Shown here piece after piece: positions 1 to 64,000 of a stretch of 64,000 nucleotides of DNA. The translations under genes and the position numbers were made by a program. Below the pieces are notes generated by a model. That model ran no database searches, was not told the DNA's origin, and was given only the letters and a program-made list of their open reading frames with translations. Each line of letters opens with the position of its first letter. Position 1 is the first letter of the stretch. Source of the stretch: an uncultured Sphingomonadaceae bacterium (GTDB taxonomy: Bacteria; Pseudomonadota; Alphaproteobacteria; Sphingomonadales; Sphingomonadaceae); assembly GCA_947501325.1 (NCBI GenBank), contig CANMVC010000002.1, positions 1,054,001-1,118,000 on the forward strand. Reading direction: 5' to 3'.

Positions 1-378
1 GCCGCGATCGGGTGGCTGTCACAACACGCCTTATTTGCGAAAATAATCGAAGAAATCGGCCCAGACCGGGTTAAAACGCTGGATAACGATACATTTCTGG
101 CACGATCGCCGGAAACTATTACGGCACTGTCAGAGCTCTATCAACTGGATTTAAGTGACGCGCAAATTGAAGCCGTGGTTCAAGGCCCGGCATTTACGAG
201 CCATTCAAAACTCGATCAGGCCAAGCGTGGCGAGACTTTTGATGCCAAGGCGCGCGAAGAGGAACAGCAACGGGTCGCGGAAATACATGGTGCCGAAATT
301 GACATGGTGGCAACTTGGACCAAGGCGGTGGCTGATAGCCAAGGCATCAGGCTGAATATTGGTTCAAAGTTGCTTTGA
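1..378 (+). CDS. C-terminal fragment, sulfotransferase-like protein (5' end outside window)
   Basis: The frame is open from base 1 to a TGA at 376-378, giving 125 residues of a C-terminus. The fragment begins AAIGWLSQHALFAKI and continues with an acidic, Ala-rich helical segment containing LARSPETITALSELYQL and then FTSHSK. This layout (a leucine-rich stretch, then 'L.aspe.t...L...y.l', then a conserved HSK) resembles the C-terminal part of sulfotransferase-like proteins seen in sphingomonads, but the PAPS-binding loop would lie upstream of the window. The assignment to the family is an inference from general pattern; that the reading frame is coding is well supported by its length and composition. 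Confidence 0.5.
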   Translation, partial: AAIGWLSQHALFAKIIEEIGPDRVKTLDNDTFLARSPETITALSELYQLDLSDAQIEAVVQGPAFTSHSKLDQAKRGETFDAKAREEEQQRVAEIHGAEIDMVATWTKAVADSQGIRLNIGSKLL

Positions 379-430
379 TACCTTATTCTCGATGAACACT
401 ATCATTGAAAGAAACAGGGCTCGCGAGATT

Positions 431-685
431 CTATGAATTCGCTCGATTTTTTGGAGCCGCGGCACCCACATCTATTCTACCGGCGTCTGCCGATAGAATT
501 CCACTCGTTTTCTTGAATAATCCAAGAATAGGTGCGGATCGGTATCCTAAATAATCGGGATACCTTCTAGCTGAAAACGTTTCTAACCGATTCCCCTTAG
601 AAACATTTTGAGACGTCGCCAATATCGACGGTTCTCAAAACAAAAATACGCTGAAAATAAGAACTACCGGCAAAGTATGGCGGAT
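431..685 (-). pseudogene. Decayed copy of the neighbouring small secreted protein gene
   Basis: Read on the minus strand, an open frame from about 622 to 431 has no good start (TTG only) and no ribosome binding site. Its product carries PDYLGYRSAPILGLFKK, which aligns with PDYMRCRSEPVIGSRVKK of the intact gene at 699-998; further upstream PSILATSQN aligns with ASILATPNT of that gene's signal peptide. An in-frame TGA separates the signal-peptide-like part from the rest, and both cysteines of the intact copy (CRSEP.., ICMTN) are gone. The two lie in tandem on the same strand. I read this as an old tandem duplication that has decayed. The alignment was made by eye, so the exact edges are approximate. 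Confidence 0.5.
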
Positions 686-698
686 GTTACAATTACGC

Positions 699-998
699 CT
701 AATTGCTTGTTGACCCAGACTGATGGTCTTTTACGAACTCATTGGCTCGTCTATTGCCTTCTGCATTGAACGCTTTCCATTCCCGGTTGGTCATGCAGAT
801 ACGGTTTTTCTTAACGCGAGAGCCTATAACTGGTTCGGAGCGACAGCGCATATAGTCAGGATGCTTTCTGTCAGTTATCTTTTTAGGTTTCTGAGCTGCT
901 TCAGATACATCATCAATAGTCACATCCGCGAATGCCGTATTGGGTGTCGCTAGGATGGAAGCACTGGCCAGAGCTATGGCATATTTATGTAATTTCAT
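699..998 (-). CDS. Small exported protein of unknown function
   Basis: Encodes 99 residues. The ATG at 998 is preferred over an upstream ATG at 1010 because translation from it begins directly with a typical signal peptide (MKLHKYAIALASASILATPNTAFA, likely cut after AFA). The mature part is short, polar and basic, and has two cysteines within CRSEPVIGSRVKKNRICMTN followed by REWKAF. The pattern C-R-x-x-x-x-x-G-S-R-x-x-x-x-x-x-C-x-x-x-x-x-W recurs in small secreted alphaproteobacterial proteins of no known function; a disulfide between the two Cys is plausible in the periplasm. A degraded copy lies immediately downstream. Confidence 0.7.
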   Translation of the reverse strand: MKLHKYAIALASASILATPNTAFADVTIDDVSEAAQKPKKITDRKHPDYMRCRSEPVIGSRVKKNRICMTNREWKAFNAEGNRRANEFVKDHQSGSTSN

Positions 999-1049
999 AA
1001 TAATCTCCATCGATCATTGAATTTATACGGCACTGTAAAAGTCTTTCAA

Positions 1050-1090
1050 CAAAAAAAGGGCGAGCCTTACAGCCCGCCCTCTTTTTTTCA
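1050..1090 (-). terminator. Intrinsic terminator of the TonB-dependent receptor gene
   Basis: On the minus strand AGGGCG ... CGCCCT form a stem with extra pairing inside the loop (GGC/GCT), followed by seven T residues. It begins just after the receptor's stop codon at 1107. The A-run on the other side would let it work in both directions. Confidence 0.8.
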
Positions 1091-1106
1091 CTTTAAATCC
1101 GAAGGA

Positions 1107-4100
1107 TTAGAAGCTGAATTTCACCGCAGCAGCGAAACGGCGACCCAGAGCATCGTAAGATGACGGGTAAACGTTACCACTGTTAAACGCTGTCGAACCA
1201 ACATCAGAACCAACTTCCGATGGCTTGTTATCAAACAAGTTACGGATGGTCAGCGTCAACTGCACGTTATCGCTGATTTCCCATTGACCGGTGAGATCAA
1301 AATAATGCTCTGCACCAATGTTAAGAAATTCTGGCTCAACCAAACAACCACCGGTATCTGCTCCCAATGGATCAGGGCAGCCGGCCGGATCGGCCTGAGC
1401 AGCAGCGAGTTCCGCAGCGAACTGCTCTGGCTCATATTCAACGCCATCCAAGTAACGCCACAGAAGTGACAACCGGAATTCATCGTTAAATGTAACCGAA
1501 GTACGCTGGCTAAAGCCAAACTCAGGCTGGATGGAAGGACAGTTCACACTGTAGAACCCAACACATTCACGGTTCAAGCTGCCTGGCGAAGCCTGGAACA
1601 AGTTTTTGTTCGTCCAGGTTCCGTTGAAGGACAGGTTCAGACCGATATTGTCGGTGATGTCCGTTTTGTAGTTGATCGCAAGATCAATACCGTCGGTTTC
1701 GATTGTACCCAAGTTTGTCAGGTTCAAAGGAAGGCCTGGAGTATCAGCCGCAGAACCAGACAAACTACCGTCAAGTGGGTTACGACGGATCGCAAGACAC
1801 TCAGCGCTGGTTGGCGATGCGTTGAATACGAAACAAGCGTCGCTGGCATCACCCGGTGATGGGGTGGTGATAGCGTCAGTCACTTCGATGTTCCAATAGT
1901 CAACGGTAACAGCAAGACCAGGAACAGCAGCTGGTTCAGCAAGGAAACCAACAGTCCATGTTTTTGCAGTTTCCGTACCAAGGTTCAAGTTACCACCGGT
2001 TGTGATGTTAACCTGGCCAGCAACTGGATTGTTGATGATGCCGATGCTTCCTGCTGGTGCACCCTGTGCAATACAAATTGCAGTAAGGTTAGCATTTCCG
2101 ACAGGAGCAGCGCCCGCACATGGATCTTGACCCAAGTTGCTGAGACCCGTTGTTACCGGCGTAAACAGCTCACCAATATTTGGTGCGCGTGAAGAACGCT
2201 GATAGTTACCGCGGATTTTCAGACCGATAATTGGTTCCCAAGCACCGCCTGCTTTCCAAGTAAACTCGGTACCAGCAGTCGAATAATCGGAATAACGTGC
2301 ACCAAGCTCAACGGTAAGGCTTTCAGCAAATGGCTGGCCTTCGAGCAAAGGAATAACCAGCTCGCCGAACGCATCATATACATCATAGCTGCCAGTAATG
2401 TCAGGAGCAGCACCGCCGCCGCCAACAACTGCACCAGGAGTCTGAGACGCTTCGTCACTACGACGTTGCGCGCCAAACTCACGATATTCACCACCAACTG
2501 CGAAGCTGATTGGCGTTTCGGCGATCGCAAAACCACCGAAGTCACCGCTTACAAGGGCGTTAACCTGAGCCAATGAAGTGCTTGTGATAACTTGCTGAGT
2601 CAGAGAGAACGTATAGTCAATCTGATCCTGCGTCAGGCTACCAATTGGGCCGAGAAGGTTGATTGGTACACAGCCTGCTTCAGCAGTAGCGCCAACGTTC
2701 GCATCAGCGACACAGGTATTAACATCGGTAGCAATCAAAGCATTTTGCAAACGGGCAAAACGGGCAAAACCGGACTGACGCTGAATACGCTCGCTTTCGC
2801 CATAACCACCGGAGATATCCCAAGAGATGCTGTCGGTAATGTTGCCACGTGCGCCAACAACAAAGTTGAACACGGTGCTGGTGAAGTCAGAGTTACGCGT
2901 ACCTGCTTCAACTGAACGACGACGGATGCCGAGGTCTACAGTTGCGTAGTTCGGGTTTGGCGAACCGTCAGCCAATGTTGGGCCAGTGGTATCATCCAAA
3001 AGCAACTGACATTGAGCTGCTGTACGAGCCTGAACACCAGTTGTGTTAGGATCGATATCGTCGCCAGCACAAATCGCATTACCAATAACGTCGTTCAGGT
3101 AAGGGTTACCGTAGTTCAACGAATAGGTGTTGAAGAACGAACCGCCCGGAGCGATGATCGTAGAAACAGTCTGTTTCGAGAAGGATGCCTGAGCATAGAC
3201 TTCTACAGCATCGCTAACTTCATAACGACCCTGTGAAAACAGGTTGAAACGCTCAAATGGTGTCTGGAAAATGTTGAACGGGTTAAAGTTAAACAAGTTC
3301 GAAGACGCTGGATCCAAACCGGTTCCGTCTGAGTTAATCTGCGCACTGACCGGACCACGAAGGTTGGCAGGAACAGAGTTTGAAGAACCACCAGCATTAC
3401 CGGTGAAAGAGCCGATGTTGAATTCGGAGAACGGACGATCGCCCTGGAAAACAGCATCCTGGTCCTGATAACCAACACTCAATACCACGTTACCGCGACC
3501 ATCGTCGAAGTTGGCACCAATTGTAAGGTCACCACGGAAAACGTTGCCGTCGCCCTGCTCGGTGATCTGCTCACTGAGGTTCAGTTCAACACCAGCGAAG
3601 TCACGCTTGGTGATGAAGTTAACAACGCCAGAGATCGCATCCGCACCATATGTGGTTGTAGCACCACCGGTCAGAATGTCTGTACGCTCAATAACAGCCA
3701 ATGGGATGTTGTTAAGGTCAACACGGCCAGTTGTATCAGCTGGAACATAACGACGTCCGTCGAGAAGAACCAAGTTACGCTGTGAACCCAAGTTACGCAG
3801 GTTAACGAAAGAAGAACCCCCGTTACCATTGTTAACCGCGGAACCAATGCTTGGAACCGAGCTAGGAAGTTCGCGAAGGAACTGCTCAGCAACGTTAGTC
3901 TGACGAAGTTCAAGTTCTTCAGAGGTTACAACACCAACTGGGCTTGAAAGCTCGAGGTTAGGATTAGTAATACGAGAACCGGTAACAACGATGACTTCTT
4001 CGTCAACGGCATCCGCGTCTTGTACGTCTTGGTCCTGCGCGTAGGCAGGTGCTGAAACCATCGCGAGACCGAGCACCAGTGGTGCCGTTCCGCTCATCAG

Positions 4101-4118
4101 CTTCGTAAATTTTTTCAT
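1107..4118 (-). CDS. TonB-dependent outer membrane receptor
   Basis: Encodes 1003 residues. A signal peptide of about 28 residues ends at APAYAQ. An acidic linker leads into EEVIVVTGSRI, the usual opening of plug domains in sphingomonad and Caulobacter receptors; the plug (about residues 45-175) includes NLRNLGSQRNLVLLDGRR, TYGADAISGVVNFITKRD and similar signature segments. The remaining ~800 residues have the alternating pattern of a 22-stranded barrel, and the chain ends in ...FAAAVKFSF with a terminal Phe, as expected for BAM-dependent insertion. The large size and the Asn/Gly-rich extracellular loops resemble receptors for carbohydrates or other organic substrates, but the ligand cannot be told from sequence. 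It is monocistronic, has a 5' leader of about 200 bases and is followed by a strong terminator. Confidence 0.93.
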   Translation of the reverse strand: MKKFTKLMSGTAPLVLGLAMVSAPAYAQDQDVQDADAVDEEVIVVTGSRITNPNLELSSPVGVVTSEELELRQTNVAEQFLRELPSSVPSIGSAVNNGNGGSSFVNLRNLGSQRNLVLLDGRRYVPADTTGRVDLNNIPLAVIERTDILTGGATTTYGADAISGVVNFITKRDFAGVELNLSEQITEQGDGNVFRGDLTIGANFDDGRGNVVLSVGYQDQDAVFQGDRPFSEFNIGSFTGNAGGSSNSVPANLRGPVSAQINSDGTGLDPASSNLFNFNPFNIFQTPFERFNLFSQGRYEVSDAVEVYAQASFSKQTVSTIIAPGGSFFNTYSLNYGNPYLNDVIGNAICAGDDIDPNTTGVQARTAAQCQLLLDDTTGPTLADGSPNPNYATVDLGIRRRSVEAGTRNSDFTSTVFNFVVGARGNITDSISWDISGGYGESERIQRQSGFARFARLQNALIATDVNTCVADANVGATAEAGCVPINLLGPIGSLTQDQIDYTFSLTQQVITSTSLAQVNALVSGDFGGFAIAETPISFAVGGEYREFGAQRRSDEASQTPGAVVGGGGAAPDITGSYDVYDAFGELVIPLLEGQPFAESLTVELGARYSDYSTAGTEFTWKAGGAWEPIIGLKIRGNYQRSSRAPNIGELFTPVTTGLSNLGQDPCAGAAPVGNANLTAICIAQGAPAGSIGIINNPVAGQVNITTGGNLNLGTETAKTWTVGFLAEPAAVPGLAVTVDYWNIEVTDAITTPSPGDASDACFVFNASPTSAECLAIRRNPLDGSLSGSAADTPGLPLNLTNLGTIETDGIDLAINYKTDITDNIGLNLSFNGTWTNKNLFQASPGSLNRECVGFYSVNCPSIQPEFGFSQRTSVTFNDEFRLSLLWRYLDGVEYEPEQFAAELAAAQADPAGCPDPLGADTGGCLVEPEFLNIGAEHYFDLTGQWEISDNVQLTLTIRNLFDNKPSEVGSDVGSTAFNSGNVYPSSYDALGRRFAAAVKFSF

Positions 4119-4506
4119 GTTATTCCAGTCCCTTATTCTGGAGGAGCAGGGCCCCCAATGGCCCGCTTCTGTAGTTGCCCGACCGAATCAAACACGCTGT
4201 GGACACGCGCAATATTCCATCGGAATGGCTGGCAGATGCCGTAATTGCACAATTCTGTAAAGCCGCTGTTCAGCTTTTACGGGCAGTTTTGTAGAGGATG
4301 TAACTATTTTGTCACAGTCATGGCCGACAATCGACAGATCAACGGGCAACCCAAACATACCAGTTTAATGCGCTGAATTACCGTAATTATCTCGACCATT
4401 TCGCCCAACCATTGCGTGACGCCTTTGTTATGCTAGTTATGGGTCAGCAATAAAAGCGGCACTAAAATCACATATAGTGATGCCTAAGAGATCAAGGAGC
4501 ACAGAC
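4119..4506. promoter_or_regulatory. Divergent intergenic region between the TonB receptor and the 4507 gene
   Basis: About 390 bases with no credible gene. It must hold the promoters of both divergent genes. A small palindrome ATCAC-ATATA-GTGAT (4467-4481) lies 26 bases upstream of the rightward start codon and contains a TATAGT that could act as a -10 element; I could not find a convincing -35 at the right spacing. No recognisable riboswitch was seen in the leader of the receptor gene. Confidence 0.4.
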
Positions 4507-5064
4507 ATGAATAAACGAAATCAGGGGCAATATCTGTTATTTGCTGCATTAGTATGTGCACCTGTGACAACTAGCGGTCCCGCAATGGCTGCAGAAAAAG
4601 ATGACGCTATCGCCGCACCGCCGGCCATATATACGGAACTGGTGGCCTGCAAAAATATCGCTGATGCTCAACAGCGCCTAGCTTGCTTCGATACGAAAGT
4701 AGCCGCACTTGAAACCGCGCAGGCTAGCAATCAGCTCGTCATTGCGGATCGAGAGCAGGTGCGTGAGGCACGACGCGGCCTGTTTGGCTTATCTCTACCA
4801 CGGATCAAGTTGTTCGATGGCAAGGCAGAAAAAGGCGACAATGTCGATCAGATAGAAGCTACCATCGCATCAGTTCGCCAGTTACGTAGTGGCAAGATGC
4901 TTATCAAACTTGATGACGGCGCTCTTTGGCAACAAACCGAGATCAAGAGCATGCGGACGCCAAAGGACGGTGACACAATAGTCATTAAGCGCGGCTCACT
5001 GGGAAGCTTTGTCGCTAAAGTGAACGATGGTCGCGCGTTTAAAGTGAAGCGGATCGTCAACTGA
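4507..5064 (+). CDS. Small exported protein of unknown function
   Basis: Encodes 185 residues. I chose the ATG at 4507 because AAGGAG lies 7 bases before it and because it opens a signal peptide (about 33 residues, ending AMAAEK); an in-frame start 30 bases upstream lacks both. The mature N-terminus has the sequence VACKNIADAQQRLACFDTKV. This 'C..I.d...RL.Cfd' motif, with two Cys about 13 apart, is shared by a range of periplasmic proteins of proteobacteria, where the cysteines probably form a disulfide. The C-terminal 70 residues (LDDGALWQQTE ... IKRGSLGSFVAKVNDGRAFKVKRI) look like a small beta domain. No function is known. It converges on the M23 peptidase gene with a 22-base gap. Confidence 0.8.
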   Translation: MNKRNQGQYLLFAALVCAPVTTSGPAMAAEKDDAIAAPPAIYTELVACKNIADAQQRLACFDTKVAALETAQASNQLVIADREQVREARRGLFGLSLPRIKLFDGKAEKGDNVDQIEATIASVRQLRSGKMLIKLDDGALWQQTEIKSMRTPKDGDTIVIKRGSLGSFVAKVNDGRAFKVKRIVN

Positions 5065-5086
5065 ACCGCTTCTTTTGGTGTCTGAT

Positions 5087-5968
5087 CTAATCCATCGGCC
5101 CGGTTAGCAGGATCGGATCGATGCGGGCATTATTCCATTTCATAGACCAGTGTAGATGCGGGCCAGTGGCTCGGCCAGTCGCACCGATACGGCCAATGGG
5201 TTCGCCACGTTTTACCGATTGCCCCTCTTCGACCAATATCTCAGAGGCGTGCAGAAAAGCGCTGTTGAGCCCCATGCCATGATCGAGCATCAACAAATTG
5301 CCTTCCAGCGAAAACGGCTTGTTTGCGGCAAGCGTTACCACTCCATCGGCTGGTGCAACAAAATACGTCCCTGCACCGCCCGCAATATCAACGCCGCTAT
5401 GATAACTGCCCGGCTCGCCCTTATAAACGCGTTGTGATCCAAACATGCCCGATATACGGCCTTTGGCAGGCCAAATAAAAGTCTGCCGCCAGCCCTTGCT
5501 GTCGCTCCGCACCTGACGCGCGGCATTAATCTGTTCCAGTTCCGGACGCCGTCGCGCCATAAATGCTGCACTCGGCCCGCCGCTGCGTCTGGCGACATTA
5601 ACATGCTCTATCTTCCATTTGCGCGGCGCAATATTGAAAAATTTCTTGATCGTCTCGCCATTTTCAAGCGTAGCCACCATTTGTGCGGATTGCCCGGCGT
5701 CGCGATTGAAAGCCACGATAAATTTGCCATCTTCATCGACAGGAACTGGCTGTCCCTCAAAAGAAAGGCTGCGCGTCCCTGCAGGCGCATCACCCAGCAT
5801 CACGCCACCCTGAATTTCCTGCCCGGTAAAACCAAATTTGACCGCTTGACGAAAAGCTGACTCTTCCGCTTCGGCTGTTTCGGCCAATGTTGACGACAAT
5901 GGCAGCGCCATGGCGGCAACAGCAGTCAGCGCAAAAGCCCCTAAAATGGCATTTTTCTTAAGCCCCAT
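5087..5968 (-). CDS. M23 family (LytM-type) peptidoglycan endopeptidase
   Basis: Encodes 293 residues: a signal peptide of about 30 residues, a beta-rich N-terminal region (about 35-120), a helical linker, and a C-terminal M23 domain (about 165-290). The zinc motifs of this family are visible: HSGVDIAG (H and D ligands) and GPHLHWSMKW (HxH), with a DHG/HASE stretch between. M23 enzymes cut peptide cross-links in the cell wall, or, when inactive, activate amidases; here all metal ligands look intact, so activity is likely. Its ATG overlaps the stop of the preceding DUF2093 gene by one base (TAATG), which points to translational coupling in an xseA - DUF2093 - M23 operon. Confidence 0.92.
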   Translation of the reverse strand: MGLKKNAILGAFALTAVAAMALPLSSTLAETAEAEESAFRQAVKFGFTGQEIQGGVMLGDAPAGTRSLSFEGQPVPVDEDGKFIVAFNRDAGQSAQMVATLENGETIKKFFNIAPRKWKIEHVNVARRSGGPSAAFMARRRPELEQINAARQVRSDSKGWRQTFIWPAKGRISGMFGSQRVYKGEPGSYHSGVDIAGGAGTYFVAPADGVVTLAANKPFSLEGNLLMLDHGMGLNSAFLHASEILVEEGQSVKRGEPIGRIGATGRATGPHLHWSMKWNNARIDPILLTGPMD

Positions 5969-6177
5969 TATTTTTCTTCTTCCGGCAAATGCGCCTGGGC
6001 AGAGATTTGCGCACTGGCATAAGCCTCCTGCTTCTCGACACTCCAGTAGCGCAAGTCTTCCAGCGGGATCTGCTCATTGGTAATCGCACATAAAACGTGA
6101 TCGCCCGATGACAATGGCCGGAACCCGTTTGGCATATAATAAAGCTTCGCTAGCTTGTTACGATTAGACATTAACAT
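5968..6177 (-). CDS. DUF2093 domain-containing protein
   Basis: Encodes 69 residues from the ATG at 6177; a longer frame reaches 6213 but the family normally begins MLMSN followed by AKL.Y...GF, which matches the shorter start, and AAGG lies upstream of it. The core pattern GDHVLCAITNEQIPLEDLRYWSVEKQEAYAS is diagnostic of DUF2093, a small alphaproteobacterial family without known function. It has a single Cys in a 'vlCAiT' segment that resembles a half zinc-finger. It lies between xseA and the M23 peptidase and overlaps the latter by one base. Confidence 0.85.
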   Translation of the reverse strand: MLMSNRNKLAKLYYMPNGFRPLSSGDHVLCAITNEQIPLEDLRYWSVEKQEAYASAQISAQAHLPEEEK

Positions 6178-6255
6178 AGGAAAGACCTTACTCTCAGGAT
6201 CATTTACCCGCAATTTACGGGAAAATATTTACCACTTTCATAACAAAATTTTTGC

Positions 6256-7746
6256 CTAGAACAAATCCTGTTGCCTGTCATCCGCCGGTTTTCTGACTCG
6301 GACTGGCTTTGACTTGGCCTTAGGCTTGACCGGTTTTGGCGATTGCGCTGATTTTGTAACTGGCTCGTCGGTAATCTGCGCACCGACTTCACCATCATGA
6401 AAATGCAGATTTACAGCACCGACGCTGAGCGCTTCATCCCGACTACCAACAAATCTACCATCCAATGCTGATATTCTTGCGTAACCACGCTTCAGCGGGC
6501 CATCCGGTGACACTTGTTGGGCCAGTCGCCACAAGCTGTCGAGCCGATGGGTTGCATCTTGAAGCGGTCGCTTGACCAGTGTCACTGGCAAATCCAAACG
6601 CTCCAATCGGCTTTTTGCTGTTTCCAACCGTTGTCGCAACATCGCGGGCCGCAAGGCCCCTTCCGATGCGGAATAGCGGCTGCGGGCCTTTGACACATTT
6701 TGCCCCATAGCATATTTCATGCCGTCGGACAGCTCGTCGACACGCTGCTGATGGGGGCGGAGCAAGTCAGTAAGCGCAGGCATCAGGCGGCGCTGCGCTT
6801 CCAGCCTTTCTTGCGCTGTTGCAAAGCTGCGCTGCACAGATCGCGCCATCCGCGCCTTGGTCTCGCTGAGCGATGCCAACCATTCCGCACGCACAGGCAC
6901 GGCCATCTCTGCGGCGGCCGTCGGAGTGGGCGCTCGCAAATCAGCCGCAAAGTCGCAGAGGGTCGTATCCGTTTCATGGCCCACGGCCGAAATCACCGGT
7001 ATCGAGCAATCCGCCACGGCGCGCACGACTTGTTCTTCGTTAAAACTCCACAGATCTTCGATAGAACCGCCGCCACGCGCGACGATGATCAGATCGGGTC
7101 GGGTTAGAGGACCGCTCTCCCCCATATTCGAAAAGCCGTTAATCGCCCCGGCAATCTGCTTGGCAGCGCCATCGCCCTGAACCAATACCGGCCACACCAT
7201 AACATGGCTCGGGCAACGATCCGCTAGCCGGTGCAAGATATCGCGGATCACCGATCCGGTCGGCGATGTTACGACCCCAATGGTATTCGGTAAAAAAGGA
7301 ATGGCGCGCTTTCGGTCTTGGTCAAACAAACCTTCACTTTGCAGCTTCGCCTTCAGCTTTTCAAAAAGCTGCATCAGCGCGCCTTCACCCGCCAGTTCCA
7401 TCTTATCGATCACGACCTGATATTTGGAACGTCCTGGATAAGTGGTGAGCTTGCCGGACACGACAACTTCAATCCCGTCCTCCGGTTGAAACGGCAGCCG
7501 TCCGGCATTGCCCTTCCACATCACGCCATCGAGCACCGCCTTGTCATCTTTCAGCGCCAGATAAACATGACCCGAAGCCGCCCTCTTATAACCGGAAATC
7601 TCTCCTTTGATCCGCACATAGCCAAAGATGTCCTCGACCACCCGTTTGAGCGATCCGGAAATTTCCGAAACAGATAAAGGAGCGGCATTGTCGCCCTCGC
7701 CACTCTCGGCTAGGAGTTTCGCGTCTAAAGAGAGAGAGTCGTTCAT
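6256..7746 (-). CDS. xseA: Exodeoxyribonuclease VII large subunit
   Basis: Encodes 496 residues. XseA with XseB forms the bidirectional single-strand exonuclease that makes acid-soluble oligonucleotides. The N-terminal OB-fold (about 25-125; [25 protein letters not shown]) binds ssDNA; the catalytic domain contains the conserved [35 protein letters not shown] and [28 protein letters not shown] segments, followed by the long coiled-coil region (about 285-410). The tail is basic and rich in Lys/Pro before DDRQQDLF. Its ATG shares the four bases CATG (7744-7747) with the start of purD on the other strand. xseB is not in this window. Confidence 0.96.
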
Positions 7747-9025
7747 GAATATCCTGTTGCTCGGGTCCGGTGGCCGAGAACATGCCTTGGCATGGAAGCT
7801 GGCGCAATCCCCATCACTTGAGAAATTTTATGCCAGCCCCGGCAATCCCGGTATCGCCCATCATGCAGAATGCGTGAAGCTGGATGTTCTGGATCATGCC
7901 GCAGTTATACAATTTTGTGGCCGCAACAGCATCGACCTGGTGGTGGTTGGACCGGAAGCGCCCCTGGTCGATGGTTTAGCCGAAAGCCTGCGCACCGCCG
8001 ATATCCTGGTATTTGGTCCCGATAAGCTTCCTGCACAATTGGAAGGTTCCAAAGGCTTCACCAAAGATCTCTGCGCCCGCGCCAATATTCCTACGGCGGG
8101 TTATGTCCGTACTACCAGCAAGCCGGATGCGCTGGCCGCGCTCAAGAATTTTTCCATTCCCGTTGTCATCAAGGCCGATGGCCTCGCTGCTGGCAAGGGT
8201 GTGATCATCGCCGAAACCCTTGAGCAGGCCAAAGATGCCATTGCTATGATGTTCGACGGCGGCTTTGGTGATGCCGGAGCAGAAGTGGTGATCGAGGAAT
8301 TTCTAACCGGTGAGGAAGCGAGTTTCTTTGCGATTACCGATGGCAAAAATGTCATCCCCTTTGGTACCGCGCAAGATCACAAACGCGTTGGCGAAGGCGA
8401 TGTCGGCCCCAATACTGGCGGAATGGGCGCTTATAGTCCCGCCCCCGTTTTGACAAAAGCATTGCAAAAGCAGGTTATGAGCGAAATCATTCAGCCCACG
8501 GTCGACACATTGGCCGCCGAAGGCACGCCCTATAGCGGCGTCCTTTTCGCCGGTCTGATGCTGACGGATACCGGGCCACAGCTGATTGAATATAATGCTC
8601 GTTTTGGCGACCCGGAATGCCAAGTGCTGATGATGCGGCTCAAATCTGATCTCGCGGCGCTTATGCATGCAACGGCCAAAGGCGAACTCGGCCAGATCAG
8701 CGCCCCGGAATTTGACGCCCAATCTGCCCTGACCGTGGTAATGGCCGCCAACGGCTATCCCAGCACCCCGGAAAAAGGTGGTAAGATCCAGAACCTTGCT
8801 CGAGCCGAACGCGAAGGCACGAAGATCTTCCATGCCGCAACGGCCGAAATCGAAGGAAAGCTGGTCGCCAATGGCGGCCGCGTGCTGAATGTAACCGCTC
8901 TGGGCAGCAACACCACCGAAGCGCAGGCCAAAGCATATGCCGCGGTCGACCAGATTGATTTCGAAACCGGTTTTTGCAGGCGGGATATCGGCTGGCGAGA
9001 GGTAGCGCGGGAGGAACTGGTTTAG
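7745..9025 (+). CDS. purD: Phosphoribosylamine--glycine ligase (GARS)
   Basis: Encodes 426 residues and catalyses the second step of purine synthesis, joining glycine to phosphoribosylamine with ATP. The ATG at 7745 gives the expected N-terminus [19 protein letters not shown]. Visible family motifs include [29 protein letters not shown], the ATP-grasp segment [31 protein letters not shown] and [13 protein letters not shown]. The frame is open further upstream, but that would run inside xseA and no family member is so extended. The gene's ribosome binding site and promoter must therefore lie within xseA coding sequence. At its 3' end the stop overlaps that of the convergent retropepsin gene. 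Confidence 0.97.
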
Positions 9026-9933
9026 GGCTGCAAAGAATTTTTGGGCAGAATCCAAGAACGTGATCCGCCGTGATCATATACCACCGAAAGTGTGCGCAAT
9101 ATCGGTAAGCCAACATTGGGGTGGCCTCCTTCGATAAACCTTATTTCTGGCTGATCAAAGGTAGCGGAGCCGATGCGGAGCGAGCCTCTTAATCGGGCCA
9201 TGAGAACCGGCTGGCTTCCTGCAGCGGATACGGCAACACCGGCAGGAACAGGTGGCGCTTGCAAATCAAGCCTTTCGATATAGGCATTGGGCAAAAGCAG
9301 TGGAGCGTTGTTGCCGCTATCGAGCTTTGCTGTGATTTTGACCTTACCCAACATGATTGTAGTAGCTGGCAGTAGGCTGCCCGCTGAATCTCGATATGGA
9401 GATGCCTTCCCAGAAGGGATATTGGCTGGCGTTTTGGCTCTGATGACCAGACGACTGCTAGGGCCATCCATTTCAACCAGATGGTTCGGAAAGCTATTGG
9501 GACCAAATATTCCGACTTCATCGGTGAGATCATAAGGAAGTATCGTAGCGCGATCATCAGCAATGGCCACACCACCCAAACGGGCATTTTTGATAAAACT
9601 GTCGTAACCTGGAACCGGCTTTCCCGTGCTGCCATCAATCGCCCGTGACGGGCCAATATTCGGAAGTTTGAGCCGATCGGCCAGCTTTTTGTCGAGTAAG
9701 TTGCCATTGGTTCCGGTATCAAAAACGACAGGAACCGGATGCCCACTCCCGATCCGCAACATGACCAACGCGCGATTTTTCGACATGTATAACGATATTA
9801 TTTCCGGTTCAGATACAAGCGCTTTCACTTTGCTGGCCGTCGTTTCAGCGGAGTTTGGGGGTATTGTCTTGCTCGAGGTCTGTGCAGATACTCCATTGGC
9901 GATCAATAAAGTTGCTAAAATCAACAGACGCAT
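9022..9933 (-). CDS. Retropepsin-like aspartic protease, exported
   Basis: Encodes 303 residues from the ATG at 9933, chosen because it starts a signal peptide ([18 protein letters not shown]); upstream in-frame starts add a non-signal leader. Two aspartic-protease half-sites are visible: [12 protein letters not shown] (DTG, about residue 82) and [13 protein letters not shown] (DSG, about residue 211), so a two-lobed clan AA protein within one chain is likely. Substrates of such bacterial exported retropepsin-like proteins are mostly unknown. The stop codon (9022-9024) overlaps that of purD (9023-9025), so the two convergent transcripts must end inside each other. Confidence 0.82.
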
Positions 9934-10386
9934 AGAATCTCCGTATTTGAGGCCGCTCTCAAGTTGTAGCAACATCAAGCATTTTACACCCGTTTACAAT
10001 ATTGGAATCTTGACCTTTGCGGCCAAACAAATCCAACCGCATTTGGTTTGGCCGTCTTCCCAGCATTAGAGAAAAAAGCGCCCTTGCCAGGGATATATCG
10101 GCCAGCAAGAAGTGACGCACCAGGGGTTGGAATAGATCCCTTTTAACAGTTCTCTGTCTACCAACCTCGTTTTTAAGTGGTGAGATGACCGAAATATTGC
10201 GGAATATCTCTAGCAACGCTCTTAGCGACGCGACAGGCTGGCACTGTCCAGACGACTGCGCACGATAGCGCCCCAGACCCTGAAAATCTCTGAAATTTTA
10301 CAACTATTCGCCCTATAACTAATTGCCAGCCATCGTTGACTTTTGCATAGGGTTGCGGGGCAATTTAAATTGATGGGAGCACGACT
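9934..10386. other. Intergenic region without a convincing gene
   Basis: About 450 bases. A 9-bp perfect inverted repeat (CGGCCAAAC, 10019-10027 / GTTTGGCCG, about 10046-10054) is present without a T-tract, so it is not a standard terminator. An 85-codon minus-strand frame (9959-10216) has no signal, no recognisable domain and poor codon character. The last 80 bases should hold the promoter of the M48 protease gene. Confidence 0.4.
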
Positions 10387-11163
10387 TTGAAAAACGATGA
10401 TACCTTACTCACCCGGCGGCAGATCATGGTCATCGCCGCTCTGGCTGGCGGGATCAGCGCGAGCGCACCGCTGCACGCGCAGTTCAATCTGAAAAAAGGT
10501 CTCGGTGCGGCTGGCAAAGTGGCCAAGGCCGGATCGTATAATGATGAAGAAATGGCGGTCTATTTTGACCAGATGGCGGCTGATATGGACAGCCGTAATC
10601 CGGTGGCTGGTCCCAATGACCCATATGGCAAACGCATAGCCAACCTATCAAGCGGTTTGAAAAATCATGATGGCCTTGATCTGGATATCAAAGCCTATCT
10701 GGTTCGCGACGTGAACGCCTTTGCCATGGCCAACGGCACGATCCGTGTCTTTGCGGGACTTATGGACGAATTTACCGATGACGAAATCCGCTATGTGATC
10801 GGTCATGAAATCGGCCACGTGAAAGAAGGCCACACCAAAAAACGAATGCAGGGCGCTTTGCAGAAAGAAGCGGCTATGGGAGTCGCCGATGCAGCAGGCG
10901 GCAAGGTTGGCCAAATCGCCAATTCCAAGCTTGGCAAGTTATTTGGTGATGTGATCAGCTCGCAACATAGCCAAAAGCACGAAAAAGAAGCCGATGACTA
11001 TGCTATGGCCTTCATGAAACAGAAGAAATATGAGCCGATGGCTTGTGTCACCGCGCTCGACAAATTGGCTGGCATGGGCGGAGGCGGCGGTGGACTGCCA
11101 TGGCTGCAAACCCATCCAAGCCCGGAAGCTCGAGCAAAACGGATGCGCAAGCAGCTCGCCTAA
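10387..11163 (+). CDS. M48 family metalloprotease, exported
   Basis: Encodes 258 residues. The start is TTG at 10387, supported by GGGAG seven bases upstream and by the N-terminus it opens: LLTRRQIMVIAALAGGISASAPLHAQ, a signal with a twin-Arg pair that could be read as Tat-type. The zinc site VIGHEIGHVKEGH (HExxH, about residue 140) and the downstream third ligand in HEKEADDYAMAFM are intact, as is the C-terminal LQTHPSPEARAKRM typical of M48 (BepA/LoiP-like) proteases. Members act in the periplasm on misfolded outer-membrane proteins. It is followed by a 120-base gap and the vWA pseudogene. Confidence 0.9.
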   Translation: MKNDDTLLTRRQIMVIAALAGGISASAPLHAQFNLKKGLGAAGKVAKAGSYNDEEMAVYFDQMAADMDSRNPVAGPNDPYGKRIANLSSGLKNHDGLDLDIKAYLVRDVNAFAMANGTIRVFAGLMDEFTDDEIRYVIGHEIGHVKEGHTKKRMQGALQKEAAMGVADAAGGKVGQIANSKLGKLFGDVISSQHSQKHEKEADDYAMAFMKQKKYEPMACVTALDKLAGMGGGGGGLPWLQTHPSPEARAKRMRKQLA

Positions 11164-11285
11164 AACCGCTCGGGCAAACGACAAACCTGACTGGATTATG
11201 TAACAACATATCATTTGTTCATAGTCCAGTCAGCTCGCGTGAGGCACCTTCTATCCCGGGTTGAATCTTCTTGGGAGTGATAGTT

Positions 11286-12429
11286 ATGCGGCGTTTTTCC
11301 AATATTTCCAAAATCTTGTGCGGTTTTGCAGCGGTCAGTTTTGTCGCAGCTCCAGGGGCTGGTTCGCTGGAAGCCCAATCGAGACAAGATAAGCGATCCG
11401 ATATTGTTCGAATACCGCCACCCCATCCGGTTAATTGCAGCCTTTTTACGCGCCATGACAAGGAGAGTATCGTGACTGTCACAGGGTCATCGATGCCTCC
11501 TCCTCCGCCACCACCACCGCCGCCATCGGTCGCCAGCCCATCCACCAAGAGCAGTGCGGCAGGCACCATGAGTCGCAGAGCAATGCAGATCACGGGCCCC
11601 GGCCCCTACCCTTATCCCTTGCCGCGCCCTCGTCCGTCACAATCGCAGGACCGCGAAAAATATACCGGCGAAGAGGTTGCCAGCATCAAGAGGGTGGCCG
11701 ACGAACCGGTGTCCACTTTTGCCGTGGATGTGGATACCGGCAGCTATTCCAATGTCCGCCGATTCCTGAATGATGGCCAGATGCCGCCAGAAGCGGCCGT
11801 CCGGACCGAAGAGATGATCAACTATTTCCGTTATGACTATCCGGTGCCCACAAGCCCAGAAAGTGCTTGGCGAGGAACTCAGCTCGACATTATTCACGAT
11901 CGCAAAGGACGTGAAGATACAGATCGAATTTAATCCTGCTCATGTGAAAGAATATCGCCTGATCGGCTATGAAAACCGGCTGCTCGCCGAAGAAGATTTC
12001 AATAATGACAAAATTGATGCTGGCGATATCGGTGCGGGCCATCAGGTGACGGCACTTTATGAAATCATGCCTGCGCAAACATCGGGCTGGCTGCCCGAAC
12101 GACGCTATCCGGCCAATCGCGCCGTCCAAACGCAATCGGATTTCGGGGGCGAGATGGCACAAGTGAAATTGCGCTACAAATTACCCGGCCAAACAAAATC
12201 TCGTCTGATCGAACGGCAGATCGCGGCGGGCGGCTTGCAAAAGGCAGCCGCACCTAGCGGCGATATGGCCTTTGCCGTTGCGGTCGCGGCCTTTGGCCAG
12301 AAGCTTCGCGGGGACAAGTATCTCGGTGACTATAACTTTGATAATATTCGGAAATTATCGGGAAATGGTGGCGATTTCTGGCGTCAGGAATTTCGCAAGT
12401 TAAGCGACTTGGCCCAGAATCAGAGTTAG
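11286..12429 (+). pseudogene. YfbK-type von Willebrand factor A protein, vWA domain deleted and frame broken
   Basis: Two out-of-frame halves belong to one family. The first (11286-11933) has a signal peptide, a run of ten prolines, and the YfbK N-terminal domain ([37 protein letters not shown]). The second frame carries [21 protein letters not shown] and the rest of the DUF3520 C-terminal domain to 12429. In intact YfbK these parts are separated by some 200 residues of vWA domain with the MIDAS motif; here they are joined at about 11838-11850 with a change of frame, and no vWA sequence remains. A single deletion explains this. The first half then runs 28 further codons in the wrong frame. 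It is unlikely to make a working protein, although the N-terminal half could still be exported. Confidence 0.85.
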
Positions 12430-12641
12430 CCACGATTCGACCGGCGATTAGATTATCGGTCAAAAAACGCTAACCCGTTAACCATGTTTGCTAAGTAATT
12501 GTATCATATGGGGACAATTTCAGCCCGTTTCATCGGATAATGGACGCTCTATCCAAATAGCTGAACTGGACTCATCCTTAATTATCCTTCATTTTAAAGG
12601 GTGATCATGGATAAGACACGAACTTAGTAAGGGGTTCCGTA

Positions 12642-13388
12642 ATGGAAGTTGGGGGTAAGATAATAACTGGTGCCGTTGCCACAGCGCTTTTGGCGCTGGT
12701 CGGGCATTATACCACTGGCGATAATTTTATAACTGGCCTTGAAAATGCAGCGCAGACGGAAATGACAGCGCAAGGCATGGAGGGCGTTAAAGTAGCGTTC
12801 TCACGCGAGCCGCTTTCCCGGAAGGCTGTGTTGGATGGTGATGTATCTGACGATGTGAAGCAAAAGGCACTTAGTGCTGTCTCCGGCATTGCTGGCGTCT
12901 CCAGTGCTGTTTGGGCTGGCGGCGATACAGTTGTTGCAAGCAAAACAGACGAAGGCGCCCAAAACGCTGATCCAGCGGTTACAACATGCCAGAAGGGCGT
13001 CGACGAGGCGATTGGGGACGAAAAGCTCAGCTTCCGATCCGGAAGCGCTTATGTGTCGCCCGCATCCAATCAATTATTGGATAAAATCGCGGCAGCGCTC
13101 CAGTCCTGTTCCAACTTTACCATCGCTGTAGGTGGCCATACCGACGATAATGGCAATGCCCAAGTCAACAAAATCCTGTCACAGGAACGAGCCGATAGGG
13201 TCCGCGCTGGGTTGATTGAGCGCGGGATCCCTGAAAACCTTGTCACTGCAACGGGCTTTGGCGCTGAACAACCTTTGGCAACCGGAACCGGTCCCGAGGT
13301 GGACGCACAGAACCGCCGCATTGAATTCAAAGTGCGGGCGACAAATAAAAAAGAAATAAATGATGCGAAATCGCAACAGGGGGAATGA
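12642..13388 (+). CDS. OmpA-family protein with N-terminal membrane segment and BON-like region
   Basis: Encodes 248 residues; AAGGGG lies about 9 bases before the ATG. The N-terminus (about residues 4-25) is a single hydrophobic anchor. A region at about 40-95 (GMEGVKVAFSREPLSRKAVLDGDVSDD ... VSGIAGVSSAVW) resembles a BON domain, which is often found next to OmpA domains. The C-terminal OmpA domain (about 125-235) has the peptidoglycan-binding pattern FTIAVGGHTDDNGNAQVNKILSQERADRV and NRRIEFKV. It likely ties a membrane component to the cell wall. It is first in an apparent three-gene operon with a 33-residue membrane peptide and an HhH protein. Confidence 0.88.
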   Translation: MEVGGKIITGAVATALLALVGHYTTGDNFITGLENAAQTEMTAQGMEGVKVAFSREPLSRKAVLDGDVSDDVKQKALSAVSGIAGVSSAVWAGGDTVVASKTDEGAQNADPAVTTCQKGVDEAIGDEKLSFRSGSAYVSPASNQLLDKIAAALQSCSNFTIAVGGHTDDNGNAQVNKILSQERADRVRAGLIERGIPENLVTATGFGAEQPLATGTGPEVDAQNRRIEFKVRATNKKEINDAKSQQGE

Positions 13389-13391
13389 ACC

Positions 13392-13493
13392 ATGCCATTA
13401 TTAGTAGAAAATCTGTTGCTCCTGCTCGCTACTTTTGCAATTGGCCTCGGGATTGGTTGGCTCATTTGGGGCCGGAACCGTGATGAAATTTGA
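13392..13493 (+). CDS. 33-residue single-pass membrane peptide
   Basis: The ATG at 13392 begins three bases after the stop of the OmpA gene, with GGGGGAA just upstream. The product is almost all one hydrophobic helix (ENLLLLLATFAIGLGIGWLI) followed by a basic/acidic tail WGRNRDEI, so the C-terminus probably faces the cytoplasm. The helix contains a small-residue pattern (G-x-G-x-G) that favours packing with another helix. The next gene also starts with one membrane helix. Expression is inferred from the ribosome binding site and close spacing; no homology is claimed. Confidence 0.6.
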   Translation: MPLLVENLLLLLATFAIGLGIGWLIWGRNRDEI

Positions 13494-13565
13494 AGGGACC
13501 TATCTGGTAGCGCATCGACTGCCGCTCGGCCGTTCTAATATGTATGACTATAGGGGTTTAAAATA

Positions 13566-14192
13566 ATGATATCGCTGATTTCTGCAAATTGGCTGCTATT
13601 CCTGATCGCCTTGCTGATCGGCGTCGCAACAGCATTTTGGGCCTGGGCTGCATCCGGACGCGAAGGCGCAATGGATAGTTTCGACAGCAATGACGGTTTG
13701 CTGGAAAAAGCGGGTGAAGCGGTTTTGCCAACGCCTGAACCTGTTGTGGCTGAGCCCACTCCTGCACCGGCTCCGGCGCCAGCACCCGCGCCAGTCGCAC
13801 CCAAAACTGTGGCGCCAGCTGCTGTCACTCCGGCTGCAGCTAAGGTCACCATACCACCGGCTCCTGCTCCGCGTGCGCGCAAACGCCCTGTCGTGGCAGA
13901 AACGCCGCCGCCACCTCCACCGGGGAAACCCAATATTAGCCCTGCCAAAGGCGATCCCGATAATCTGCGTTTGATTAAAGGTGTTGGTCCAAAGTTAAAT
14001 AGTCTCCTCAACAATCTGGGCGTGACACGATACGATCAGATTGCCGCTTGGAAAGAAGCAGAAATTGAGGAAGTCGATAAATATCTGGAGAGCTTTAGCG
14101 GCCGAATTACCCGCGATTCCTGGATAGACCAGGCCAAATATCTCGCGAAAGATGATATTGCCGGGTTCGAAAAGAAATACGGCAAGCTCTAA
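13566..14192 (+). CDS. Membrane-anchored helix-hairpin-helix (H3TH-type) protein
   Basis: Encodes 208 residues with AGGGG about 10 bases before the ATG. Residues 8-30 form one membrane helix; residues 55-125 are a long Pro/Ala-rich linker (repeated PAPAPA) ending in PPPPPGKPN; residues 135-208 form a compact domain beginning LRLIKGVGPKLNSLLNNLGVTRYDQIAAW and continuing WIDQAKYLAKDDIAGFEKKYG. The GVGP..... L...G..... Q... pattern is a helix-hairpin-helix; this domain is shared with predicted 5' nucleases and with C-terminal parts of ribosomal or NADH-dehydrogenase-associated proteins, and by itself usually binds DNA or protein. How a DNA-binding type fold works on a membrane stalk is unclear. 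It follows the OmpA and 33-residue genes. Confidence 0.8.
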   Translation: MISLISANWLLFLIALLIGVATAFWAWAASGREGAMDSFDSNDGLLEKAGEAVLPTPEPVVAEPTPAPAPAPAPAPVAPKTVAPAAVTPAAAKVTIPPAPAPRARKRPVVAETPPPPPPGKPNISPAKGDPDNLRLIKGVGPKLNSLLNNLGVTRYDQIAAWKEAEIEEVDKYLESFSGRITRDSWIDQAKYLAKDDIAGFEKKYGKL

Positions 14193-14270
14193 ACTTTTCC
14201 ATCGGACATTTGAAATCATCGGTTGCGAATGAGCGCATCCGTTTCAAATCACCCTTCCGTATTTTTCCGC

Positions 14271-15083
14271 TTAGTGCCCCATCACCAGTGGAATCTTCGT
14301 GTCATTGAGCAGGTTCTTGGTCACGCCACCAAATAATGTTTCACGTAGGCGACTATGTCCATAGGCGCCCATGACTAAAGCTGCTGCGCCCTGTTCAGCC
14401 GCAAACTCGCCGATAATATCGGACGCTTCGTTGCCCTTGCCCTTGAGCTCATGAAGGACAGTTGAAACGCCGTGCCGCGACAGAAAAGTCGAGGCAGCAA
14501 TATGGGGGAAATCGACATCATCATCACCCACGGTCACCAAGTGCACGTCGCCGGCCATCTTCAACATCGGTAGAGCCAATCGCACAGCCTTGGCAGCCTC
14601 AGCAGAGCCATTCCAGGCGACGACCATCGCACCAAGACAATCATAGGAATCGTTTTCAACGGGCACCACCATTACAGCGCAATGCGCATGGACCGCGACA
14701 TCGCCAGCAATTGGCAACGGCTCGTCACCGGCATTACGCTTGCCATAAGACTGGCTGACAATCACCAGATCGGCAAGACGGCTGCGCTCTGTCAACAATG
14801 TCGCGGGATCTCCTAAGCCGGTTTGCCAGTCCCATGAGACATCTTCTTCCTTCAGGCGCTGCTCAACCCGCTCACGATGCGCTCGTTCCGCAGCATCCAT
14901 GTCTTCAAAATTTATGCCGGTAACAAAATCGCCACCCAACGGACCAAATGACATCGGTGCAAACTGTGTCGTCGGTTGAACGCAAGTCAAATGCCCACCA
15001 TGACCGCGAGTAAGGTCCAAAGCGACCTGTAGACGTGATTCCAGACCACTATCTTCGAACACATGCAATAATATCGTTTTCAA
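14271..15083 (-). CDS. Universal stress protein, tandem-domain
   Basis: Encodes 270 residues. I place the start at TTG (15083), because GGGAGAAG lies directly upstream and the product then begins (M)KTILLHVFEDSG, the normal opening of UspA domains; in-frame ATG codons upstream would add 22 residues of unrelated sequence. Two UspA-like halves follow (about 1-145 and 150-270). The second ends with VMGAYGHSRLRETLFGGVTKNLL, which matches the ATP-binding G-x2-G-x9-G(S/T) signature. USPs aid survival under stress and low oxygen. It is transcribed alone, convergent with the HhH gene. Confidence 0.87.
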   Translation of the reverse strand: MKTILLHVFEDSGLESRLQVALDLTRGHGGHLTCVQPTTQFAPMSFGPLGGDFVTGINFEDMDAAERAHRERVEQRLKEEDVSWDWQTGLGDPATLLTERSRLADLVIVSQSYGKRNAGDEPLPIAGDVAVHAHCAVMVVPVENDSYDCLGAMVVAWNGSAEAAKAVRLALPMLKMAGDVHLVTVGDDDVDFPHIAASTFLSRHGVSTVLHELKGKGNEASDIIGEFAAEQGAAALVMGAYGHSRLRETLFGGVTKNLLNDTKIPLVMGH

Positions 15084-15199
15084 GACACTTCTCCCGTTGG
15101 CCCCTGTTAAGACAAAGAAGGACTTTGGCATTGCCATTGAAATTCGCATTGATCTGGCTCAAAAAATCCAGCCATTCTATTGCTCAAGCGGTGGATCGA

Positions 15200-15706
15200 T
15201 CAGACGATTGTCATCAAATCCCCGGGTGCCAGCTTAGGCAGCAAACTATCCATAGTAGCGCGATCAATCGCCACACAGCCCTCGGTGCCTCTATTCTCAT
15301 AGCATATATGGAAGAAAATCGCACTGCCCTGACCAGCTATTGGTTGGCTGTCATTATGCCCGAGGGTAATAATGATATCATATAATGGGTCATCGCGGAT
15401 CAATGTTTCAGCGCTGAACGGATGAGGCAAGCGTACCGGCCGGTTATAGGAAGGATCAGCCGGGTCATCGGACCAGCCATCTTGCGGACCAATCCAGCGC
15501 CAAGGCAATTTCAGTCCATGAAACGGGGCGCTGCGACCCGGATGAAACAAGACGGTTCGGATAGGCCACGTGCCAAGCGGTGTGCGGCCGTCGCCCTCCC
15601 GCTTTTGTTCGGCTTCGCAAGGACCGGAACGGCCGATGGTACAATTTATGACGTCTTGGTTGAACGTCAGCGTTAGCACGGCCGTATCTACACGAAGGAC
15701 ACTCAA
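15200..15706 (-). CDS. L,D-transpeptidase (YkuD) domain protein
   Basis: Encodes 168 residues. The YkuD catalytic pattern is present: GSAIFFHICYENRGTEGCVAIDR, with the conserved His, and the Cys in a GC motif (usual form SHGC; here TEGC). The N-terminus (MSVLRVDTAVLTLTF) is not a signal peptide, so either export uses another route or the enzyme acts in the cytoplasm; proteins of this subgroup without signals are common in alphaproteobacteria. The family makes 3-3 cross-links or attaches lipoproteins to peptidoglycan. Its start overlaps the stop of ribA by four bases (ATGA), so it is translationally coupled to ribA. Confidence 0.8.
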   Translation of the reverse strand: MSVLRVDTAVLTLTFNQDVINCTIGRSGPCEAEQKREGDGRTPLGTWPIRTVLFHPGRSAPFHGLKLPWRWIGPQDGWSDDPADPSYNRPVRLPHPFSAETLIRDDPLYDIIITLGHNDSQPIAGQGSAIFFHICYENRGTEGCVAIDRATMDSLLPKLAPGDLMTIV

Positions 15707-16779
15707 AGCTTATGACCGGTGCGGTCCCGTTTGGTATCAAGATAAAATTCATTGTGAGGATTGGCGGCAATTTTGACCGGCAGGCGTTCTTCTACCGCAA
15801 TCCCGCATCCTTGCAGACCTTCGACTTTTTCCGGGTTATTTGTGAGCAATTTGATCGCCGGTATGCTCAACAACTCGAGCATCCGCGCGGCAATCGAAAA
15901 ATCCCGGGCGTCAATTGCAAAGCCCAGTCTTTGATTGGCATCCACTGTGTCAAATCCCTGATCCTGTAAGGCATATGCCCGCAGCTTGTTGATAAGCCCG
16001 ATCCCGCGTCCTTCCTGGCGCAAATAGAGCAACACGCCCCAGTTGGCTTCGCTCATTTGCCCCAGGGCCGCATGAAGTTGCGGTCCACAATCGCACTTTA
16101 AGCTACCGAGCACATCGCCAGTCAGACATTCGCTGTGCAACCGCACGACGGGTGTGGTTTCATCGCGCTCCCCGACAACCAGCGCAATATGATCGGTGGA
16201 ATCCGCTTCGCTACGAAATCCGTAGATATGCGCCTGCGCATTGGCAGCGACGGGTAACTTGGCGTGCGCGCTAATAATCAGCGCGTTGGAATCTGCATAG
16301 GCCTCGACATCTTCGATATGCAACAGGTCTTCCGCTGGGTCTTGGTCGATCAAAAAGGCGGGTAGTAATCCACCCTGACGCGCCAGTTCCATTGCCGCTT
16401 TGGCCGCTTCGGGATCGTCAAGCTCTTCGCTCTGAAAAGGCCCCTTCATCGGATGCTTCATATCGAGTACTGGATCAGCAATCGCTATAATCTCAGCCGC
16501 GGTCATCGGACCTGTAAGGCTAATTTGGACAGGCAATGCCGGATCAGCCGAAGCACGCTGATTTAATAGTTTCAACGTGTCAGCTCTGCTCGATGAAATT
16601 AACAGTTTGATATGGGATTGCGAAGCCAGATGCTTATCCAGATCGACAGTCTCGACCGGTAGAAGGTTAAGCACAGTTTTAGCCGACTCAATGCCTATTG
16701 GCCAGCCACGTCGAAGGGCATCTATCGCCCGGGCTGCGCGCCGGGCACCTTTGAAATCAGGGGTTACAGGCGTCTTCAT
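15703..16779 (-). CDS. ribA: GTP cyclohydrolase II with extended N-terminal region
   Basis: Encodes 358 residues. The C-terminal ~200 residues are RibA: LHSECLTGDVLGSLKCDCG supplies the three zinc Cys, YLRQEGRGIGLINKLRAY is the GTP/phosphate segment, and RMLELLSIPAIKLLTNNPEKV is also typical. It converts GTP to the diaminopyrimidine precursor of riboflavin. The N-terminal ~155 residues look like a degenerate RibB (DHBP synthase)-like region that lacks the acidic metal motif of an active RibB, an arrangement known in alphaproteobacterial RibA proteins. It lies between xth (adjacent, zero gap) and the L,D-transpeptidase gene (four-base overlap). Confidence 0.93.
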   Translation of the reverse strand: MKTPVTPDFKGARRAARAIDALRRGWPIGIESAKTVLNLLPVETVDLDKHLASQSHIKLLISSSRADTLKLLNQRASADPALPVQISLTGPMTAAEIIAIADPVLDMKHPMKGPFQSEELDDPEAAKAAMELARQGGLLPAFLIDQDPAEDLLHIEDVEAYADSNALIISAHAKLPVAANAQAHIYGFRSEADSTDHIALVVGERDETTPVVRLHSECLTGDVLGSLKCDCGPQLHAALGQMSEANWGVLLYLRQEGRGIGLINKLRAYALQDQGFDTVDANQRLGFAIDARDFSIAARMLELLSIPAIKLLTNNPEKVEGLQGCGIAVEERLPVKIAANPHNEFYLDTKRDRTGHKL

Positions 16780-17574
16780 TCAAAATTTGAATTCCGTAAT
16801 GAGCGGCGCGTGATCAGAAGGTTTCGTCCAACCCCTAGCATCTTCGTGCACGACATGGCTTACCGCTTTGCTTTCCAGTTCCGGGCTGACCCAAACATGA
16901 TCGAGCCGTCGGCCCTTGTCCGACTCGCGCCAATCGCGCGCGCGATAACTCCACCATGTATATAAGCGTTCAGGGTCGGGAATAAACTTGCGACCAATAT
17001 CGACCCAGTCATGTGCCGCTTTCAACTTCGCCATGATATCGATCTCTATTTGCGTGTGACTGACCACGTTAATCAGCTGTTTGTGGCTCCAGACATCCGA
17101 CTCCAGTGGGGCGATATTAAAGTCACCCAATAATATGGTCGGTGTGTCGAGAGCCGCAGACCAATCGGTCATGCGTTGATAATAATCCAGCTTCTGACCG
17201 AATTTCGGATTGAGCTCCCGGTCCGGAATCTCTCCACCCGCCGGAATATAGACATTCTCAATGCGAACGCCATTTTCGAGACGAGCACCAACGTGCCGGG
17301 CTTCGCCATTGGCCTGCCAATCGAAACGTTCATCTTTGTGCAAGGGTACGCGGCTGATCATGGCCACACCATGATGCATCGGCTGGCCATTCAAAACCAA
17401 GTGATTATAGCCTAATGTACGGAACGCTCCTTCAGGGAACTGTTCATCGCGCACCTTTGTTTCCTGCAAACAGAGCACATCAGGTGCTTCTTCTCTCAAG
17501 AATCGCTCGACAATTTCGAGTCGCGCACGGACGCTGTTAATATTCCAACTAACGATTTTCAGGCTTTCACTCAT
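16780..17574 (-). CDS. xth: Exodeoxyribonuclease III (AP endonuclease)
   Basis: Encodes 264 residues with AGGAG 7 bases before the ATG. Motifs of the Xth family are clear: KIVSWNINSVRAR, LCLQETKV (catalytic Glu), ILLGDFNIAP (D-x-N), RLDHVWVS and the final SDHAPLI (catalytic D-H). It cuts DNA 5' of abasic sites and removes 3' blocking groups in base excision repair. It heads an xth - ribA - L,D-transpeptidase transcript; its promoter should lie between 17575 and about 17650. Confidence 0.96.
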   Translation of the reverse strand: MSESLKIVSWNINSVRARLEIVERFLREEAPDVLCLQETKVRDEQFPEGAFRTLGYNHLVLNGQPMHHGVAMISRVPLHKDERFDWQANGEARHVGARLENGVRIENVYIPAGGEIPDRELNPKFGQKLDYYQRMTDWSAALDTPTILLGDFNIAPLESDVWSHKQLINVVSHTQIEIDIMAKLKAAHDWVDIGRKFIPDPERLYTWWSYRARDWRESDKGRRLDHVWVSPELESKAVSHVVHEDARGWTKPSDHAPLITEFKF

Positions 17575-17654
17575 GACTAACTCCTAGCCATGATAACGCA
17601 TAAAAGCCAAGGCAAAAGCCAGACAAATCTCTATATTTTTTGATGGTTTAAGGA

Positions 17655-17697
17655 CGAAAAACCCCCACCTCCGGGGGCATTTAGGAGGTGGGGGCTA
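17655..17697 (-). terminator. Strong intrinsic terminator downstream of lolA
   Basis: An 11-bp perfect inverted repeat, CCCCCACCTCC (17662-17672) and GGAGGTGGGGG (17684-17694), is followed on the minus strand by TTTTTCG. It lies about 170 bases after the lolA stop. The stem carries the anti-Shine-Dalgarno-like core CCTCC, and the loop contains a second CCCCC tract that could compete for pairing. Confidence 0.9.
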
Positions 17698-17815
17698 ACT
17701 CGCGTTCGTCACGCATAGGATGGTCAGAAGTTTTTATTATCAGGTAACAGGGGGAAAACCTGACTGCCTCGTCTCATCCTGTAACCTTTATAGAACCGCG
17801 TTTCTGTCGCTCAGA
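17698..17815 (-). ncRNA. Candidate structured RNA or structured lolA 3' UTR
   Basis: Between the lolA stop and its terminator lie about 165 bases without a gene but with nested complementarity: AGGATG (17717-17722) with CATCCT (17775-17780), enclosing TCAGGT (17740-17745) with ACCTGA (17758-17763). Together with the terminator hairpin this gives a plausible two- or three-stem small RNA. I could not identify a clean promoter within it, so it may be a processed 3' UTR product. No Rfam family was recognised. Confidence 0.4.
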
Positions 17816-17862
17816 TGAACGAAACCTGTCAGCGCTTCCGCTTGTCGAGGGCGCGCCTCCAT

Positions 17863-18492
17863 TCATCGTTTGCCACGACTTTTTCTTCGCGGGTCACTCC
17901 ATTTGAATGCATTATTGGCCACTGGAACGCCAAACTTCTGGTCAGACAGCCGGATCGATGTCCGATTATTCTTCGAATCGAGAGATACCCAGCCATCCAA
18001 TCTCAAACCCGCCGGAGCGGAAGCATCTTTCGTAAAAATCATCGTAATCAATCCATATTCCGGCCGCTTTGGGTCGCGAACTTCAACACTTAGGACATTG
18101 GGATTGCGGGTGGGTACGATTTTGCCATATTTCGATAAATCCCGCTCGGGGTTGAGCAATGCCCCTAAAGGACTGTTTTTAATCGGCCAGCGTTGCACTT
18201 GATTCACTTCATAATCGATCATCGTCAGGGCTTTGCCATCGCCGACGATCAACAAATTTGCTTCCTTCCCATATTGAAAGCGGATACGGCCTGGTTGTTT
18301 CAACGTCAATTTCCCGGGTAACAGCTGCCCGCTGCGATCGGTTTGCGTGAAATTTGCAGTCATTGTCGTCATCGCCCGTAGATGCGCAGAAATCGCACTA
18401 ATATCGTCCGCAGGGCTTTGCTGGGCCGTCGCCGGAATTGATGCGGTTAGCGCCAAAGGCGTCGCGAGCAGAGCAAAAGCATATCTCAACAT
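17863..18492 (-). CDS. lolA: Outer membrane lipoprotein carrier protein LolA
   Basis: Encodes 209 residues; CAGGAG precedes the ATG. A signal peptide of about 23 residues ends at PATAQQ. The mature protein has the LolA pattern: LRAMTTMTANFTQTDRSGQLLPGKLTLKQPGRIRFQY near the N-terminus, then LLIVGDGKALTMIDYEVNQVQRWPI, and a C-terminal SLDSKNNRTSIRLSD segment. LolA shuttles lipoproteins through the periplasm from LolCDE to the outer membrane. It lies 70 bases downstream of ftsK on the same strand, an order common in this group. Confidence 0.92.
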   Translation of the reverse strand: MLRYAFALLATPLALTASIPATAQQSPADDISAISAHLRAMTTMTANFTQTDRSGQLLPGKLTLKQPGRIRFQYGKEANLLIVGDGKALTMIDYEVNQVQRWPIKNSPLGALLNPERDLSKYGKIVPTRNPNVLSVEVRDPKRPEYGLITMIFTKDASAPAGLRLDGWVSLDSKNNRTSIRLSDQKFGVPVANNAFKWSDPRRKSRGKR

Positions 18493-18565
18493 ATTGAAAA
18501 CTCCTGAAAAATATCCACGACGTTTAGCTTGAAATCATTGAACAGCACCTGAATTGGCGCCTGGA

Positions 18566-20869
18566 TCAGAGCATTTCGCCATTTTGATCGCGCAATACCT
18601 CACGCCGACCAATATGATTGGGCGGGCTGATAAACTCATCCTCCTCCATTCGGTCGATAATGCGAGCCGCCGTATTGTAACCGATTCTCAGCTGCCGCTG
18701 GAGCCAGCTGGTGGAAACTTTCTGGCTTTCGAAGATTATCTGACAGGCCTGCGCATATTGCCGGTCTTCCTTACTGTCGGATAGATCGGCTCCATCCAGC
18801 GCATAGCTGCCATCTTCCGGTTCTTCGGTCACCGCTTGAATATATTCGGGCGACCCCTGAGCCCTCCAATGATCCGCGATTAGGCGCACTTCATCATCGG
18901 ATACAAAAGGGCCATGAACACGTGTCAGTTGTTTTCCGCCGGGCATGTAGAGCATATCGCCTTTACCCAGCAATTGTTCCGCGCCCTGTTCACCAAGGAT
19001 AGTACGAGAATCGATTTTGGATGTGACGTGGAAACTAATCCGTGTCGGCAAGTTCGCCTTGATCACGCCGGTAATGACATCAACCGACGGCCGCTGCGTC
19101 GCCATGATAAGATGTATACCTGCCGCCCGGGCTTTCTGGGCAAGTCGCTGGATGAGGAATTCGACTTCTTTGCCGGCCGTCATCATCAGATCGGCAAGCT
19201 CGTCCACAATGATCACAATCTGAGGCAGAACCTCATAGTCGAGCTGCTCTTCCTCATAGATCGGCCGGGATGTTTCAGGATCATAACCCGTCTGTACTTT
19301 GCGACCGAGTGGTTCCCCCTTGGCTTTCGCGGTCTTAACCTTTTCGTTATAGTTGGCGAGGTTCCGAACGGATATGGAAGACATCATCCGGTAGCGCTCT
19401 TCCATCTGCTCGACGGCCCATTTGAGCGCACGGACAGCTTTGGCGGGCTCCGTCACAACCGGAGACAACAGATGCGGAATATCGTCATAGGTGCTGAGTT
19501 CCAGCATCTTTGGATCGATCATGATCATTTTACACTGATCTGGGGTCAGTCGGTAGAGTAGCGACACGATCATGCAGTTAAGACCTACGGATTTACCAGA
19601 ACCGGTCGTTCCTGCGATCAAAAGATGTGGCATTGGCGCCAGATCAGCGATCACCGGATCGCCAGAGATATTCTTGCCGAGAATGATCGGAAGCTGGCCG
19701 GTCTGTTCCTGAAAGCTGTCACTACCAATCATTTCGTGGAGGACAACTGATTCGCGCTGCGCATTAGGCAATTCGATACCCATGACTGTGCGACCCGGTA
19801 TCGCAGCGACACGAGCCGACAGGGCCGACATGTTCCGCGCAATATCTTCGGCGAGCTGGATGACACGGCTGGCTTTAATGCCTGGCGCCGGCTCTAGCTC
19901 ATACATGGTAACTACGGGGCCAGGACGCACGGCATTGATGGTGCCCTTCACATGGAAATCATCAAGTACGGATTCCAGCAGGCGCGCATTGCGTTCCAGT
20001 CCGGCCTTGTCGATAACATTATTCGCTTCTTCAGGACGCGGCGTCAGTAAATCGATGGACGGCAAGGAATAGGGCCCAAAGAAATCGCCCTGTTTTCCGC
20101 TGGACAGGCTGGCTTTTTTGGGTGGTAAGGCCCGGTCACTAATTTCTGGCGGCGGACGGTTATCCGGTTTGACCTCTTTACGAGGGACTGGCGCTTTTTT
20201 GGGCTTCGCGGTGGCATTATTCTCTGGTTCAATTACCAGCCCGCTATCTTCTGCGTTCGACCTTAGCCGCGGCAATTTGAGCTGCGGCATGGAAAACAGA
20301 GGTCTGTCCAACCGCAAGCTGAAGTAACCGAGCACGAGACCTCCGGTAACCGTCATGGCGGTCAATATACCGGAAATCAGGCCGCTCCAGCTTTCGGAAA
20401 TGGCATTCAAGCCAGCACCAATTCCTTTGGCTGAGACCATGCCCGCTAACCCGCCCCAACCCGATGGCAAATCCGCTTGGCTATCGGGAAACCACAAGGA
20501 TACGCCCGTTCCGGTCAGAAAGGCCGCCAGCAAACACCATAGAAACTGCTTTTTCCATTCTCCCTGCGGGATATCTCGCCAGAGGCGATTGGCAAACACC
20601 AATATCAAAGGCAGGAATAATATAACTGGCACACCCAGCAAAGATAGCAGTAGGTCGGCGCTGTAAGATCCAACTATCCCCATCCAATTATGTTCGACGC
20701 TGCCCGCAGCTGTGTTCAGTGACGGATCGCTTGGCGAATAGCTCGCCAGGGCAAGAAACAGAAAGGCCGCCAAAAGGCCAAGCGCGATAGCTCCTATCAA
20801 CGCACCACTGCGCAGCAGACTGAGCCGCATCACTTCGCGCCAATTGGCTTCTTTTGCTTTTCCGGCCAT
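18566..20869 (-). CDS. ftsK: DNA translocase FtsK
   Basis: Encodes 767 residues from ATG 20869, which has GGAG seven bases upstream; a GTG 48 bases further up (20917), with AAGGAG 11 bases before it, is an alternative. The N-terminal part has four membrane helices (about residues 10-190) that anchor it at the septum. After a Pro/Lys-rich linker come the alpha/beta motor domains, with Walker A LIAGTTGSGKSVGLN, Walker B PQIVIIVDELADLMM and the motif MATQRPSVDVITG. The final ~65 residues are the winged-helix gamma domain (STSWLQRQLRIGYNTAARIIDRMEE) that reads KOPS sites. It is on the short side for FtsK because the linker is short. Confidence 0.95.
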   Translation of the reverse strand: MAGKAKEANWREVMRLSLLRSGALIGAIALGLLAAFLFLALASYSPSDPSLNTAAGSVEHNWMGIVGSYSADLLLSLLGVPVILFLPLILVFANRLWRDIPQGEWKKQFLWCLLAAFLTGTGVSLWFPDSQADLPSGWGGLAGMVSAKGIGAGLNAISESWSGLISGILTAMTVTGGLVLGYFSLRLDRPLFSMPQLKLPRLRSNAEDSGLVIEPENNATAKPKKAPVPRKEVKPDNRPPPEISDRALPPKKASLSSGKQGDFFGPYSLPSIDLLTPRPEEANNVIDKAGLERNARLLESVLDDFHVKGTINAVRPGPVVTMYELEPAPGIKASRVIQLAEDIARNMSALSARVAAIPGRTVMGIELPNAQRESVVLHEMIGSDSFQEQTGQLPIILGKNISGDPVIADLAPMPHLLIAGTTGSGKSVGLNCMIVSLLYRLTPDQCKMIMIDPKMLELSTYDDIPHLLSPVVTEPAKAVRALKWAVEQMEERYRMMSSISVRNLANYNEKVKTAKAKGEPLGRKVQTGYDPETSRPIYEEEQLDYEVLPQIVIIVDELADLMMTAGKEVEFLIQRLAQKARAAGIHLIMATQRPSVDVITGVIKANLPTRISFHVTSKIDSRTILGEQGAEQLLGKGDMLYMPGGKQLTRVHGPFVSDDEVRLIADHWRAQGSPEYIQAVTEEPEDGSYALDGADLSDSKEDRQYAQACQIIFESQKVSTSWLQRQLRIGYNTAARIIDRMEEDEFISPPNHIGRREVLRDQNGEML

Positions 20870-21065
20870 ATTCTGCTCCAGGGGCCCGTCTGTTTCGGTA
20901 TAAAGGCCCGTACCCACATTAACTATCTCTCCTTTGCGCGAATCGGTGACTCCGCGTCAAGTTTTGCCGACAAGTTTGTTGGTCAATCTTTACCGGAACA
21001 TGCTTTCTTTTCGGTGTCGCGAAGCCTATCTTGATTGCAGTAATCGGTAAGATAGAGGCCCGCAG

Positions 21066-22298
21066 ATGACCATGAACGAAAAAGACAGCGATGTAATCAT
21101 ATTGGGCGCTGGGCTGGTTGGCCTGTCTCAAGCGCTGACTCTTGCCGCCCATGGATTGCGGGTTACGGTGGTCGACCGCGCCGAGCCAGCTGATTTGAAT
21201 GATCCGAGAAACGACGGCCGCGTTTCCTCGATTAACAGTGCGAGCTGGAACATGCTGTCAGCAATTGGCCTGCACGAACCGCTGGAACCTCATACTTGTA
21301 ATATCGATAAAATTCTCATCAATGATGGACTGAAGCCGGGCAAACTCGATTTTGTACCCGATGAAAATGATGGTCCGCTCGGCGTGATGATCGAAAACGG
21401 AGTGTTGCAACAAACGCTGTTTATGGCGTCGCAAGCGCATGACCAAATCCAATTGTTGATGCCCCGGCAGATAGAACAGGTCGATCGCGGTGTTCATCAA
21501 GTGTCCGCGACGCTGGATAATGGAGACCAATTGTTCGCTCCACTGCTCGTCGCTGCCGATGGCCGCGGGAGCGCGGTACGCGACGCAGCTGGTATCGTCA
21601 TGACCAAATGGCAATATGATCATAGCGCGATTGTCTGCACTGTGAGCCATGAACACACGCACGGAAACACAGCTTACGAGATCTTCTATCCTTCCGGACC
21701 ATTTGCGGTGTTGCCCATGCGCGATGATGATCAAGGACATCATCGCTCCGCCATTGTTTGGACTGTTGCCCGCGAGGATGGACCGGCGCTCGCCAAAATC
21801 AATGCCCGTGCCTTCAAAGCCGAACTTATGAAGAAAACCGGCGGTTTCCTGGGCGAGATGGAATTGCAGTCTGATCGCGCGACCTACCCTCTTGGCTTCC
21901 ACCACGCTGCCAGCTTAACAGCGCAGCGCCTCGCCTTGATTGGGGACGCTGGTCACGGCATTCATCCGATTGCGGGTCAAGGGCTCAATCTGGGCTTGCG
22001 GGATGTAGCGGCGCTGACGGAGTGCATAGTTGACGGCGCCCGCACCGGCCTCGATCTGGGTGATGCGCAGATACTGGAGCGCTATGACCGCTGGCGCGCA
22101 CTTGACAATCTGATGATGTCCGCCGCCACCGACATTTTAACGCGGCTGTTTGGGCTACCAGGTGACACATCGTCGGCCATTCGGCGCTTTGGTATGGGAT
22201 TGGTCCAGCGCATCCCGCCACTGAAAGACCAGTTTATGGCCGAAGCGCGAGGGGAAAGCGGCGACCTGCCGAAACTGTTAATGGGTGATCTGGTTTAA
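21066..22298 (+). CDS. UbiH/UbiF/COQ6-family FAD-dependent hydroxylase
   Basis: Encodes 410 residues. The N-terminal dinucleotide fold VIILGAGLVGLSQALTLAAHGLRVTVVD binds FAD; a central LLVAADGRGSAVR is the DG motif; and ALIGDAGHGIHPIAGQGLNLGLRDVAAL is the GD motif of the class. This family hydroxylates the ubiquinone ring. Which ring position it serves cannot be told from sequence. A COQ9 homologue lies about 22 kb away in the same window. The gene converges on an SDR gene. Confidence 0.9.
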   Translation: MTMNEKDSDVIILGAGLVGLSQALTLAAHGLRVTVVDRAEPADLNDPRNDGRVSSINSASWNMLSAIGLHEPLEPHTCNIDKILINDGLKPGKLDFVPDENDGPLGVMIENGVLQQTLFMASQAHDQIQLLMPRQIEQVDRGVHQVSATLDNGDQLFAPLLVAADGRGSAVRDAAGIVMTKWQYDHSAIVCTVSHEHTHGNTAYEIFYPSGPFAVLPMRDDDQGHHRSAIVWTVAREDGPALAKINARAFKAELMKKTGGFLGEMELQSDRATYPLGFHHAASLTAQRLALIGDAGHGIHPIAGQGLNLGLRDVAALTECIVDGARTGLDLGDAQILERYDRWRALDNLMMSAATDILTRLFGLPGDTSSAIRRFGMGLVQRIPPLKDQFMAEARGESGDLPKLLMGDLV

Positions 22299-22345
22299 CT
22301 GACCGGTCGCACTCGCGCTGAGGGTGCCCGCCTCCATTATCCTGT

Positions 22346-23113
22346 TTATCGTGGCCCCTGACCATCATCGACCTTAATGATCGTCCCTGTCACCGCTTCC
22401 GAGGCTGATGACACCAGATAGAGCAACGTGCTGTCCATCTGATCCGTCGTGCACATGCGTTTGCGCGGGAAATGCTGGGAAATATCGCCCATACGTTCGA
22501 CCATACCATCCATCATTTCGGTAGAAAATGCGCCCGGAGCGATGGCGTTTACATTGATAAAGAAGCGAGACCATTCGACGGCCAAGGCTTCCGTCATGCG
22601 CGCCAACCCTGCCTTTGTAGTGGAATAAAGCGCTGCGCCATTCCCGTCATAATGAAAGGCTAGCGTTGATGCGATATTCACAATCCGGCCGGGCTGTTTG
22701 CTCTCGATCAACGGACGAGCAAACTCGTTGGATAGAATATAAGCGCTGCGCAAATTGGTATCGAGCATATTGTCGATAAAATCCGAAGACATGTTTATGG
22801 CGCGTTGAGCATCGGGAATGCCGGCATTGTTCACCAATATATCTGGCTGGCCCAGTGCAGCGGCCACCGCGGGAACGATTGCTTTTAGCTGATCCGCCTC
22901 GCGCACATCGAGATTAAAAGCCTGCGCCATTCCGCCGTCGGCGGTAATTTCTTCAACAAGCTTGTCGAGCTTTTCGCGGCGCCTGGCTGTACAAGCCACT
23001 TTGGCTCCGCAGGCCGCGAGCACTTTGGCGAAGCGGTGACCGAAGCCAGAGGACGCGCCGGTTACAATGGCGGTACGACCCGTCAGATCAATCGAGAAAT
23101 TGGGGGTTGTCAT
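22346..23113 (-). CDS. Short-chain dehydrogenase/reductase
   Basis: Encodes 255 residues of a classical SDR. The cofactor motif is AIVTGASSGFGHRFAKVLA (TGxxxGxG), with ARRREK after beta-2, where Arg residues suggest NADP(H). NNAGIP is the NNAG motif, Ser in ASTLAF and the Y-x-x-x-K in LYSTTKAGLARM form the catalytic site, and NAIAPGAFSTEM is the usual later motif. Substrate is not predictable. It stands alone between ubiH-type and OmpA genes. Confidence 0.9.
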   Translation of the reverse strand: MTTPNFSIDLTGRTAIVTGASSGFGHRFAKVLAACGAKVACTARRREKLDKLVEEITADGGMAQAFNLDVREADQLKAIVPAVAAALGQPDILVNNAGIPDAQRAINMSSDFIDNMLDTNLRSAYILSNEFARPLIESKQPGRIVNIASTLAFHYDGNGAALYSTTKAGLARMTEALAVEWSRFFINVNAIAPGAFSTEMMDGMVERMGDISQHFPRKRMCTTDQMDSTLLYLVSSASEAVTGTIIKVDDGQGPR

Positions 23114-23204
23114 ATTCGGGCATCCTAATCCTGTTTAGCGGATAGGGATGCCCGAATAATTGTCACTATGGCAAGGGCTTAGTTTGCCAAATCAGAGCCT
23201 GACC

Positions 23205-23879
23205 TTAGAGATCTTGCTCACGAATCGGCACAATCTTAAGCTCAACCCGGCGATTGGCTGCGCGACCTTCTTCGGTGCTATTGCTCGCAATGGGCTGACT
23301 TTCGCCATAGCCGCGGGTTTCGATCCGGGCGCTCTGAACACCACTATTGCTCAGAAAATTGGCAACCGATGAAGCACGGCGTTCGGACAGCGACTGGTTA
23401 TATTCGTCCGTTCCGGTGCTGTCAGTATGGCCGTAGACGTCAATATAGCTTTTTTCATATTGCGACAGGGTATTGGCAACACTGCCCAAAGTCTGTTGAA
23501 ACTCCGGTTGGATGGCGGAACTATTGACCGGAAAAGTGACGTTGGATGGCATGTTAAGGATCAAGTTATCGCCATCGCGCGTCACATCAATCCCTGTGCC
23601 GGCCGTTTGCTGGCGCAGCTTTTTTTCCTGCTCATCCATATAGTAGCCAACACCTGCGCCGGCGAGACCACCGAGACCAGCACCGACGATTTTAGCTGTC
23701 CTGTCGTTACGGCCCCCAATTATATCACCCAGCAAATAGCCGCCCAGTGCCCCGCCAATGCCGCCAATTGCGGCTTTGGAAAGGACCTTGTTGCCGGTCT
23801 CGGGATTGGTCGTGCAGGCACTGGTTAACGCCAAGGCGCTCAATGACAGTGCTGCAATTAAATTTTGTTTGGTAGGCAT
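23205..23879 (-). CDS. OmpA-family lipoprotein with glycine-zipper
   Basis: Encodes 224 residues from ATG 23879 (an upstream in-frame start adds only five residues). The N-terminus is a lipoprotein signal with lipobox ALTSAC (Cys about 22). It is followed by a glycine-zipper helix pair (AAIGGIGGALGGYLLGDIIGG, GAGLGGLAGAGVGYYMDEQE) and a C-terminal OmpA domain (about 105-215) with SYIDVYGHTDSTGTDEYNQSLSERRASSV and ANRRVELKI. This architecture matches YiaD/YfiB-like lipoproteins that hold the outer membrane to peptidoglycan. Confidence 0.92.
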   Translation of the reverse strand: MPTKQNLIAALSLSALALTSACTTNPETGNKVLSKAAIGGIGGALGGYLLGDIIGGRNDRTAKIVGAGLGGLAGAGVGYYMDEQEKKLRQQTAGTGIDVTRDGDNLILNMPSNVTFPVNSSAIQPEFQQTLGSVANTLSQYEKSYIDVYGHTDSTGTDEYNQSLSERRASSVANFLSNSGVQSARIETRGYGESQPIASNSTEEGRAANRRVELKIVPIREQDL

Positions 23880-24063
23880 ATTATATTCCCTCAAAAATAT
23901 TCCAATGCTGTAGAGATATTACTCTATTCCAGCGAGATAGTTGCATCTAACCACAAGTTAGATGAACCCAAAATTATGAACCGCAACTGACAGTAAATTT
24001 GATATTTTGTAAAACATGTGGCTATAGGAGTTTTTTCGGGCTTATTCCCACTATTTGGATAAC

Positions 24064-25371
24064 ATGACACCTTTTCCCTGGTTTGACGTTGCAATCATCG
24101 TTGTGCTCGTACTGATCAATGGCGTTTTCGCTATGTCGGAACTGGCCATTGTCTCCGCGCGCAAGGCTTCGCTGCACTCATCTGCTGATCAAGGCAGTCG
24201 CGGCGCCAAGATTGCTTTGCGCCTCGCCGGCGATCCCGGTAAATTTCTTTCCACCGTTCAAATCGGCATCACGCTGATCGGTATTGTTGCCGGTGCCTTT
24301 TCAGGCGCCAGTTTGGGCGGTCCGGTAGCAGAACGACTGGCAGCGATGGGTATGCCGGATGATTGGTCGGCCACGGTCGGGTTCGCATCCGTTATCGGCT
24401 TGACCACCTATGCTTCACTGGTGATTGGTGAGCTGGTCCCCAAGCAAATAGCTTTACGATCAGCCGAAAAAATAGCCGTCATCATGGCCCCACCGATGGA
24501 TCTGCTGGCCCGGATCGCCGCGCCGCTCGTATGGTTGCTGAACGGAACCAGCGCGCTGATTTTCCGATTGCTTGGCCTCAAGCGGGACCAAACCAGCCAT
24601 GTGACGGCGGAAGAGCTACAAATGGTCTTCGCCGAAGCCACCCGATCCGGTGTGATCGAGGAACATGAGCGCGCAGTCATTGCGGGGGTTGTCCGCATGG
24701 CCGACCGTCCCATCCGCGAGGTCATGACCCCGCGCACCGAGGTCGATTGGCTGGATATTGATGCTACGACGCAAGAAATTCTTGCAATGCTAATCCAATC
24801 GCCGCACAGCCGGTTGCCAGTGGCGGAGAATAGCGTCGATGAAATTAGAGGCGTGGTGCAAGCCCGCGATATTGTCGCGGCCCAATTTAGTGGTCAGAAA
24901 CTGGATCTCAGGGAACTGATGCGGCCACTGGAAAAAGTGCCCGATCAGCTGGATGCACTTGATGCGCTCGATATCCTTAGAGAAGCAGAGGTACCGATGA
25001 TATTGGTGCATGATGAATATGGTCATTTTGAAGGCATCGTGACGCCCAATGATCTGCTCAGCTCCATTGCCGGTGAATTTGTTTCCGACCAGGATGAAAA
25101 AACCCAGCGCAGCCTGATAGAACGCGCCGATGGCAGTTTTCTGGTCTCCGGTGCCATGTCAATGGATGCGCTCGCCGACCGGCTCGGCATCAAATTGCAG
25201 GATGACCGGGACTATGCGACGGTGGCCGGTCATGCGCTAGGACAATTGCGGCATTTACCCAAGGAAGGCGAGGCCTTCGAGGATCAGGATTGGGTGTTCG
25301 AAATTATCGATATGGATGGCCGCAAAATCGACAAATTGATCGTGCGGGCCTCCAATCCGGAAGTGGACTAG
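24064..25371 (+). CDS. CNNM/CorC-HlyC family transporter-like protein
   Basis: Encodes 435 residues. A CNNM (DUF21) transmembrane domain with about four helices occupies residues 1-190 (FAMSELAIVSARKASL, TVQIGITLIGIVAGAFSGA, LVIGELVPKQIALRSAEKIA). A CBS pair follows (about 205-325; VMTPRTEVDWLDI, LIQSPHSRLPV, VHDEYGHFEGIVTPNDLL), then the CorC_HlyC domain at the C-terminus (about 345-430; DRDYATVAGHALGQL). Such proteins are linked to Mg2+/Co2+ efflux, and older names such as hemolysin are misleading. ATG 24064 was preferred over a TTG nine bases upstream. Confidence 0.9.
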   Translation: MTPFPWFDVAIIVVLVLINGVFAMSELAIVSARKASLHSSADQGSRGAKIALRLAGDPGKFLSTVQIGITLIGIVAGAFSGASLGGPVAERLAAMGMPDDWSATVGFASVIGLTTYASLVIGELVPKQIALRSAEKIAVIMAPPMDLLARIAAPLVWLLNGTSALIFRLLGLKRDQTSHVTAEELQMVFAEATRSGVIEEHERAVIAGVVRMADRPIREVMTPRTEVDWLDIDATTQEILAMLIQSPHSRLPVAENSVDEIRGVVQARDIVAAQFSGQKLDLRELMRPLEKVPDQLDALDALDILREAEVPMILVHDEYGHFEGIVTPNDLLSSIAGEFVSDQDEKTQRSLIERADGSFLVSGAMSMDALADRLGIKLQDDRDYATVAGHALGQLRHLPKEGEAFEDQDWVFEIIDMDGRKIDKLIVRASNPEVD

Positions 25372-25652
25372 ACGGTTCGATAGTCCCTAGTATCCGAAGA
25401 CGAACATCCTAAAATGCACAGGAAGCTGACTCATCCTGACACGATGTCAGCATGATCGATGGCAACCATTACTCAAAGCGAGTACGAGCAAAAGCAAAGC
25501 CGAGTTCATAACTGTTCGCCATTTCTGTGTTGCCGTCAGTGAATTAGGATTTGGTATGAATGTTCAAACGTGCGTTGAGCCATTCGCATCGGTCATCTCA
25601 GCGTTTCTTTGTTTTTGTAACAATCAGTTTCAATTCCTATGTATATAAAACC

Positions 25653-26606
25653 CTATTCCGCCGTGAAAGTTACCGTCAGCGCATCGCTATATTGCCCGGC
25701 GGCAGGCAATCCGTTAGGTGCCGGTACCACTATTTCCAGAGGGACTGCTCTTTCCACCCGGTTGGGTATATGGTTGATCCTGGTCGACAAAGCTGATGCA
25801 GAAAGGTCGATATTCTCGCCTCTGAATAAAAGGTTATAACCAATTCCAGGAGCACCCGCTTCATGCGCCAGTTTTCCGCGATTGGCTGACTGAAAAGTCA
25901 CAGCCACTTCCGCGTTGCTCAGGATATTGAAATCGACGGTCCGCCGAGCCGCCTTTGACAGGTCTCCCAGATCAACCGACGTTTCGCGAACACCTTCCGG
26001 AAAATCATCCGATCGGACCTTTAGGACAGATGCAACCGGCGCCAAAATCACGAGCGGCGCTTCTGCGACCAGCTCCTGAATTCCAGCATCGACACGAAAC
26101 AGCCTGACCATTGCCTGACCGCTATAGGTCCCGCCGCGGACAAATTGATTGGCGGGAATAGACACAAGCAGGGTCGCGCCCTGGGCGGAACGCCCTTGGC
26201 TAAATTGCCCCTCTATTCGGGAGGTCTCGGTGCCCTCGAAATCGGCGCTGAGAAATGACGGACCACTTGTCGTTTTGAGGAGGTCATAATAGAGCGGTTC
26301 ACCCGGGCCGGTTAACGCATTTATACCACCTCCAGATATTGGCGCGGCGGTTAGAAAAAACTGGCAAGCCACGCCTTGATGACGAACGGATATGGTCACG
26401 GTTTCAAAAGACTCTCCTTCGTCAAAAACCTCATATCCGCGGCCGTAGAGCCCGCGCCAATCGACACTACCGTCAACCGTCAATTCCAGTTTGCAGGGAT
26501 CATCCGCCAGCATTGCATCATTCTGGGCAACAGCAGGAATGGCATGAAAAATCAAGCTGGCTCCGAGCAGATGCGGTAAAATTTTAAGGGGTGGTTTCAT
26601 CATCAT
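25653..26606 (-). CDS. Spore coat U (SCPU)-domain tip protein of a Csu-type pilus
   Basis: Encodes about 317 residues. Three consecutive ATG codons (26606, 26603, 26600) overlap the end of the usher gene, so start choice within that triplet is open. A signal peptide ends near IPAVAQ. Two immunoglobulin-like parts follow: about 45-175 with C-to-C spacing typical of SCPU domains (DPCKLELTVDGSVDWRGLYGRGY, GVACQFFLTA), and about 180-317 ending ALTVTFTAE, a donor-strand-like C-terminus. Two-domain SCPU proteins sit at the pilus tip in Csu systems (CsuE-like). It is last in a pilin - chaperone - usher - tip operon. Confidence 0.8.
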   Translation of the reverse strand: MMMKPPLKILPHLLGASLIFHAIPAVAQNDAMLADDPCKLELTVDGSVDWRGLYGRGYEVFDEGESFETVTISVRHQGVACQFFLTAAPISGGGINALTGPGEPLYYDLLKTTSGPSFLSADFEGTETSRIEGQFSQGRSAQGATLLVSIPANQFVRGGTYSGQAMVRLFRVDAGIQELVAEAPLVILAPVASVLKVRSDDFPEGVRETSVDLGDLSKAARRTVDFNILSNAEVAVTFQSANRGKLAHEAGAPGIGYNLLFRGENIDLSASALSTRINHIPNRVERAVPLEIVVPAPNGLPAAGQYSDALTVTFTAE

Positions 26607-29205
26607 TTTCACCTTTCGATTGGACATCCAAATCATAGAATAAATCACTATCCAGCCTGTATATGCCGGCAACGTCTTCAGGGATGGTCACGGCCTGGGA
26701 AGCGGTCTGCTCGTCGGCGGTAACCATGATATTATATGTCCGCCCGGCTTCGACACCCTCCAAGAAGAAACGCCCCTTGGCGTTGGTGAAGATCTGTGTT
26801 GCTTCAGCGCCTTCTGCACCGTCGGCGGCATCCTGCGCTTGTGCCGTAACAAATACCAAGGGGTCGCCATCCCGGTCAACCATATTGCCCACCAGCGATA
26901 CGTTCCGGGCACTTCCCACCTCAAGATCAAAGCCGCTGCGATAGCCCGGATTGACAGAGAAAACCTGACCGCCGAGAGAGGTTCCTGCTGGTGCATCAGG
27001 AGCGTCCACTTGCAGCGAGCGGTTAAAATAGGGCGTTATGGTTGTCACAACCGCCGGCCCCAAAGCTCCGCTATAGGCCGAATATTGTGTCTTGCTGGAT
27101 CCGAAGCCGGTTCTCGGTTCAACCGCAAGCTGATAGTCACCGGCTTTTTCATTGGCCCTTACAATGGCAAAGCTATTGCGGACGGGCCGGCTAATTCCAA
27201 ACTGTCCATCAGCCATGACTATTGCGGTTCCAAATGTGACTTCCGTCCGCAAGTCCCGGTCGCGATCGCTAAAATAGTTGCTCGATATTTGCTCGATTGA
27301 TCCTTCAAACCGGTTGCCGATAAAAGTTGCCCGGCCGAACTGGCGATCTGAGCCATCGCGTCGTTCGGCCCCAGCACTAAATCCGAAGCTGTTAGCGCCC
27401 ACCGAAGCCAGGCGATTATATTCGATCCGCGCTGCATTATCTTCGCTCGTATAGGATGAAGTTAATGAGGAGCGACCCAGCGGTATCGACAATCCTATCC
27501 GGAATACAGCTCCGCTGCGCTCATCACTACGGCGATATTCGGCACTGGCCGACACCGAACCAAAGCGGAACTGGTGTGAATAGTTGGTGCCGATATAATA
27601 GCCATCACGTTGCCCGTCGCGAAATTCGTCATAGCCGGCGAAAAACTGCAGGCGCGATTGCGAAGTGATTTTCTGGCCGATCCGAAACCGGGCTTGTTTG
27701 GCGATGAACGATCCGCCAAATATCTGGTTCAGTGTTCGATAGTCCTTGCCGGTCAGAGTGACGGTAGCATCAATGGACCGATCGCGAACTATATCCGTAT
27801 CCCGCCAGCGATACTGAAAAGAAATCTGACTGTGATCAGGATTAAAACTGCTGATATTGGTAGAGCTGTTGACGCCAAAAGTCCCGATGGGAGACGCCCA
27901 GACTATTTCCGCGCCGACAAGGTTGAAAAACCGGTCACCTTCCCAATTGAGGCCTCCAGTCAGCGTCGGCGTAAAGCCGTAACGCACGAAAGCGGTACCA
28001 TTATAATTATTGTCATCATAGCGCCGGACGCCATCATCATCTCGATATGGCAGCCCCAAATTGGCGGCAAAGTCAAACAGGCCCGGTGCGAGAAGTTCGA
28101 TATCGTAAAATGCCGGGTAGGAACGCAATTCACTTTCCCCGCTAGCATAAGTGATGCGCAACTCTATATCATTTCCTGCAGAGGGTATGAGCGGGAAATC
28201 CCTGAGATTATAGCGTCCGCTACGCAGGTCATAAGTCCTGATCGGAACGCCATTGAGCAAAACCTCAACCCGCGCTGACCGGTCAATTTCGAACGCTTGC
28301 TCCGGGGAAGGACGAATATTTAGATAGGGATTGATGTTGAAATTCCGAAACGCTGATATTCCGGCAATGCGCGGTGCGTTCTGGAAAGGCCTACGCCCGA
28401 CACTCAGGTCTCCGGCCTCGTATCGGACCAGATTTTCCCGGTCATCATAAGTGAGCCGAATATCGCCCCGTGAAAATTTCCTTTGCCGGTTATCATCGTA
28501 GCGCAGTTCCGCTTCGGCGACGAGACCATGGACATTTAATGCCAGATCTATATCCGCCGCAAACCGGGTAAAACCTGTTTCCGAAGACCGGGAGTCTTCT
28601 ACAATAGTCGTTCCTGCGCGGACTGAAGCATAGCCTGAAAAATCACTTTGCTCGACCAGTTCAATATCGGAACGGTTTCGCAAAGATCGCAAATTTAGGC
28701 TTCTGACTGTTCTGATCGCGGCTGGAACGTCAATGCGCAAAACCAGTTGTGCATCGTCAAACTCTACCATTAGCCCCAGTTCGCGTAGCGCGTCGAACGT
28801 CACGCTATCCTTGCCGTCGGCGCGCGCTTTGAGCAGATCAGCAGTCTCTTCAACGGTAATCGGAGCCAGAACGGTTTTGACAAAACTTGCGTCAACAGAT
28901 CCAGGCTGACCGCCATTGGCCGGTGTGACAAGGTATTCGCCGACATTAATGTCTTCAATCAGGACAACATAGTTTCCTTGGCCAAGTGCAGGTCGCTCCT
29001 TTCCGAATACCTGTTTGAAAATATTATCAATGGAATTCTGTGATTGGCTTTTTTGCTCCGGGCTTTCTGGAGACGGGTCATCCCGCGCGCTCGGGTTTGC
29101 GTTGCTGGCATCCTGGATACTGGCATTCGCGCGCGAATTGCTGCCATCAGAGATTGCGACCGCCAACATGATCAGGGACGATCGGATAAGAAACGAAATC
29201 CGCAT
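26584..29205 (-). CDS. Outer membrane usher of an archaic (Csu-type) chaperone-usher pilus
   Basis: Encodes 873 residues; a signal peptide lies at about 1-28. An N-terminal periplasmic domain is followed by the usher barrel with numerous R/Y/D-rich strands (VEVLLNGVPIRTYDLRSGRYNLRDFPL is the classical usher segment, followed by DIELRITYASGE), and a C-terminal beta domain (NMVDRDGDPLVFVTAQ, TNAKGRFFLEGVEAG) that gates the pore and guides subunits. The sequence fits CsuD-type ushers better than FimD. It exports and assembles the subunits delivered by the chaperone encoded just upstream (15-base gap). Confidence 0.9.
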   Translation of the reverse strand: MRISFLIRSSLIMLAVAISDGSNSRANASIQDASNANPSARDDPSPESPEQKSQSQNSIDNIFKQVFGKERPALGQGNYVVLIEDINVGEYLVTPANGGQPGSVDASFVKTVLAPITVEETADLLKARADGKDSVTFDALRELGLMVEFDDAQLVLRIDVPAAIRTVRSLNLRSLRNRSDIELVEQSDFSGYASVRAGTTIVEDSRSSETGFTRFAADIDLALNVHGLVAEAELRYDDNRQRKFSRGDIRLTYDDRENLVRYEAGDLSVGRRPFQNAPRIAGISAFRNFNINPYLNIRPSPEQAFEIDRSARVEVLLNGVPIRTYDLRSGRYNLRDFPLIPSAGNDIELRITYASGESELRSYPAFYDIELLAPGLFDFAANLGLPYRDDDGVRRYDDNNYNGTAFVRYGFTPTLTGGLNWEGDRFFNLVGAEIVWASPIGTFGVNSSTNISSFNPDHSQISFQYRWRDTDIVRDRSIDATVTLTGKDYRTLNQIFGGSFIAKQARFRIGQKITSQSRLQFFAGYDEFRDGQRDGYYIGTNYSHQFRFGSVSASAEYRRSDERSGAVFRIGLSIPLGRSSLTSSYTSEDNAARIEYNRLASVGANSFGFSAGAERRDGSDRQFGRATFIGNRFEGSIEQISSNYFSDRDRDLRTEVTFGTAIVMADGQFGISRPVRNSFAIVRANEKAGDYQLAVEPRTGFGSSKTQYSAYSGALGPAVVTTITPYFNRSLQVDAPDAPAGTSLGGQVFSVNPGYRSGFDLEVGSARNVSLVGNMVDRDGDPLVFVTAQAQDAADGAEGAEATQIFTNAKGRFFLEGVEAGRTYNIMVTADEQTASQAVTIPEDVAGIYRLDSDLFYDLDVQSKGENDDETTP

Positions 29206-29220
29206 GGGGTGCGATACGGT

Positions 29221-29985
29221 CTAGTTAAAGACCGTATACTCCGTGCGGAATTCGCCTTCAACCGGGCCAGGTGTCATGCCTTCCGGCCAGGGCAGTCGCA
29301 CGACCCTTTCCGAGCCGACCAAAATATTGAGGTTTGCGACATTGGCCATCTGTTCGCCTTCCAGGGTTACTGGAGCGCCCCCGTTTTTGGGCTTCACGAC
29401 AAGGATTGGTCTGTCGAGGATCGCGCGCCGTGTTCCATCGCTCAAGATTTTGACTTCCAGCCAATTCTTCCCATCTTCGTCCTTTACCGGCGCGATACTG
29501 GTAAGGCGTGCGGACGGTTTGGATTGTGGAGGGACGATATAGAGCGCCGCTTCATAACGGTAATTCATACTGACATTGACCGAGACATCGCCCTGTTTCT
29601 CGTTCTTGAACTTGATCGGCAACTGGTTTGAAACCAGACGGAAGGCCAGCTCTTTGTCAGGTGCTGGATCGCCAACCCAACGCACCTTGAAACTCTGGCT
29701 TGCCTTGGGCGCAATCACCATCTGTGGCGGGGTGATGATGATATTCTCGTCTTCCGGTTCGCGGGTTTCCGTCCCATCCGCGTTTTGCTCCCGGGTATAG
29801 GCGCGCACTTCAATCGCAATGGGCACATCATGCGTGTTGGTCAGCACGACAGATTGCGTGGCTCCGGCACCAGTTGGCGAAAGCTGGATGACGATCGGCT
29901 TCATGTCATAGCTACTTGCGGGTGTCACACCAACCAGCATTGCCAGCGGGAGCAAAAGCCCCACGCGTCTGAGAAATTTGGACAT
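29221..29985 (-). CDS. Periplasmic chaperone of the Csu-type pilus
   Basis: Encodes 254 residues from ATG 29985, with GAGGAG six to nine bases before it; an upstream in-frame start adds a leader without signal character. The signal peptide (about 25 residues) is followed by a PapD-like first domain (QLSPTGAGATQSVVLTNTHDVPIAIEVRAYTR, ...SQSFKVRWVGD, AFRLVSNQLPIKF) and a second domain with LDRPILVVKP. The chaperone caps the donor strand of SCPU subunits and hands them to the usher. It lies between the pilin and usher genes. Confidence 0.9.
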   Translation of the reverse strand: MSKFLRRVGLLLPLAMLVGVTPASSYDMKPIVIQLSPTGAGATQSVVLTNTHDVPIAIEVRAYTREQNADGTETREPEDENIIITPPQMVIAPKASQSFKVRWVGDPAPDKELAFRLVSNQLPIKFKNEKQGDVSVNVSMNYRYEAALYIVPPQSKPSARLTSIAPVKDEDGKNWLEVKILSDGTRRAILDRPILVVKPKNGGAPVTLEGEQMANVANLNILVGSERVVRLPWPEGMTPGPVEGEFRTEYTVFN

Positions 29986-30067
29986 TATTGTCTCCTCAAC
30001 CCGAAGGAAGATGGCCGACGATGAGAAACACACCGTCGGCCATCTGATCATATTTTCAGCAAATTAA

Positions 30068-30595
30068 TCAATAGTTTGCTGCCAAAGTGATCGTTAGTTC
30101 GTCTTCGTAGGTACCGGCGACGGCATATTCGCTGAGACTATCAAAGCTCAGATCAAGATTACCCGTCCGTGTGCCGCCGTTTGTCAGGATATTTTCCCAG
30201 TCATTGTTGGTTACGATGACAACAGGCGTTCCGTTCATATCTTCCGAGTTGGTAGAGGTTGCCGCAATACCCAGACCAAGGAAGCTCGCTTCCACGTCAT
30301 AGTCAATGTTGACAGCACCGCCGCTTTCCTGATGCTCCATACCGCCATTGGCTGATTCCAGTGACACGGTGTAGGGCGAATTGCAGCTATACAAGATGGT
30401 AAGCGAACCTTGATTACCAACATTCAGCATATCCACATCAAAAGTACCGCTACCTTCGGGAATGAGTTCGCAGTTGCTATCAACAGAACCGCTCAGGCCG
30501 ATAACATAGGACTCACTATCCTGTGCGGCGGCTGGTGAAGCGATCATCAGTGCTGGAGCGGCTACTGCAGCGGCGAGTTTTACAAGAGTCTTCAT
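30068..30595 (-). CDS. Major pilin-like SCPU-domain protein (CsuA/B-like)
   Basis: Encodes 175 residues from ATG 30595 with GGAG just upstream; an in-frame start far upstream is not used because it adds 46 residues before the signal peptide. The signal peptide ends at SPAAAQ. The mature protein has one SCPU fold: SGSVDSNCELIPEG near the N-terminus, ILYSCNSPYTVSLESANGG, and the last strand YEDELTITLAANY. The two Cys likely form the disulfide known in this family. As the first and single-domain subunit, it is probably the shaft pilin. Only one shaft-type subunit is encoded, while canonical Csu loci have three. Confidence 0.85.
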   Translation of the reverse strand: MKTLVKLAAAVAAPALMIASPAAAQDSESYVIGLSGSVDSNCELIPEGSGTFDVDMLNVGNQGSLTILYSCNSPYTVSLESANGGMEHQESGGAVNIDYDVEASFLGLGIAATSTNSEDMNGTPVVIVTNNDWENILTNGGTRTGNLDLSFDSLSEYAVAGTYEDELTITLAANY

Positions 30596-31887
30596 TTCAA
30601 TTCTCCGTTTTATGGGGACATCCCCGTTGACGCGGCTTCCGGATTGGAAACCGCTGATTATGGCCGGAATTTGCAGCTGCATCGACCGGCCTCGAATACA
30701 GCTGACGGGAATTTGGAAGCTGGAGAAAGCCATTCCACCGCAAATTGGAGCAACATTCGTTGCATAAGCGATGGCACTGCGCTAAGTTTGCACAGTGAGG
30801 CTTTCTCACAACTCGGGCAGAGTTCCCGTGAACCTGTCCGCACGGCCTGCCAGCGATTTGACACCAATCATGGTCGCTGGTGGGCCCCCTTTTTTGAAAA
30901 TTCGGATCTCCGACTTTCCAAAAACCTCAATTTTTCATACTATCCTTCTTCTTTCTTTTCACGCCGATGTCCGGCATTTGTGAATGTAGTGGATACTGAC
31001 AATAGTCTTAACTGGATGAGATTGATCAGAGACCGTTCCCATCAACCCGTTTGACCTCAAAAAATGTAGTTTTTTGAACATTCTCCCTTGATATCATCCA
31101 AGCAGCGCCAGACCTTTACGAACTGTGTGTGCTTTCTATAGATGCCGTGATGGGACACCAAAATAGGTCCGAAGAATCGGACCACTGGTGATTAGATGTT
31201 CTCGAGCAATAAGAAGCTGGAGCCCAATATTTTTCAACACAGCAAGTTCATAAGTGCGCATTTTCAACACACATCCTCCAAACTCGCGACCCTGTTCAAA
31301 CCAATTTTCATCAGCACAAAGCGTGCCTGACAATTAACATTACACTGTTGTTAAGGATATTCCCTAACGAACGTTACGACCGGATACATCCACAAAAATT
31401 GGCTCTTTGCAAGTGATACAAATGCCTAATTGTGTTCCAATTTAGGTCACCCGATTCTATTGCCTTATAAATCAATAAGTAACGATTGGAGGTGAGCAAT
31501 CTGGTCATTATAAAATTCCAACCCTATTCTTCTAAGAATGTCGAACTTATACTATTTTTGTTAAACTTGTTGGTTAACGCAACTAGATGATTCACACGTC
31601 AACTTCCGATTCGCAGTCTATACGGTATATCGATGTGATGACTGGTGAATGCCTGAAATCACCACTGGGGTATATTAGCGATATCTCCCGCGTAAAATCC
31701 CCAATTGACAAGTGGAAATCTTAGAGGTTTCCAACGCAATTTTGCAGATCCAAACACGCTTTGGTGATTGCATGCAGAATATGCCAAATGGTCCGATTCT
31801 AGACCCCAATTCGCATTGAGCCGAATTTATCGTCAGCTTTCAGGATAAAGCGGGATAGTTAATGTGATCTGCATGACAACGGCATCT
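30596..31887. other. AT-rich intergenic region upstream of the pilus operon
   Basis: Nearly 1.3 kb without a convincing gene and visibly richer in A+T than the flanks. Perfect inverted repeats occur at 31166-31183 (GGTCCG/CGGACC) and 31643-31664 (TGGTGA/TCACCA). Two tiny frames could be real but are unproven: a 43-codon minus-strand ORF (31136-31267) with a GGAGG site seven bases before its TTG, and a 45-codon plus-strand ORF (31587-31724) without a clear ribosome binding site. The stretch next to 30595 must contain the pilus promoter and leader. It may be decayed or acquired DNA. Confidence 0.45.
31136..31267 (-). CDS. Possible 43-residue ORF (weak)
   Basis: A TTG start at 31267 has GGAGG seven bases upstream. 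The product has a short amphipathic helix (YELAVLKNIGLQLLIAREHL) and no signal or recognised domain. The frame is also open upstream to 31333. It sits alone in AT-rich DNA and could be a remnant of a larger gene. Confidence 0.25.
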   Translation of the reverse strand: MKMRTYELAVLKNIGLQLLIAREHLITSGPILRTYFGVPSRHL

Positions 31888-31888
31888 T

Positions 31889-31916
31889 GACGGCGGTATT
31901 GTAACTTACCGCCGTC
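31889..31916 (-). terminator. 10-bp perfect hairpin at the end of the cco cluster
   Basis: GACGGCGGTA (31889-31898) and TACCGCCGTC (31907-31916) form a perfect stem with an eight-base loop. It starts directly after the stop of the 23-codon ORF. There is no T-run, so it may be a Rho-dependent end or an RNA-stabilising hairpin rather than a classic terminator. Confidence 0.55.
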
Positions 31917-31988
31917 TCAGTTCAAACTAGCCCCGCCATAATAGGCCAAGAGAGTCCCAACCGCCGCAACCACTTCAGCATTGCGCAT
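31917..31988 (-). CDS. 23-residue ORF at the tail of the cco operon
   Basis: ATG 31988 has AGGAAG five bases upstream and lies 19 bases after the stop of the preceding small exported protein. The product is MRNAEVVAAVGTLLAYYGG followed by ASLN: 23 residues, mainly small and hydrophobic, able to form a short membrane-associated helix. The stop is followed immediately by a 10-bp hairpin, so the ORF neatly fills the space between the last clear gene and the transcript end. I recognise no homologue; expression is an inference. Confidence 0.45.
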   Translation of the reverse strand: MRNAEVVAAVGTLLAYYGGASLN

Positions 31989-32007
31989 CGTTCTTCCTAA
32001 TCCGCTG

Positions 32008-32250
32008 CTAATCGTCTGGGTCTTCACCCTCATCCACGAGTTGCTTGCGGGAACAAAAGCTGTGACAGGCTTTGACGCAATCATCGCGGTCTTGCTGATC
32101 GCGATCAACCGGCACGGAAACGGTCCGCGCCACGCCGTCAGCTCCGCATACGGACAGATTCATCATCCCGTTCGCCGGTGCCAGCGGCGCTGCGACCAAC
32201 ATTGATACAGCCAGAGCGGATAGTAATATCGGGACTTGGCGTTGGTTCAT
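32008..32250 (-). CDS. Small exported Cys-rich protein linked to cbb3 oxidase genes
   Basis: Encodes 80 residues from ATG 32250, one base after the ccoS stop. A signal peptide of about 27 residues (LLSALAVSMLVAAPLAPANG) is followed by NLSVCGADGVARTVSVPVDRD and then DDCVKACHSFCSRKQ, an acidic tail closing the chain. The spacing C-x3-C-H-x2-C with a further Cys near the start suggests metal binding or disulfides. Small proteins with a similar 'C...C-H...SRK' segment accompany ccoS in sphingomonads as far as I recall. A role in copper or heme supply to the oxidase would fit but is inferred from position only. Confidence 0.7.
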   Translation of the reverse strand: MNQRQVPILLSALAVSMLVAAPLAPANGMMNLSVCGADGVARTVSVPVDRDQQDRDDCVKACHSFCSRKQLVDEGEDPDD

Positions 32251-32251
32251 C

Positions 32252-32452
32252 TTAACTTTTCTCATCCTCTTCGCGATCATTTCCGACATTGTCAGCAACG
32301 CCATCGGCAGAGATTTGATCGTCAATCAAGACGCGTTGGGCAGCGCCATCGAGATCTTCGAACTGTCCGTTGCGCATCGCCCAAAAGAAAAATGCCAGAC
32401 CGGACAGCCCCATTAACAGAGCGGCCGGTATCAGGATCACCAAGCCACTCAT
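32252..32452 (-). CDS. ccoS: cbb3-type cytochrome oxidase assembly protein CcoS
   Basis: Encodes 66 residues. It starts with a single membrane helix (LVILIPAALLMGLSGLAFFFWAMRNGQFEDLDG), the hallmark of CcoS, and the F-W-A-x-x-x-G-Q-F-[ED]-D-L-[DE] segment is well conserved. A longer acidic tail follows. CcoS is needed to insert heme and copper into CcoN. It overlaps ccoI by four bases. Confidence 0.92.
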   Translation of the reverse strand: MSGLVILIPAALLMGLSGLAFFFWAMRNGQFEDLDGAAQRVLIDDQISADGVADNVGNDREEDEKS

Positions 32453-34581
32453 TTTGCCGCTCCATTGAGCCGCAAAGCATTTCCGACCACAATCAGGGAC
32501 GATAGCGACATGGCAATGGCCGCGATCAGGGGCGTCACCATGCCGGTTAAAGCCAGTGGAACCGCCAATATATTATAGCCAATGGCCAATGCAAAATTCT
32601 GCCGGACAATCTGCATCGTGCGCTGCGCCGTCTGAACCGCCAACGCAACCGGCAGGAAGGAATCGCTGGTAAAAACCGCGTCGGCGGCTTGCTGGCCGAC
32701 ATCGCTCGCTGATCCGGGAGCGATCGACACGTGAGCAGCGGCCAGCGCGGGACCATCGTTCAGCCCGTCGCCAACCATCAGTATTTTTGAACCGCTGCCA
32801 CTGAGCCGCTTGATCGCCTGTAACTTATCCTGCGGGCTTGCACCGGATTGCGCGGTCAAGCCCGTCGCTCTAGCAATTTTAGCAACCGATGAGGCATTAT
32901 CGCCGGATATGATGGTCGCGGGCAAGCCAAGCGCCCTCAACCGGTCAATAGCCTCCATGGCATCGGGACGGATTTCATCCTGCAATTCGATGGCGATCTG
33001 GTCGCTACCAATGCTTATCTGACACGAGAGATGGTCGTCCGATTTTATCGGTTTACCCAACGCCACATCTACCCCATCCCAGCGACCTGACATGCCTTCT
33101 CCCGGCACTTCTTCCAATGCATCAATATGTACCGGAGCGACATTTTGAGCCAGAAGAGCCGTGCGTATCCCCTTGCTGACCGGGTGGTTACTAGCTTGGG
33201 CCAATGCCAGCGCGACCTGCTTTTGCGGCAGCGATAAATGATCTATGTCGATCGGCACAGGCCGTCCCAGCGTCAGTGTTCCGGTCTTGTCAAACAGGGC
33301 GCGGTCTGCCTCAGCCAGACGTTCAAGCGCGCTGCCGTCTTTGATCATTACGCCTTTGCGCAATAATGCGCCGGAGGCCACAACCTGCGCCGCTGGAACC
33401 GCCAGACCCAAGGCGCAGGGACAGGTGATGATCAGTACGGCCACTGAAATCAGCAGGGATTGATGCCAGCCGACCCCGGCAAGCATCCAGAAAACGAAGG
33501 CCAGCAAGGCAAGACTGTGCACGGCAGGCGCATAATAGCGCGCCGCCTTGTCTGCGACACGCACGTAAAAGGACCGCTGTTGTCCCGCTTCGTCCATTAG
33601 TCGCGCGATGTCGGACAGGCTGGTATCCTCTCCCGCTGCGGTAATACGTACGGTGACGGGAGCCGTGAGATTGAGCGTTCCGGCAAGCACTTCATCGCCC
33701 GATGCCTTGGGCTGTGGCTCGCTCTCACCGGTCATGAGCGCCAGATCAAAATTGCTGCTGCCCTGCTCAATCACTCCGTCGGCAGCGAGATTATCGCCGG
33801 CCGCAACCACCATCCGCATGTCGGGGCGCAGCTCTTTTGCGCTGATCCAGTTGGTCGTACCGTCGTTATTTAGCACCATCGCACCAGGTGCGGTCTGTTT
33901 CAGCAGCGCCGATATGCCCTCCCGCGCGCGATCCCGCATCATACCATCGAGCACCCGCCCGGCGAGCAGGAAAAAGATCAGCATGACCACGCTTTCAAAA
34001 TAGGCATGGGCGCCGCTGGTCATCGTTTCAAACAGGCTGAGACCGGTAGCCAGGATGATGCCAACGGTAATCGGCACATCCATATTCGTGCGGCCATAAC
34101 GGAGCGCCATGAAGGCGGAGCTGAAAAACGGGCGTCCGGAATATAAAATGACCGGTATCGCGATTAACGCCGATACCCAGTGGAACAGATCACGGGTCGT
34201 TCCCATGGCGCCGGACCATACACTGACTGACAAAAGCATGATATTCATCATACCGAAACCCGCCACAGCCAGCGCACGGATCAGTTTGTCTGTACCGCCT
34301 TTTTCTTCGGCCAGAGGATTATCAGCCAATATCTGGACATCAAAGCCGAGCTGTTCGATCTTGCGCTTGATTGTGTCTTCGCGCAGGTCAGGCAGATGCG
34401 ACACCGCGACTTGCTTGGTCGAGAAATTCACCCGCGCGGAGAATATGCCGTGCTCTTGCAACAAGCCATTTTCAATTTTTGATATGCACCCGGCGCAGCG
34501 GATCGCTGGCACCGCAAAACGAGAGACGACGCCATCCTCGCTCTCCGCCTTCATGGCGTCAAGATCGATAGCGGCGTTCAA
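32449..34581 (-). CDS. ccoI: Copper-transporting P-type ATPase CcoI (FixI)
   Basis: Encodes 710 residues. An N-terminal HMA-like region has the metal motif IRCAGCISKIE (CxxC). The membrane part includes the CPC copper site in ITCPCALGLAVPAAQVV; the P-domain has DKTGTLTLG with the phosphorylated Asp; the N-domain has SNHPVSKGI; and VGDGLNDGPALAAA is the hinge motif. CcoI moves Cu+ into the periplasm for the CuB site of cbb3 oxidase and does not serve detoxification. It overlaps both ccoH and ccoS by four bases. Confidence 0.95.
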   Translation of the reverse strand: MNAAIDLDAMKAESEDGVVSRFAVPAIRCAGCISKIENGLLQEHGIFSARVNFSTKQVAVSHLPDLREDTIKRKIEQLGFDVQILADNPLAEEKGGTDKLIRALAVAGFGMMNIMLLSVSVWSGAMGTTRDLFHWVSALIAIPVILYSGRPFFSSAFMALRYGRTNMDVPITVGIILATGLSLFETMTSGAHAYFESVVMLIFFLLAGRVLDGMMRDRAREGISALLKQTAPGAMVLNNDGTTNWISAKELRPDMRMVVAAGDNLAADGVIEQGSSNFDLALMTGESEPQPKASGDEVLAGTLNLTAPVTVRITAAGEDTSLSDIARLMDEAGQQRSFYVRVADKAARYYAPAVHSLALLAFVFWMLAGVGWHQSLLISVAVLIITCPCALGLAVPAAQVVASGALLRKGVMIKDGSALERLAEADRALFDKTGTLTLGRPVPIDIDHLSLPQKQVALALAQASNHPVSKGIRTALLAQNVAPVHIDALEEVPGEGMSGRWDGVDVALGKPIKSDDHLSCQISIGSDQIAIELQDEIRPDAMEAIDRLRALGLPATIISGDNASSVAKIARATGLTAQSGASPQDKLQAIKRLSGSGSKILMVGDGLNDGPALAAAHVSIAPGSASDVGQQAADAVFTSDSFLPVALAVQTAQRTMQIVRQNFALAIGYNILAVPLALTGMVTPLIAAIAMSLSSLIVVGNALRLNGAAK

Positions 34582-35054
34582 AGAACTTCCTGCGCCAGAG
34601 CCATTTTATTGCCACGATGCGAGATCGTGATCCGCAGTTTCCAGCGACCTTCAGGCAGCACATCGCGACTGACATAAGAGCCCGCACTCTTCTGTACAAA
34701 ATCCAGGGTAATGGGATCAGCCCGTCCCACGGGATGTTCAGCAATGGCTGTTATCTCAGCATCGTCCAAGGCTGTACCATTGGCTCGCAGCACAGTCAGC
34801 GCCACGTTATCCTGAATGCGGGTAACGCGCGAGGCGGTCCAGCCATGCGCTTGCTGCTTTCGAGCCTCTTCCAGCCACTGATTATATTTCTGGCTGGCAA
34901 CATAACTATTGTCGACCACGGTTCCGCCAAAAGTCGAGACGGCAAAACGGGCCATCAGCATATTCACCGATACAACCACCGCGAAAAAGGCAACAATCAT
35001 TGCCGTGGCATGGAAGCCCGTGAATTTCTTGGGTTCTACAGTTTCTTGTTTCAT
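34578..35054 (-). CDS. ccoH: CcoH/FixH family cbb3 oxidase assembly protein
   Basis: Encodes 158 residues with one N-terminal membrane helix (about 15-37; HATAMIVAFFAVVVSVNMLMARFAVSTF), which is followed by the typical TVVDNSYVASQKYNQWLEEARKQ segment and a periplasmic beta domain ending GRWKLRITISHRG. FixH proteins aid cbb3 assembly and stay with the mature complex. Both ends overlap neighbours by four bases. Confidence 0.93.
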   Translation of the reverse strand: MKQETVEPKKFTGFHATAMIVAFFAVVVSVNMLMARFAVSTFGGTVVDNSYVASQKYNQWLEEARKQQAHGWTASRVTRIQDNVALTVLRANGTALDDAEITAIAEHPVGRADPITLDFVQKSAGSYVSRDVLPEGRWKLRITISHRGNKMALAQEVL

Positions 35055-36508
35055 TCGGCTATCTCCGGGCGTTCAAAGAAGACGTCATGAGTATCTTGTG
35101 CTGTCCGGTCATCTTTGGCCTGGACAGTGAGTTTGAATTCCTTTCGTGCAGGCCCGTCTCCTGGCGCTGCAACGAACAGGCGCACCCTGCCAACACTGTC
35201 AGCGGGTACCTTCACTAAGACGTTTTGACCGGCTGTTTCCCGTAATCCTTCGTTCGTCCACAGCACAGCACCGTGAAGACCAGACATGGAAATCTCCATC
35301 TCGCGCGGCCGGTTCTCCATATTACGCAGGTTGACCGTATAAGCGTTACGCACATCCCCATCGGCAAGCTGTACATAAAGCGGATTGCGGTCATGATTGG
35401 CGCTGATGTCGATACGGGTGCGGTTGCCGACCGCAAATAGCATCGCCAAGCCAATCGCGCCCCAAGCCGAAAAGTAAAGGATAGTGCGCGGCCGGAACAG
35501 CGTTTTCAGAACAGGCGTATGTGGCTGGCCCAGCTTTTCCCGTTCAGCATCTTCCTCAGTCACGTAGTCAATCAGGCCACGTGGCCGTCCAACTTGATCC
35601 ATCACATTGTCACATGCATCAATGCACAAGGCACAAGTGATGCAGCCGATTTGCGGCCCTTCGCGAATATCGATCCCGGTCGGGCAGACCGCGACACATT
35701 GATTGCAATCAATACAGTCGCCAAAGCTGCCAGGCTGGGCTTGTGCTTTTTTCACGCTACCGCGTGGTTCGCCGCGCCAGTCCTTATAAGTGACAGTAAG
35801 CGAATTTTCGTCCATCATTGCGGCCTGTATGCGCGGCCACGGGCACATGTAGATGCACACTTGCTCGCGCATGAAACCACCAAAGATAAACGTGGTCGCG
35901 GTCAGTACGCCGACAGTAGCGTAAGCAACGAAGGCCGCTTCTCCCGTAAAAAAGTCTCGTGCCAATGTCGGTGCATCGGCAAAGTAAAATATCCAGGCCC
36001 CACCAGTGGCCACCGATAGCAGCAGCCAGATCGTCCATTTGCTAAGCCGCTTGGCAATTTTCTTGGGTCCCCAGGGGGCGTCCTGCAAGCGGAACTGCGC
36101 ATTGCGGTCTCCGTCTATGGCGCGTTCCACATGTTGGAACAAATCAGTCCAGACGGTTTGCGGGCAAGAATATCCGCACCAGGCGCGGCCGACAGCAGAC
36201 GTCACCAGAAACAGACCAATCCCCGCCATAACCAGCATACCCGCGACATAATAGAATTCATGGGGCCATATTTCGATACCGAACATGAAAAACCGGCGGT
36301 TCGCGAGATCAACCAATACCGCCTGATCCGGCGCATAGGGCCCGCGATCCCAGCGGATCCATGGCGTGATATAATAGATGCCAAGCGTAACCGCCATGAT
36401 CACCCATTTCAGCCGCCGGAAAGTGCCGTCTACCGCCTTGGGATAAACGCCTTTGCGCTTTTCATAGAGCTGCAGCTGGGGATCAAAAATTTCTTCAGGA
36501 TTGCTCAT
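35051..36508 (-). CDS. ccoG: Cytochrome c oxidase accessory protein CcoG (FixG/RdxA)
   Basis: Encodes about 485 residues from ATG 36508 (GAGAAG eight bases upstream); a GTG three codons earlier is also possible. Several membrane helices with GYSCPQTVWTDLF and CIYMCPWPRIQAAMMD precede a two-cluster ferredoxin-like domain CIDCNQCVAVCPTGIDIR and CITCALCIDACD. The C-terminal third is an Ig-like FixG_C domain in the periplasm. CcoG reduces Cu(II) to Cu(I) for cbb3 oxidase biogenesis. The 5' end overlaps the ccoP stop by about 14 bases. Confidence 0.94.
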   Translation of the reverse strand: MSNPEEIFDPQLQLYEKRKGVYPKAVDGTFRRLKWVIMAVTLGIYYITPWIRWDRGPYAPDQAVLVDLANRRFFMFGIEIWPHEFYYVAGMLVMAGIGLFLVTSAVGRAWCGYSCPQTVWTDLFQHVERAIDGDRNAQFRLQDAPWGPKKIAKRLSKWTIWLLLSVATGGAWIFYFADAPTLARDFFTGEAAFVAYATVGVLTATTFIFGGFMREQVCIYMCPWPRIQAAMMDENSLTVTYKDWRGEPRGSVKKAQAQPGSFGDCIDCNQCVAVCPTGIDIREGPQIGCITCALCIDACDNVMDQVGRPRGLIDYVTEEDAEREKLGQPHTPVLKTLFRPRTILYFSAWGAIGLAMLFAVGNRTRIDISANHDRNPLYVQLADGDVRNAYTVNLRNMENRPREMEISMSGLHGAVLWTNEGLRETAGQNVLVKVPADSVGRVRLFVAAPGDGPARKEFKLTVQAKDDRTAQDTHDVFFERPEIAE

Positions 36509-37484
36509 CTTGTCCACTTCTCGCGGTATTGCTTTGCTCCGCTTCGTTGGTCACGGCATCACCATTGACTTGCTCCAACGTCTCTTCATTCAGCTCTTCA
36601 ACTGCGGGTAGTGTTTCCCCGCCGCCAAGCGAATGAACATAAGCAGTCAGCATCCGGATCGTTGCCGGATCCAGCCGCTGGCCCCAGCGCGGCATTACGC
36701 CGTATCGGCTGTTCGTAACCGTCTCGGTCAGCGAGGCGCGATCAAGACCGTAGAGGCTGATCGCATCGGTCAAATTGGGCGCACCTTGCGTCCGATCGCC
36801 CTTGGCATCATTGCCGTGACAAATGGTGCAATTGGCTTCAAACAATACGGCACCGCGCGCGGATGAAGCACTAGGCTGCTCCCGCCCGCTCAGCACACGG
36901 ACGTGCGACACCACGTCCTGAATTTCATTAGGTTGCAATATCCCGTCGCGGCCAAAAGCCGGCATCTGGGAAAAGCGTGTATCGGGATGGTCCGGGTTCC
37001 GGATCCCGTGAATAAGCGTATATTCAATCGCTTCCATATCACCGCCCCACAACCACTCATCGTCATTGAGGTTAGGATAACCTTTCGAACCTGCGGCACC
37101 AGCACCATGGCATTGCACGCAATGTACTTTGAAAGCGGAACGCCCGCCCTCTATCGCCGCCTGCAGCAGTTCAGGACTGCCGCTCAGCTTGCGGATATCG
37201 GTAGATACCAGCGCTTGTCGTATTGGTTCCAGTTCTACTTCACGAGCGGCCACAGATTTTTCATACTCGCCACGGCTTGACCAACCGAGCACACCTTCGG
37301 TTGCGCTGTTGACGAGCGGCCAAGCGGGATAGAGTATCACATAAATGATGCCCCAGATGATGGTCGCATAGAGGGTCCATAACCACCAGCGCGGCATCGG
37401 CGTATCAAGTTCTTCGATACCATCCCATTCATGGCCAACCGTCTTGGTACCTGTTGCTTCATCTACTCTTTGTTTATCAACCAT
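36495..37484 (-). CDS. ccoP: cbb3-type cytochrome c oxidase subunit III (diheme)
   Basis: Encodes 329 residues from ATG 37484, which overlaps the ccoQ stop by eight bases. The N-terminal FixP domain carries HEWDGIEELDTPMPRWWLW and a membrane helix (WTLYATIIWGIIYVILYPAWPL). Two cytochrome c domains follow, with heme-binding CVQCHGAG and CTICHGND and distal Met ligands in FSQMPAFGRDG and RYGVMPRWG. It feeds electrons to CcoO/CcoN. The tail after GGGE is acidic and unusually long. Confidence 0.95.
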   Translation of the reverse strand: MVDKQRVDEATGTKTVGHEWDGIEELDTPMPRWWLWTLYATIIWGIIYVILYPAWPLVNSATEGVLGWSSRGEYEKSVAAREVELEPIRQALVSTDIRKLSGSPELLQAAIEGGRSAFKVHCVQCHGAGAAGSKGYPNLNDDEWLWGGDMEAIEYTLIHGIRNPDHPDTRFSQMPAFGRDGILQPNEIQDVVSHVRVLSGREQPSASSARGAVLFEANCTICHGNDAKGDRTQGAPNLTDAISLYGLDRASLTETVTNSRYGVMPRWGQRLDPATIRMLTAYVHSLGGGETLPAVEELNEETLEQVNGDAVTNEAEQSNTARSGQDEQS

Positions 37485-37638
37485 CGTCGTGATCCTCTTC
37501 AAAGATCATATGCGCTGCTTCATTATGTTTCCGGCCTGATCCGGGTCGAAAAGTCCAACCGATCATGGTCAAAAAGACCATGCCCAGAAACAGCAACCCC
37601 CAACTATCCGCAAAATGCCTGAGTGCCTCGTAACTCAT
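37477..37638 (-). CDS. ccoQ: cbb3-type cytochrome c oxidase subunit CcoQ
   Basis: Encodes 53 residues, start ATG 37638, stop 37477-37479. One membrane helix ([18 protein letters not shown]) is followed by [19 protein letters not shown], the pattern RPG.....e.A..i.f.D expected for CcoQ. CcoQ stabilises the complex. It overlaps ccoO (four bases) and ccoP (eight bases), confirming the N-O-Q-P order. Confidence 0.93.
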
Positions 37639-38369
37639 CGCGGCTCCTCCTGCGCTTCCCCTGCCTCAAAATCGACCAATGTGCCGATCATCTGCAGATA
37701 GGCCACCAAAGCGTCCATTTCCGTCAGCCGGTCCGGGTCACCATCGAAATCTCGGACTTGCGCTTTGGGATAGCGCTCGACCAGATCGGTCGTCACCGCC
37801 TCGGGATCGGCTTGCGCCATCAGGTCCTCGTTGGCGGCTGCAATCGCTTCCTCGGTATAGGGAACACCCACCCGTTTTTGAGCGGTAAGATGCTTGACCA
37901 TATCGCCAGCATTCAAATCCTTCTCAGCGAGAAATGCATATGGGGGCATGATTGATTCCGGAACGACCGACCGGGGATCGATCAGATGCTGGACATGCCA
38001 TTCATCCGAATAGCGTCCGCCAACTCGCGCGAGATCAGGGCCGGTCCTTTTGGAGCCCCATTGAAACGGATGGTCGTACATGCTTTCGGCAGCCAGACTG
38101 TAATGACCATAACGCTCTACTTCATCGCGAAATGGCCGGATCATCTGACTGTGGCAACTATAACATCCTTCCCGAATGTAGATATTGCGCCCAGCCAATT
38201 CGAGCGGTGTATAAGGTCGCATCCCTTCGACTTCCTCGATCGTGTTATCGATCCAGAATAGCGGCGCAATTTCTACAATCCCGCCAATTGCCACGGTGAC
38301 AAAGGCTGCTAGCCCAAGCAGGGTGACGTTGCGTTCAAGCTTCTTATGTTTTTCAGCAAAACCGGCCAT
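37635..38369 (-). CDS. ccoO: cbb3-type cytochrome c oxidase subunit II (monoheme)
   Basis: Encodes 244 residues from ATG 38369 with GGGAGG upstream; an upstream in-frame start adds 16 residues. One membrane helix ([25 protein letters not shown]) anchors a periplasmic cytochrome c domain with [21 protein letters not shown] as heme site, and RRDGPDLAR-like [19 protein letters not shown]. The C-terminus contains [12 protein letters not shown]. It passes electrons between CcoP and CcoN. Confidence 0.95.
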
Positions 38370-38382
38370 ATTCTCGCCTCCC

Positions 38383-40053
38383 TTATTCGGCTGGCGCAAT
38401 TGCGGGTTTACCCACAATCGGCTTGTCTAATTCCTCGTTATGAGGCGTTTCGGTCATGGGTTTTTCGTCGCGCTGCTTGCCCGCAATCGTCATCCAGACA
38501 TTGTAAACCAGCACGATGGCACCCGCGAGATAGAGCAATCCGCCCGTCGCACGGATCAGGTACATGGGCAGCATGGCCGAGACGACTTCCGAGAAAGCGT
38601 AGACCAGATAACCATCGTCACCATATTCGCGCCACATCAGACCCTGCATGATGCCGGCAACCCACATTGACGCGGCGTAGAGAACGATGCCAAGCGTCGC
38701 GAGCCAGAAATGCCAGTTCACCATCCGCAGCGAATAGAGCCGCTGCTTGCCCCACAGACGCGGGACGAGATAATAGAGGCAGGCAAAGGTGATCATACCA
38801 TTCCAGCCGAGCGCACCGCTGTGCACATGGCCAATCGTCCAGTCGGTATAATGGGACAGGCTGTTGACGGCCTTGATCGACATCATCGGACCTTCAAAGG
38901 TGCTCATCCCGTAAAAAGCGAGCGCCAGAACCATCATCCGGATAATTGGATCGGTCCGGATCTTGTCCCATGCACCGTTCAGCGTCATCAGGCCGTTGAT
39001 CATGCCGCCCCAGCTGGGCATCCACAGCACGACCGAGAAAACCATGCCGAGCGTCTGAGCCCAGTCGGGCAGCGCCGTGTAGTGCAAATGGTGTGGTCCG
39101 GCCCAGATATAGAGGAAGATGAGCGACCAGAAGTGGATGATCGACAGACGATAGCTGTAAACCGGCCGCTCTGCCTGTTTCGGCACGAAATAATACATCA
39201 TCGCCAGGAAACCAGCGGTCAGGAAAAATCCAACCGCATTATGACCATACCACCACTGGGTCAGCGCATCCTGCACCCCGGCAAAAGCCGCATAGCTTTT
39301 GGAACCGAGCAAGCTGACAGGCATCGACAATCCATTAACGACATGCAGCATCGCAATGGTCAGGATGAAGGAGAGATAGAACCAGTTGGCGACATAGATA
39401 TGCGGTTCCGACCGGCGCACAATTGTGCCGATGAACACTGCCGCATAGCAAAGCCAGACAATGGTAAGCCACAGATCGACATACCACTCGGGTTCGGCAT
39501 ATTCCTTGGACTGGGTGACACCCATCAGATAGCCGGTGGCAGCCAGCACGATGAACAGCTGATACCCCCAGAAAACGAAACGGGCGAGGCCGGGGAAGGC
39601 CAACCTCGCCCTGCAGGTGCGCTGCACGACATAATAACTTGTCGCGATCAGTGCATTGCCTCCGAAAGCAAAAATAACGGCAGATGTATGGAGCGGTCGC
39701 AATCGACCGAAAGTGGTGAATTCATTGTTGAGATTAAGCACGGGAAAAGCCAGTTGCAGGGCAATGATTAGCCCGACCGTCAAACCGGCAATTCCCCAAA
39801 AAATCGTTGCAATCACACCCCAGCGTATCGGATCATCATCATATGTACCGGGATCTGCAGGCGCCTTTAATATGCCGCGCCCTATGGCGGCATAATCAGC
39901 TTTGTTGATCGTCACCCACAAGGTGATTCCCGCAGCTAGGGCGATAATCGCCATGTGTACGGCGAAACCAGCGTCTGCCGCCAATACCATTGCGATAAAT
40001 GCAAGAAATACTATGGCCAGCCAACCGCTAGCCTTCAATAAGAGCGTATCCAT
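38383..40053 (-). CDS. ccoN: cbb3-type cytochrome c oxidase subunit I
   Basis: Encodes 556 residues with about 12-14 membrane helices. Heme and CuB ligands are visible as His in [48 protein letters not shown] and [15 protein letters not shown]. It reduces O2 at low concentration and pumps protons. The first ~90 residues add two helices before the catalytic core, more than in short CcoN proteins. It is first in the ccoNOQPGHIS cluster and has an FNR box about 85 bases upstream. Confidence 0.96.
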
Positions 40054-40131
40054 GATGTCCTTCCCTGTGTGGACGTTTCAAAAGAAACGCCTTCAACAGG
40101 CAGGGCATGGCAGGCCCGGTCGCGGATCACA

Positions 40132-40145
40132 TTGATTCAGATCAA
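40132..40145. promoter_or_regulatory. FNR/FixK box upstream of ccoN
   Basis: TTGAT-TCAG-ATCAA is a perfect match to the consensus TTGATnnnnATCAA. It is centred about 85 bases before the ccoN start and lies between the fnr-type gene and the oxidase operon it should activate when oxygen is low. Confidence 0.9.
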
Positions 40146-40206
40146 CGCAAAACAATCTTTAAAAATTCTATCGCTGATGAAGATAAAAGCTATCAGCTAG
40201 CGCCTC

Positions 40207-40917
40207 TCAGGCCGCCCCGGCATCGGCAATATTCTGCAATCGCATGCTATCCAATATCTGGACATTGCGATGATCCGGCAGCGCTATTATGTCATTCTTC
40301 TTCAATTGCGTCATCTGGCGACTAACGGTTTCGATGGTCAGACCCAATATGTCGGCTACTTGTTGTCGCCCGAAAGGCAAGGCAAATTCTTCGAGATTTC
40401 CACCAACCACGCTGCAACTGGCATCTGCTAGCCGGTCTGACATTTCCAACAGGAACGAGGCTACGCGCTCTGAAGCGGTTTTTCGGCCCAGCAGCAGCAT
40501 CGAACGGCGAACCCGGTCCAGCTCGGTCAGCGTCCGTTGCAATAATTTATGCTCCAAATCTGGATGTTCGCGAACAAACTTATCAAAATCGGATCGAGAG
40601 AATACGCAGACTTTTGAATCGGCCAGTGCGGTGACGGTATATTCATTCTTGTCGCCAAATGGCCGACCGACAAAATCAGAGGGATAAAGCAAACCGATAA
40701 TCTGCTCTCGACCATCTTCCAGAGAGGAGGTCAGTTTGAAGGCGCCTTCAACGACATTGGCCACGATCAAACTGTCGTCGCCTTCCCATATCAGGGCCTG
40801 TCCGGCCTTTATCGAAACCTTGCGGGAGAGGCGGTTGATCGCGATCAGTTCGTCCGCGTCCAATGCGGAGCAAATCGCTTTATTTTTGACAACACATTGT
40901 TCGCAATTGTTTATCAT
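40207..40917 (-). CDS. FNR-type (FnrL) oxygen-responsive transcription regulator
   Basis: Encodes 236 residues. The N-terminus has NCEQCVVKNKAIC, three closely spaced Cys as in FNR, and a fourth candidate lies in DSKVCVFSRSDF (about residue 104), so a [4Fe-4S] oxygen sensor is likely. A cNMP-binding-like beta roll (about 25-120), a dimer helix and a C-terminal Crp-type HTH follow; the recognition helix in LGLTIETVSRQMTQLKK has the E-x2-S-R signature for TTGAT half sites. It sits directly upstream of ccoN on the same strand; the FNR box lies between them. Confidence 0.93.
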   Translation of the reverse strand: MINNCEQCVVKNKAICSALDADELIAINRLSRKVSIKAGQALIWEGDDSLIVANVVEGAFKLTSSLEDGREQIIGLLYPSDFVGRPFGDKNEYTVTALADSKVCVFSRSDFDKFVREHPDLEHKLLQRTLTELDRVRRSMLLLGRKTASERVASFLLEMSDRLADASCSVVGGNLEEFALPFGRQQVADILGLTIETVSRQMTQLKKNDIIALPDHRNVQILDSMRLQNIADAGAA

Positions 40918-41033
40918 AAGTCAGTAAACCTCGTCGAATGTCAGGGCAATTGCCCGGCTTCTTCCCCGATTTTTTTGACCGATATTGTCAAGCGTTCTGT
41001 CGCCCCCGCCGGCGCGAAACACCATTCCAAATT

Positions 41034-41579
41034 CTAAAATGGGACGTCGTCATCCAGGTCGCTGTCAAATGCGCCCCCGCCCTGGCCGCCTGATGACCCG
41101 CCACCGGATGATCCTCCGCCGGTGCTACCCCAGCCGTCGCTAGAACCGCCACCCGAGCCACCACCAGAACCGCCACCGCTCCAACCATCATTGCCGCCAC
41201 CTTGGCCGCCGCCCATGCCACCACCTTGGCGGGAATCGAGCATTTCCAGCTTACCGTCAAAGCCTTGCAAGACAATCTCGGTCGAGTAGCGGTCATTGCC
41301 GGACTGATCCTGCCATTTGCGGGTTTGCAACTTGCCTTCGATATAGACTTTGCTGCCCTTGCGGAGATATTTTTCAGCAACACCGGCCAAGCCTTCGGAG
41401 AAGATTGCGACGCTATGCCACTCGGTCTTTTCCTTTTTCTCTCCGGTATTGCGATCTTTCCAGCTTTCGGATGTCGCGATGCGCAGATTGCAGACTTTAC
41501 CGCCATTGTTAAACGTACGCACTTCAGGGTCGGCACCCAGATTTCCTACGATAATTACTTTGTTGATGCCGCCAGCCAT
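41034..41579 (-). CDS. ssb: Single-stranded DNA-binding protein
   Basis: Encodes 181 residues from ATG 41579 (AAGGGG nine bases upstream); the frame is open another 50 codons but those overlap feoB. The OB-fold (1-110) begins [22 protein letters not shown] Gly/Ser-rich linker (about 115-170) with many GGG repeats leads to the conserved acidic tip DDDVPF that binds partner proteins. It acts in replication, recombination and repair. Confidence 0.96.
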
Positions 41580-41632
41580 TTGCTTTTTCCCCTTGGAATA
41601 TCTGTGATGTTTTTCGAGTCTCTGGAGGCTCT

Positions 41633-43492
41633 TTACAGGCCCAGTGCGACTGCCGTCCAGTAGGTAATCCCGGCTGCGCCGTAAGCCAATGCGAAAAGAT
41701 AGCCGAGCATGAACATCGGCCATTTCCAACTATTAGTTTCACGGCGGGTCACGGCGATGGTGGAGATACATTGCGGCGCAAACACAAACCACGCAAGAAA
41801 AGCCAGCGCTGTTGGCAGAGACCAGCGGCTTTGCAGCCGTTCGGTCAATGACTTGGCTTCGGCTTCCTCATCCGGCGCATCAATCGCGTATGTTGTCGCC
41901 AAGGCCGCGACTGCTACTTCGCGCGCCGCCATGGCGGGGATTAGAGCCAGGGCAATATCACGATTAAAACCAATCGGAGCGACCACCGGTTCAATAACAT
42001 TGGCTATCCGGCCAGCAGCAGAATAATCGACCTGACTGACAGGGCTGTCGATCGGCACTTTGGGATAAGTCAGCATCAGCCACAAAATAACCGTTGCGGC
42101 AAAGATGATCGTACCAGCGCGGCGCATGAATATCCAAGCGCGCTGCCATAGGCCCAATAATATATCGCGGATGCGCGGCAATTGATATTTCGGCATTTCC
42201 ATCAGAAAGCCGCTATTAGGTCCTTTGGCCACGGTGCTGCGCAAGACCAGCGCCACGACCATCGCTCCGGCAATGCCGAATATATAAAGTCCGAATAGGA
42301 CCAGCCCTTGCAAACCAACGCCCAGCCCGACATCGCGCGCTGGAATAAATGCGCCAATGATGATCGCATAAACCGGCAACCGCGCGGAGCAGGTCATCAG
42401 TGGAGCCACCAATATGGTGGTGAGCCGGTCTTTCGGGTCGGCTATACTGCGCGTTGCCATGATGCCGGGGATAGCGCAGGCGAAAGACGAAAGTAGCGGA
42501 ATGAAGCTGCGACCGGAAAGGCCGACACTGGCCATCAAGCGGTCCATGATGAAGGCTGCACGGGTCATGTAACCACTGGCTTCGAGAAGCAGAATGAACA
42601 GGAACAAGATCAGAATTTGGGGCAGGAAAACGACGACCGAGCCGACTCCTCCAATGGCCCCTTCAATAATGAAATCGCGCAAAAAGCCTTCGCCGAGATT
42701 GGCTTGGACGCTGGCGGCAGTCCACTCACTCGCACGCTCGATCCAGCCGATTGGCGCTTCGGACCAAGCAAAGACCGCCTGAAACATGACAAACATGATC
42801 GCGAGCAGGATGACCGGGCCGGCAATCGGGTGCAAGAACATCGCGTCAGCGCGCTCTGACCAGCGGCGACCCGCTGTTTCCGAAACGATGGCCAGATTAG
42901 CGATTGTCTTCGCCTGTTTGCGCAGTCCGTGTTTCCGTTCTTTTGCAACCACAACAGCCTGCTGGTCTGCTTTTTCGCTCAACCGGGCTTCAATCGCGGC
43001 GGACAAATCCTCAAGCCCGCGGCGGCGCACGGCAACCGTCGATATTACCGGCACACCCAATGATTTTTCAAGCTTTGCGGGATCGAGCGTCAGTCCATCG
43101 CGCTCGGCCAAGTCCATCATGTTGAGTGCAATGACAACAGGCCGGCCCAGCGCAATGACTTCCAGCGCAAAACGCAGATGATTGTCGAGATTGGCGGCAT
43201 CCAGCACGATGATAATAGCATCGGGCTTTCGCTCGCCTAGCTGTTCGCCCATGATCACACTGCGAGTAACTGCTTCGTCGGGGCTGGTCGGATCAAGGCT
43301 ATAGCTGCCGGGCAGATCCACCAGTTCCGCAGGACGTCCGTCGGCCATCTGGAAGTGGCCTGATTTACGCTCGACGGTCACACCGGGATAGTTTGCGATT
43401 TTTTGTCGCGCACCGGTCAGCGCATTGAACAAGGCGCTTTTCCCAGCATTGGGGTTGCCCGCCAGGACAATGAGGTGCGCTGCTTCGCTCAT
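41633..43492 (-). CDS. feoB: Ferrous iron transporter FeoB
   Basis: Encodes 619 residues. The N-terminal G domain has [18 protein letters not shown] (G1), a G2 region [20 protein letters not shown] (G3) and LNMMD (G4), then a helical regulatory domain. The C-terminal ~400 residues include two Gate domains ([29 protein letters not shown]) with the conserved Cys. The last helices continue to ...ALGL without a cytoplasmic tail; FeoC is absent. It imports Fe2+ with FeoA, encoded just upstream with a three-base gap. Confidence 0.95.
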
Positions 43493-43495
43493 GGC

Positions 43496-43762
43496 TTAAG
43501 CCGGAATAACCACCGATATGGCCGATGCATGGGATTTGCGCACCGCAATCATCATGCGCCCCACTTTGAGCGCGATTGGATCATTGAAGCCAAACATGCC
43601 CTTATGGAGTTTTTCGACTTCGACACCTTCATCCAAACCAAGCGCGCGCAGCCGGGCGCCTTCACTTTCTGACATGGAGTCCCAGTCGATGACAGAGATT
43701 TCGGCCCGCTGGTGCATGGACAAGCGATCCAGCGTAACCGCTAATGTAACCGGTGCGTTCAT
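43496..43762 (-). CDS. feoA: Ferrous iron transport protein FeoA
   Basis: Encodes 88 residues from ATG 43762 (a TTG four codons upstream is also in frame). The product is one SH3-like FeoA domain: ARLRALGLDEGVEVEKLHKGMFGFNDPIALKVGRMMIAVRKSHA. FeoA is a small cytoplasmic partner that modulates FeoB. A Fur-like AT-rich site precedes it. Confidence 0.9.
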   Translation of the reverse strand: MNAPVTLAVTLDRLSMHQRAEISVIDWDSMSESEGARLRALGLDEGVEVEKLHKGMFGFNDPIALKVGRMMIAVRKSHASAISVVIPA

Positions 43763-43788
43763 AGATAAACTCAATAGAACTCAGTTGC

Positions 43789-43810
43789 GACTGATTATCA
43801 TTATTGATTG
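43789..43810 (-). promoter_or_regulatory. Putative Fur (or Irr)-type site upstream of feoAB
   Basis: On the minus strand AATCAATAATGATAATCA matches much of the GATAATGATAATCATTATC Fur consensus. It lies about 30 bases before the feoA start, where a repressor would block transcription. It is a partial match, judged by eye. Confidence 0.5.
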
Positions 43811-43876
43811 ATACTGGCGAGTCTTTTGTTCCCGCACAAGATGCAGCTACTTGATAAGACTGGCAGAAAAATGTGA

Positions 43877-44554
43877 TCAGGTTCCGCGATAGCGCAGTCG
43901 GCCGATGAAGCGAGCCATGCTGAACCGGTCGCCGCCGGGCCGGGTGATCTTCGCTTTAACCTTTTCAAACTGCATCACATTTTCGATCCGGCGATCCAGA
44001 AATGCCTTGGTATCGGCATAATCTTCGCTTTCATCGTCGAGAAACACGCTGATTGTGCTGCCATAGACGGCCGACAGCAAAGTCCGTTTGGTGTAGTGAT
44101 TATAGTCTGTCGCGGTGTCACCGGCGAGCCGCCACATTCTGTCCGCCGCGCGCCACCCCAGCTTGGCTGCTTTCCGGAGATTGGGTGGCGCCGCGAGTAT
44201 CGCCAAGGCACGGCGCAGTCCTTCACGGTCGGCTTCCAGCACTTCCAACCGCGCCACAACCAAAGCGGTGATCCGCTCGCGGATTTTCATCGCGCCGAGT
44301 TCTTCCTCAGAAAATTTGGCAGCGATAGCCTCGTCAATTGACTGAAACCACGCATCGATCATGTCGACCGGACCTGTGTTAAACGCCAGTCCCGCCATCT
44401 CTACATCGACACCCGTTTGCTCTGCCGCTGCTACTACGGCTTTCTCGTTCCAGCCATCAAAAGCGGCCTGCGATGCCAAAAGCGGTGCCAGATAGGCGCG
44501 AACTTCGTCCAGTGTTGGATCGTCTCTTAGGGGTTCGGGGGTATTGGCATACAT
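43877..44554 (-). CDS. COQ9 family ubiquinone biosynthesis protein
   Basis: Encodes 225 residues. The family pattern is clear in the helical core: LASQAAFDGWNEKAVVAAAEQTGVD near the N-terminus, MKIRERITALVVARLEVLEADREGLRRALAIL in the middle, and DTATDYNHYTKRTLLSAVYGSTISVFLDDESEDYADTKAFLDRRIENVM toward the end (a few conserved residues named here, not all). COQ9 is a lipid-binding partner of the COQ7 hydroxylase in mitochondria and alphaproteobacteria. It is monocistronic and divergent from the Old Yellow Enzyme gene. Confidence 0.9.
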   Translation of the reverse strand: MYANTPEPLRDDPTLDEVRAYLAPLLASQAAFDGWNEKAVVAAAEQTGVDVEMAGLAFNTGPVDMIDAWFQSIDEAIAAKFSEEELGAMKIRERITALVVARLEVLEADREGLRRALAILAAPPNLRKAAKLGWRAADRMWRLAGDTATDYNHYTKRTLLSAVYGSTISVFLDDESEDYADTKAFLDRRIENVMQFEKVKAKITRPGGDRFSMARFIGRLRYRGT

Positions 44555-44696
44555 GTCCTGATGTTCCTTGCGGTTCGGGCAATCAATAAATCCGATATAG
44601 GCTGAAAGAAAAGATTTTCAAAGCATTGCATTGCAAAGCGCCACTGGTCTGATTAGCTATTCATCAAGCAGTTAAATCGAGCGAAAGAGCAATTTT

Positions 44697-45794
44697 ATGA
44701 GCACATTATTCGATCCCATCACCCTTGGCGCTATTGAATCCCCCAACCGGATGCTGATGGCACCTCTGACCCGGTGTCGCTCTACTATGGAGCATGTACC
44801 GACCCCGATCATGGGCGAATATTATTCTCAGCGCGCTGGTGCGGGCCTCATTATTTCCGAAGCCACCGGCATCAGCCAGCAAGGACTGGGCACGCCTTTC
44901 GCACCTGGTATCTGGAATAACGAACAAACCGAAGCATGGAAACCGATTATCGAACAAGTCCATGCCGCCGGTGGCAGGATCATTTGCCAATTGTGGCATA
45001 TGGGCCGGATCGTTCACCCTGATTTCCTCGGCGGTGAAAAGCCGGTTTCCTCCTCAGCCACCACTGCCCCCGGCAGCGTTCGGACCTATCAAGGCAAGCG
45101 CGACTATGTTGAAGCCCGTCCGCTGGAATTAGACGAAATCCCCAGCTTGTTGGACGATTACACAAACGCCGCTGAAAATGCGCAAAAAGCGGGCTTTGAT
45201 GGCGTTCAGTTGCACAGTGCCAATGGCTATCTGATCGACCAGTTTATTCGCTCCGGCACCAATTTCCGGACCGACGAATATGGCGGGTCCATCGAAAACC
45301 GTATTCGCCTGCTGGGTGAAGTCACGCAACGTCTCGTTGATGTTTGGGGCAGCGATCGCGTTTCTGTGCGGCTCTCCCCTAATGGCGATTCACAGGGCGC
45401 AGATGACGCAACCCCGGTGGAAACCTTTACCGCCGCAGCCAAATTGCTCGACAGCATTGGCATTGCGTTTCTCGAACTGCGTGAACCACCAGCACATGGC
45501 ACTTACGGCAATACTGACGTGCCAGCGGTTAGCCCGAATATACGCCCGGTGTTCAGCAAGCCATTGGTGCTCAACAGCGATTATTTTTACGATAATGCGA
45601 CAGAGGCTTTAGCAAATAACAAGGCCGATGCCATCAGCTTTGGCCGGACTTTCATGACCAATCCCGATCTGCCCGAGCGTTTCCGCACGGGGGCAGAGCT
45701 GAACCCGATCGACTTTACACCATCATGGTATAGTCAGGGTCCGGAAGGGTATGTGGATTATCCAACGCTGGATCAGGCGAAAGCAACCGCCTGA
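44697..45794 (+). CDS. Old Yellow Enzyme family alkene reductase
   Basis: Encodes 365 residues. It starts TLFDPITLGAIESPNRMLMAPLTRCRS and contains CQLWHMGRIVHPDF (FMN site), FDGVQLHSANGYLIDQFIRSGTN (the H-x-x-N substrate pair is H-S-A-N), DEYGGSIENRIRLLGEV and DAISFGRTFMTNPDLPER. These are marks of the NemA/XenB type that reduces activated C=C bonds with NAD(P)H. Physiological substrate unknown. Confidence 0.93.
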   Translation: MSTLFDPITLGAIESPNRMLMAPLTRCRSTMEHVPTPIMGEYYSQRAGAGLIISEATGISQQGLGTPFAPGIWNNEQTEAWKPIIEQVHAAGGRIICQLWHMGRIVHPDFLGGEKPVSSSATTAPGSVRTYQGKRDYVEARPLELDEIPSLLDDYTNAAENAQKAGFDGVQLHSANGYLIDQFIRSGTNFRTDEYGGSIENRIRLLGEVTQRLVDVWGSDRVSVRLSPNGDSQGADDATPVETFTAAAKLLDSIGIAFLELREPPAHGTYGNTDVPAVSPNIRPVFSKPLVLNSDYFYDNATEALANNKADAISFGRTFMTNPDLPERFRTGAELNPIDFTPSWYSQGPEGYVDYPTLDQAKATA

Positions 45795-45812
45795 GGCAAA
45801 TGCCTTGCGAAA

Positions 45813-46268
45813 TTAGAAAGAAGTTTGGAGCCGCCGGAACATATCATGGACCGGCGGTTCTACTATCTCCTGATATTCCAAACGTATCGACAGCCGTTGC
45901 AGGCGCTGAAACAGCTCTTCACTGGCATTGATAATTTGCTGCGCTTCTTCAGGAAATAATGCGACCACTGGACCGTCGCTGGCGGCAGCATATCCCAACT
46001 CGCGATTGTGATTCCATGCCTCGCCTTCGTTCAGCTCATCACCGTGCAACGCTTTTTGATTCAGCAACCATGCTATGCAATGCATCAGCCGTGTCGTTAC
46101 CTTCAGTGATTCACAGGAAAAGGCTACAGGTAGCGTCGCGTCATCGAGGCATTCGTCATTAAACCGCCCTGATTCAAAATAGGATCGCGCTTCATCAGCG
46201 AGTACCATCGCCTCGGTGTAAAGTGCATCCAGTAATTTGGGCGTTATCAGTGCTTCGCTATCGGCCAT
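45813..46268 (-). CDS. RcdA-like regulator of CtrA degradation (DUF1465)
   Basis: Encodes 151 residues that form a helical bundle. Segments such as LYTEAMVLADEARSYF, LPVAFSCESLKVTTRLMHCIAWLLNQKAL and the acidic EEAQQIINASEELFQRLQRL match DUF1465. In Caulobacter, RcdA links CpdR-primed ClpXP to CtrA and controls the cell cycle. In sphingomonads its target may differ. The start is at 46268; the two small YdcH-like genes lie about 160 bases further upstream. Confidence 0.82.
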   Translation of the reverse strand: MADSEALITPKLLDALYTEAMVLADEARSYFESGRFNDECLDDATLPVAFSCESLKVTTRLMHCIAWLLNQKALHGDELNEGEAWNHNRELGYAAASDGPVVALFPEEAQQIINASEELFQRLQRLSIRLEYQEIVEPPVHDMFRRLQTSF

Positions 46269-46428
46269 CGCAATGGTGTAGCAAATTATGTGTCATCAAG
46301 GACAGTTAAAATTTCGCTGCCACAGGGTTAACAGAAGGTGTGTTTCAATGTGACACGGCCCAGCAGCGCGTGTTAATTAGTGGATGGAAACAGTTAACAT
46401 CCCCTGGCAGGGCCAAAGAGTGGGATTG

Positions 46429-46632
46429 TTAAGCGATAATATCGGGAATTAATTGATTTTCGATCACGATGATCCGGTCGCGCAGTTGCAATTTGCGTTT
46501 TTTCAAACGCGCGGCGCGCAGCTGATCATGGCCGCCCGATTCCAGCAAAGCCGCAATCGCGTCGTCCAGATCGCGATGCTCGATTTTCAGCAGTTCGAGC
46601 CGCTGCCGCAACTCTTGATCGCTTATCGCCAT
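46429..46632 (-). CDS. YdcH/DUF465 family protein
   Basis: Encodes 67 residues from ATG 46632 (a start eight codons earlier is possible, but the family normally begins at M-x-S-D-Q-E). The sequence LKIEHRDLDDAIAALLES..DQLRAARLKKRKLQLRDRIIVIENQL is a helical hairpin and is diagnostic of DUF465. Function unknown. A second, shorter member lies on the opposite strand about 190 bases away. Confidence 0.85.
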   Translation of the reverse strand: MAISDQELRQRLELLKIEHRDLDDAIAALLESGGHDQLRAARLKKRKLQLRDRIIVIENQLIPDIIA

Positions 46633-46820
46633 AATGGATTCATTCGCCCCTTGCATGCCTGCAACAATTTTGTCATCTTCATCCTATTCATGGTTCTGGT
46701 CTAAACCAAGACAATAATATCATGATGACCGTCGACGACTTAATTATGAGCGTACGACAGAAAGAAAGGGACAACCGCAACCACTTTCAATCAGCAACAC
46801 TATAAAATCAGGAGAATATT

Positions 46821-46979
46821 ATGGATCAGAATCATGTGTCAGCCCTGCGCGGAAAACACGAAGCCCTCGATCGCAAGATCAACGAAGAAGAGGCCCGCCC
46901 GGTTCCAGATACGATTCGACTCCACGACCTGAAGAAGCAAAAATTGCGTTTGAAAGATGAATTGCTGGCTGACGCCTGA
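46821..46979 (+). CDS. Second YdcH/DUF465-like small protein
   Basis: Encodes 52 residues; AGGAGAATATT precedes ATG 46821. The sequence LRGKHEALDRKINEEEARPVPDTIRLHDLKKQKLRLKDEL matches the DUF465 pattern (H-x2-L-D..I....P..D...L..LKK.KL.LKDE). It is divergent from the 46632 gene. Confidence 0.85.
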   Translation: MDQNHVSALRGKHEALDRKINEEEARPVPDTIRLHDLKKQKLRLKDELLADA

Positions 46980-47147
46980 TTCCTGTTTGGTTCAGTCCGG
47001 TCCTCCAACCATATTTTCCAAATATGCCCCTGGCACCCGCAAGCCTGACTGAATCACGCTGTCCCATCAGCTTAAATCATTCGAGTCATTGACTTACTCT
47101 CCGGTTTCCCCAAGGCTTCGGGAAATTGAAAAAGAGAGGCCTGTCCT

Positions 47148-48167
47148 ATGACCACCAACCAGATCTGGTATCTACGCAAACGCCCTGTCGGCAAGATAGC
47201 TGAGGGCGATCTCGAGCTTGTGACCAAAGAGATGGAACCGCTAGGGTCCGATATGGTGCGCGTGCGGACGATTTATTTGTCTCTCGATCCCACCAATCGG
47301 ATATGGATGAGTGACATGGACGGCTATTTGCCACCTGTGCCGATTGATGACCCGATGCGCGGTGGCGGTATTGGCGTCGTCGAGGAAAGCAATTATGATG
47401 GCGTACCGGTCGGTGCCCTGATTAACACCGGCTTATCCACTTGGTCGCTATATAATGACATACCCGGTGCCACGGCGAGCGTTTTACCATCCATCCCCGG
47501 CGTCCCGCTCACAGCCTATATGGGACCGTTGGGCGCGACAGGCATGACCGCTTATTTCGGGTTGATGGATATCGGCAAACCAAAGGAAGGCGATACGCTG
47601 GTCGTCTCTGCGGCAGCAGGTGCTGTTGGATCCATGGTAGGACAAATCGGGAAGATCCATGGCTGTCATGTCGTGGGCATTGCGGGCTCTGATGACAAAT
47701 GCAAATGGCTGACCGAAGAAGCCGGCTTTGATGCTGCAATAAATTATAAAAGCGAGGACGTCGGCGCCGCGCTCGACAAACATTGCCAGAACGGGATTGA
47801 TATTAACTTTGAAAGTGTTGGTGGAGAGATTATGGATGCTGTGATTGCGCGGCTGAACGATTTCTCGCGAATGCCTCTCTGCGGGCTGATATCGACCTAT
47901 AATGATGTTGATGGCTCGCCAGGCCCGTCTAACTTCGCCAACTTGCTGATGCGGCGTACGACTTTGCGCGGCTTCATCATTCTCGATTATTTTGATCGCT
48001 TTCCCGAAGGCGCGCAGGCGATGGCAGGATGGCTTATGGAAGGTCGCATCAAATTTGAGACGGATGTGGTCCAAGGGATTGAAAATGCTCCGGCATCGCT
48101 CGAGCGCCTGTTTACCGGCGCCAATTTAGGAAAGCTCGCCGTTCAATGTGGTCCAGAACCAGACTAA
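47148..48167 (+). CDS. NADP-dependent MDR-family oxidoreductase (CurA/PTGR-like)
   Basis: Encodes 339 residues. The pattern VRVRTIYLSLDPTNRIWMSD, YMGPLGATGMTAYFGLMDIGKPKEGDTLVVSAAAGAVGSMVGQIGKI (AxxGxxG cofactor motif) and FESVGGEIMDAVIARL fits leukotriene B4 dehydrogenase-like medium-chain reductases without catalytic zinc. Substrate unknown; such enzymes reduce enones. Confidence 0.92.
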   Translation: MTTNQIWYLRKRPVGKIAEGDLELVTKEMEPLGSDMVRVRTIYLSLDPTNRIWMSDMDGYLPPVPIDDPMRGGGIGVVEESNYDGVPVGALINTGLSTWSLYNDIPGATASVLPSIPGVPLTAYMGPLGATGMTAYFGLMDIGKPKEGDTLVVSAAAGAVGSMVGQIGKIHGCHVVGIAGSDDKCKWLTEEAGFDAAINYKSEDVGAALDKHCQNGIDINFESVGGEIMDAVIARLNDFSRMPLCGLISTYNDVDGSPGPSNFANLLMRRTTLRGFIILDYFDRFPEGAQAMAGWLMEGRIKFETDVVQGIENAPASLERLFTGANLGKLAVQCGPEPD

Positions 48168-48271
48168 ACTGCTTTAATTATCGCACACAAGTCGCAGGAT
48201 GAAATGTACTTTCTGGTTTTTGTCCTGATTTGCATATCGCGCCTGCGGACGGTTTCTGCTAGATCATCGCC

Positions 48272-50554
48272 ATGCCCACCAAACAATCCCCCGATCTCGT
48301 AACAGCGCGTAACATATTGACCGGACTGCGTTCGATCATGGCTTCGCCCGGCAATGCCCAGGCAAAGCTCAATCAAGTCGTGGAAACCATCGGCGAGGCG
48401 GTAAGCAGCGAGGTTTGTTCCATATATCTGCGGCGGGAAGGCGTATTGGAGCTTTATGCGACACGCGGCCTGAACCAGGAAGCGGTGCATGTCACCAAAT
48501 TGGCTTTTGGTGAAGGGTTGACGGGTTATATTGCCAAAAATGTCGAGACGCTCAACCTCGACGAAGCAGCCAGCCATCCGGACTTTCAGTATCGGCCGGA
48601 GACCGGGGAAGAAAAATTCCACAGCTTTGCCGGCGTCCCGATTATCCGTAACCAGCAAGCTGTTGGTGTTTTATGCGCCCAGCATATCGAACCGCGCAAA
48701 TATTCATCGGAAGAGATCGAGTCTTTTCAGACCGCGGCGATGGTCCTTTCCGAACTCATCTCCAACGCGGGACTAATCGACGAAGAATCCCCTGATGCGC
48801 CACAATCTCATAATGATGGCGCCGACCGGCTAACCGGATTGCAACTTGTGAAGGGGAAAGCCAGCGGCTTTGCGGTTTTTCATCAGCCACGGGTGAAAAT
48901 CGAACATACCGTTGCCGAAGATACCGAGGCCGAGCGGCACCGCGTCTATTCCGCTTTTGACAAGATGCGCAGCCAGATAGATCAAATGACCAATCAGGCC
49001 GAATTCGGCGTTGGCGGCGAGCATGAAGAAGTGCTGCAAACCTACAAGATGTTCGCCTATGATGAGGGTTGGAGCCGCCGGATCAATGAAGCAATTGACA
49101 GCGGTCTGACCGCCGAAGCAGCCATTGAACGGGTGCAGCAACACACCCGGATGCGAATGCGGCAAATTGATGATCCGTTGCTTGCTGAACGGATGCACGA
49201 TCTGGAAGATCTCGCTAACCGTTTGCTGCGGATTGTCTCTGGCCAGATGGGTACGGCGGCCACCATGGGTCTGCGGCAGGATACCATATTGGTGGCGCGC
49301 AATTTGGGGCCTGCTGAATTGCTGGAATATGATCGCCGACGGCTTAAGGGCGTGGTGCTGGAAGAGGGGTCTTTGACCGCGCATGTCACGATTATAGCCC
49401 GGGCGATGGACATACCGATCCTTGGTCAGGTGAAAAATGTTCGTCAGATTGTCCGAGAAAATGATCATCTGTTGCTCAATGTCGATGACAATGCGCTCTT
49501 CGTGCGACCCAGTACGTCCATGGAAGCTGCGTTTGAGACCCAGATAGAGCTGACCCAGAAAAAGCGGGCAGCTTATACCGAATTGCGTGACAAAGAGCCG
49601 GTCACCAAAGATGGCACGCGGATTACGCTGAATATCAATGCCGGCTTGCGTGATGATATGGCGATGCTGAACCTGACGGGTGCTGACGGGATCGGACTGT
49701 TCCGGACCGAGTTTCAGTTTCTCGTCGCTGCCACCATGCCCGGCCGCACCGGACAGCTGCGCTTCTACCGCGATGTTCTGGATGCCGCTGGCGACAAACC
49801 GGTTATCTTCCGCACGGTCGATATAGGCGGGGACAAGCCCCTGCCCTATTTCCAGGCTAGCGAGGTTAAAGAAGAAAATCCGGCTATGGGCTGGCGCGCT
49901 TTGCGTATTGGCTTGGAACGTGATGCTTTGATGAAAGTGCAAGCCCGATCACTGATCGAGGCCGCAGCCGGGCGAAAATTAAGCGTTATGTTTCCGATGA
50001 TTGCTGAGCCATGGGAGTTTGACGAAGCAAAGGGAGTATTTGAGAAACAGCTCGATTTCCTGCGCAGCCGGAAAAAGCAATTGCCGCTCTCCATCCGCTA
50101 TGGTGCGATGCTGGAAGTGCCGGCGCTGGCCGAATGTCTGGACCTGATGGCACCGCGGCTCGACTTTCTGTCGATTGGAACCAATGATCTCACCCAATTT
50201 CTGTTTGCCGCCGACCGCAGCAATCCGAAATTGGCCGAGCGTTTCGACTGGCTCAGCCCCGCGATATTGCGCTTTATCAGCCGGGTTTCGCGGCAGGCGG
50301 ATAACTTGGGTATTGAACTGAGCGTATGCGGGGAAATGGGCGGACGGCCTTTGGATGCGCTCGCACTTTTGGGGCTCGGTATCAAACGCCTGTCAATCAC
50401 ACCAGCGTCGGTTGGTCCGATCAAAGCCATGGTTCGTTCTCTCAACTTGGCGGCTGCGAAAAAGCAACTTGAAACCCTCTTGTCAGATCCAACAAACAAT
50501 CCCCGAGCGACTTTGCAGGAATGGGCACGGCAACAGGATATCGATCTGGACTGA
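48272..50554 (+). CDS. ptsP: Phosphoenolpyruvate--protein phosphotransferase PtsP (EI-Ntr)
   Basis: Encodes 760 residues. An N-terminal GAF domain (about 15-165; EVCSIYLRREGVLELYATRGLN) is followed by the EI domains: the phospho-His region EGSLTAHVTIIARAMDIPILG, then GADGIGLFRTEFQFL, FRTVDIGGDKPLPYF, ENPAMGWRALR and the C-terminal SIGTNDLTQF and LSVCGEMGGRPLDALALLGLG. This starts the nitrogen phosphotransfer chain (PtsP to NPr to PtsN). Neither NPr nor PtsN is in the window. Confidence 0.94.
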   Translation: MPTKQSPDLVTARNILTGLRSIMASPGNAQAKLNQVVETIGEAVSSEVCSIYLRREGVLELYATRGLNQEAVHVTKLAFGEGLTGYIAKNVETLNLDEAASHPDFQYRPETGEEKFHSFAGVPIIRNQQAVGVLCAQHIEPRKYSSEEIESFQTAAMVLSELISNAGLIDEESPDAPQSHNDGADRLTGLQLVKGKASGFAVFHQPRVKIEHTVAEDTEAERHRVYSAFDKMRSQIDQMTNQAEFGVGGEHEEVLQTYKMFAYDEGWSRRINEAIDSGLTAEAAIERVQQHTRMRMRQIDDPLLAERMHDLEDLANRLLRIVSGQMGTAATMGLRQDTILVARNLGPAELLEYDRRRLKGVVLEEGSLTAHVTIIARAMDIPILGQVKNVRQIVRENDHLLLNVDDNALFVRPSTSMEAAFETQIELTQKKRAAYTELRDKEPVTKDGTRITLNINAGLRDDMAMLNLTGADGIGLFRTEFQFLVAATMPGRTGQLRFYRDVLDAAGDKPVIFRTVDIGGDKPLPYFQASEVKEENPAMGWRALRIGLERDALMKVQARSLIEAAAGRKLSVMFPMIAEPWEFDEAKGVFEKQLDFLRSRKKQLPLSIRYGAMLEVPALAECLDLMAPRLDFLSIGTNDLTQFLFAADRSNPKLAERFDWLSPAILRFISRVSRQADNLGIELSVCGEMGGRPLDALALLGLGIKRLSITPASVGPIKAMVRSLNLAAAKKQLETLLSDPTNNPRATLQEWARQQDIDLD

Positions 50555-50731
50555 TCGGATATCTGTAACAACTTGTATCTACGGTTGAGCAACGCCCGAT
50601 TGTCCTTGGCCCGGCGCAGATTCCTTGCCGTCGGAACTGTGATAATCATTGACTTTTCATTGCTCTAGTGGCTTCTTCCTATCCATAGTATCAAACGGGG
50701 TCGCACCGCGAACCGGCCGAAGGAGAGTATG

Positions 50732-51604
50732 ATGGCCGAAGAGATTGACGCAGAAGAAGCAGATACCGAAAATGCAGAACTAAACCTGCATAGCGTCGGT
50801 GACATGCTGCGCCATGCGCGTGAACAGAAAAATCTGAATGTCGAAGATATCGCAAAGACAACGCGTATACCGCAGCGCCATCTGGAATCAATTGAGTCTG
50901 GCGATTTTGCTGCGCTGCCAGGCCGCACCTATGCGATCGGTTTTGCCAAATCCTATGCCCGCACCGTTGGTCTCAGCGAAGTGACTATCGGTAGCAAGCT
51001 GCGCGAAGAAATGGATGATCAAGGCCATAGTGCCTATGAGCCGGAAACCAGCGGTTATTCTCCAGCCAACCCGAGCAATATTCCCCCTAAATATCTCGCA
51101 TGGACTGCTGCCGGCATCGCCGCAGCCTTGCTGATCGGTTTCCTGGTATGGCGGACGCTATTCTTGGAACCCGGCGATTTCATGAACAACGGCTCGGATA
51201 CGGAATTTGCCGAGGAGAATGTTTCAAACGAAATATTGGACGGAACGATTGAGCCCGCCGGACCAACCCTTTCTGGCTCGGGGACGGTTACTTTGACGGC
51301 AACCGAGACTGTATGGCTGAAAATATATGATGAAGACGGTGAACGGCTGTTTGAAAAAGAAATGGCAGCCGGCGAGCAATATACCGTGCCCGCCGATGCG
51401 AAAGGCCCGCAAATTCTTACCGGTCGCCCTGATGCCCTAACGGTTACCATCGACGGCCAAGTCGTTCCACCGCTTGGCACGGCAGATCGCACCATCAAGG
51501 ATGTCGGTATCAGTGCTGCGGCTCTGTTGGCACGTGGTGATACGGGTGGATTGTCTCCCGACAGCGACGGGCAATCGACCACCAGCCAGAATAGCAACCA
51601 GTAA
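50732..51604 (+). CDS. RodZ-like membrane protein with HTH and DUF4115 domains
   Basis: Encodes 290 residues from the second of two adjacent ATG codons (50732), six bases after AAGGAG. Residues 20-90 form a Cro-type HTH (GDMLRHAREQKNLNVEDIAKTTRIPQRHLESIESGDFAALPG), residues 125-145 a membrane helix (YLAWTAAGIAAALLIGFLVWRTL), and residues 185-265 a periplasmic DUF4115 domain (TVWLKIYDEDGERLFEKEMAAGEQY). In rods, RodZ ties MreB to the elongation machine. Here it follows ptsP and precedes cpoB. Confidence 0.87.
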   Translation: MAEEIDAEEADTENAELNLHSVGDMLRHAREQKNLNVEDIAKTTRIPQRHLESIESGDFAALPGRTYAIGFAKSYARTVGLSEVTIGSKLREEMDDQGHSAYEPETSGYSPANPSNIPPKYLAWTAAGIAAALLIGFLVWRTLFLEPGDFMNNGSDTEFAEENVSNEILDGTIEPAGPTLSGSGTVTLTATETVWLKIYDEDGERLFEKEMAAGEQYTVPADAKGPQILTGRPDALTVTIDGQVVPPLGTADRTIKDVGISAAALLARGDTGGLSPDSDGQSTTSQNSNQ

Positions 51605-51708
51605 GCGGGATTATTCCATCGCCGCCTTAGCTTTGTGCTTTGACGTAAATCTGTTTACTTTGCCCCGCATTTTATGGTTAACAAGATCCAAATATTTGGA
51701 GCCTATTT

Positions 51709-52590
51709 ATGAAATCCGTCCTGTTATCGACCCTTTATGCGGGAGTATCGGCCAGCCTGTTGATCGCCGCGCCCGCCGCCGCACAAAACAGTAATGTGGA
51801 TAAACGTGTAGATCGACTTGAACAGGAAATGAAGGCCGTCCAACGCAAGGTTTTTCCCGGCGGTTCATCACGCTTTTTCGAACCGGAAATTACCCCGGAA
51901 GCCGCATCGCCGACGACAAGATCGACGACCAGCTCAGCGGTATCCGATCTTATTGCCCGCGTGGACGCGTTAGAGCGCAGCCTTGCCAACCTGACCGATC
52001 AAGTGGAGCAAAACGACTTTCGTATAAAGCAGATTGAGGATAAAATGGCGGCGGCTGTGCCGCCGGTCAGCACCACGCCTGGCACGCTATCGACCACGCC
52101 TTCAGACGGTTCTGATGCTGCCACCACCGAAACAGCGACAGCCACACCCGATCCGGAACGCGTTAGTGGCGTTGCGTCGATCGTGATGCCCGATACCGGT
52201 GATGCTGGCGAAGACGCCTATATTTATGGCTATCGGCTGTGGGAGGCAAAATATTATCCGGAAGCCCAGGCGCAGTTGAAAAAAGCCGCTGAAGACCATC
52301 CCAATCATCGCCGGGCCAGTTTCGCGAAAAACCTGCTCGGCCGCGCCTATCTGGATGACGGCAAACCAGCTCTGGCCTCTGTCGCGCTCTATGAAAATTA
52401 TCAGGAACTGCCGCGCGGCGAACGCGCGCCGGATAGCCTGTATTTTCTCAGCACCGCGCTTGTGCAACTGAACAAGAAAACCGACGCCTGCCGGGTATTG
52501 ACTGAATTACAGGATGTTTATCCTGACGCAGCATCGGGCCGTCTGAGTGCGCGCATAGACAGCGGCAAGGCGGCAGCGGATTGCAGCTGA
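51709..52590 (+). CDS. CpoB/YbgF-like periplasmic TPR protein
   Basis: Encodes 293 residues with GGAG eight bases before the ATG. The signal peptide ends at AAPAAAQ. A coiled coil (about 28-60; VDKRVDRLEQEMKAVQRKVF, and ALERSLANLTDQVEQNDFRIKQIEDKM) is the CpoB trimer part, followed by a Thr/Ala linker and C-terminal TPRs (YGYRLWEAKYYPEAQAQLKKAAEDHPNHRRASFAKNLLGRAYLDDG). CpoB coordinates Tol-Pal with peptidoglycan synthesis. The tol-pal genes are not adjacent here, while tilS and ftsH follow in the common order. Confidence 0.82.
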   Translation: MKSVLLSTLYAGVSASLLIAAPAAAQNSNVDKRVDRLEQEMKAVQRKVFPGGSSRFFEPEITPEAASPTTRSTTSSAVSDLIARVDALERSLANLTDQVEQNDFRIKQIEDKMAAAVPPVSTTPGTLSTTPSDGSDAATTETATATPDPERVSGVASIVMPDTGDAGEDAYIYGYRLWEAKYYPEAQAQLKKAAEDHPNHRRASFAKNLLGRAYLDDGKPALASVALYENYQELPRGERAPDSLYFLSTALVQLNKKTDACRVLTELQDVYPDAASGRLSARIDSGKAAADCS

Positions 52591-52615
52591 ACAGCCACTC
52601 CGATCCGAGTAACCC

Positions 52616-53563
52616 ATGACGGGTGACGCGCTTGCGAACCGCTTTCGTGAGGCGGTGGCTGCGCTGGTCCCTGACTTTGAACATAGCGATGCACTATTGG
52701 GATTGGCGGTCTCCGGTGGACCGGACAGCCTTGCGCTTCTGTTGCTGGCCCATGACAGCTTTCCAGGCCGGATAGCCGCGGCCAGTGTTGATCACGGCCT
52801 GCGCCCCGAAGCGCGTGATGAGTGCGAATTTGTCGCTGCTCTGTGTAAAGAGCGCGGTATCCCCCATCAGATCCTGCAACCATCCACCCCCATTCGTGGC
52901 AGCATTCAAACAGAGGCGCGAAAAGCACGCTATTCACTGCTCAACGCCTGGATGGCTAGCCGAAACATCGCTTGGCTGGCTACCGCCCATCATGCGGATG
53001 ATCAGCTCGAGACCCTGATCATGCGCGTACTGCGCGGTAGCGGCGTCGACGGTATGTCCGGGATCCGCGCAAAACGGGGCTCGATCATTCGCCCACTATT
53101 GCCCTTTTCGAAGGACATGTTGATCGAATTTGTAACAGCCCAAGCTATCAAGCCAATCAATGACCCGTCCAATAAGGATCAAAGCTTTGATCGTGTCCGC
53201 GTGCGCAATGCGTTGTCGCAATTAACGGGTTTTGATGTCAGTTTGGCCAGCCAGAGCGCAGCGGCGCTGGATGATGCTCGCATGGCGATCCACTGGATGG
53301 TGGATCGGCTAGCGATGACCCATATCCAGAAAACGGCTACAGGATGCGTACTCGACAAATATGATTTTCCCCATGAAATTGTCCGGCGGCTGCTACTGAA
53401 ATGCTTGCATATCTGTGACCCAGCCCTCTCTCCGCGTGGCAACCAGCTCGAACCCTTAATCAAAGGTCTCAGGCAAAGCGAAACGCTGACCATCGGCAAC
53501 ATCCTGTGCAAAGGCGGATTAACCTGGACCTTCGCCCCTGCGCCAAAACGGAACAATAGCTAA
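52616..53563 (+). CDS. tilS: tRNA(Ile)-lysidine synthetase
   Basis: Encodes 315 residues. The PP-loop ATP motif is LAVSGGPDSLALLLLA, and VDHGLRPEARDECEFV, ATAHHADDQLETLIMRVLRGSG and RPLLPF are TilS signatures. It modifies C34 of the minor tRNA-Ile so that it reads AUA. It is rather short because the C-terminal tRNA-binding domain is reduced, as usual in this order. It lies between cpoB and ftsH. Confidence 0.94.
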   Translation: MTGDALANRFREAVAALVPDFEHSDALLGLAVSGGPDSLALLLLAHDSFPGRIAAASVDHGLRPEARDECEFVAALCKERGIPHQILQPSTPIRGSIQTEARKARYSLLNAWMASRNIAWLATAHHADDQLETLIMRVLRGSGVDGMSGIRAKRGSIIRPLLPFSKDMLIEFVTAQAIKPINDPSNKDQSFDRVRVRNALSQLTGFDVSLASQSAAALDDARMAIHWMVDRLAMTHIQKTATGCVLDKYDFPHEIVRRLLLKCLHICDPALSPRGNQLEPLIKGLRQSETLTIGNILCKGGLTWTFAPAPKRNNS

Positions 53564-53720
53564 TTATTTCAACGTTTTGGTTGAAAACACCGATATACGA
53601 TCAGAGTGATTAGTAAAAACATTAGCGCCCATATTGTCATCCCGCCCAAAACTCCTATCTTTAGGAGGATAGATTCGGCAGGAATATTGGCCGACGATAC
53701 CAACACAGGACTTAAACAAC

Positions 53721-55673
53721 ATGAATGACGAACAAGATCCAAAGGAAAATCCGTGGATGAAAAGCATGCTCATATGGGCAGGCGTAATCGTCGCGCTGTT
53801 GTTGACGGTTTCTATGTTTGGTGCAGGCGCTGGCGCTGATGCCGGCGAGTCCATTAGCTATTCCTCTTTCCGCGCCAAGGTTGCGGAAGGCAGCGTTGAG
53901 AAAGTAGCGATCGCCCCGGACAAGATTACTGGTGAGATGACCAATGGCGACAGATTTACCACCACGCCGGTTGGTAATGACCCTAGCCTGGTCAAATTAC
54001 TGGATGAAAAAGGCGTGGAATATAGCGGTCAGGCTGAAGAAAGCCCAAGCATCTGGCAATATCTGCTGATCCAGTCACTGCCCTTCCTGCTCATTCTTGG
54101 TATTGCTTTCTTTGTTCTGCGCCAAATGCAAAAAGGCAGCGGATCCGGCGCGATGGGCTTTGGCAAATCCAAAGCAAAAATGCTGACCGAAAAGCAAGGC
54201 AAGGTAACATTCCAGGATGTCGCCGGCATTGACGAAGCGCGTGAAGAGCTGGAGGAAATCGTTGAATTTCTGAAAAATCCGGGCCGCTTTTCCAAGCTGG
54301 GTGGACAGATTCCCAAAGGCGCTTTGCTGGTGGGTTCTCCTGGTACAGGTAAGACATTGCTTGCCCGCGCTATTGCTGGCGAGGCTGGCGTACCGTTTTT
54401 CACCATCTCCGGTTCCGACTTTGTTGAAATGTTTGTCGGTGTCGGCGCTAGCCGTGTCCGCGACATGTTCGAACAAGCAAAGAAAAGCGCGCCATGTATT
54501 GTCTTTATCGATGAGATCGACGCCGTTGGTCGCCATCGTGGTGCAGGCCTCGGCAACGGTAATGACGAGCGCGAGCAAACATTGAACCAGCTCTTGGTTG
54601 AGATGGATGGTTTTGAAGCCAATGAAGGCATTATCATTATCGCCGCGACCAACCGTCCTGACGTCCTTGACCCTGCGCTATTGCGTCCCGGCCGTTTTGA
54701 CCGTCAGGTTGTCGTTCCCCATCCTGATATTGAGGGCCGCGAGAAAATTCTCGAAGTCCATATGAAGAAAGTGCCTCTGGCGCCCGATGTAAACGCTCGC
54801 ACTATTGCGCGCGGTACGCCTGGCTTCTCTGGTGCTGACCTCGCAAATCTCGTCAACGAAGCTGCCTTGATGGCCGCCCGCCGTGGCAAGCGTCTGGTTG
54901 CGATGGACGAGTTTGAAACAGCCAAAGACAAGGTCATGATGGGCACGGAACGCAAGTCCATGGTGATGACCGAAGACGAGAAGAAAATGACGGCCTATCA
55001 TGAGGCTGGCCATGCAATCGTTGCGGTTCACGAGCCTGCCTCTGACCCGATCCACAAGGCAACCATCATTCCACGTGGCCGCGCGCTGGGCATGGTTATG
55101 CGCCTGCCAGAGCGGGACAGCTACAGCTATCACCGCGATAAAATGCACGCGAACATGGCTGTATCAATGGGCGGACGTGTCGCCGAGGAAATTATCTTCG
55201 GCTATGACAAAGTCTCTTCCGGCGCCTCTGGCGACATTCAATATGCCACTAAGCTGGCCCGTGACATGGTCACGCAATGGGGTATGTCCGACGAAATGGG
55301 ACCGTTGCAATATGAAGAGGAGCAAGGCGAGACCTTCCTCGGTTATTCGCAATCGCAGCGCGCTCATATGTCCGACGAAACGGCCAAGAAAATCGACAGC
55401 GAAATTCGCGGTCTTGTTGATGCCGGCTATAATCGGGCGAAAGACGTGCTCACCAAGCATGAGGATCAACTTCACCTGCTGGCCAACGCGTTGCTTGAAT
55501 ATGAAACCTTGTCTGGTGATGAGATTGACTCATTGGTCAAGGATGGCAAATTTGAGCGGCCGGATGGAGATGTCGTCAAACCATCTTCCGTTCCAACGGT
55601 TGGGACATCGATACCCAAGGCCGGCAAGAAACGGAAAGGTCCTTTTGGTGATCCAAAGCCGCAAGGCGCGTAA
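53721..55673 (+). CDS. ftsH: ATP-dependent zinc metalloprotease FtsH
   Basis: Encodes 650 residues. Two membrane helices (about 12-34 and 112-132) flank a small periplasmic domain. The AAA domain has Walker [17 protein letters not shown], Walker [16 protein letters not shown], the pore loop near [25 protein letters not shown] and the second region of homology [20 protein letters not shown]. The zinc site is YHEAGHAIV, with a further acidic ligand in [13 protein letters not shown]. It degrades membrane and regulatory proteins. It is the last gene of cpoB - tilS - ftsH, with a terminator at 55731-55761. Confidence 0.97.
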
Positions 55674-55730
55674 ACCAAAAGCATCTTTGGAAAATAATTC
55701 ATAATATATTCAGTCAGATAAAGACAAAAG

Positions 55731-55761
55731 GCTTTCTTCAGCAGTGAAGAAAGCTTTTTTT
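55731..55761 (+). terminator. Intrinsic terminator of ftsH
   Basis: GCTTTCTTCA (55731-55740) and TGAAGAAAGC (55745-55754) form a perfect 10-bp stem with a four-base loop, followed by seven T. The next start codon lies one base after the T-run. Confidence 0.93.
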
Positions 55762-55762
55762 C

Positions 55763-56134
55763 ATGAGAAAATTCCTCACATTTATCAGCAGCGCAATCAT
55801 GCTATCGATAGCAGGTCCCGCTGCCGCCATGCCAGTCTCCGAATTTTTGCCGAAAGCTGATAAGCTCATGAATGCCGGAATGGGCGCAATGTTTTCAAAA
55901 GACCGTAAACCGGTCATGGCTGAGATGAAAAAAGTGACCAATGGATATCGCGCCGATATTCAAGCGGCGCGCGCTGCCGGAAAAACACCTTCCAGCTGCC
56001 CAACAGCGAAGGGGAGAGGGAAACTCAACGGCAAGGAATTTGTTGCACATCTCAAAACCATTCCCGTCGCCCAACGCGATATGGAAGTAAAGACCGCTTT
56101 TCATGCTTTTATGAAAAAGAAATACCCTTGCTGA
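55763..56134 (+). CDS. Small exported protein of unknown function
   Basis: Encodes 123 residues. The signal peptide (MRKFLTFISSAIMLSIAGPAAA) confirms ATG 55763. The mature part has ADKLMNAGMGAMFSKDRKPVMAEMKKVTNGYRADIQAARAAGKTPSSCP and ends in KKKYPC; two Cys may pair. No known domain is recognised. The start lies right after the T-run of the ftsH terminator, so the only candidate ribosome binding site (GAAGAAAG) is inside the terminator's 3' arm. A separate promoter would have to lie upstream of or within the terminator. Confidence 0.75.
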   Translation: MRKFLTFISSAIMLSIAGPAAAMPVSEFLPKADKLMNAGMGAMFSKDRKPVMAEMKKVTNGYRADIQAARAAGKTPSSCPTAKGRGKLNGKEFVAHLKTIPVAQRDMEVKTAFHAFMKKKYPC

Positions 56135-56445
56135 TAGCGAAATATTAGTCTCCTTACGCTGGGAAAAAAGCGCTTTCCTACAGCTATGGTCCTGTGATAT
56201 TTTATGATGCCATAATGTTTTTCCAGCGGCTCTTTCTCAATTTCGGATATGCACGGCCCCACCCATTTTCGAAGATAGACGAAAATTTTTTCGATGATTC
56301 TGTGTATAATCGTATAAACTCAAGCAATCGCACCCCATCCGAAAAATAGCCAAACCACTGGGAAAGAACCCTTTTCGGGCGTGAATTGTGTGAACTTTGG
56401 ATCAGACCGCCTTGCGCCCTTCCCACTTAACTGCGACAAAAGCCC
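56135..56445. other. Intergenic region, nothing recognised
   Basis: About 310 bases of AT-rich sequence ahead of the hydroxylase gene. A 74-codon minus-strand frame (56202-56426) lacks a credible start, ribosome binding site or domain. The promoter for the next gene should be here. Confidence 0.3.
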
Positions 56446-57312
56446 ATGTCCTTTCTCGAACAATATGAAGCCATCATCAGGCTAGGCACGTTTGCAGGCA
56501 TATTCCTGATCATGGCGTTGCTAGAGATCGCTATGCCCCGCAAAAAACGGGTGCTCGGCAGGGGTAGTCGCTGGTTTACCAATATGTCCCTGGTACTCGT
56601 TGATACATTGGCGATACGCCTGATCATGCCGATATTGGCTGTCGGAATGGCCGATTATGCCGCGGGGCGCGGTTGGGGTTTGCTGGCATTGGTCGATCTC
56701 CCCATGTGGGTCGAAATCATCATCGCCTTTCTGCTGCTCGATATGCTGATCTATGCTCAGCATATCGGCTTTCACAAAATCCCGATCCTGTGGCGCATTC
56801 ATAAGGTCCATCATGCTGATCGCGATCTCGATGTCACCAGTGGCGCGCGCTTTCATCCCCTGGAAGCCGTTATTTCTATGGCCTACAAGCTGATCTGCAT
56901 CGCCCTGATCGGGCCCGCGGCTTTCGCGGTGTTCCTGTTCGAGGTCGTGCTCAACGCGGCATCAATGTTCAATCATGCCAATGTGCGATTGCCGCTTGGA
57001 TTGGACCGGCTCATGCGCTTTTTCATCGTGACCCCGGATATGCATCGTGTGCATCATTCTGTCCTCGAACGGGAAACCAACAGCAATTACAGCTTTTTCC
57101 TGACCATCTGGGACCGGCTGTTCCGGACCTATACTGCTCAGCCAGAACAGGGGCATGACGGAATGATTGTAGGACTGTCGGAATATCAGAATGATAAGCC
57201 TGCCAATCTGATTTGGAGCCTTTTCGTACCGTTTGCGCGCAAACCAAGCGCAGAAACAAAAACGGGCAGCAACTCTACCAAAGAGCGCCGCCCGATTTTA
57301 AAGTCAGAATAA
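56446..57312 (+). CDS. Sterol desaturase/fatty acid hydroxylase family protein
   Basis: Encodes 288 residues with several membrane helices. The di-iron His clusters of this superfamily are present: HIGFHKIPILWRIHKVHHADRDLD (H-x3-H, H-x2-HH), FNHAN and MHRVHHSVLERETNSNYSF, the last with HxxHH. Enzymes of this type hydroxylate or desaturate lipids such as carotenoids, fatty acids or sterol-like compounds; the substrate is not evident. The 3' end contains the rpoZ terminator (see 57255-57294). Confidence 0.9.
   Translation: MSFLEQYEAIIRLGTFAGIFLIMALLEIAMPRKKRVLGRGSRWFTNMSLVLVDTLAIRLIMPILAVGMADYAAGRGWGLLALVDLPMWVEIIIAFLLLDMLIYAQHIGFHKIPILWRIHKVHHADRDLDVTSGARFHPLEAVISMAYKLICIALIGPAAFAVFLFEVVLNAASMFNHANVRLPLGLDRLMRFFIVTPDMHRVHHSVLERETNSNYSFFLTIWDRLFRTYTAQPEQGHDGMIVGLSEYQNDKPANLIWSLFVPFARKPSAETKTGSNSTKERRPILKSE
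57255..57294 (-). terminator. rpoZ terminator inside the convergent hydroxylase coding sequence
   Basis: On the minus strand CGGGCGGC-GCTCT ... AGAG-TT-GCTGCCCG forms a long stem (57263-57276 / 57282-57294) followed by TTTTTGTTT. It lies about 31 bases after the rpoZ stop, within the last 20 codons of the hydroxylase gene. The plus side has only a weak T-run (ATTTTA). Confidence 0.8.
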
Positions 57313-57324
57313 AGCTTTAGACCG

Positions 57325-57672
57325 TTACCGCCGACCGTAATCGCCTGATACACCGGCACTACGCGGCGGAGCCGCAGCGGTTAAGCGCAGCGCTTCAGCA
57401 GACTGGCTGATCGAACCGATTTCATCCGGCGTATCGTCATCGTCAATCTGCACTTTTTGCAGCGACTGGACGAGGCTTTCTTCGAGATCTTTTGGTTTAA
57501 TGGTCTCTTCTGCAATTTCACGCAGCGAAACAACCGGATTTTTATCACGGTCGCGGTCGATCGTCAGTTCAGCGCCGCCAGAAATCTCGCGTGCACGCTG
57601 CGCTGCAAACAGGACCAAATCAAAACGATTGGTAACTTTATCAACGCAATCTTCAACGGTAACGCGAGCCAT
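57325..57672 (-). CDS. rpoZ: RNA polymerase omega subunit
   Basis: Encodes 115 residues from ATG 57672 with AGGAG before it; an in-frame start 13 codons upstream is not needed. [30 protein letters not shown] is the conserved omega core, followed by [21 protein letters not shown]. The C-terminal tail is longer and Pro/Ala-rich, as in other alphaproteobacteria. Omega helps assemble RNA polymerase and can form part of the ppGpp site. It is not linked to spoT here. Confidence 0.95.
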
Positions 57673-57807
57673 AAGGCGCTCCTGATTCTCTATAATTTGT
57701 GAAAGAAGCACTGCAACTAGGGATACCGCCCGCTTTTGTCAACAAATTGGATGGTCAAGCCAATCAGCTGCATAGCTTATCAATTGTCGGTTCCAAGCGA
57801 ATAATCT

Positions 57808-59046
57808 ATGCCACCAAACATGACAATATCCGCTTCCAGTCCTGTTTCGACCAATGCTCCGGCCCAAAAAAGCCATGATAGTGATTGGTTTGAAGTGGGA
57901 GACACTAAACTCAAATTAGTGCAACGGCCGAGTGACCGGCTGGCCGAGCTGTTTGACTTGGTCGAACAGGCCGAGCACTCTTTGAAGCTTTTTTACTATA
58001 TGTTCGAGGGCGATGATATCGGGCGAACTGTGCGAGATGCCTTGATCGCAGCCTGCCAACGTGGCGTCAAAGTCGAACTCATGGTCGACAGCTTTGGTTC
58101 CAATGGCGCGCCGAAAGGCTTTTTCGATCCGTTCAAACAGGCCGGCGGCCATTTCGCTATCTTCAGTCCGCGATTTTCGACCAGCTATTTTGTCCGAAAC
58201 CATCAAAAAATGATCATTTGCGACAGCCAAAGTGCAATGATCGGCGGTTTTAACATTGCTGATCAATATTTTGATCAGCATTCGCAGGACGAAGACAGCG
58301 ATAAAAACGAGACAAGTTGGGAGGATCTGGGGCTTATTATTCGCGGCCCGGAAGTGGCCAAGCTCGACAAATATTACGGTCAGCTCTCAGACTGGGTTTG
58401 CAAGAATAACGGGCATATTCGTTCTCTTCAGAAAATGGTGCGTCGCTGGGATGCCGGAGAAGGAAATTTCCGTTGGTTACTGGGCGGTCCCAGCAATCGC
58501 CTGAGCCGCTGGGCATGGGCTATCAAACGGGACCTCGAAAAAGGCAAGCGGCTTGATCTGGTCAGCGCCTATTTTTCGCCTGGACAGGGCATTTTGCGGC
58601 GTATTGCCCGCTTGTCAAAACGGGGTGGCCGGAACCGGCTTATTCTGGCCGGAAAGACCGACAATGCCGCGACCATCGGGGCAAGCCGGTTGCTTTATGG
58701 CTATCTGCTAAAGCGCGGCACTCTTATCTACGAGTATCAACCCAAGCGGCTGCATACGAAAATGGTGATCATCGACAATGCCGTCTATATTGGTTCCGCC
58801 AATTTCGATCTCCGCAGCCTGTTCATCAATGTGGAAATGATGGTGCGGATCGAAGATCAGACTTTTGCCGACCATGCACGCCTTTTGATGGACGACATGT
58901 GTGCAGCTTCCCTGCCGATTTCAAAAGAACTGCATAAGTCTCGCAGAGGCTTGATTAATCGTCTTCGCTGGGCCCTAGCCTATTTTGTTGTGAACATATT
59001 AGATTATACGGTAACCCGGCGGATCAACTTCGGCGTTAAAAAATAA
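57808..59046 (+). CDS. Phospholipase D-like protein (cardiolipin synthase type)
   Basis: Encodes 412 residues. Two HKD motifs are present: RNHQKMIICDSQSAMIGGFNIADQY (about residue 130) and RLHTKMVIIDNAVYIGSANFDLRSL (about 315). This arrangement, with EHSLKLFYYMFEGDDIGRTVRDALI near the start, fits bacterial cardiolipin synthases of the ClsB type that lack N-terminal membrane helices; the basic C-terminus may bind the membrane. Substrate specificity is inferred. Confidence 0.85.
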   Translation: MPPNMTISASSPVSTNAPAQKSHDSDWFEVGDTKLKLVQRPSDRLAELFDLVEQAEHSLKLFYYMFEGDDIGRTVRDALIAACQRGVKVELMVDSFGSNGAPKGFFDPFKQAGGHFAIFSPRFSTSYFVRNHQKMIICDSQSAMIGGFNIADQYFDQHSQDEDSDKNETSWEDLGLIIRGPEVAKLDKYYGQLSDWVCKNNGHIRSLQKMVRRWDAGEGNFRWLLGGPSNRLSRWAWAIKRDLEKGKRLDLVSAYFSPGQGILRRIARLSKRGGRNRLILAGKTDNAATIGASRLLYGYLLKRGTLIYEYQPKRLHTKMVIIDNAVYIGSANFDLRSLFINVEMMVRIEDQTFADHARLLMDDMCAASLPISKELHKSRRGLINRLRWALAYFVVNILDYTVTRRINFGVKK

Positions 59047-59203
59047 TCAACGCATTTCGTCGTACACTCAGAATCGTTCATCGCAAACATCGGTTTTGGC
59101 TCTGTTCAGGCACAATCCTGTACTTAGAGAGATAGCTTGTAGTTAATATTCCGGACAAATTCTTCTGGCCGATATTATCTAAACAGGGAACGGTAGTTAG
59201 TTT

Positions 59204-60298
59204 ATGACTTTTGTGCGTTTTATAATCATTTTGTTCTGCGTTAGCATAGCCACCGGCTGTGTTGCCCCGTCACAAGGGCGGCCTGTTGTTTCGAATGAAC
59301 CGAGAGAGCCGCAACGGCCACGCTATGATAATGCCCCACCGGCAAAGGTGAATACGCCTTCGCGAAATCGCGTTGACCCAGCGCTCGAACGGGAAATTGC
59401 CGATTTGTGGCGCAGTTTCCCCGGCAAAACCGGTATTGCGATAAAAAGCATCAATGGCGGCTGGAGCATAGGACATCGCGCAGACGAGAATTTCCCGCAG
59501 CAAAGCGTCTCAAAACTATGGGTCGCCATGGCTCTGCTTGAGAAGGTAGATCAGGGGCGCGTTTCTCTTTCGGACTCAATTCAGATTGGTCCGGATGATC
59601 TCACATTATTCTATCAACCGATGGCTGCAGAAGTTAAGCGCAACGGCAGCGTCATAAAAAGCGTGTACACGTTATTGGAAAGGGCTCTGGCCTATAGTGA
59701 TAACACTGCCAATGATGCGCTGCTCCGGCATGCTGGCGGACCGGATGCGGTTAATGATTTCATTCGCCGCCAAGGCCTGGGGAAAATTAAATTCGGTCCT
59801 GGTGAACGTTTGATGCAAAGCCAGATTGCAGGGCTCAAATGGAACCAAAACCTGTCGCAAGGTCGCAAATTCTACACGGCCCGCGCAAATTTGCCAATTG
59901 AGACACGGCGTAAGGCACTGGCCAATTACCTGGCCGATCCCATAGACGGGGCCAGCCCGGGAGCGATTGTCGGCGCGCTTGATCAACTCGCTCGCGGCGA
60001 ATTGCTGTCTCCAAACTCTACGCAGTTGCTGCAGTCTATTTTAAAACGGACCCGCAGCGGACCAAACCGATTGAAGGCCGGCGTACCGGCTGGATGGGAA
60101 TTTCTTCACAAAACCGGCACAGGTCAGGTTTTGGGGGCCGTATCAACCGGCTATAATGATGTTGGCATCATGACGGCTCCGGACGGAAGCCGGTATGCTG
60201 TGGCAGTGATGCTGGGTGACACAACCGCCTCCATTCCGGAGCGCATGCGACTAATGCAGTCAGTAACACGGGCTATAGGGCGCTATCACCGGCGGTGA
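59204..60298 (+). CDS. Lipoprotein serine hydrolase, beta-lactamase/DD-peptidase fold
   Basis: Encodes 364 residues. The N-terminus is a lipoprotein signal with lipobox IATGC (Cys about 19). The penicillin-recognising fold has the S-x-x-K in QQSVSKLWVAMALL, SDN in ALAYSDNTANDAL and KTG in FLHKTGTGQVLG. I cannot find the class A Glu-x-x-Leu-Asn of the omega loop in the expected place, so deacylation as a true beta-lactamase is doubtful. A cell-wall peptidase or esterase role is possible. Confidence 0.82.
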   Translation: MTFVRFIIILFCVSIATGCVAPSQGRPVVSNEPREPQRPRYDNAPPAKVNTPSRNRVDPALEREIADLWRSFPGKTGIAIKSINGGWSIGHRADENFPQQSVSKLWVAMALLEKVDQGRVSLSDSIQIGPDDLTLFYQPMAAEVKRNGSVIKSVYTLLERALAYSDNTANDALLRHAGGPDAVNDFIRRQGLGKIKFGPGERLMQSQIAGLKWNQNLSQGRKFYTARANLPIETRRKALANYLADPIDGASPGAIVGALDQLARGELLSPNSTQLLQSILKRTRSGPNRLKAGVPAGWEFLHKTGTGQVLGAVSTGYNDVGIMTAPDGSRYAVAVMLGDTTASIPERMRLMQSVTRAIGRYHRR

Positions 60299-60328
60299 CC
60301 GCTTAAATCTGGGATATCCAGATTAAAT

Positions 60329-60517
60329 TCACTGGGCCGCATCCGTTTCTTTGGCAACATCTTCCGGTCGCACATTGCGTTCGTCGAGCATTTCGGCTGC
60401 TTCGTCCAGAGCCTTGGCCTCACCAACCGTAACGCCACCTGGACCAGGATCGTTTTGAGCGGGACCGCAAGCTGCTAATGACAATAGACCTAAACAGATA
60501 GCAATTTGTTTCATCAT
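60329..60517 (-). CDS. Small lipoprotein
   Basis: Encodes 62 residues; GGAAGG lies about 10 bases upstream and two ATG codons are adjacent. The lipobox LAACG places the lipidated Cys at about 17. The mature part is short, acidic and helical (EAKALDEAAEMLDERNVRPEDVAKETD). No function known. Confidence 0.7.
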   Translation of the reverse strand: MMKQIAICLGLLSLAACGPAQNDPGPGGVTVGEAKALDEAAEMLDERNVRPEDVAKETDAAQ

Positions 60518-60584
60518 ATTTCGGTACCTTCCAAACCAAGTAGATTATGCAAAATTGCTTAAAGCAGAAACAATTCTTGAAGAC

Positions 60585-60614
60585 AAAAAAAGGGCCGCCA
60601 AAAAGGCAGCCCTT
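60585..60614 (-). terminator. Intrinsic terminator of the Ala-rich lipoprotein gene
   Basis: AAGGGCTGCC and GGCGGCCCTT (minus strand) form a 10-bp stem with one G-T pair and a five-T loop, followed by seven T. It lies about 20 bases after the stop at 60636. Confidence 0.9.
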
Positions 60615-60635
60615 TTCCAAATATATCAAAAAGAC

Positions 60636-60974
60636 TTATTCAACTGCACGTTTTGCAGCATCTGCGCCTTTGTCGATCATGTCATTTGCAGCGTCCTTAG
60701 CAGCATCTGCGGCAGAACCGGCAGCATCTGCAGCGGAATCAGCAGCTTCGGCTGCAGCTTCACCAGCTTCTTCGGTTGCTTCAGCAGCAGCTTCGCCCAT
60801 GGCATCTGCAGAACCTTCAGCAGCAGTCATCGCGTCATCAGCAGCTTCTTCAGCCGTTGCTTCTGTACCTTCTACAGCTTCTTCAGCACCAGCTTCTGCA
60901 TTTTCAGCAGCGCCGGAACAAGCAGCCAAGCCGAGCCCGGCTGCAAGAACGATAGATGTTGTAACTTTTTTCAT
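60636..60974 (-). CDS. Ala/Glu-rich lipoprotein with LEA-like repeats
   Basis: Encodes 112 residues. The signal ends in the lipobox LAACS (Cys about 19). Nearly all the rest is Ala, Glu and Asp in loose repeats (EAAAEATEEAG, DAAGSAADAAKDAAND), predicted to be a long amphipathic helix like Lpp or late-embryogenesis-abundant proteins. It may serve as a spacer to the cell wall or a stress protectant. It has its own terminator, so it probably is an abundant separate transcript. Confidence 0.75.
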   Translation of the reverse strand: MKKVTTSIVLAAGLGLAACSGAAENAEAGAEEAVEGTEATAEEAADDAMTAAEGSADAMGEAAAEATEEAGEAAAEAADSAADAAGSAADAAKDAANDMIDKGADAAKRAVE

Positions 60975-61167
60975 TGGGTAAACCTTTTACTTTTCCTCAA
61001 AAAACCAAGCAAACAGCTGATAAACTCCCTCAATCTGCTCGCGGTTCGGAGCTTTACCTCTGTCGAAAAAGGATAGCAATGGCGAACATTCTTACCCTAT
61101 GATCCTTTGAGACTTTTTTTTGTAACATTTTGAAAAACGAAGATTCAAAGCAAGCAAATCTAATGGA

Positions 61168-61205
61168 TTGACTGCATATAAAGAATTCTTTATATGTGCG
61201 CTGCA
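61168..61205 (+). promoter_or_regulatory. Promoter with overlapping 22-bp palindromic operator
   Basis: TTGACT (61168-61173), 17 bases, then TATATG (61191-61196) makes a good sigma70-type promoter. The perfect palindrome CATATAAAGAA/TTCTTTATATG (61175-61196) covers the spacer and -10. The predicted start of transcription (about 61203) is within a few bases of the ATG at 61206. The ArsR-type regulator encoded downstream is the obvious candidate to bind. Confidence 0.8.
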
Positions 61206-62231
61206 ATGAACGATATCCTGACCATTTTTAGAGCCTTGGCCGATCCCACGCGGATTCGAATCATGCTGCTGCTGCTCAAAATGGAGCTCGCTGTCGGCGA
61301 GCTGGCGCAAATTCTGGACCAAAGCCAACCACGCATCTCTCGCCATATCAGGATTTTGGACGAAGCGGGCCTCGCCGAGCGCCGCAAAGAGGGTAGCTGG
61401 GTTTTCCTACGCCCCGGACAGTCCGCAGCGCTGGATGTCCTGCGCCGGCTTTTCCGTTCCGACGACGTGATATCATCGGAACAAGCCATTAGTGATCAAG
61501 CGCAATTATCGCTCGTCCGAAAAGCGCGGGCCGAGATGGCGGAACGCTATTTTGAGGCACATGCAGAAGAATGGGACGCCATCCGCTCCCTTCACCTGCC
61601 GGAAGACGATGTGGAACAGGCAATGCTGGCACTGCTCAAAGATGTTAATCTAGGGCATATGCTCGACATCGGAACGGGCACCGGCCGGATGGTCGAACTT
61701 TTCGGACCAAATTCTGAAAAAGTAACGGCATTGGATAAAAGCCCCGAGATGCTGCGGCTGGCTCGGGCAAAACTATTGGGCAATGAATCAGATAAGACCG
61801 ATCAGGCGGCCTTGGCACGAAAAACCGAGTTGAAATTGGGTGATTTTAATAATTTACCTCTCAATGACAACCAAATTGACAGCGTATTACTGCATCAGGT
61901 CCTGCATTATGCCCAGCATCCCGAGGCCGTTCTAATGGAAGTATCAAGGGTTGTGCGAGAGGGCGGAACAATCATGATCACCGACTTTGCTCCGCATGAT
62001 CACGAGGAATTACGAACCGCTCATGCGCACGCCAGGCTTGGTTTTTCTGATGACAGCATGAAGCGCTGGTTCACAGCTTCACAGATAGACATGGTGCAGA
62101 GCCGGACGCTGGATGGCGGCAAGCTGACCGTCAAAATTTGGGTGGGACGCAAGTCAGGTCTATCTCAAATTCATCCCGGCAGCGACGCCGCGTCAACCTC
62201 CAATATACTCCGAAAAAGAGCTTCCCTATGA
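61206..62231 (+). CDS. ArsR-family regulator fused to a SAM-dependent methyltransferase
   Basis: Encodes 341 residues from ATG 61206; an earlier ATG (61194) lies inside the operator and -10 element and is less likely. The N-terminal winged helix (about 1-90; IFRALADPTRIRIMLLLLKMELAVGELAQILDQSQPRISRHIRIL) is ArsR-type without the metal-binding ELCVCDL motif. The C-terminal part has the SAM motif HMLDIGTGTGRMVELFG and a later VLHQVLHYAQHPEAVLMEVSRVVREGGTIMITDF. Such fusions head metF/metH operons in alphaproteobacteria and resemble SahR, which senses S-adenosylhomocysteine. Overlaps metF by four bases. Confidence 0.88.
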   Translation: MNDILTIFRALADPTRIRIMLLLLKMELAVGELAQILDQSQPRISRHIRILDEAGLAERRKEGSWVFLRPGQSAALDVLRRLFRSDDVISSEQAISDQAQLSLVRKARAEMAERYFEAHAEEWDAIRSLHLPEDDVEQAMLALLKDVNLGHMLDIGTGTGRMVELFGPNSEKVTALDKSPEMLRLARAKLLGNESDKTDQAALARKTELKLGDFNNLPLNDNQIDSVLLHQVLHYAQHPEAVLMEVSRVVREGGTIMITDFAPHDHEELRTAHAHARLGFSDDSMKRWFTASQIDMVQSRTLDGGKLTVKIWVGRKSGLSQIHPGSDAASTSNILRKRASL

Positions 62232-63184
62232 CCGAACAAACCAGACCTTTAGGCTTGAACGAACTGGAAGAGGCTAAGCGTGCGCTAGACGTTCCGTTAT
62301 TTGCCGGACTAAGCGGTGATGCGGATGTTTCCTTTGAGTTTTTCCCACCCAAGTCGGAAAAAATGGAGCAGACTTTGTGGGATAGCGTCGTAACGCTGGA
62401 ACCGCTAAATCCTCGTTTTGTGTCTGTAACCTATGGCGCTGGCGGATCAACCCGCGAGCGCACGCATGCCACGGTTGCGCGGATTGCCAAAGAAACCAAT
62501 ATCCCAGCTGCGGCGCATTTGACTTGTGTCGGTGCCAGTAAAGCGGAAATAGCGGAAGTCGCGCAATCCTATTGGGAGGCAGGCGTACGTCATATTGTCG
62601 CATTGCGTGGTGATCCTCCCTCTGAGGGGCAAGCATTTGAACCGCATCCGGAAGGTTACGAAAGTGCTGCGGAACTTGTTAAGGGTTTGAAGGATATTGC
62701 GCCTTTTGAAATCTCGGTGGCGGCCTATCCGGAAACCCATCCCGAGGCCAATTGCCCGCAGAGCGATCTCGATAATCTTAAACGCAAGCTGGATGCAGGT
62801 GCAAGCCGCGCAATTACGCAGTTTTTCTTTACCGCCGAGGCCTTTTTCAGGTTCCGGGATGCAGCGGATGCAGCCGGGATTGATGCCGAATTGGTACCGG
62901 GAATATTACCGGTATCGAACGTCGCCCAGACGCGGAAGTTTGCGGGTATGTGCGGTGCCGAGATCCCGGCGTGGATGAACGACCTGTTTGAGGGGCTGGA
63001 TGACCACCCCTCTGCACGCCAGTTGATCGCAGCAACCGTTGCCGCCGAACTGTGCCGCAAACTTTATGCCGGCGGTGTCCGACAGTTTCATTTCTACACG
63101 CTCAACCGTGCAGAATTAAGCTACGCGATCTGCCACCTGCTCGGCAAACGCCCATCCGGCGCAGCGCAGGAGAAAGCAGCATGA
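62228..63184 (+). CDS. metF: Methylenetetrahydrofolate reductase
   Basis: Encodes 318 residues from ATG 62228, coupled by ATGA to the preceding gene. VSFEFFPPKSEKMEQTLWDSV, FVSVTYGAGGSTRERT, AAHLTCVGASKAEI, HIVALRGDPP and AITQFFFTAEAFFRF are MetF signatures. It makes 5-methyl-THF for MetH with NADH and FAD. It overlaps metH by four bases. Confidence 0.96.
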   Translation: MTEQTRPLGLNELEEAKRALDVPLFAGLSGDADVSFEFFPPKSEKMEQTLWDSVVTLEPLNPRFVSVTYGAGGSTRERTHATVARIAKETNIPAAAHLTCVGASKAEIAEVAQSYWEAGVRHIVALRGDPPSEGQAFEPHPEGYESAAELVKGLKDIAPFEISVAAYPETHPEANCPQSDLDNLKRKLDAGASRAITQFFFTAEAFFRFRDAADAAGIDAELVPGILPVSNVAQTRKFAGMCGAEIPAWMNDLFEGLDDHPSARQLIAATVAAELCRKLYAGGVRQFHFYTLNRAELSYAICHLLGKRPSGAAQEKAA

Positions 63185-64000
63185 CGGGCCCCGGCGATCA
63201 GCTTCGCGCTCTGGCAGCGGAACGCGTTCTCGTTTTTGACGGCGGCTATGGCACGGCGATCCAGAATCACGGCCTTGGCGAGCGCGATTATCGCGGCACG
63301 CTGGAGCTCAGCGATGACCAGAAGGGCAATAATGACCTGCTTAGCCTGACGCGGCCCGATATTATCGAGGGCATTCACACCGCCTATCTGGAAGCGGGCG
63401 CGGATATTGTCGAAACCAATACGTTCAGTTCGACCGAAATCAGCCAGGCCGATTACGGCTGCGAGCATCTGGTCAGGGATATCAACATCAAATCCGCCGA
63501 AATCGCTCGGCGGGCCTGCGACAAGGCCGAGGCCAAAGACGGCAAGAAACGCTTTGTGGCCGGCTCCATCGGCCCGACCAACAAAACATTGTCCCTATCA
63601 CCCGACGTCAACGACCCCGGCTTTCGCGAGATTGATTTTGACTATCTCAAAGGCGTCTATCGCGAGCAATGCGATGCGCTGATCGAAGGCGGTGTCGACT
63701 TTCTGTTGATCGAGACAATCTTTGACACACTCAACGCCAAATGCGCCGGCATGGCCGCACAGGAAGCCGCCGAAGCCTGTGATCGCGATGTGCCCCTGAT
63801 GATTTCAATGACGCTGACCGACCTGTCCGGACGCAATTTATCGGGCCATACGGTCGAGGCTTTCTGGCACGCGGTACGCCATCTGAAACCGCTGACCATC
63901 GGCCTGAATTGTTCCTTTGGTGCTGATCAGCTGCGCCCGCATCTTGCGATGCTGACCAAGGAAGCTGACACGCTGATCATGGCCTATCCCAATGCTGGCC
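63181..64000 (+). CDS. metH: Methionine synthase, homocysteine-binding part (3' end outside window)
   Basis: The first 273 residues are visible. RVLVFDGGYGTAIQNHGL, NTFSSTEISQADYG, AGSIGPTNKTLS and FLLIETIFDTLNAK, and IGLNCSFGADQLRPHL (with the first zinc Cys) are marks of the homocysteine S-methyltransferase domain of cobalamin-dependent MetH. In many alphaproteobacteria this domain is a separate gene from the folate/B12 domains; the window ends too early to tell. It takes the methyl group from the MetF product. Confidence 0.93.
   Translation, partial: MTGPGDQLRALAAERVLVFDGGYGTAIQNHGLGERDYRGTLELSDDQKGNNDLLSLTRPDIIEGIHTAYLEAGADIVETNTFSSTEISQADYGCEHLVRDINIKSAEIARRACDKAEAKDGKKRFVAGSIGPTNKTLSLSPDVNDPGFREIDFDYLKGVYREQCDALIEGGVDFLLIETIFDTLNAKCAGMAAQEAAEACDRDVPLMISMTLTDLSGRNLSGHTVEAFWHAVRHLKPLTIGLNCSFGADQLRPHLAMLTKEADTLIMAYPNAG

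Follow-up and report, generated by a model that had tools for sequence, protein, structure and literature searches.

The window analysed here, a 64,000-nucleotide stretch of DNA, ends in three consecutive genes of methionine metabolism, sahR, metF and metH, preceded by a palindrome and a candidate promoter (Table 1). The gene order is conserved, with metF as the next gene in the same orientation at 78 of the 80 named loci and an ATGA at the end of sahR in 51 of 59 loci from Sphingomonadaceae, hereafter the family; metH additionally has its own Shine-Dalgarno sequence (−7.4 kcal/mol). Parasphingorhabdus marina, P. flavimaris and Sphingorhabdus sp. are among the named relatives, which show 68-96% identity, and the window probably comes from the Parasphingorhabdus/Sphingorhabdus part of the family.

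Table 1 Features of the sahR locus in the window, and operator sites in the genome.
Feature	Position	Strand	Remarks
Candidate -35 element TTGACT	61168..61173	+	sequence and conservation in relatives
Perfect 22-bp palindrome	61175..61196	.	conserved operator core 61176-61195
Putative -10 element TATATG, within operator	61191..61196	+	17-nt spacing, fits TTGNNN-17-TANNNN of Zymomonas
Predicted transcription start	61203..61203	+	3 nt 5' of ATG, 0-4 nt plausible; 6-nt discriminator as in Zymomonas
sahR, ArsR winged helix + methyltransferase-like domain, 341 aa	61206..62231	+	Pfam HTH_5 3.7e-14, Methyltransf_11 4.6e-20
metF, methylenetetrahydrofolate reductase	62228..63184	+	ATGA overlap with sahR
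metH, methionine synthase, 5' part	63181..64000	+	ATGA overlap with metF; runs off the window
sahR site	61175-61196 region of window		0 mismatches
ahcY site	C2:142981		0 mismatches
metK site	C1:1131740		1 mismatch

On the minus strand, at 60636-60974, the window also encodes a divergent small protein rich in alanine and glutamate with a lipoprotein-like N-terminus; its apolipoprotein-type match is weak and below cut-off.

A palindrome overlapping the sahR promoter

The palindrome, CATATAAAGAATTCTTTATATG at 61175-61196, consists of two 11-bp arms that are 100% complementary and have no spacer, as a sequence-only reading of this DNA had described. No other perfect 22-bp palindrome occurs in the window, where base composition predicts 0.016 (0.88 per genome of this size), and the genome holds a single copy of the 22-mer even when up to three mismatches are allowed. 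Such local rarity is not decisive alone; conservation decides.

Conservation was assessed on 30 loci of the family, each representing a different genus other than the own. All 20 core positions carried 0.9-2 bits of information and the first flanking bases 1.0 and 0.8 bits, position −1 of the core being C or G in 30/30; further out, conservation was low, the -35 region excepted. The outermost pair of the 22-mer was complementary in 16 of these 30 genera, with 15.0 expected from the column make-up, and in 21 of 41 loci from other families, with 17.7 expected. Within the own genus, the pair was complementary in 14/29 loci (6.8 expected), with a single C-G type accounting for 13 of them. The shared operator unit thus reads as 20 bp, 61176-61195, matching the published length. 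The 22-bp operator proposed earlier is a perfect palindrome in this copy, but only 20 bp form the conserved core, and outside the own genus the longer unit was rejected as unsupported, its outermost pair being near expectation.

A small inverted repeat, AATC-N5-GATT (61157-61169), overlaps the -35 element. Its conservation, as AAATCTA followed by GATTGAC, is confined to the genus, and it possibly represents the half-sites of a second regulator, or shared ancestry only.

The candidate promoter, TTGACT-17-TATATG, has the sequence and spacing first noted for it, and nine bases lie between TATATG and the ATG at 61206. A generic promoter scan of 60400-61500 returned no promoters; the scan demands a T at the end of the -10 element, a base that is not conserved in the mapped promoters of Zymomonas mobilis, a member of the same order (PMC7566282). 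The mapped starts of that species are described as having TTGNNN-17-TANNNN with a prevalent 6-nt discriminator (PMC7566282), and this geometry, applied to 61168-61206, predicts the +1 at 61203.

Relatives point to the ATG at 61206 as the start codon of sahR. A mechanical ORF call begins at an in-frame ATG inside the palindrome (61194); many relatives lack this codon or have it in another frame, and it would lie 5' of the predicted +1. It was rejected as the start. As a called start, it could be an annotation error in relatives too. At the ATG at 61206 the anti-Shine-Dalgarno energy was −1.5 kcal/mol, bearing out the earlier statement that a Shine-Dalgarno sequence is absent here. When riboswitches were looked for, neither 60400-64000 nor the three comparison loci L072, L074 and L079 gave an Rfam match at the gathering thresholds.

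The product of sahR is a cysteine-free protein, very probably of the SahR type

The HTH_5 and Methyltransf_11 domains both score above the Pfam cut-off, giving the fusion architecture of SahR. In a PDB sequence search, each of the best stretches listed is confined to one part of the protein, the winged helix or the methyltransferase domain. The classical cysteine motif of metal sensors is ELCVCDL. At the same place the present protein reads ELAVGEL, and it has no cysteine anywhere, so that the metal-sensing site of ArsR/SmtB proteins is absent from this region, as the sequence-only reading had recognised; 31 of 102 orthologues are likewise cysteine-free. The SAM-binding motif LDIGTGTGRM is conserved, with GTGTG (residues 156-160) kept at 0.99-1.0 among the 102 orthologues. 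Together with the report that operator binding by Desulfovibrio SahR depends on SAH (cited in PMC8877191), this is consistent with the SAM/SAH pocket serving as the sensor, and membership of the SahR family would make SAH the ligand.

We consider it improbable that the site belongs to another regulator, or that the downstream protein is a metal sensor or an enzyme. For the HTH part, the NCBIfam metalloregulator ArsR/SmtB subfamily model does exceed its cut-off (78.7 vs 55), and the methyltransferase motif is intact. Against these readings, the protein lacks cysteine, and the sites lie at SAM-cycle genes and are lost together with the regulator, as described below.

Probable operator sites at SAM-cycle genes in the genome and genus

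Sites were scored with the model ATATAAAG-N4-CTTTATAT (16 scored positions), the reversed consensus serving as control. At up to three mismatches the genome holds 11 sites vs 9 in the control, and at up to one mismatch three vs 0, located before sahR-metF-metH, ahcY and metK. The palindrome had been predicted at ahcY, metK and metH; it was found at the first two, and metH lies inside the sahR operon. Within the genus, all 30 fetched ahcY loci carry the site at 16/16 positions and all 30 fetched metK loci at 13-15 of 16, while the reversed consensus reaches 9-11. When 32 genomes of the genus were scanned at up to one mismatch, 76 sites were found and none in the control; the 76 sites were assigned to genes through the sahR, ahcY and metK locus sets, not individually. 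A single genus genome has more than three sites, the fourth (one mismatch) being at G024:C3:308345-308364.

A palindrome arising by chance and devoid of function would agree with the 0.88 expected per genome, but it recurs at the same place and with the same sequence in relatives across the order, and the contrast of 76 to 0 cannot be reconciled with chance; conservation across the order refutes this explanation, to which we give practically no weight.

Adenosine kinase was considered as a fourth target and rejected. At a PfkB kinase gene, whose best match by sequence among solved structures is an adenosine kinase (3ubo), a three-mismatch site (L079:1501-1520, C1:1327870-1327889) covers part of the start codon, and at least 12/16 positions match in 13 of the 30 loci from the same genus. 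However, none of eight other genera reached 13/16 (best 10), sites with up to three mismatches in the present genome are near chance (11 vs 9), and the stretch holds the gene's Shine-Dalgarno sequence. The adenosine kinase site is left as weak and lineage-specific.

SahR of Proteobacteria is described as having a 20-bp palindromic motif and the core targets sahR, ahcY, metH, metF and metK, with regulons in 7/7 Sphingomonadales genomes (PMC4239095). The system found here shares with this published regulon an ArsR-family regulator of the SAM cycle, a 20-bp palindrome that marks both its own operon and SAM-cycle genes (sahR, ahcY and metK, in the genome and in the genus), and the targets (PMC4239095); the match covers motif length, targets and clade as given in the published description. 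The palindrome is thus very probably the operator of the downstream ArsR-methyltransferase, in keeping with the published SahR family. The sequence-only reading was supported as to the operator, and the SAM/SAH sensor that it suggested is consistent with the evidence, but it had missed that SahR is already described. SamR of Xanthomonadales is also a SahR-like protein, reported to regulate methionine genes near metH (PMC4239095). Its reported motif differs, being 24 bp with ATC-10 nt-GAT, whereas the present operator contains no ATC, and of the SAM-cycle genes its regulon is reported to include only metK (PMC4239095), whereas ahcY has a site here.

Regulator and sites are lost together in some other genera

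In 38 genomes from other genera of the family, 99 sites with at most two mismatches were found in 31 genomes, compared with 10 control sites in 6. The seven genomes with no such site fall into two groups. In four (G039, G045, G048, G057) the best regulator matches are weak and ArsR-type (E 2e-6 to 1e-8), and the ahcY and metK promoters of G039 (L325, L334) lack the site. The other three (G061, G063, G069) encode SahR-like proteins, 44-47% identical, yet are siteless at this threshold; two of them have a 13-of-16 site before sahR (L064, L068). Conversely, no regulator match was obtained in G056, although this genome has sites; since one of them is at the end of a contig, its regulator gene may have been lost in assembly. 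The co-loss of regulator and sites is significant whether G056 is counted with SahR (Fisher p 0.0005) or without (0.002).

Two full-length sahR genes lack an operator of their own (L034 in G065, L058 in G063). G065 retains three sites elsewhere in the genome and G063 none; autoregulation may have been lost in both.

Spacing of operator and start codon points to a leaderless sahR message

For comparison across the order, a site was called at 13/16 positions or more and a Shine-Dalgarno sequence at −4 kcal/mol or stronger; start codons were picked automatically. A site precedes sahR in 59 of 62 family loci (reversed control 0/62) and, with the same motif at ahcY and metK, upholds the proposed operator over the promoter. 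Other families of the order have the site in 41/42 sahR loci (control 2/42). Gaps and Shine-Dalgarno sequences were counted without the loci below 13/16, namely L031, L034 and L058 in the family and L270 elsewhere; contig breaks have removed the upstream region of L031 and L270.

The gap between operator and ATG is 7-12 nt in 57 of the 59 family loci, the exceptions being 30 nt (L046) and 166 nt (L036). The median anti-Shine-Dalgarno energy at these genes is −0.4 kcal/mol, and two of the 59 (L016, L046) reach −4; L016, from the own genus, has AAGGTGG within the gap. In the other families, by comparison, the gap is 7-13 nt in 2/41 loci, where the short gaps (L256, L066) may reflect wrong starts, and the median energy is −5.3 kcal/mol, with 29/41 reaching −4 (Mann-Whitney p 1e-12, uncorrected for relatedness). 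The promoter differs as well: TTGAC lies within 12 nt before the operator in 45/59 family loci vs 0/41 others, and TTTAC precedes it in 1/59 vs 34/41. TTG occurs in the 12 nt before the site in 57/59 family loci, and TTGAC stands at the exact -35 place in 29/29 own-genus loci and 13/30 from other genera.

At metK of the own genus the gap is 40-45 nt, and all 36 metK loci reach −4 kcal/mol, with a median of −4.2 close to the threshold, so the absence of a Shine-Dalgarno sequence is not general in these genomes. The metK gene of another genus (L333) has a short gap too, of 11 nt, with an energy of −4.3. Some ahcY starts are misplaced (e.g. L328), and the Shine-Dalgarno figures of this gene were set aside.

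The near-constant spacing, the lack of a Shine-Dalgarno sequence and the promoter geometry support the likely leaderless regulator mRNA that had been suggested, with its start as a predicted one. We think it likely that sahR is essentially leaderless across most Sphingomonadaceae, with its start locked to the operator and a TTG-type -35, while other families of the order combine longer gaps with a Shine-Dalgarno sequence and TTTAC; such a start would limit the amount of repressor relative to MetF and MetH. Three loci with GTG instead of ATG at the expected start (L155, L158, L187) count against leaderless translation, since the 171 leaderless starts reported for Sinorhizobium meliloti are all AUG (PMC3616915). 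Zymomonas, for which 119 leaderless cases (leader of at most 5 nt) are reported among 2,675 TSS-gene pairs (PMC7566282), does not settle the matter for sahR, since its own sahR is exceptional, with a gap of 166 nt (L181; the same layout as L036). A published dRNA-seq data set exists for Sphingopyxis granuli TFA (PMC7713065, PMC6472365) and may already contain the sahR 5' end.

Alternatively, the operator could be that of SahR but the main message start upstream, so that the palindrome is transcribed within an ordinary sahR leader. In Zymomonas, an additional upstream promoter is reported for about half of the leaderless units (PMC7566282), and the generic scan missed the proposed promoter. Such a leader would, however, need a ribosome site, which is lacking in 57/59 family loci vs present in 29/41 others, and the distance from the -35-like TTG and the operator to the ATG hardly varies across genera. 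We regard an upstream start as rather unlikely.

A model for SahR control of the SAM cycle

Taken together, we propose, with a probability of about 0.85, that the palindrome is the operator of SahR, the first gene product of a sahR-metF-metH operon, that SAH releases SahR, and that sahR is leaderless. SahR bound to the 20-bp site would cover the promoter spacer and the -10 element, blocking RNA polymerase. Build-up of SAH would fill the methyltransferase-like pocket and cause SahR to let go, by analogy with published SahR; sahR-metF-metH, ahcY and metK would then be expressed, and SAH recycled to methionine and SAM. Transcription is predicted to begin about 0-4 nt before the ATG, giving an essentially leaderless sahR message, and metF and metH would be reached via the ATGA stop-start overlaps, metH also via its Shine-Dalgarno sequence. 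For an Ensifer aridi sahR deletion, the highest sahR expression is reported (PMC8877191).

Leaderless initiation probably limits the amount of SahR, as for acuR of Rhodobacter sphaeroides. The acuR-acuI-dddL operon likewise has a repressor gene first, an inverted-repeat operator over the promoter and no Shine-Dalgarno sequence, and its leaderless acuR is reported to be transcribed at least as efficiently as the genes behind it but translated far less (PMC3017554). The two systems differ in that the acuR transcript begins at the ATG by a measured 5' end, whereas the sahR 5' end is predicted, and in that acuR encodes a TetR-family repressor sensing acrylate, unlike the ArsR-type SahR (PMC3017554).

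SahR and its targets are already known, also in this order, and the independent comparison made here adds that a SahR-type system would control the SAM cycle in this bacterium, with the operator pinned to the base. The family-wide leaderless layout of sahR is a modest new detail. The word "leaderless" is absent from the main text of PMC4239095, and we found no report of a leaderless sahR among the papers listed in searches of the open-licence literature. That related families combine the same regulator and operator with two different designs of translation start would make the question of why regulators go leaderless testable in existing strains, and sahR, if the layout is as predicted, a natural series for studying a change of translation-initiation mode.

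The operator outside the order

The class-wide comparison was made on the best 30 loci, 28 of them outside the order. Among these 28, a site precedes sahR in 22 (control 2/28), and the gap is 5-10 nt in 5 of the 22, so short gaps are not unique to Sphingomonadaceae. Two contigs named Acidocella and one unclassified proteobacterial MAG (L167, L168, L186) encode a SahR of about 51% identity, preceded by the same operator at a gap of 11 nt; gene transfer is a possible origin.
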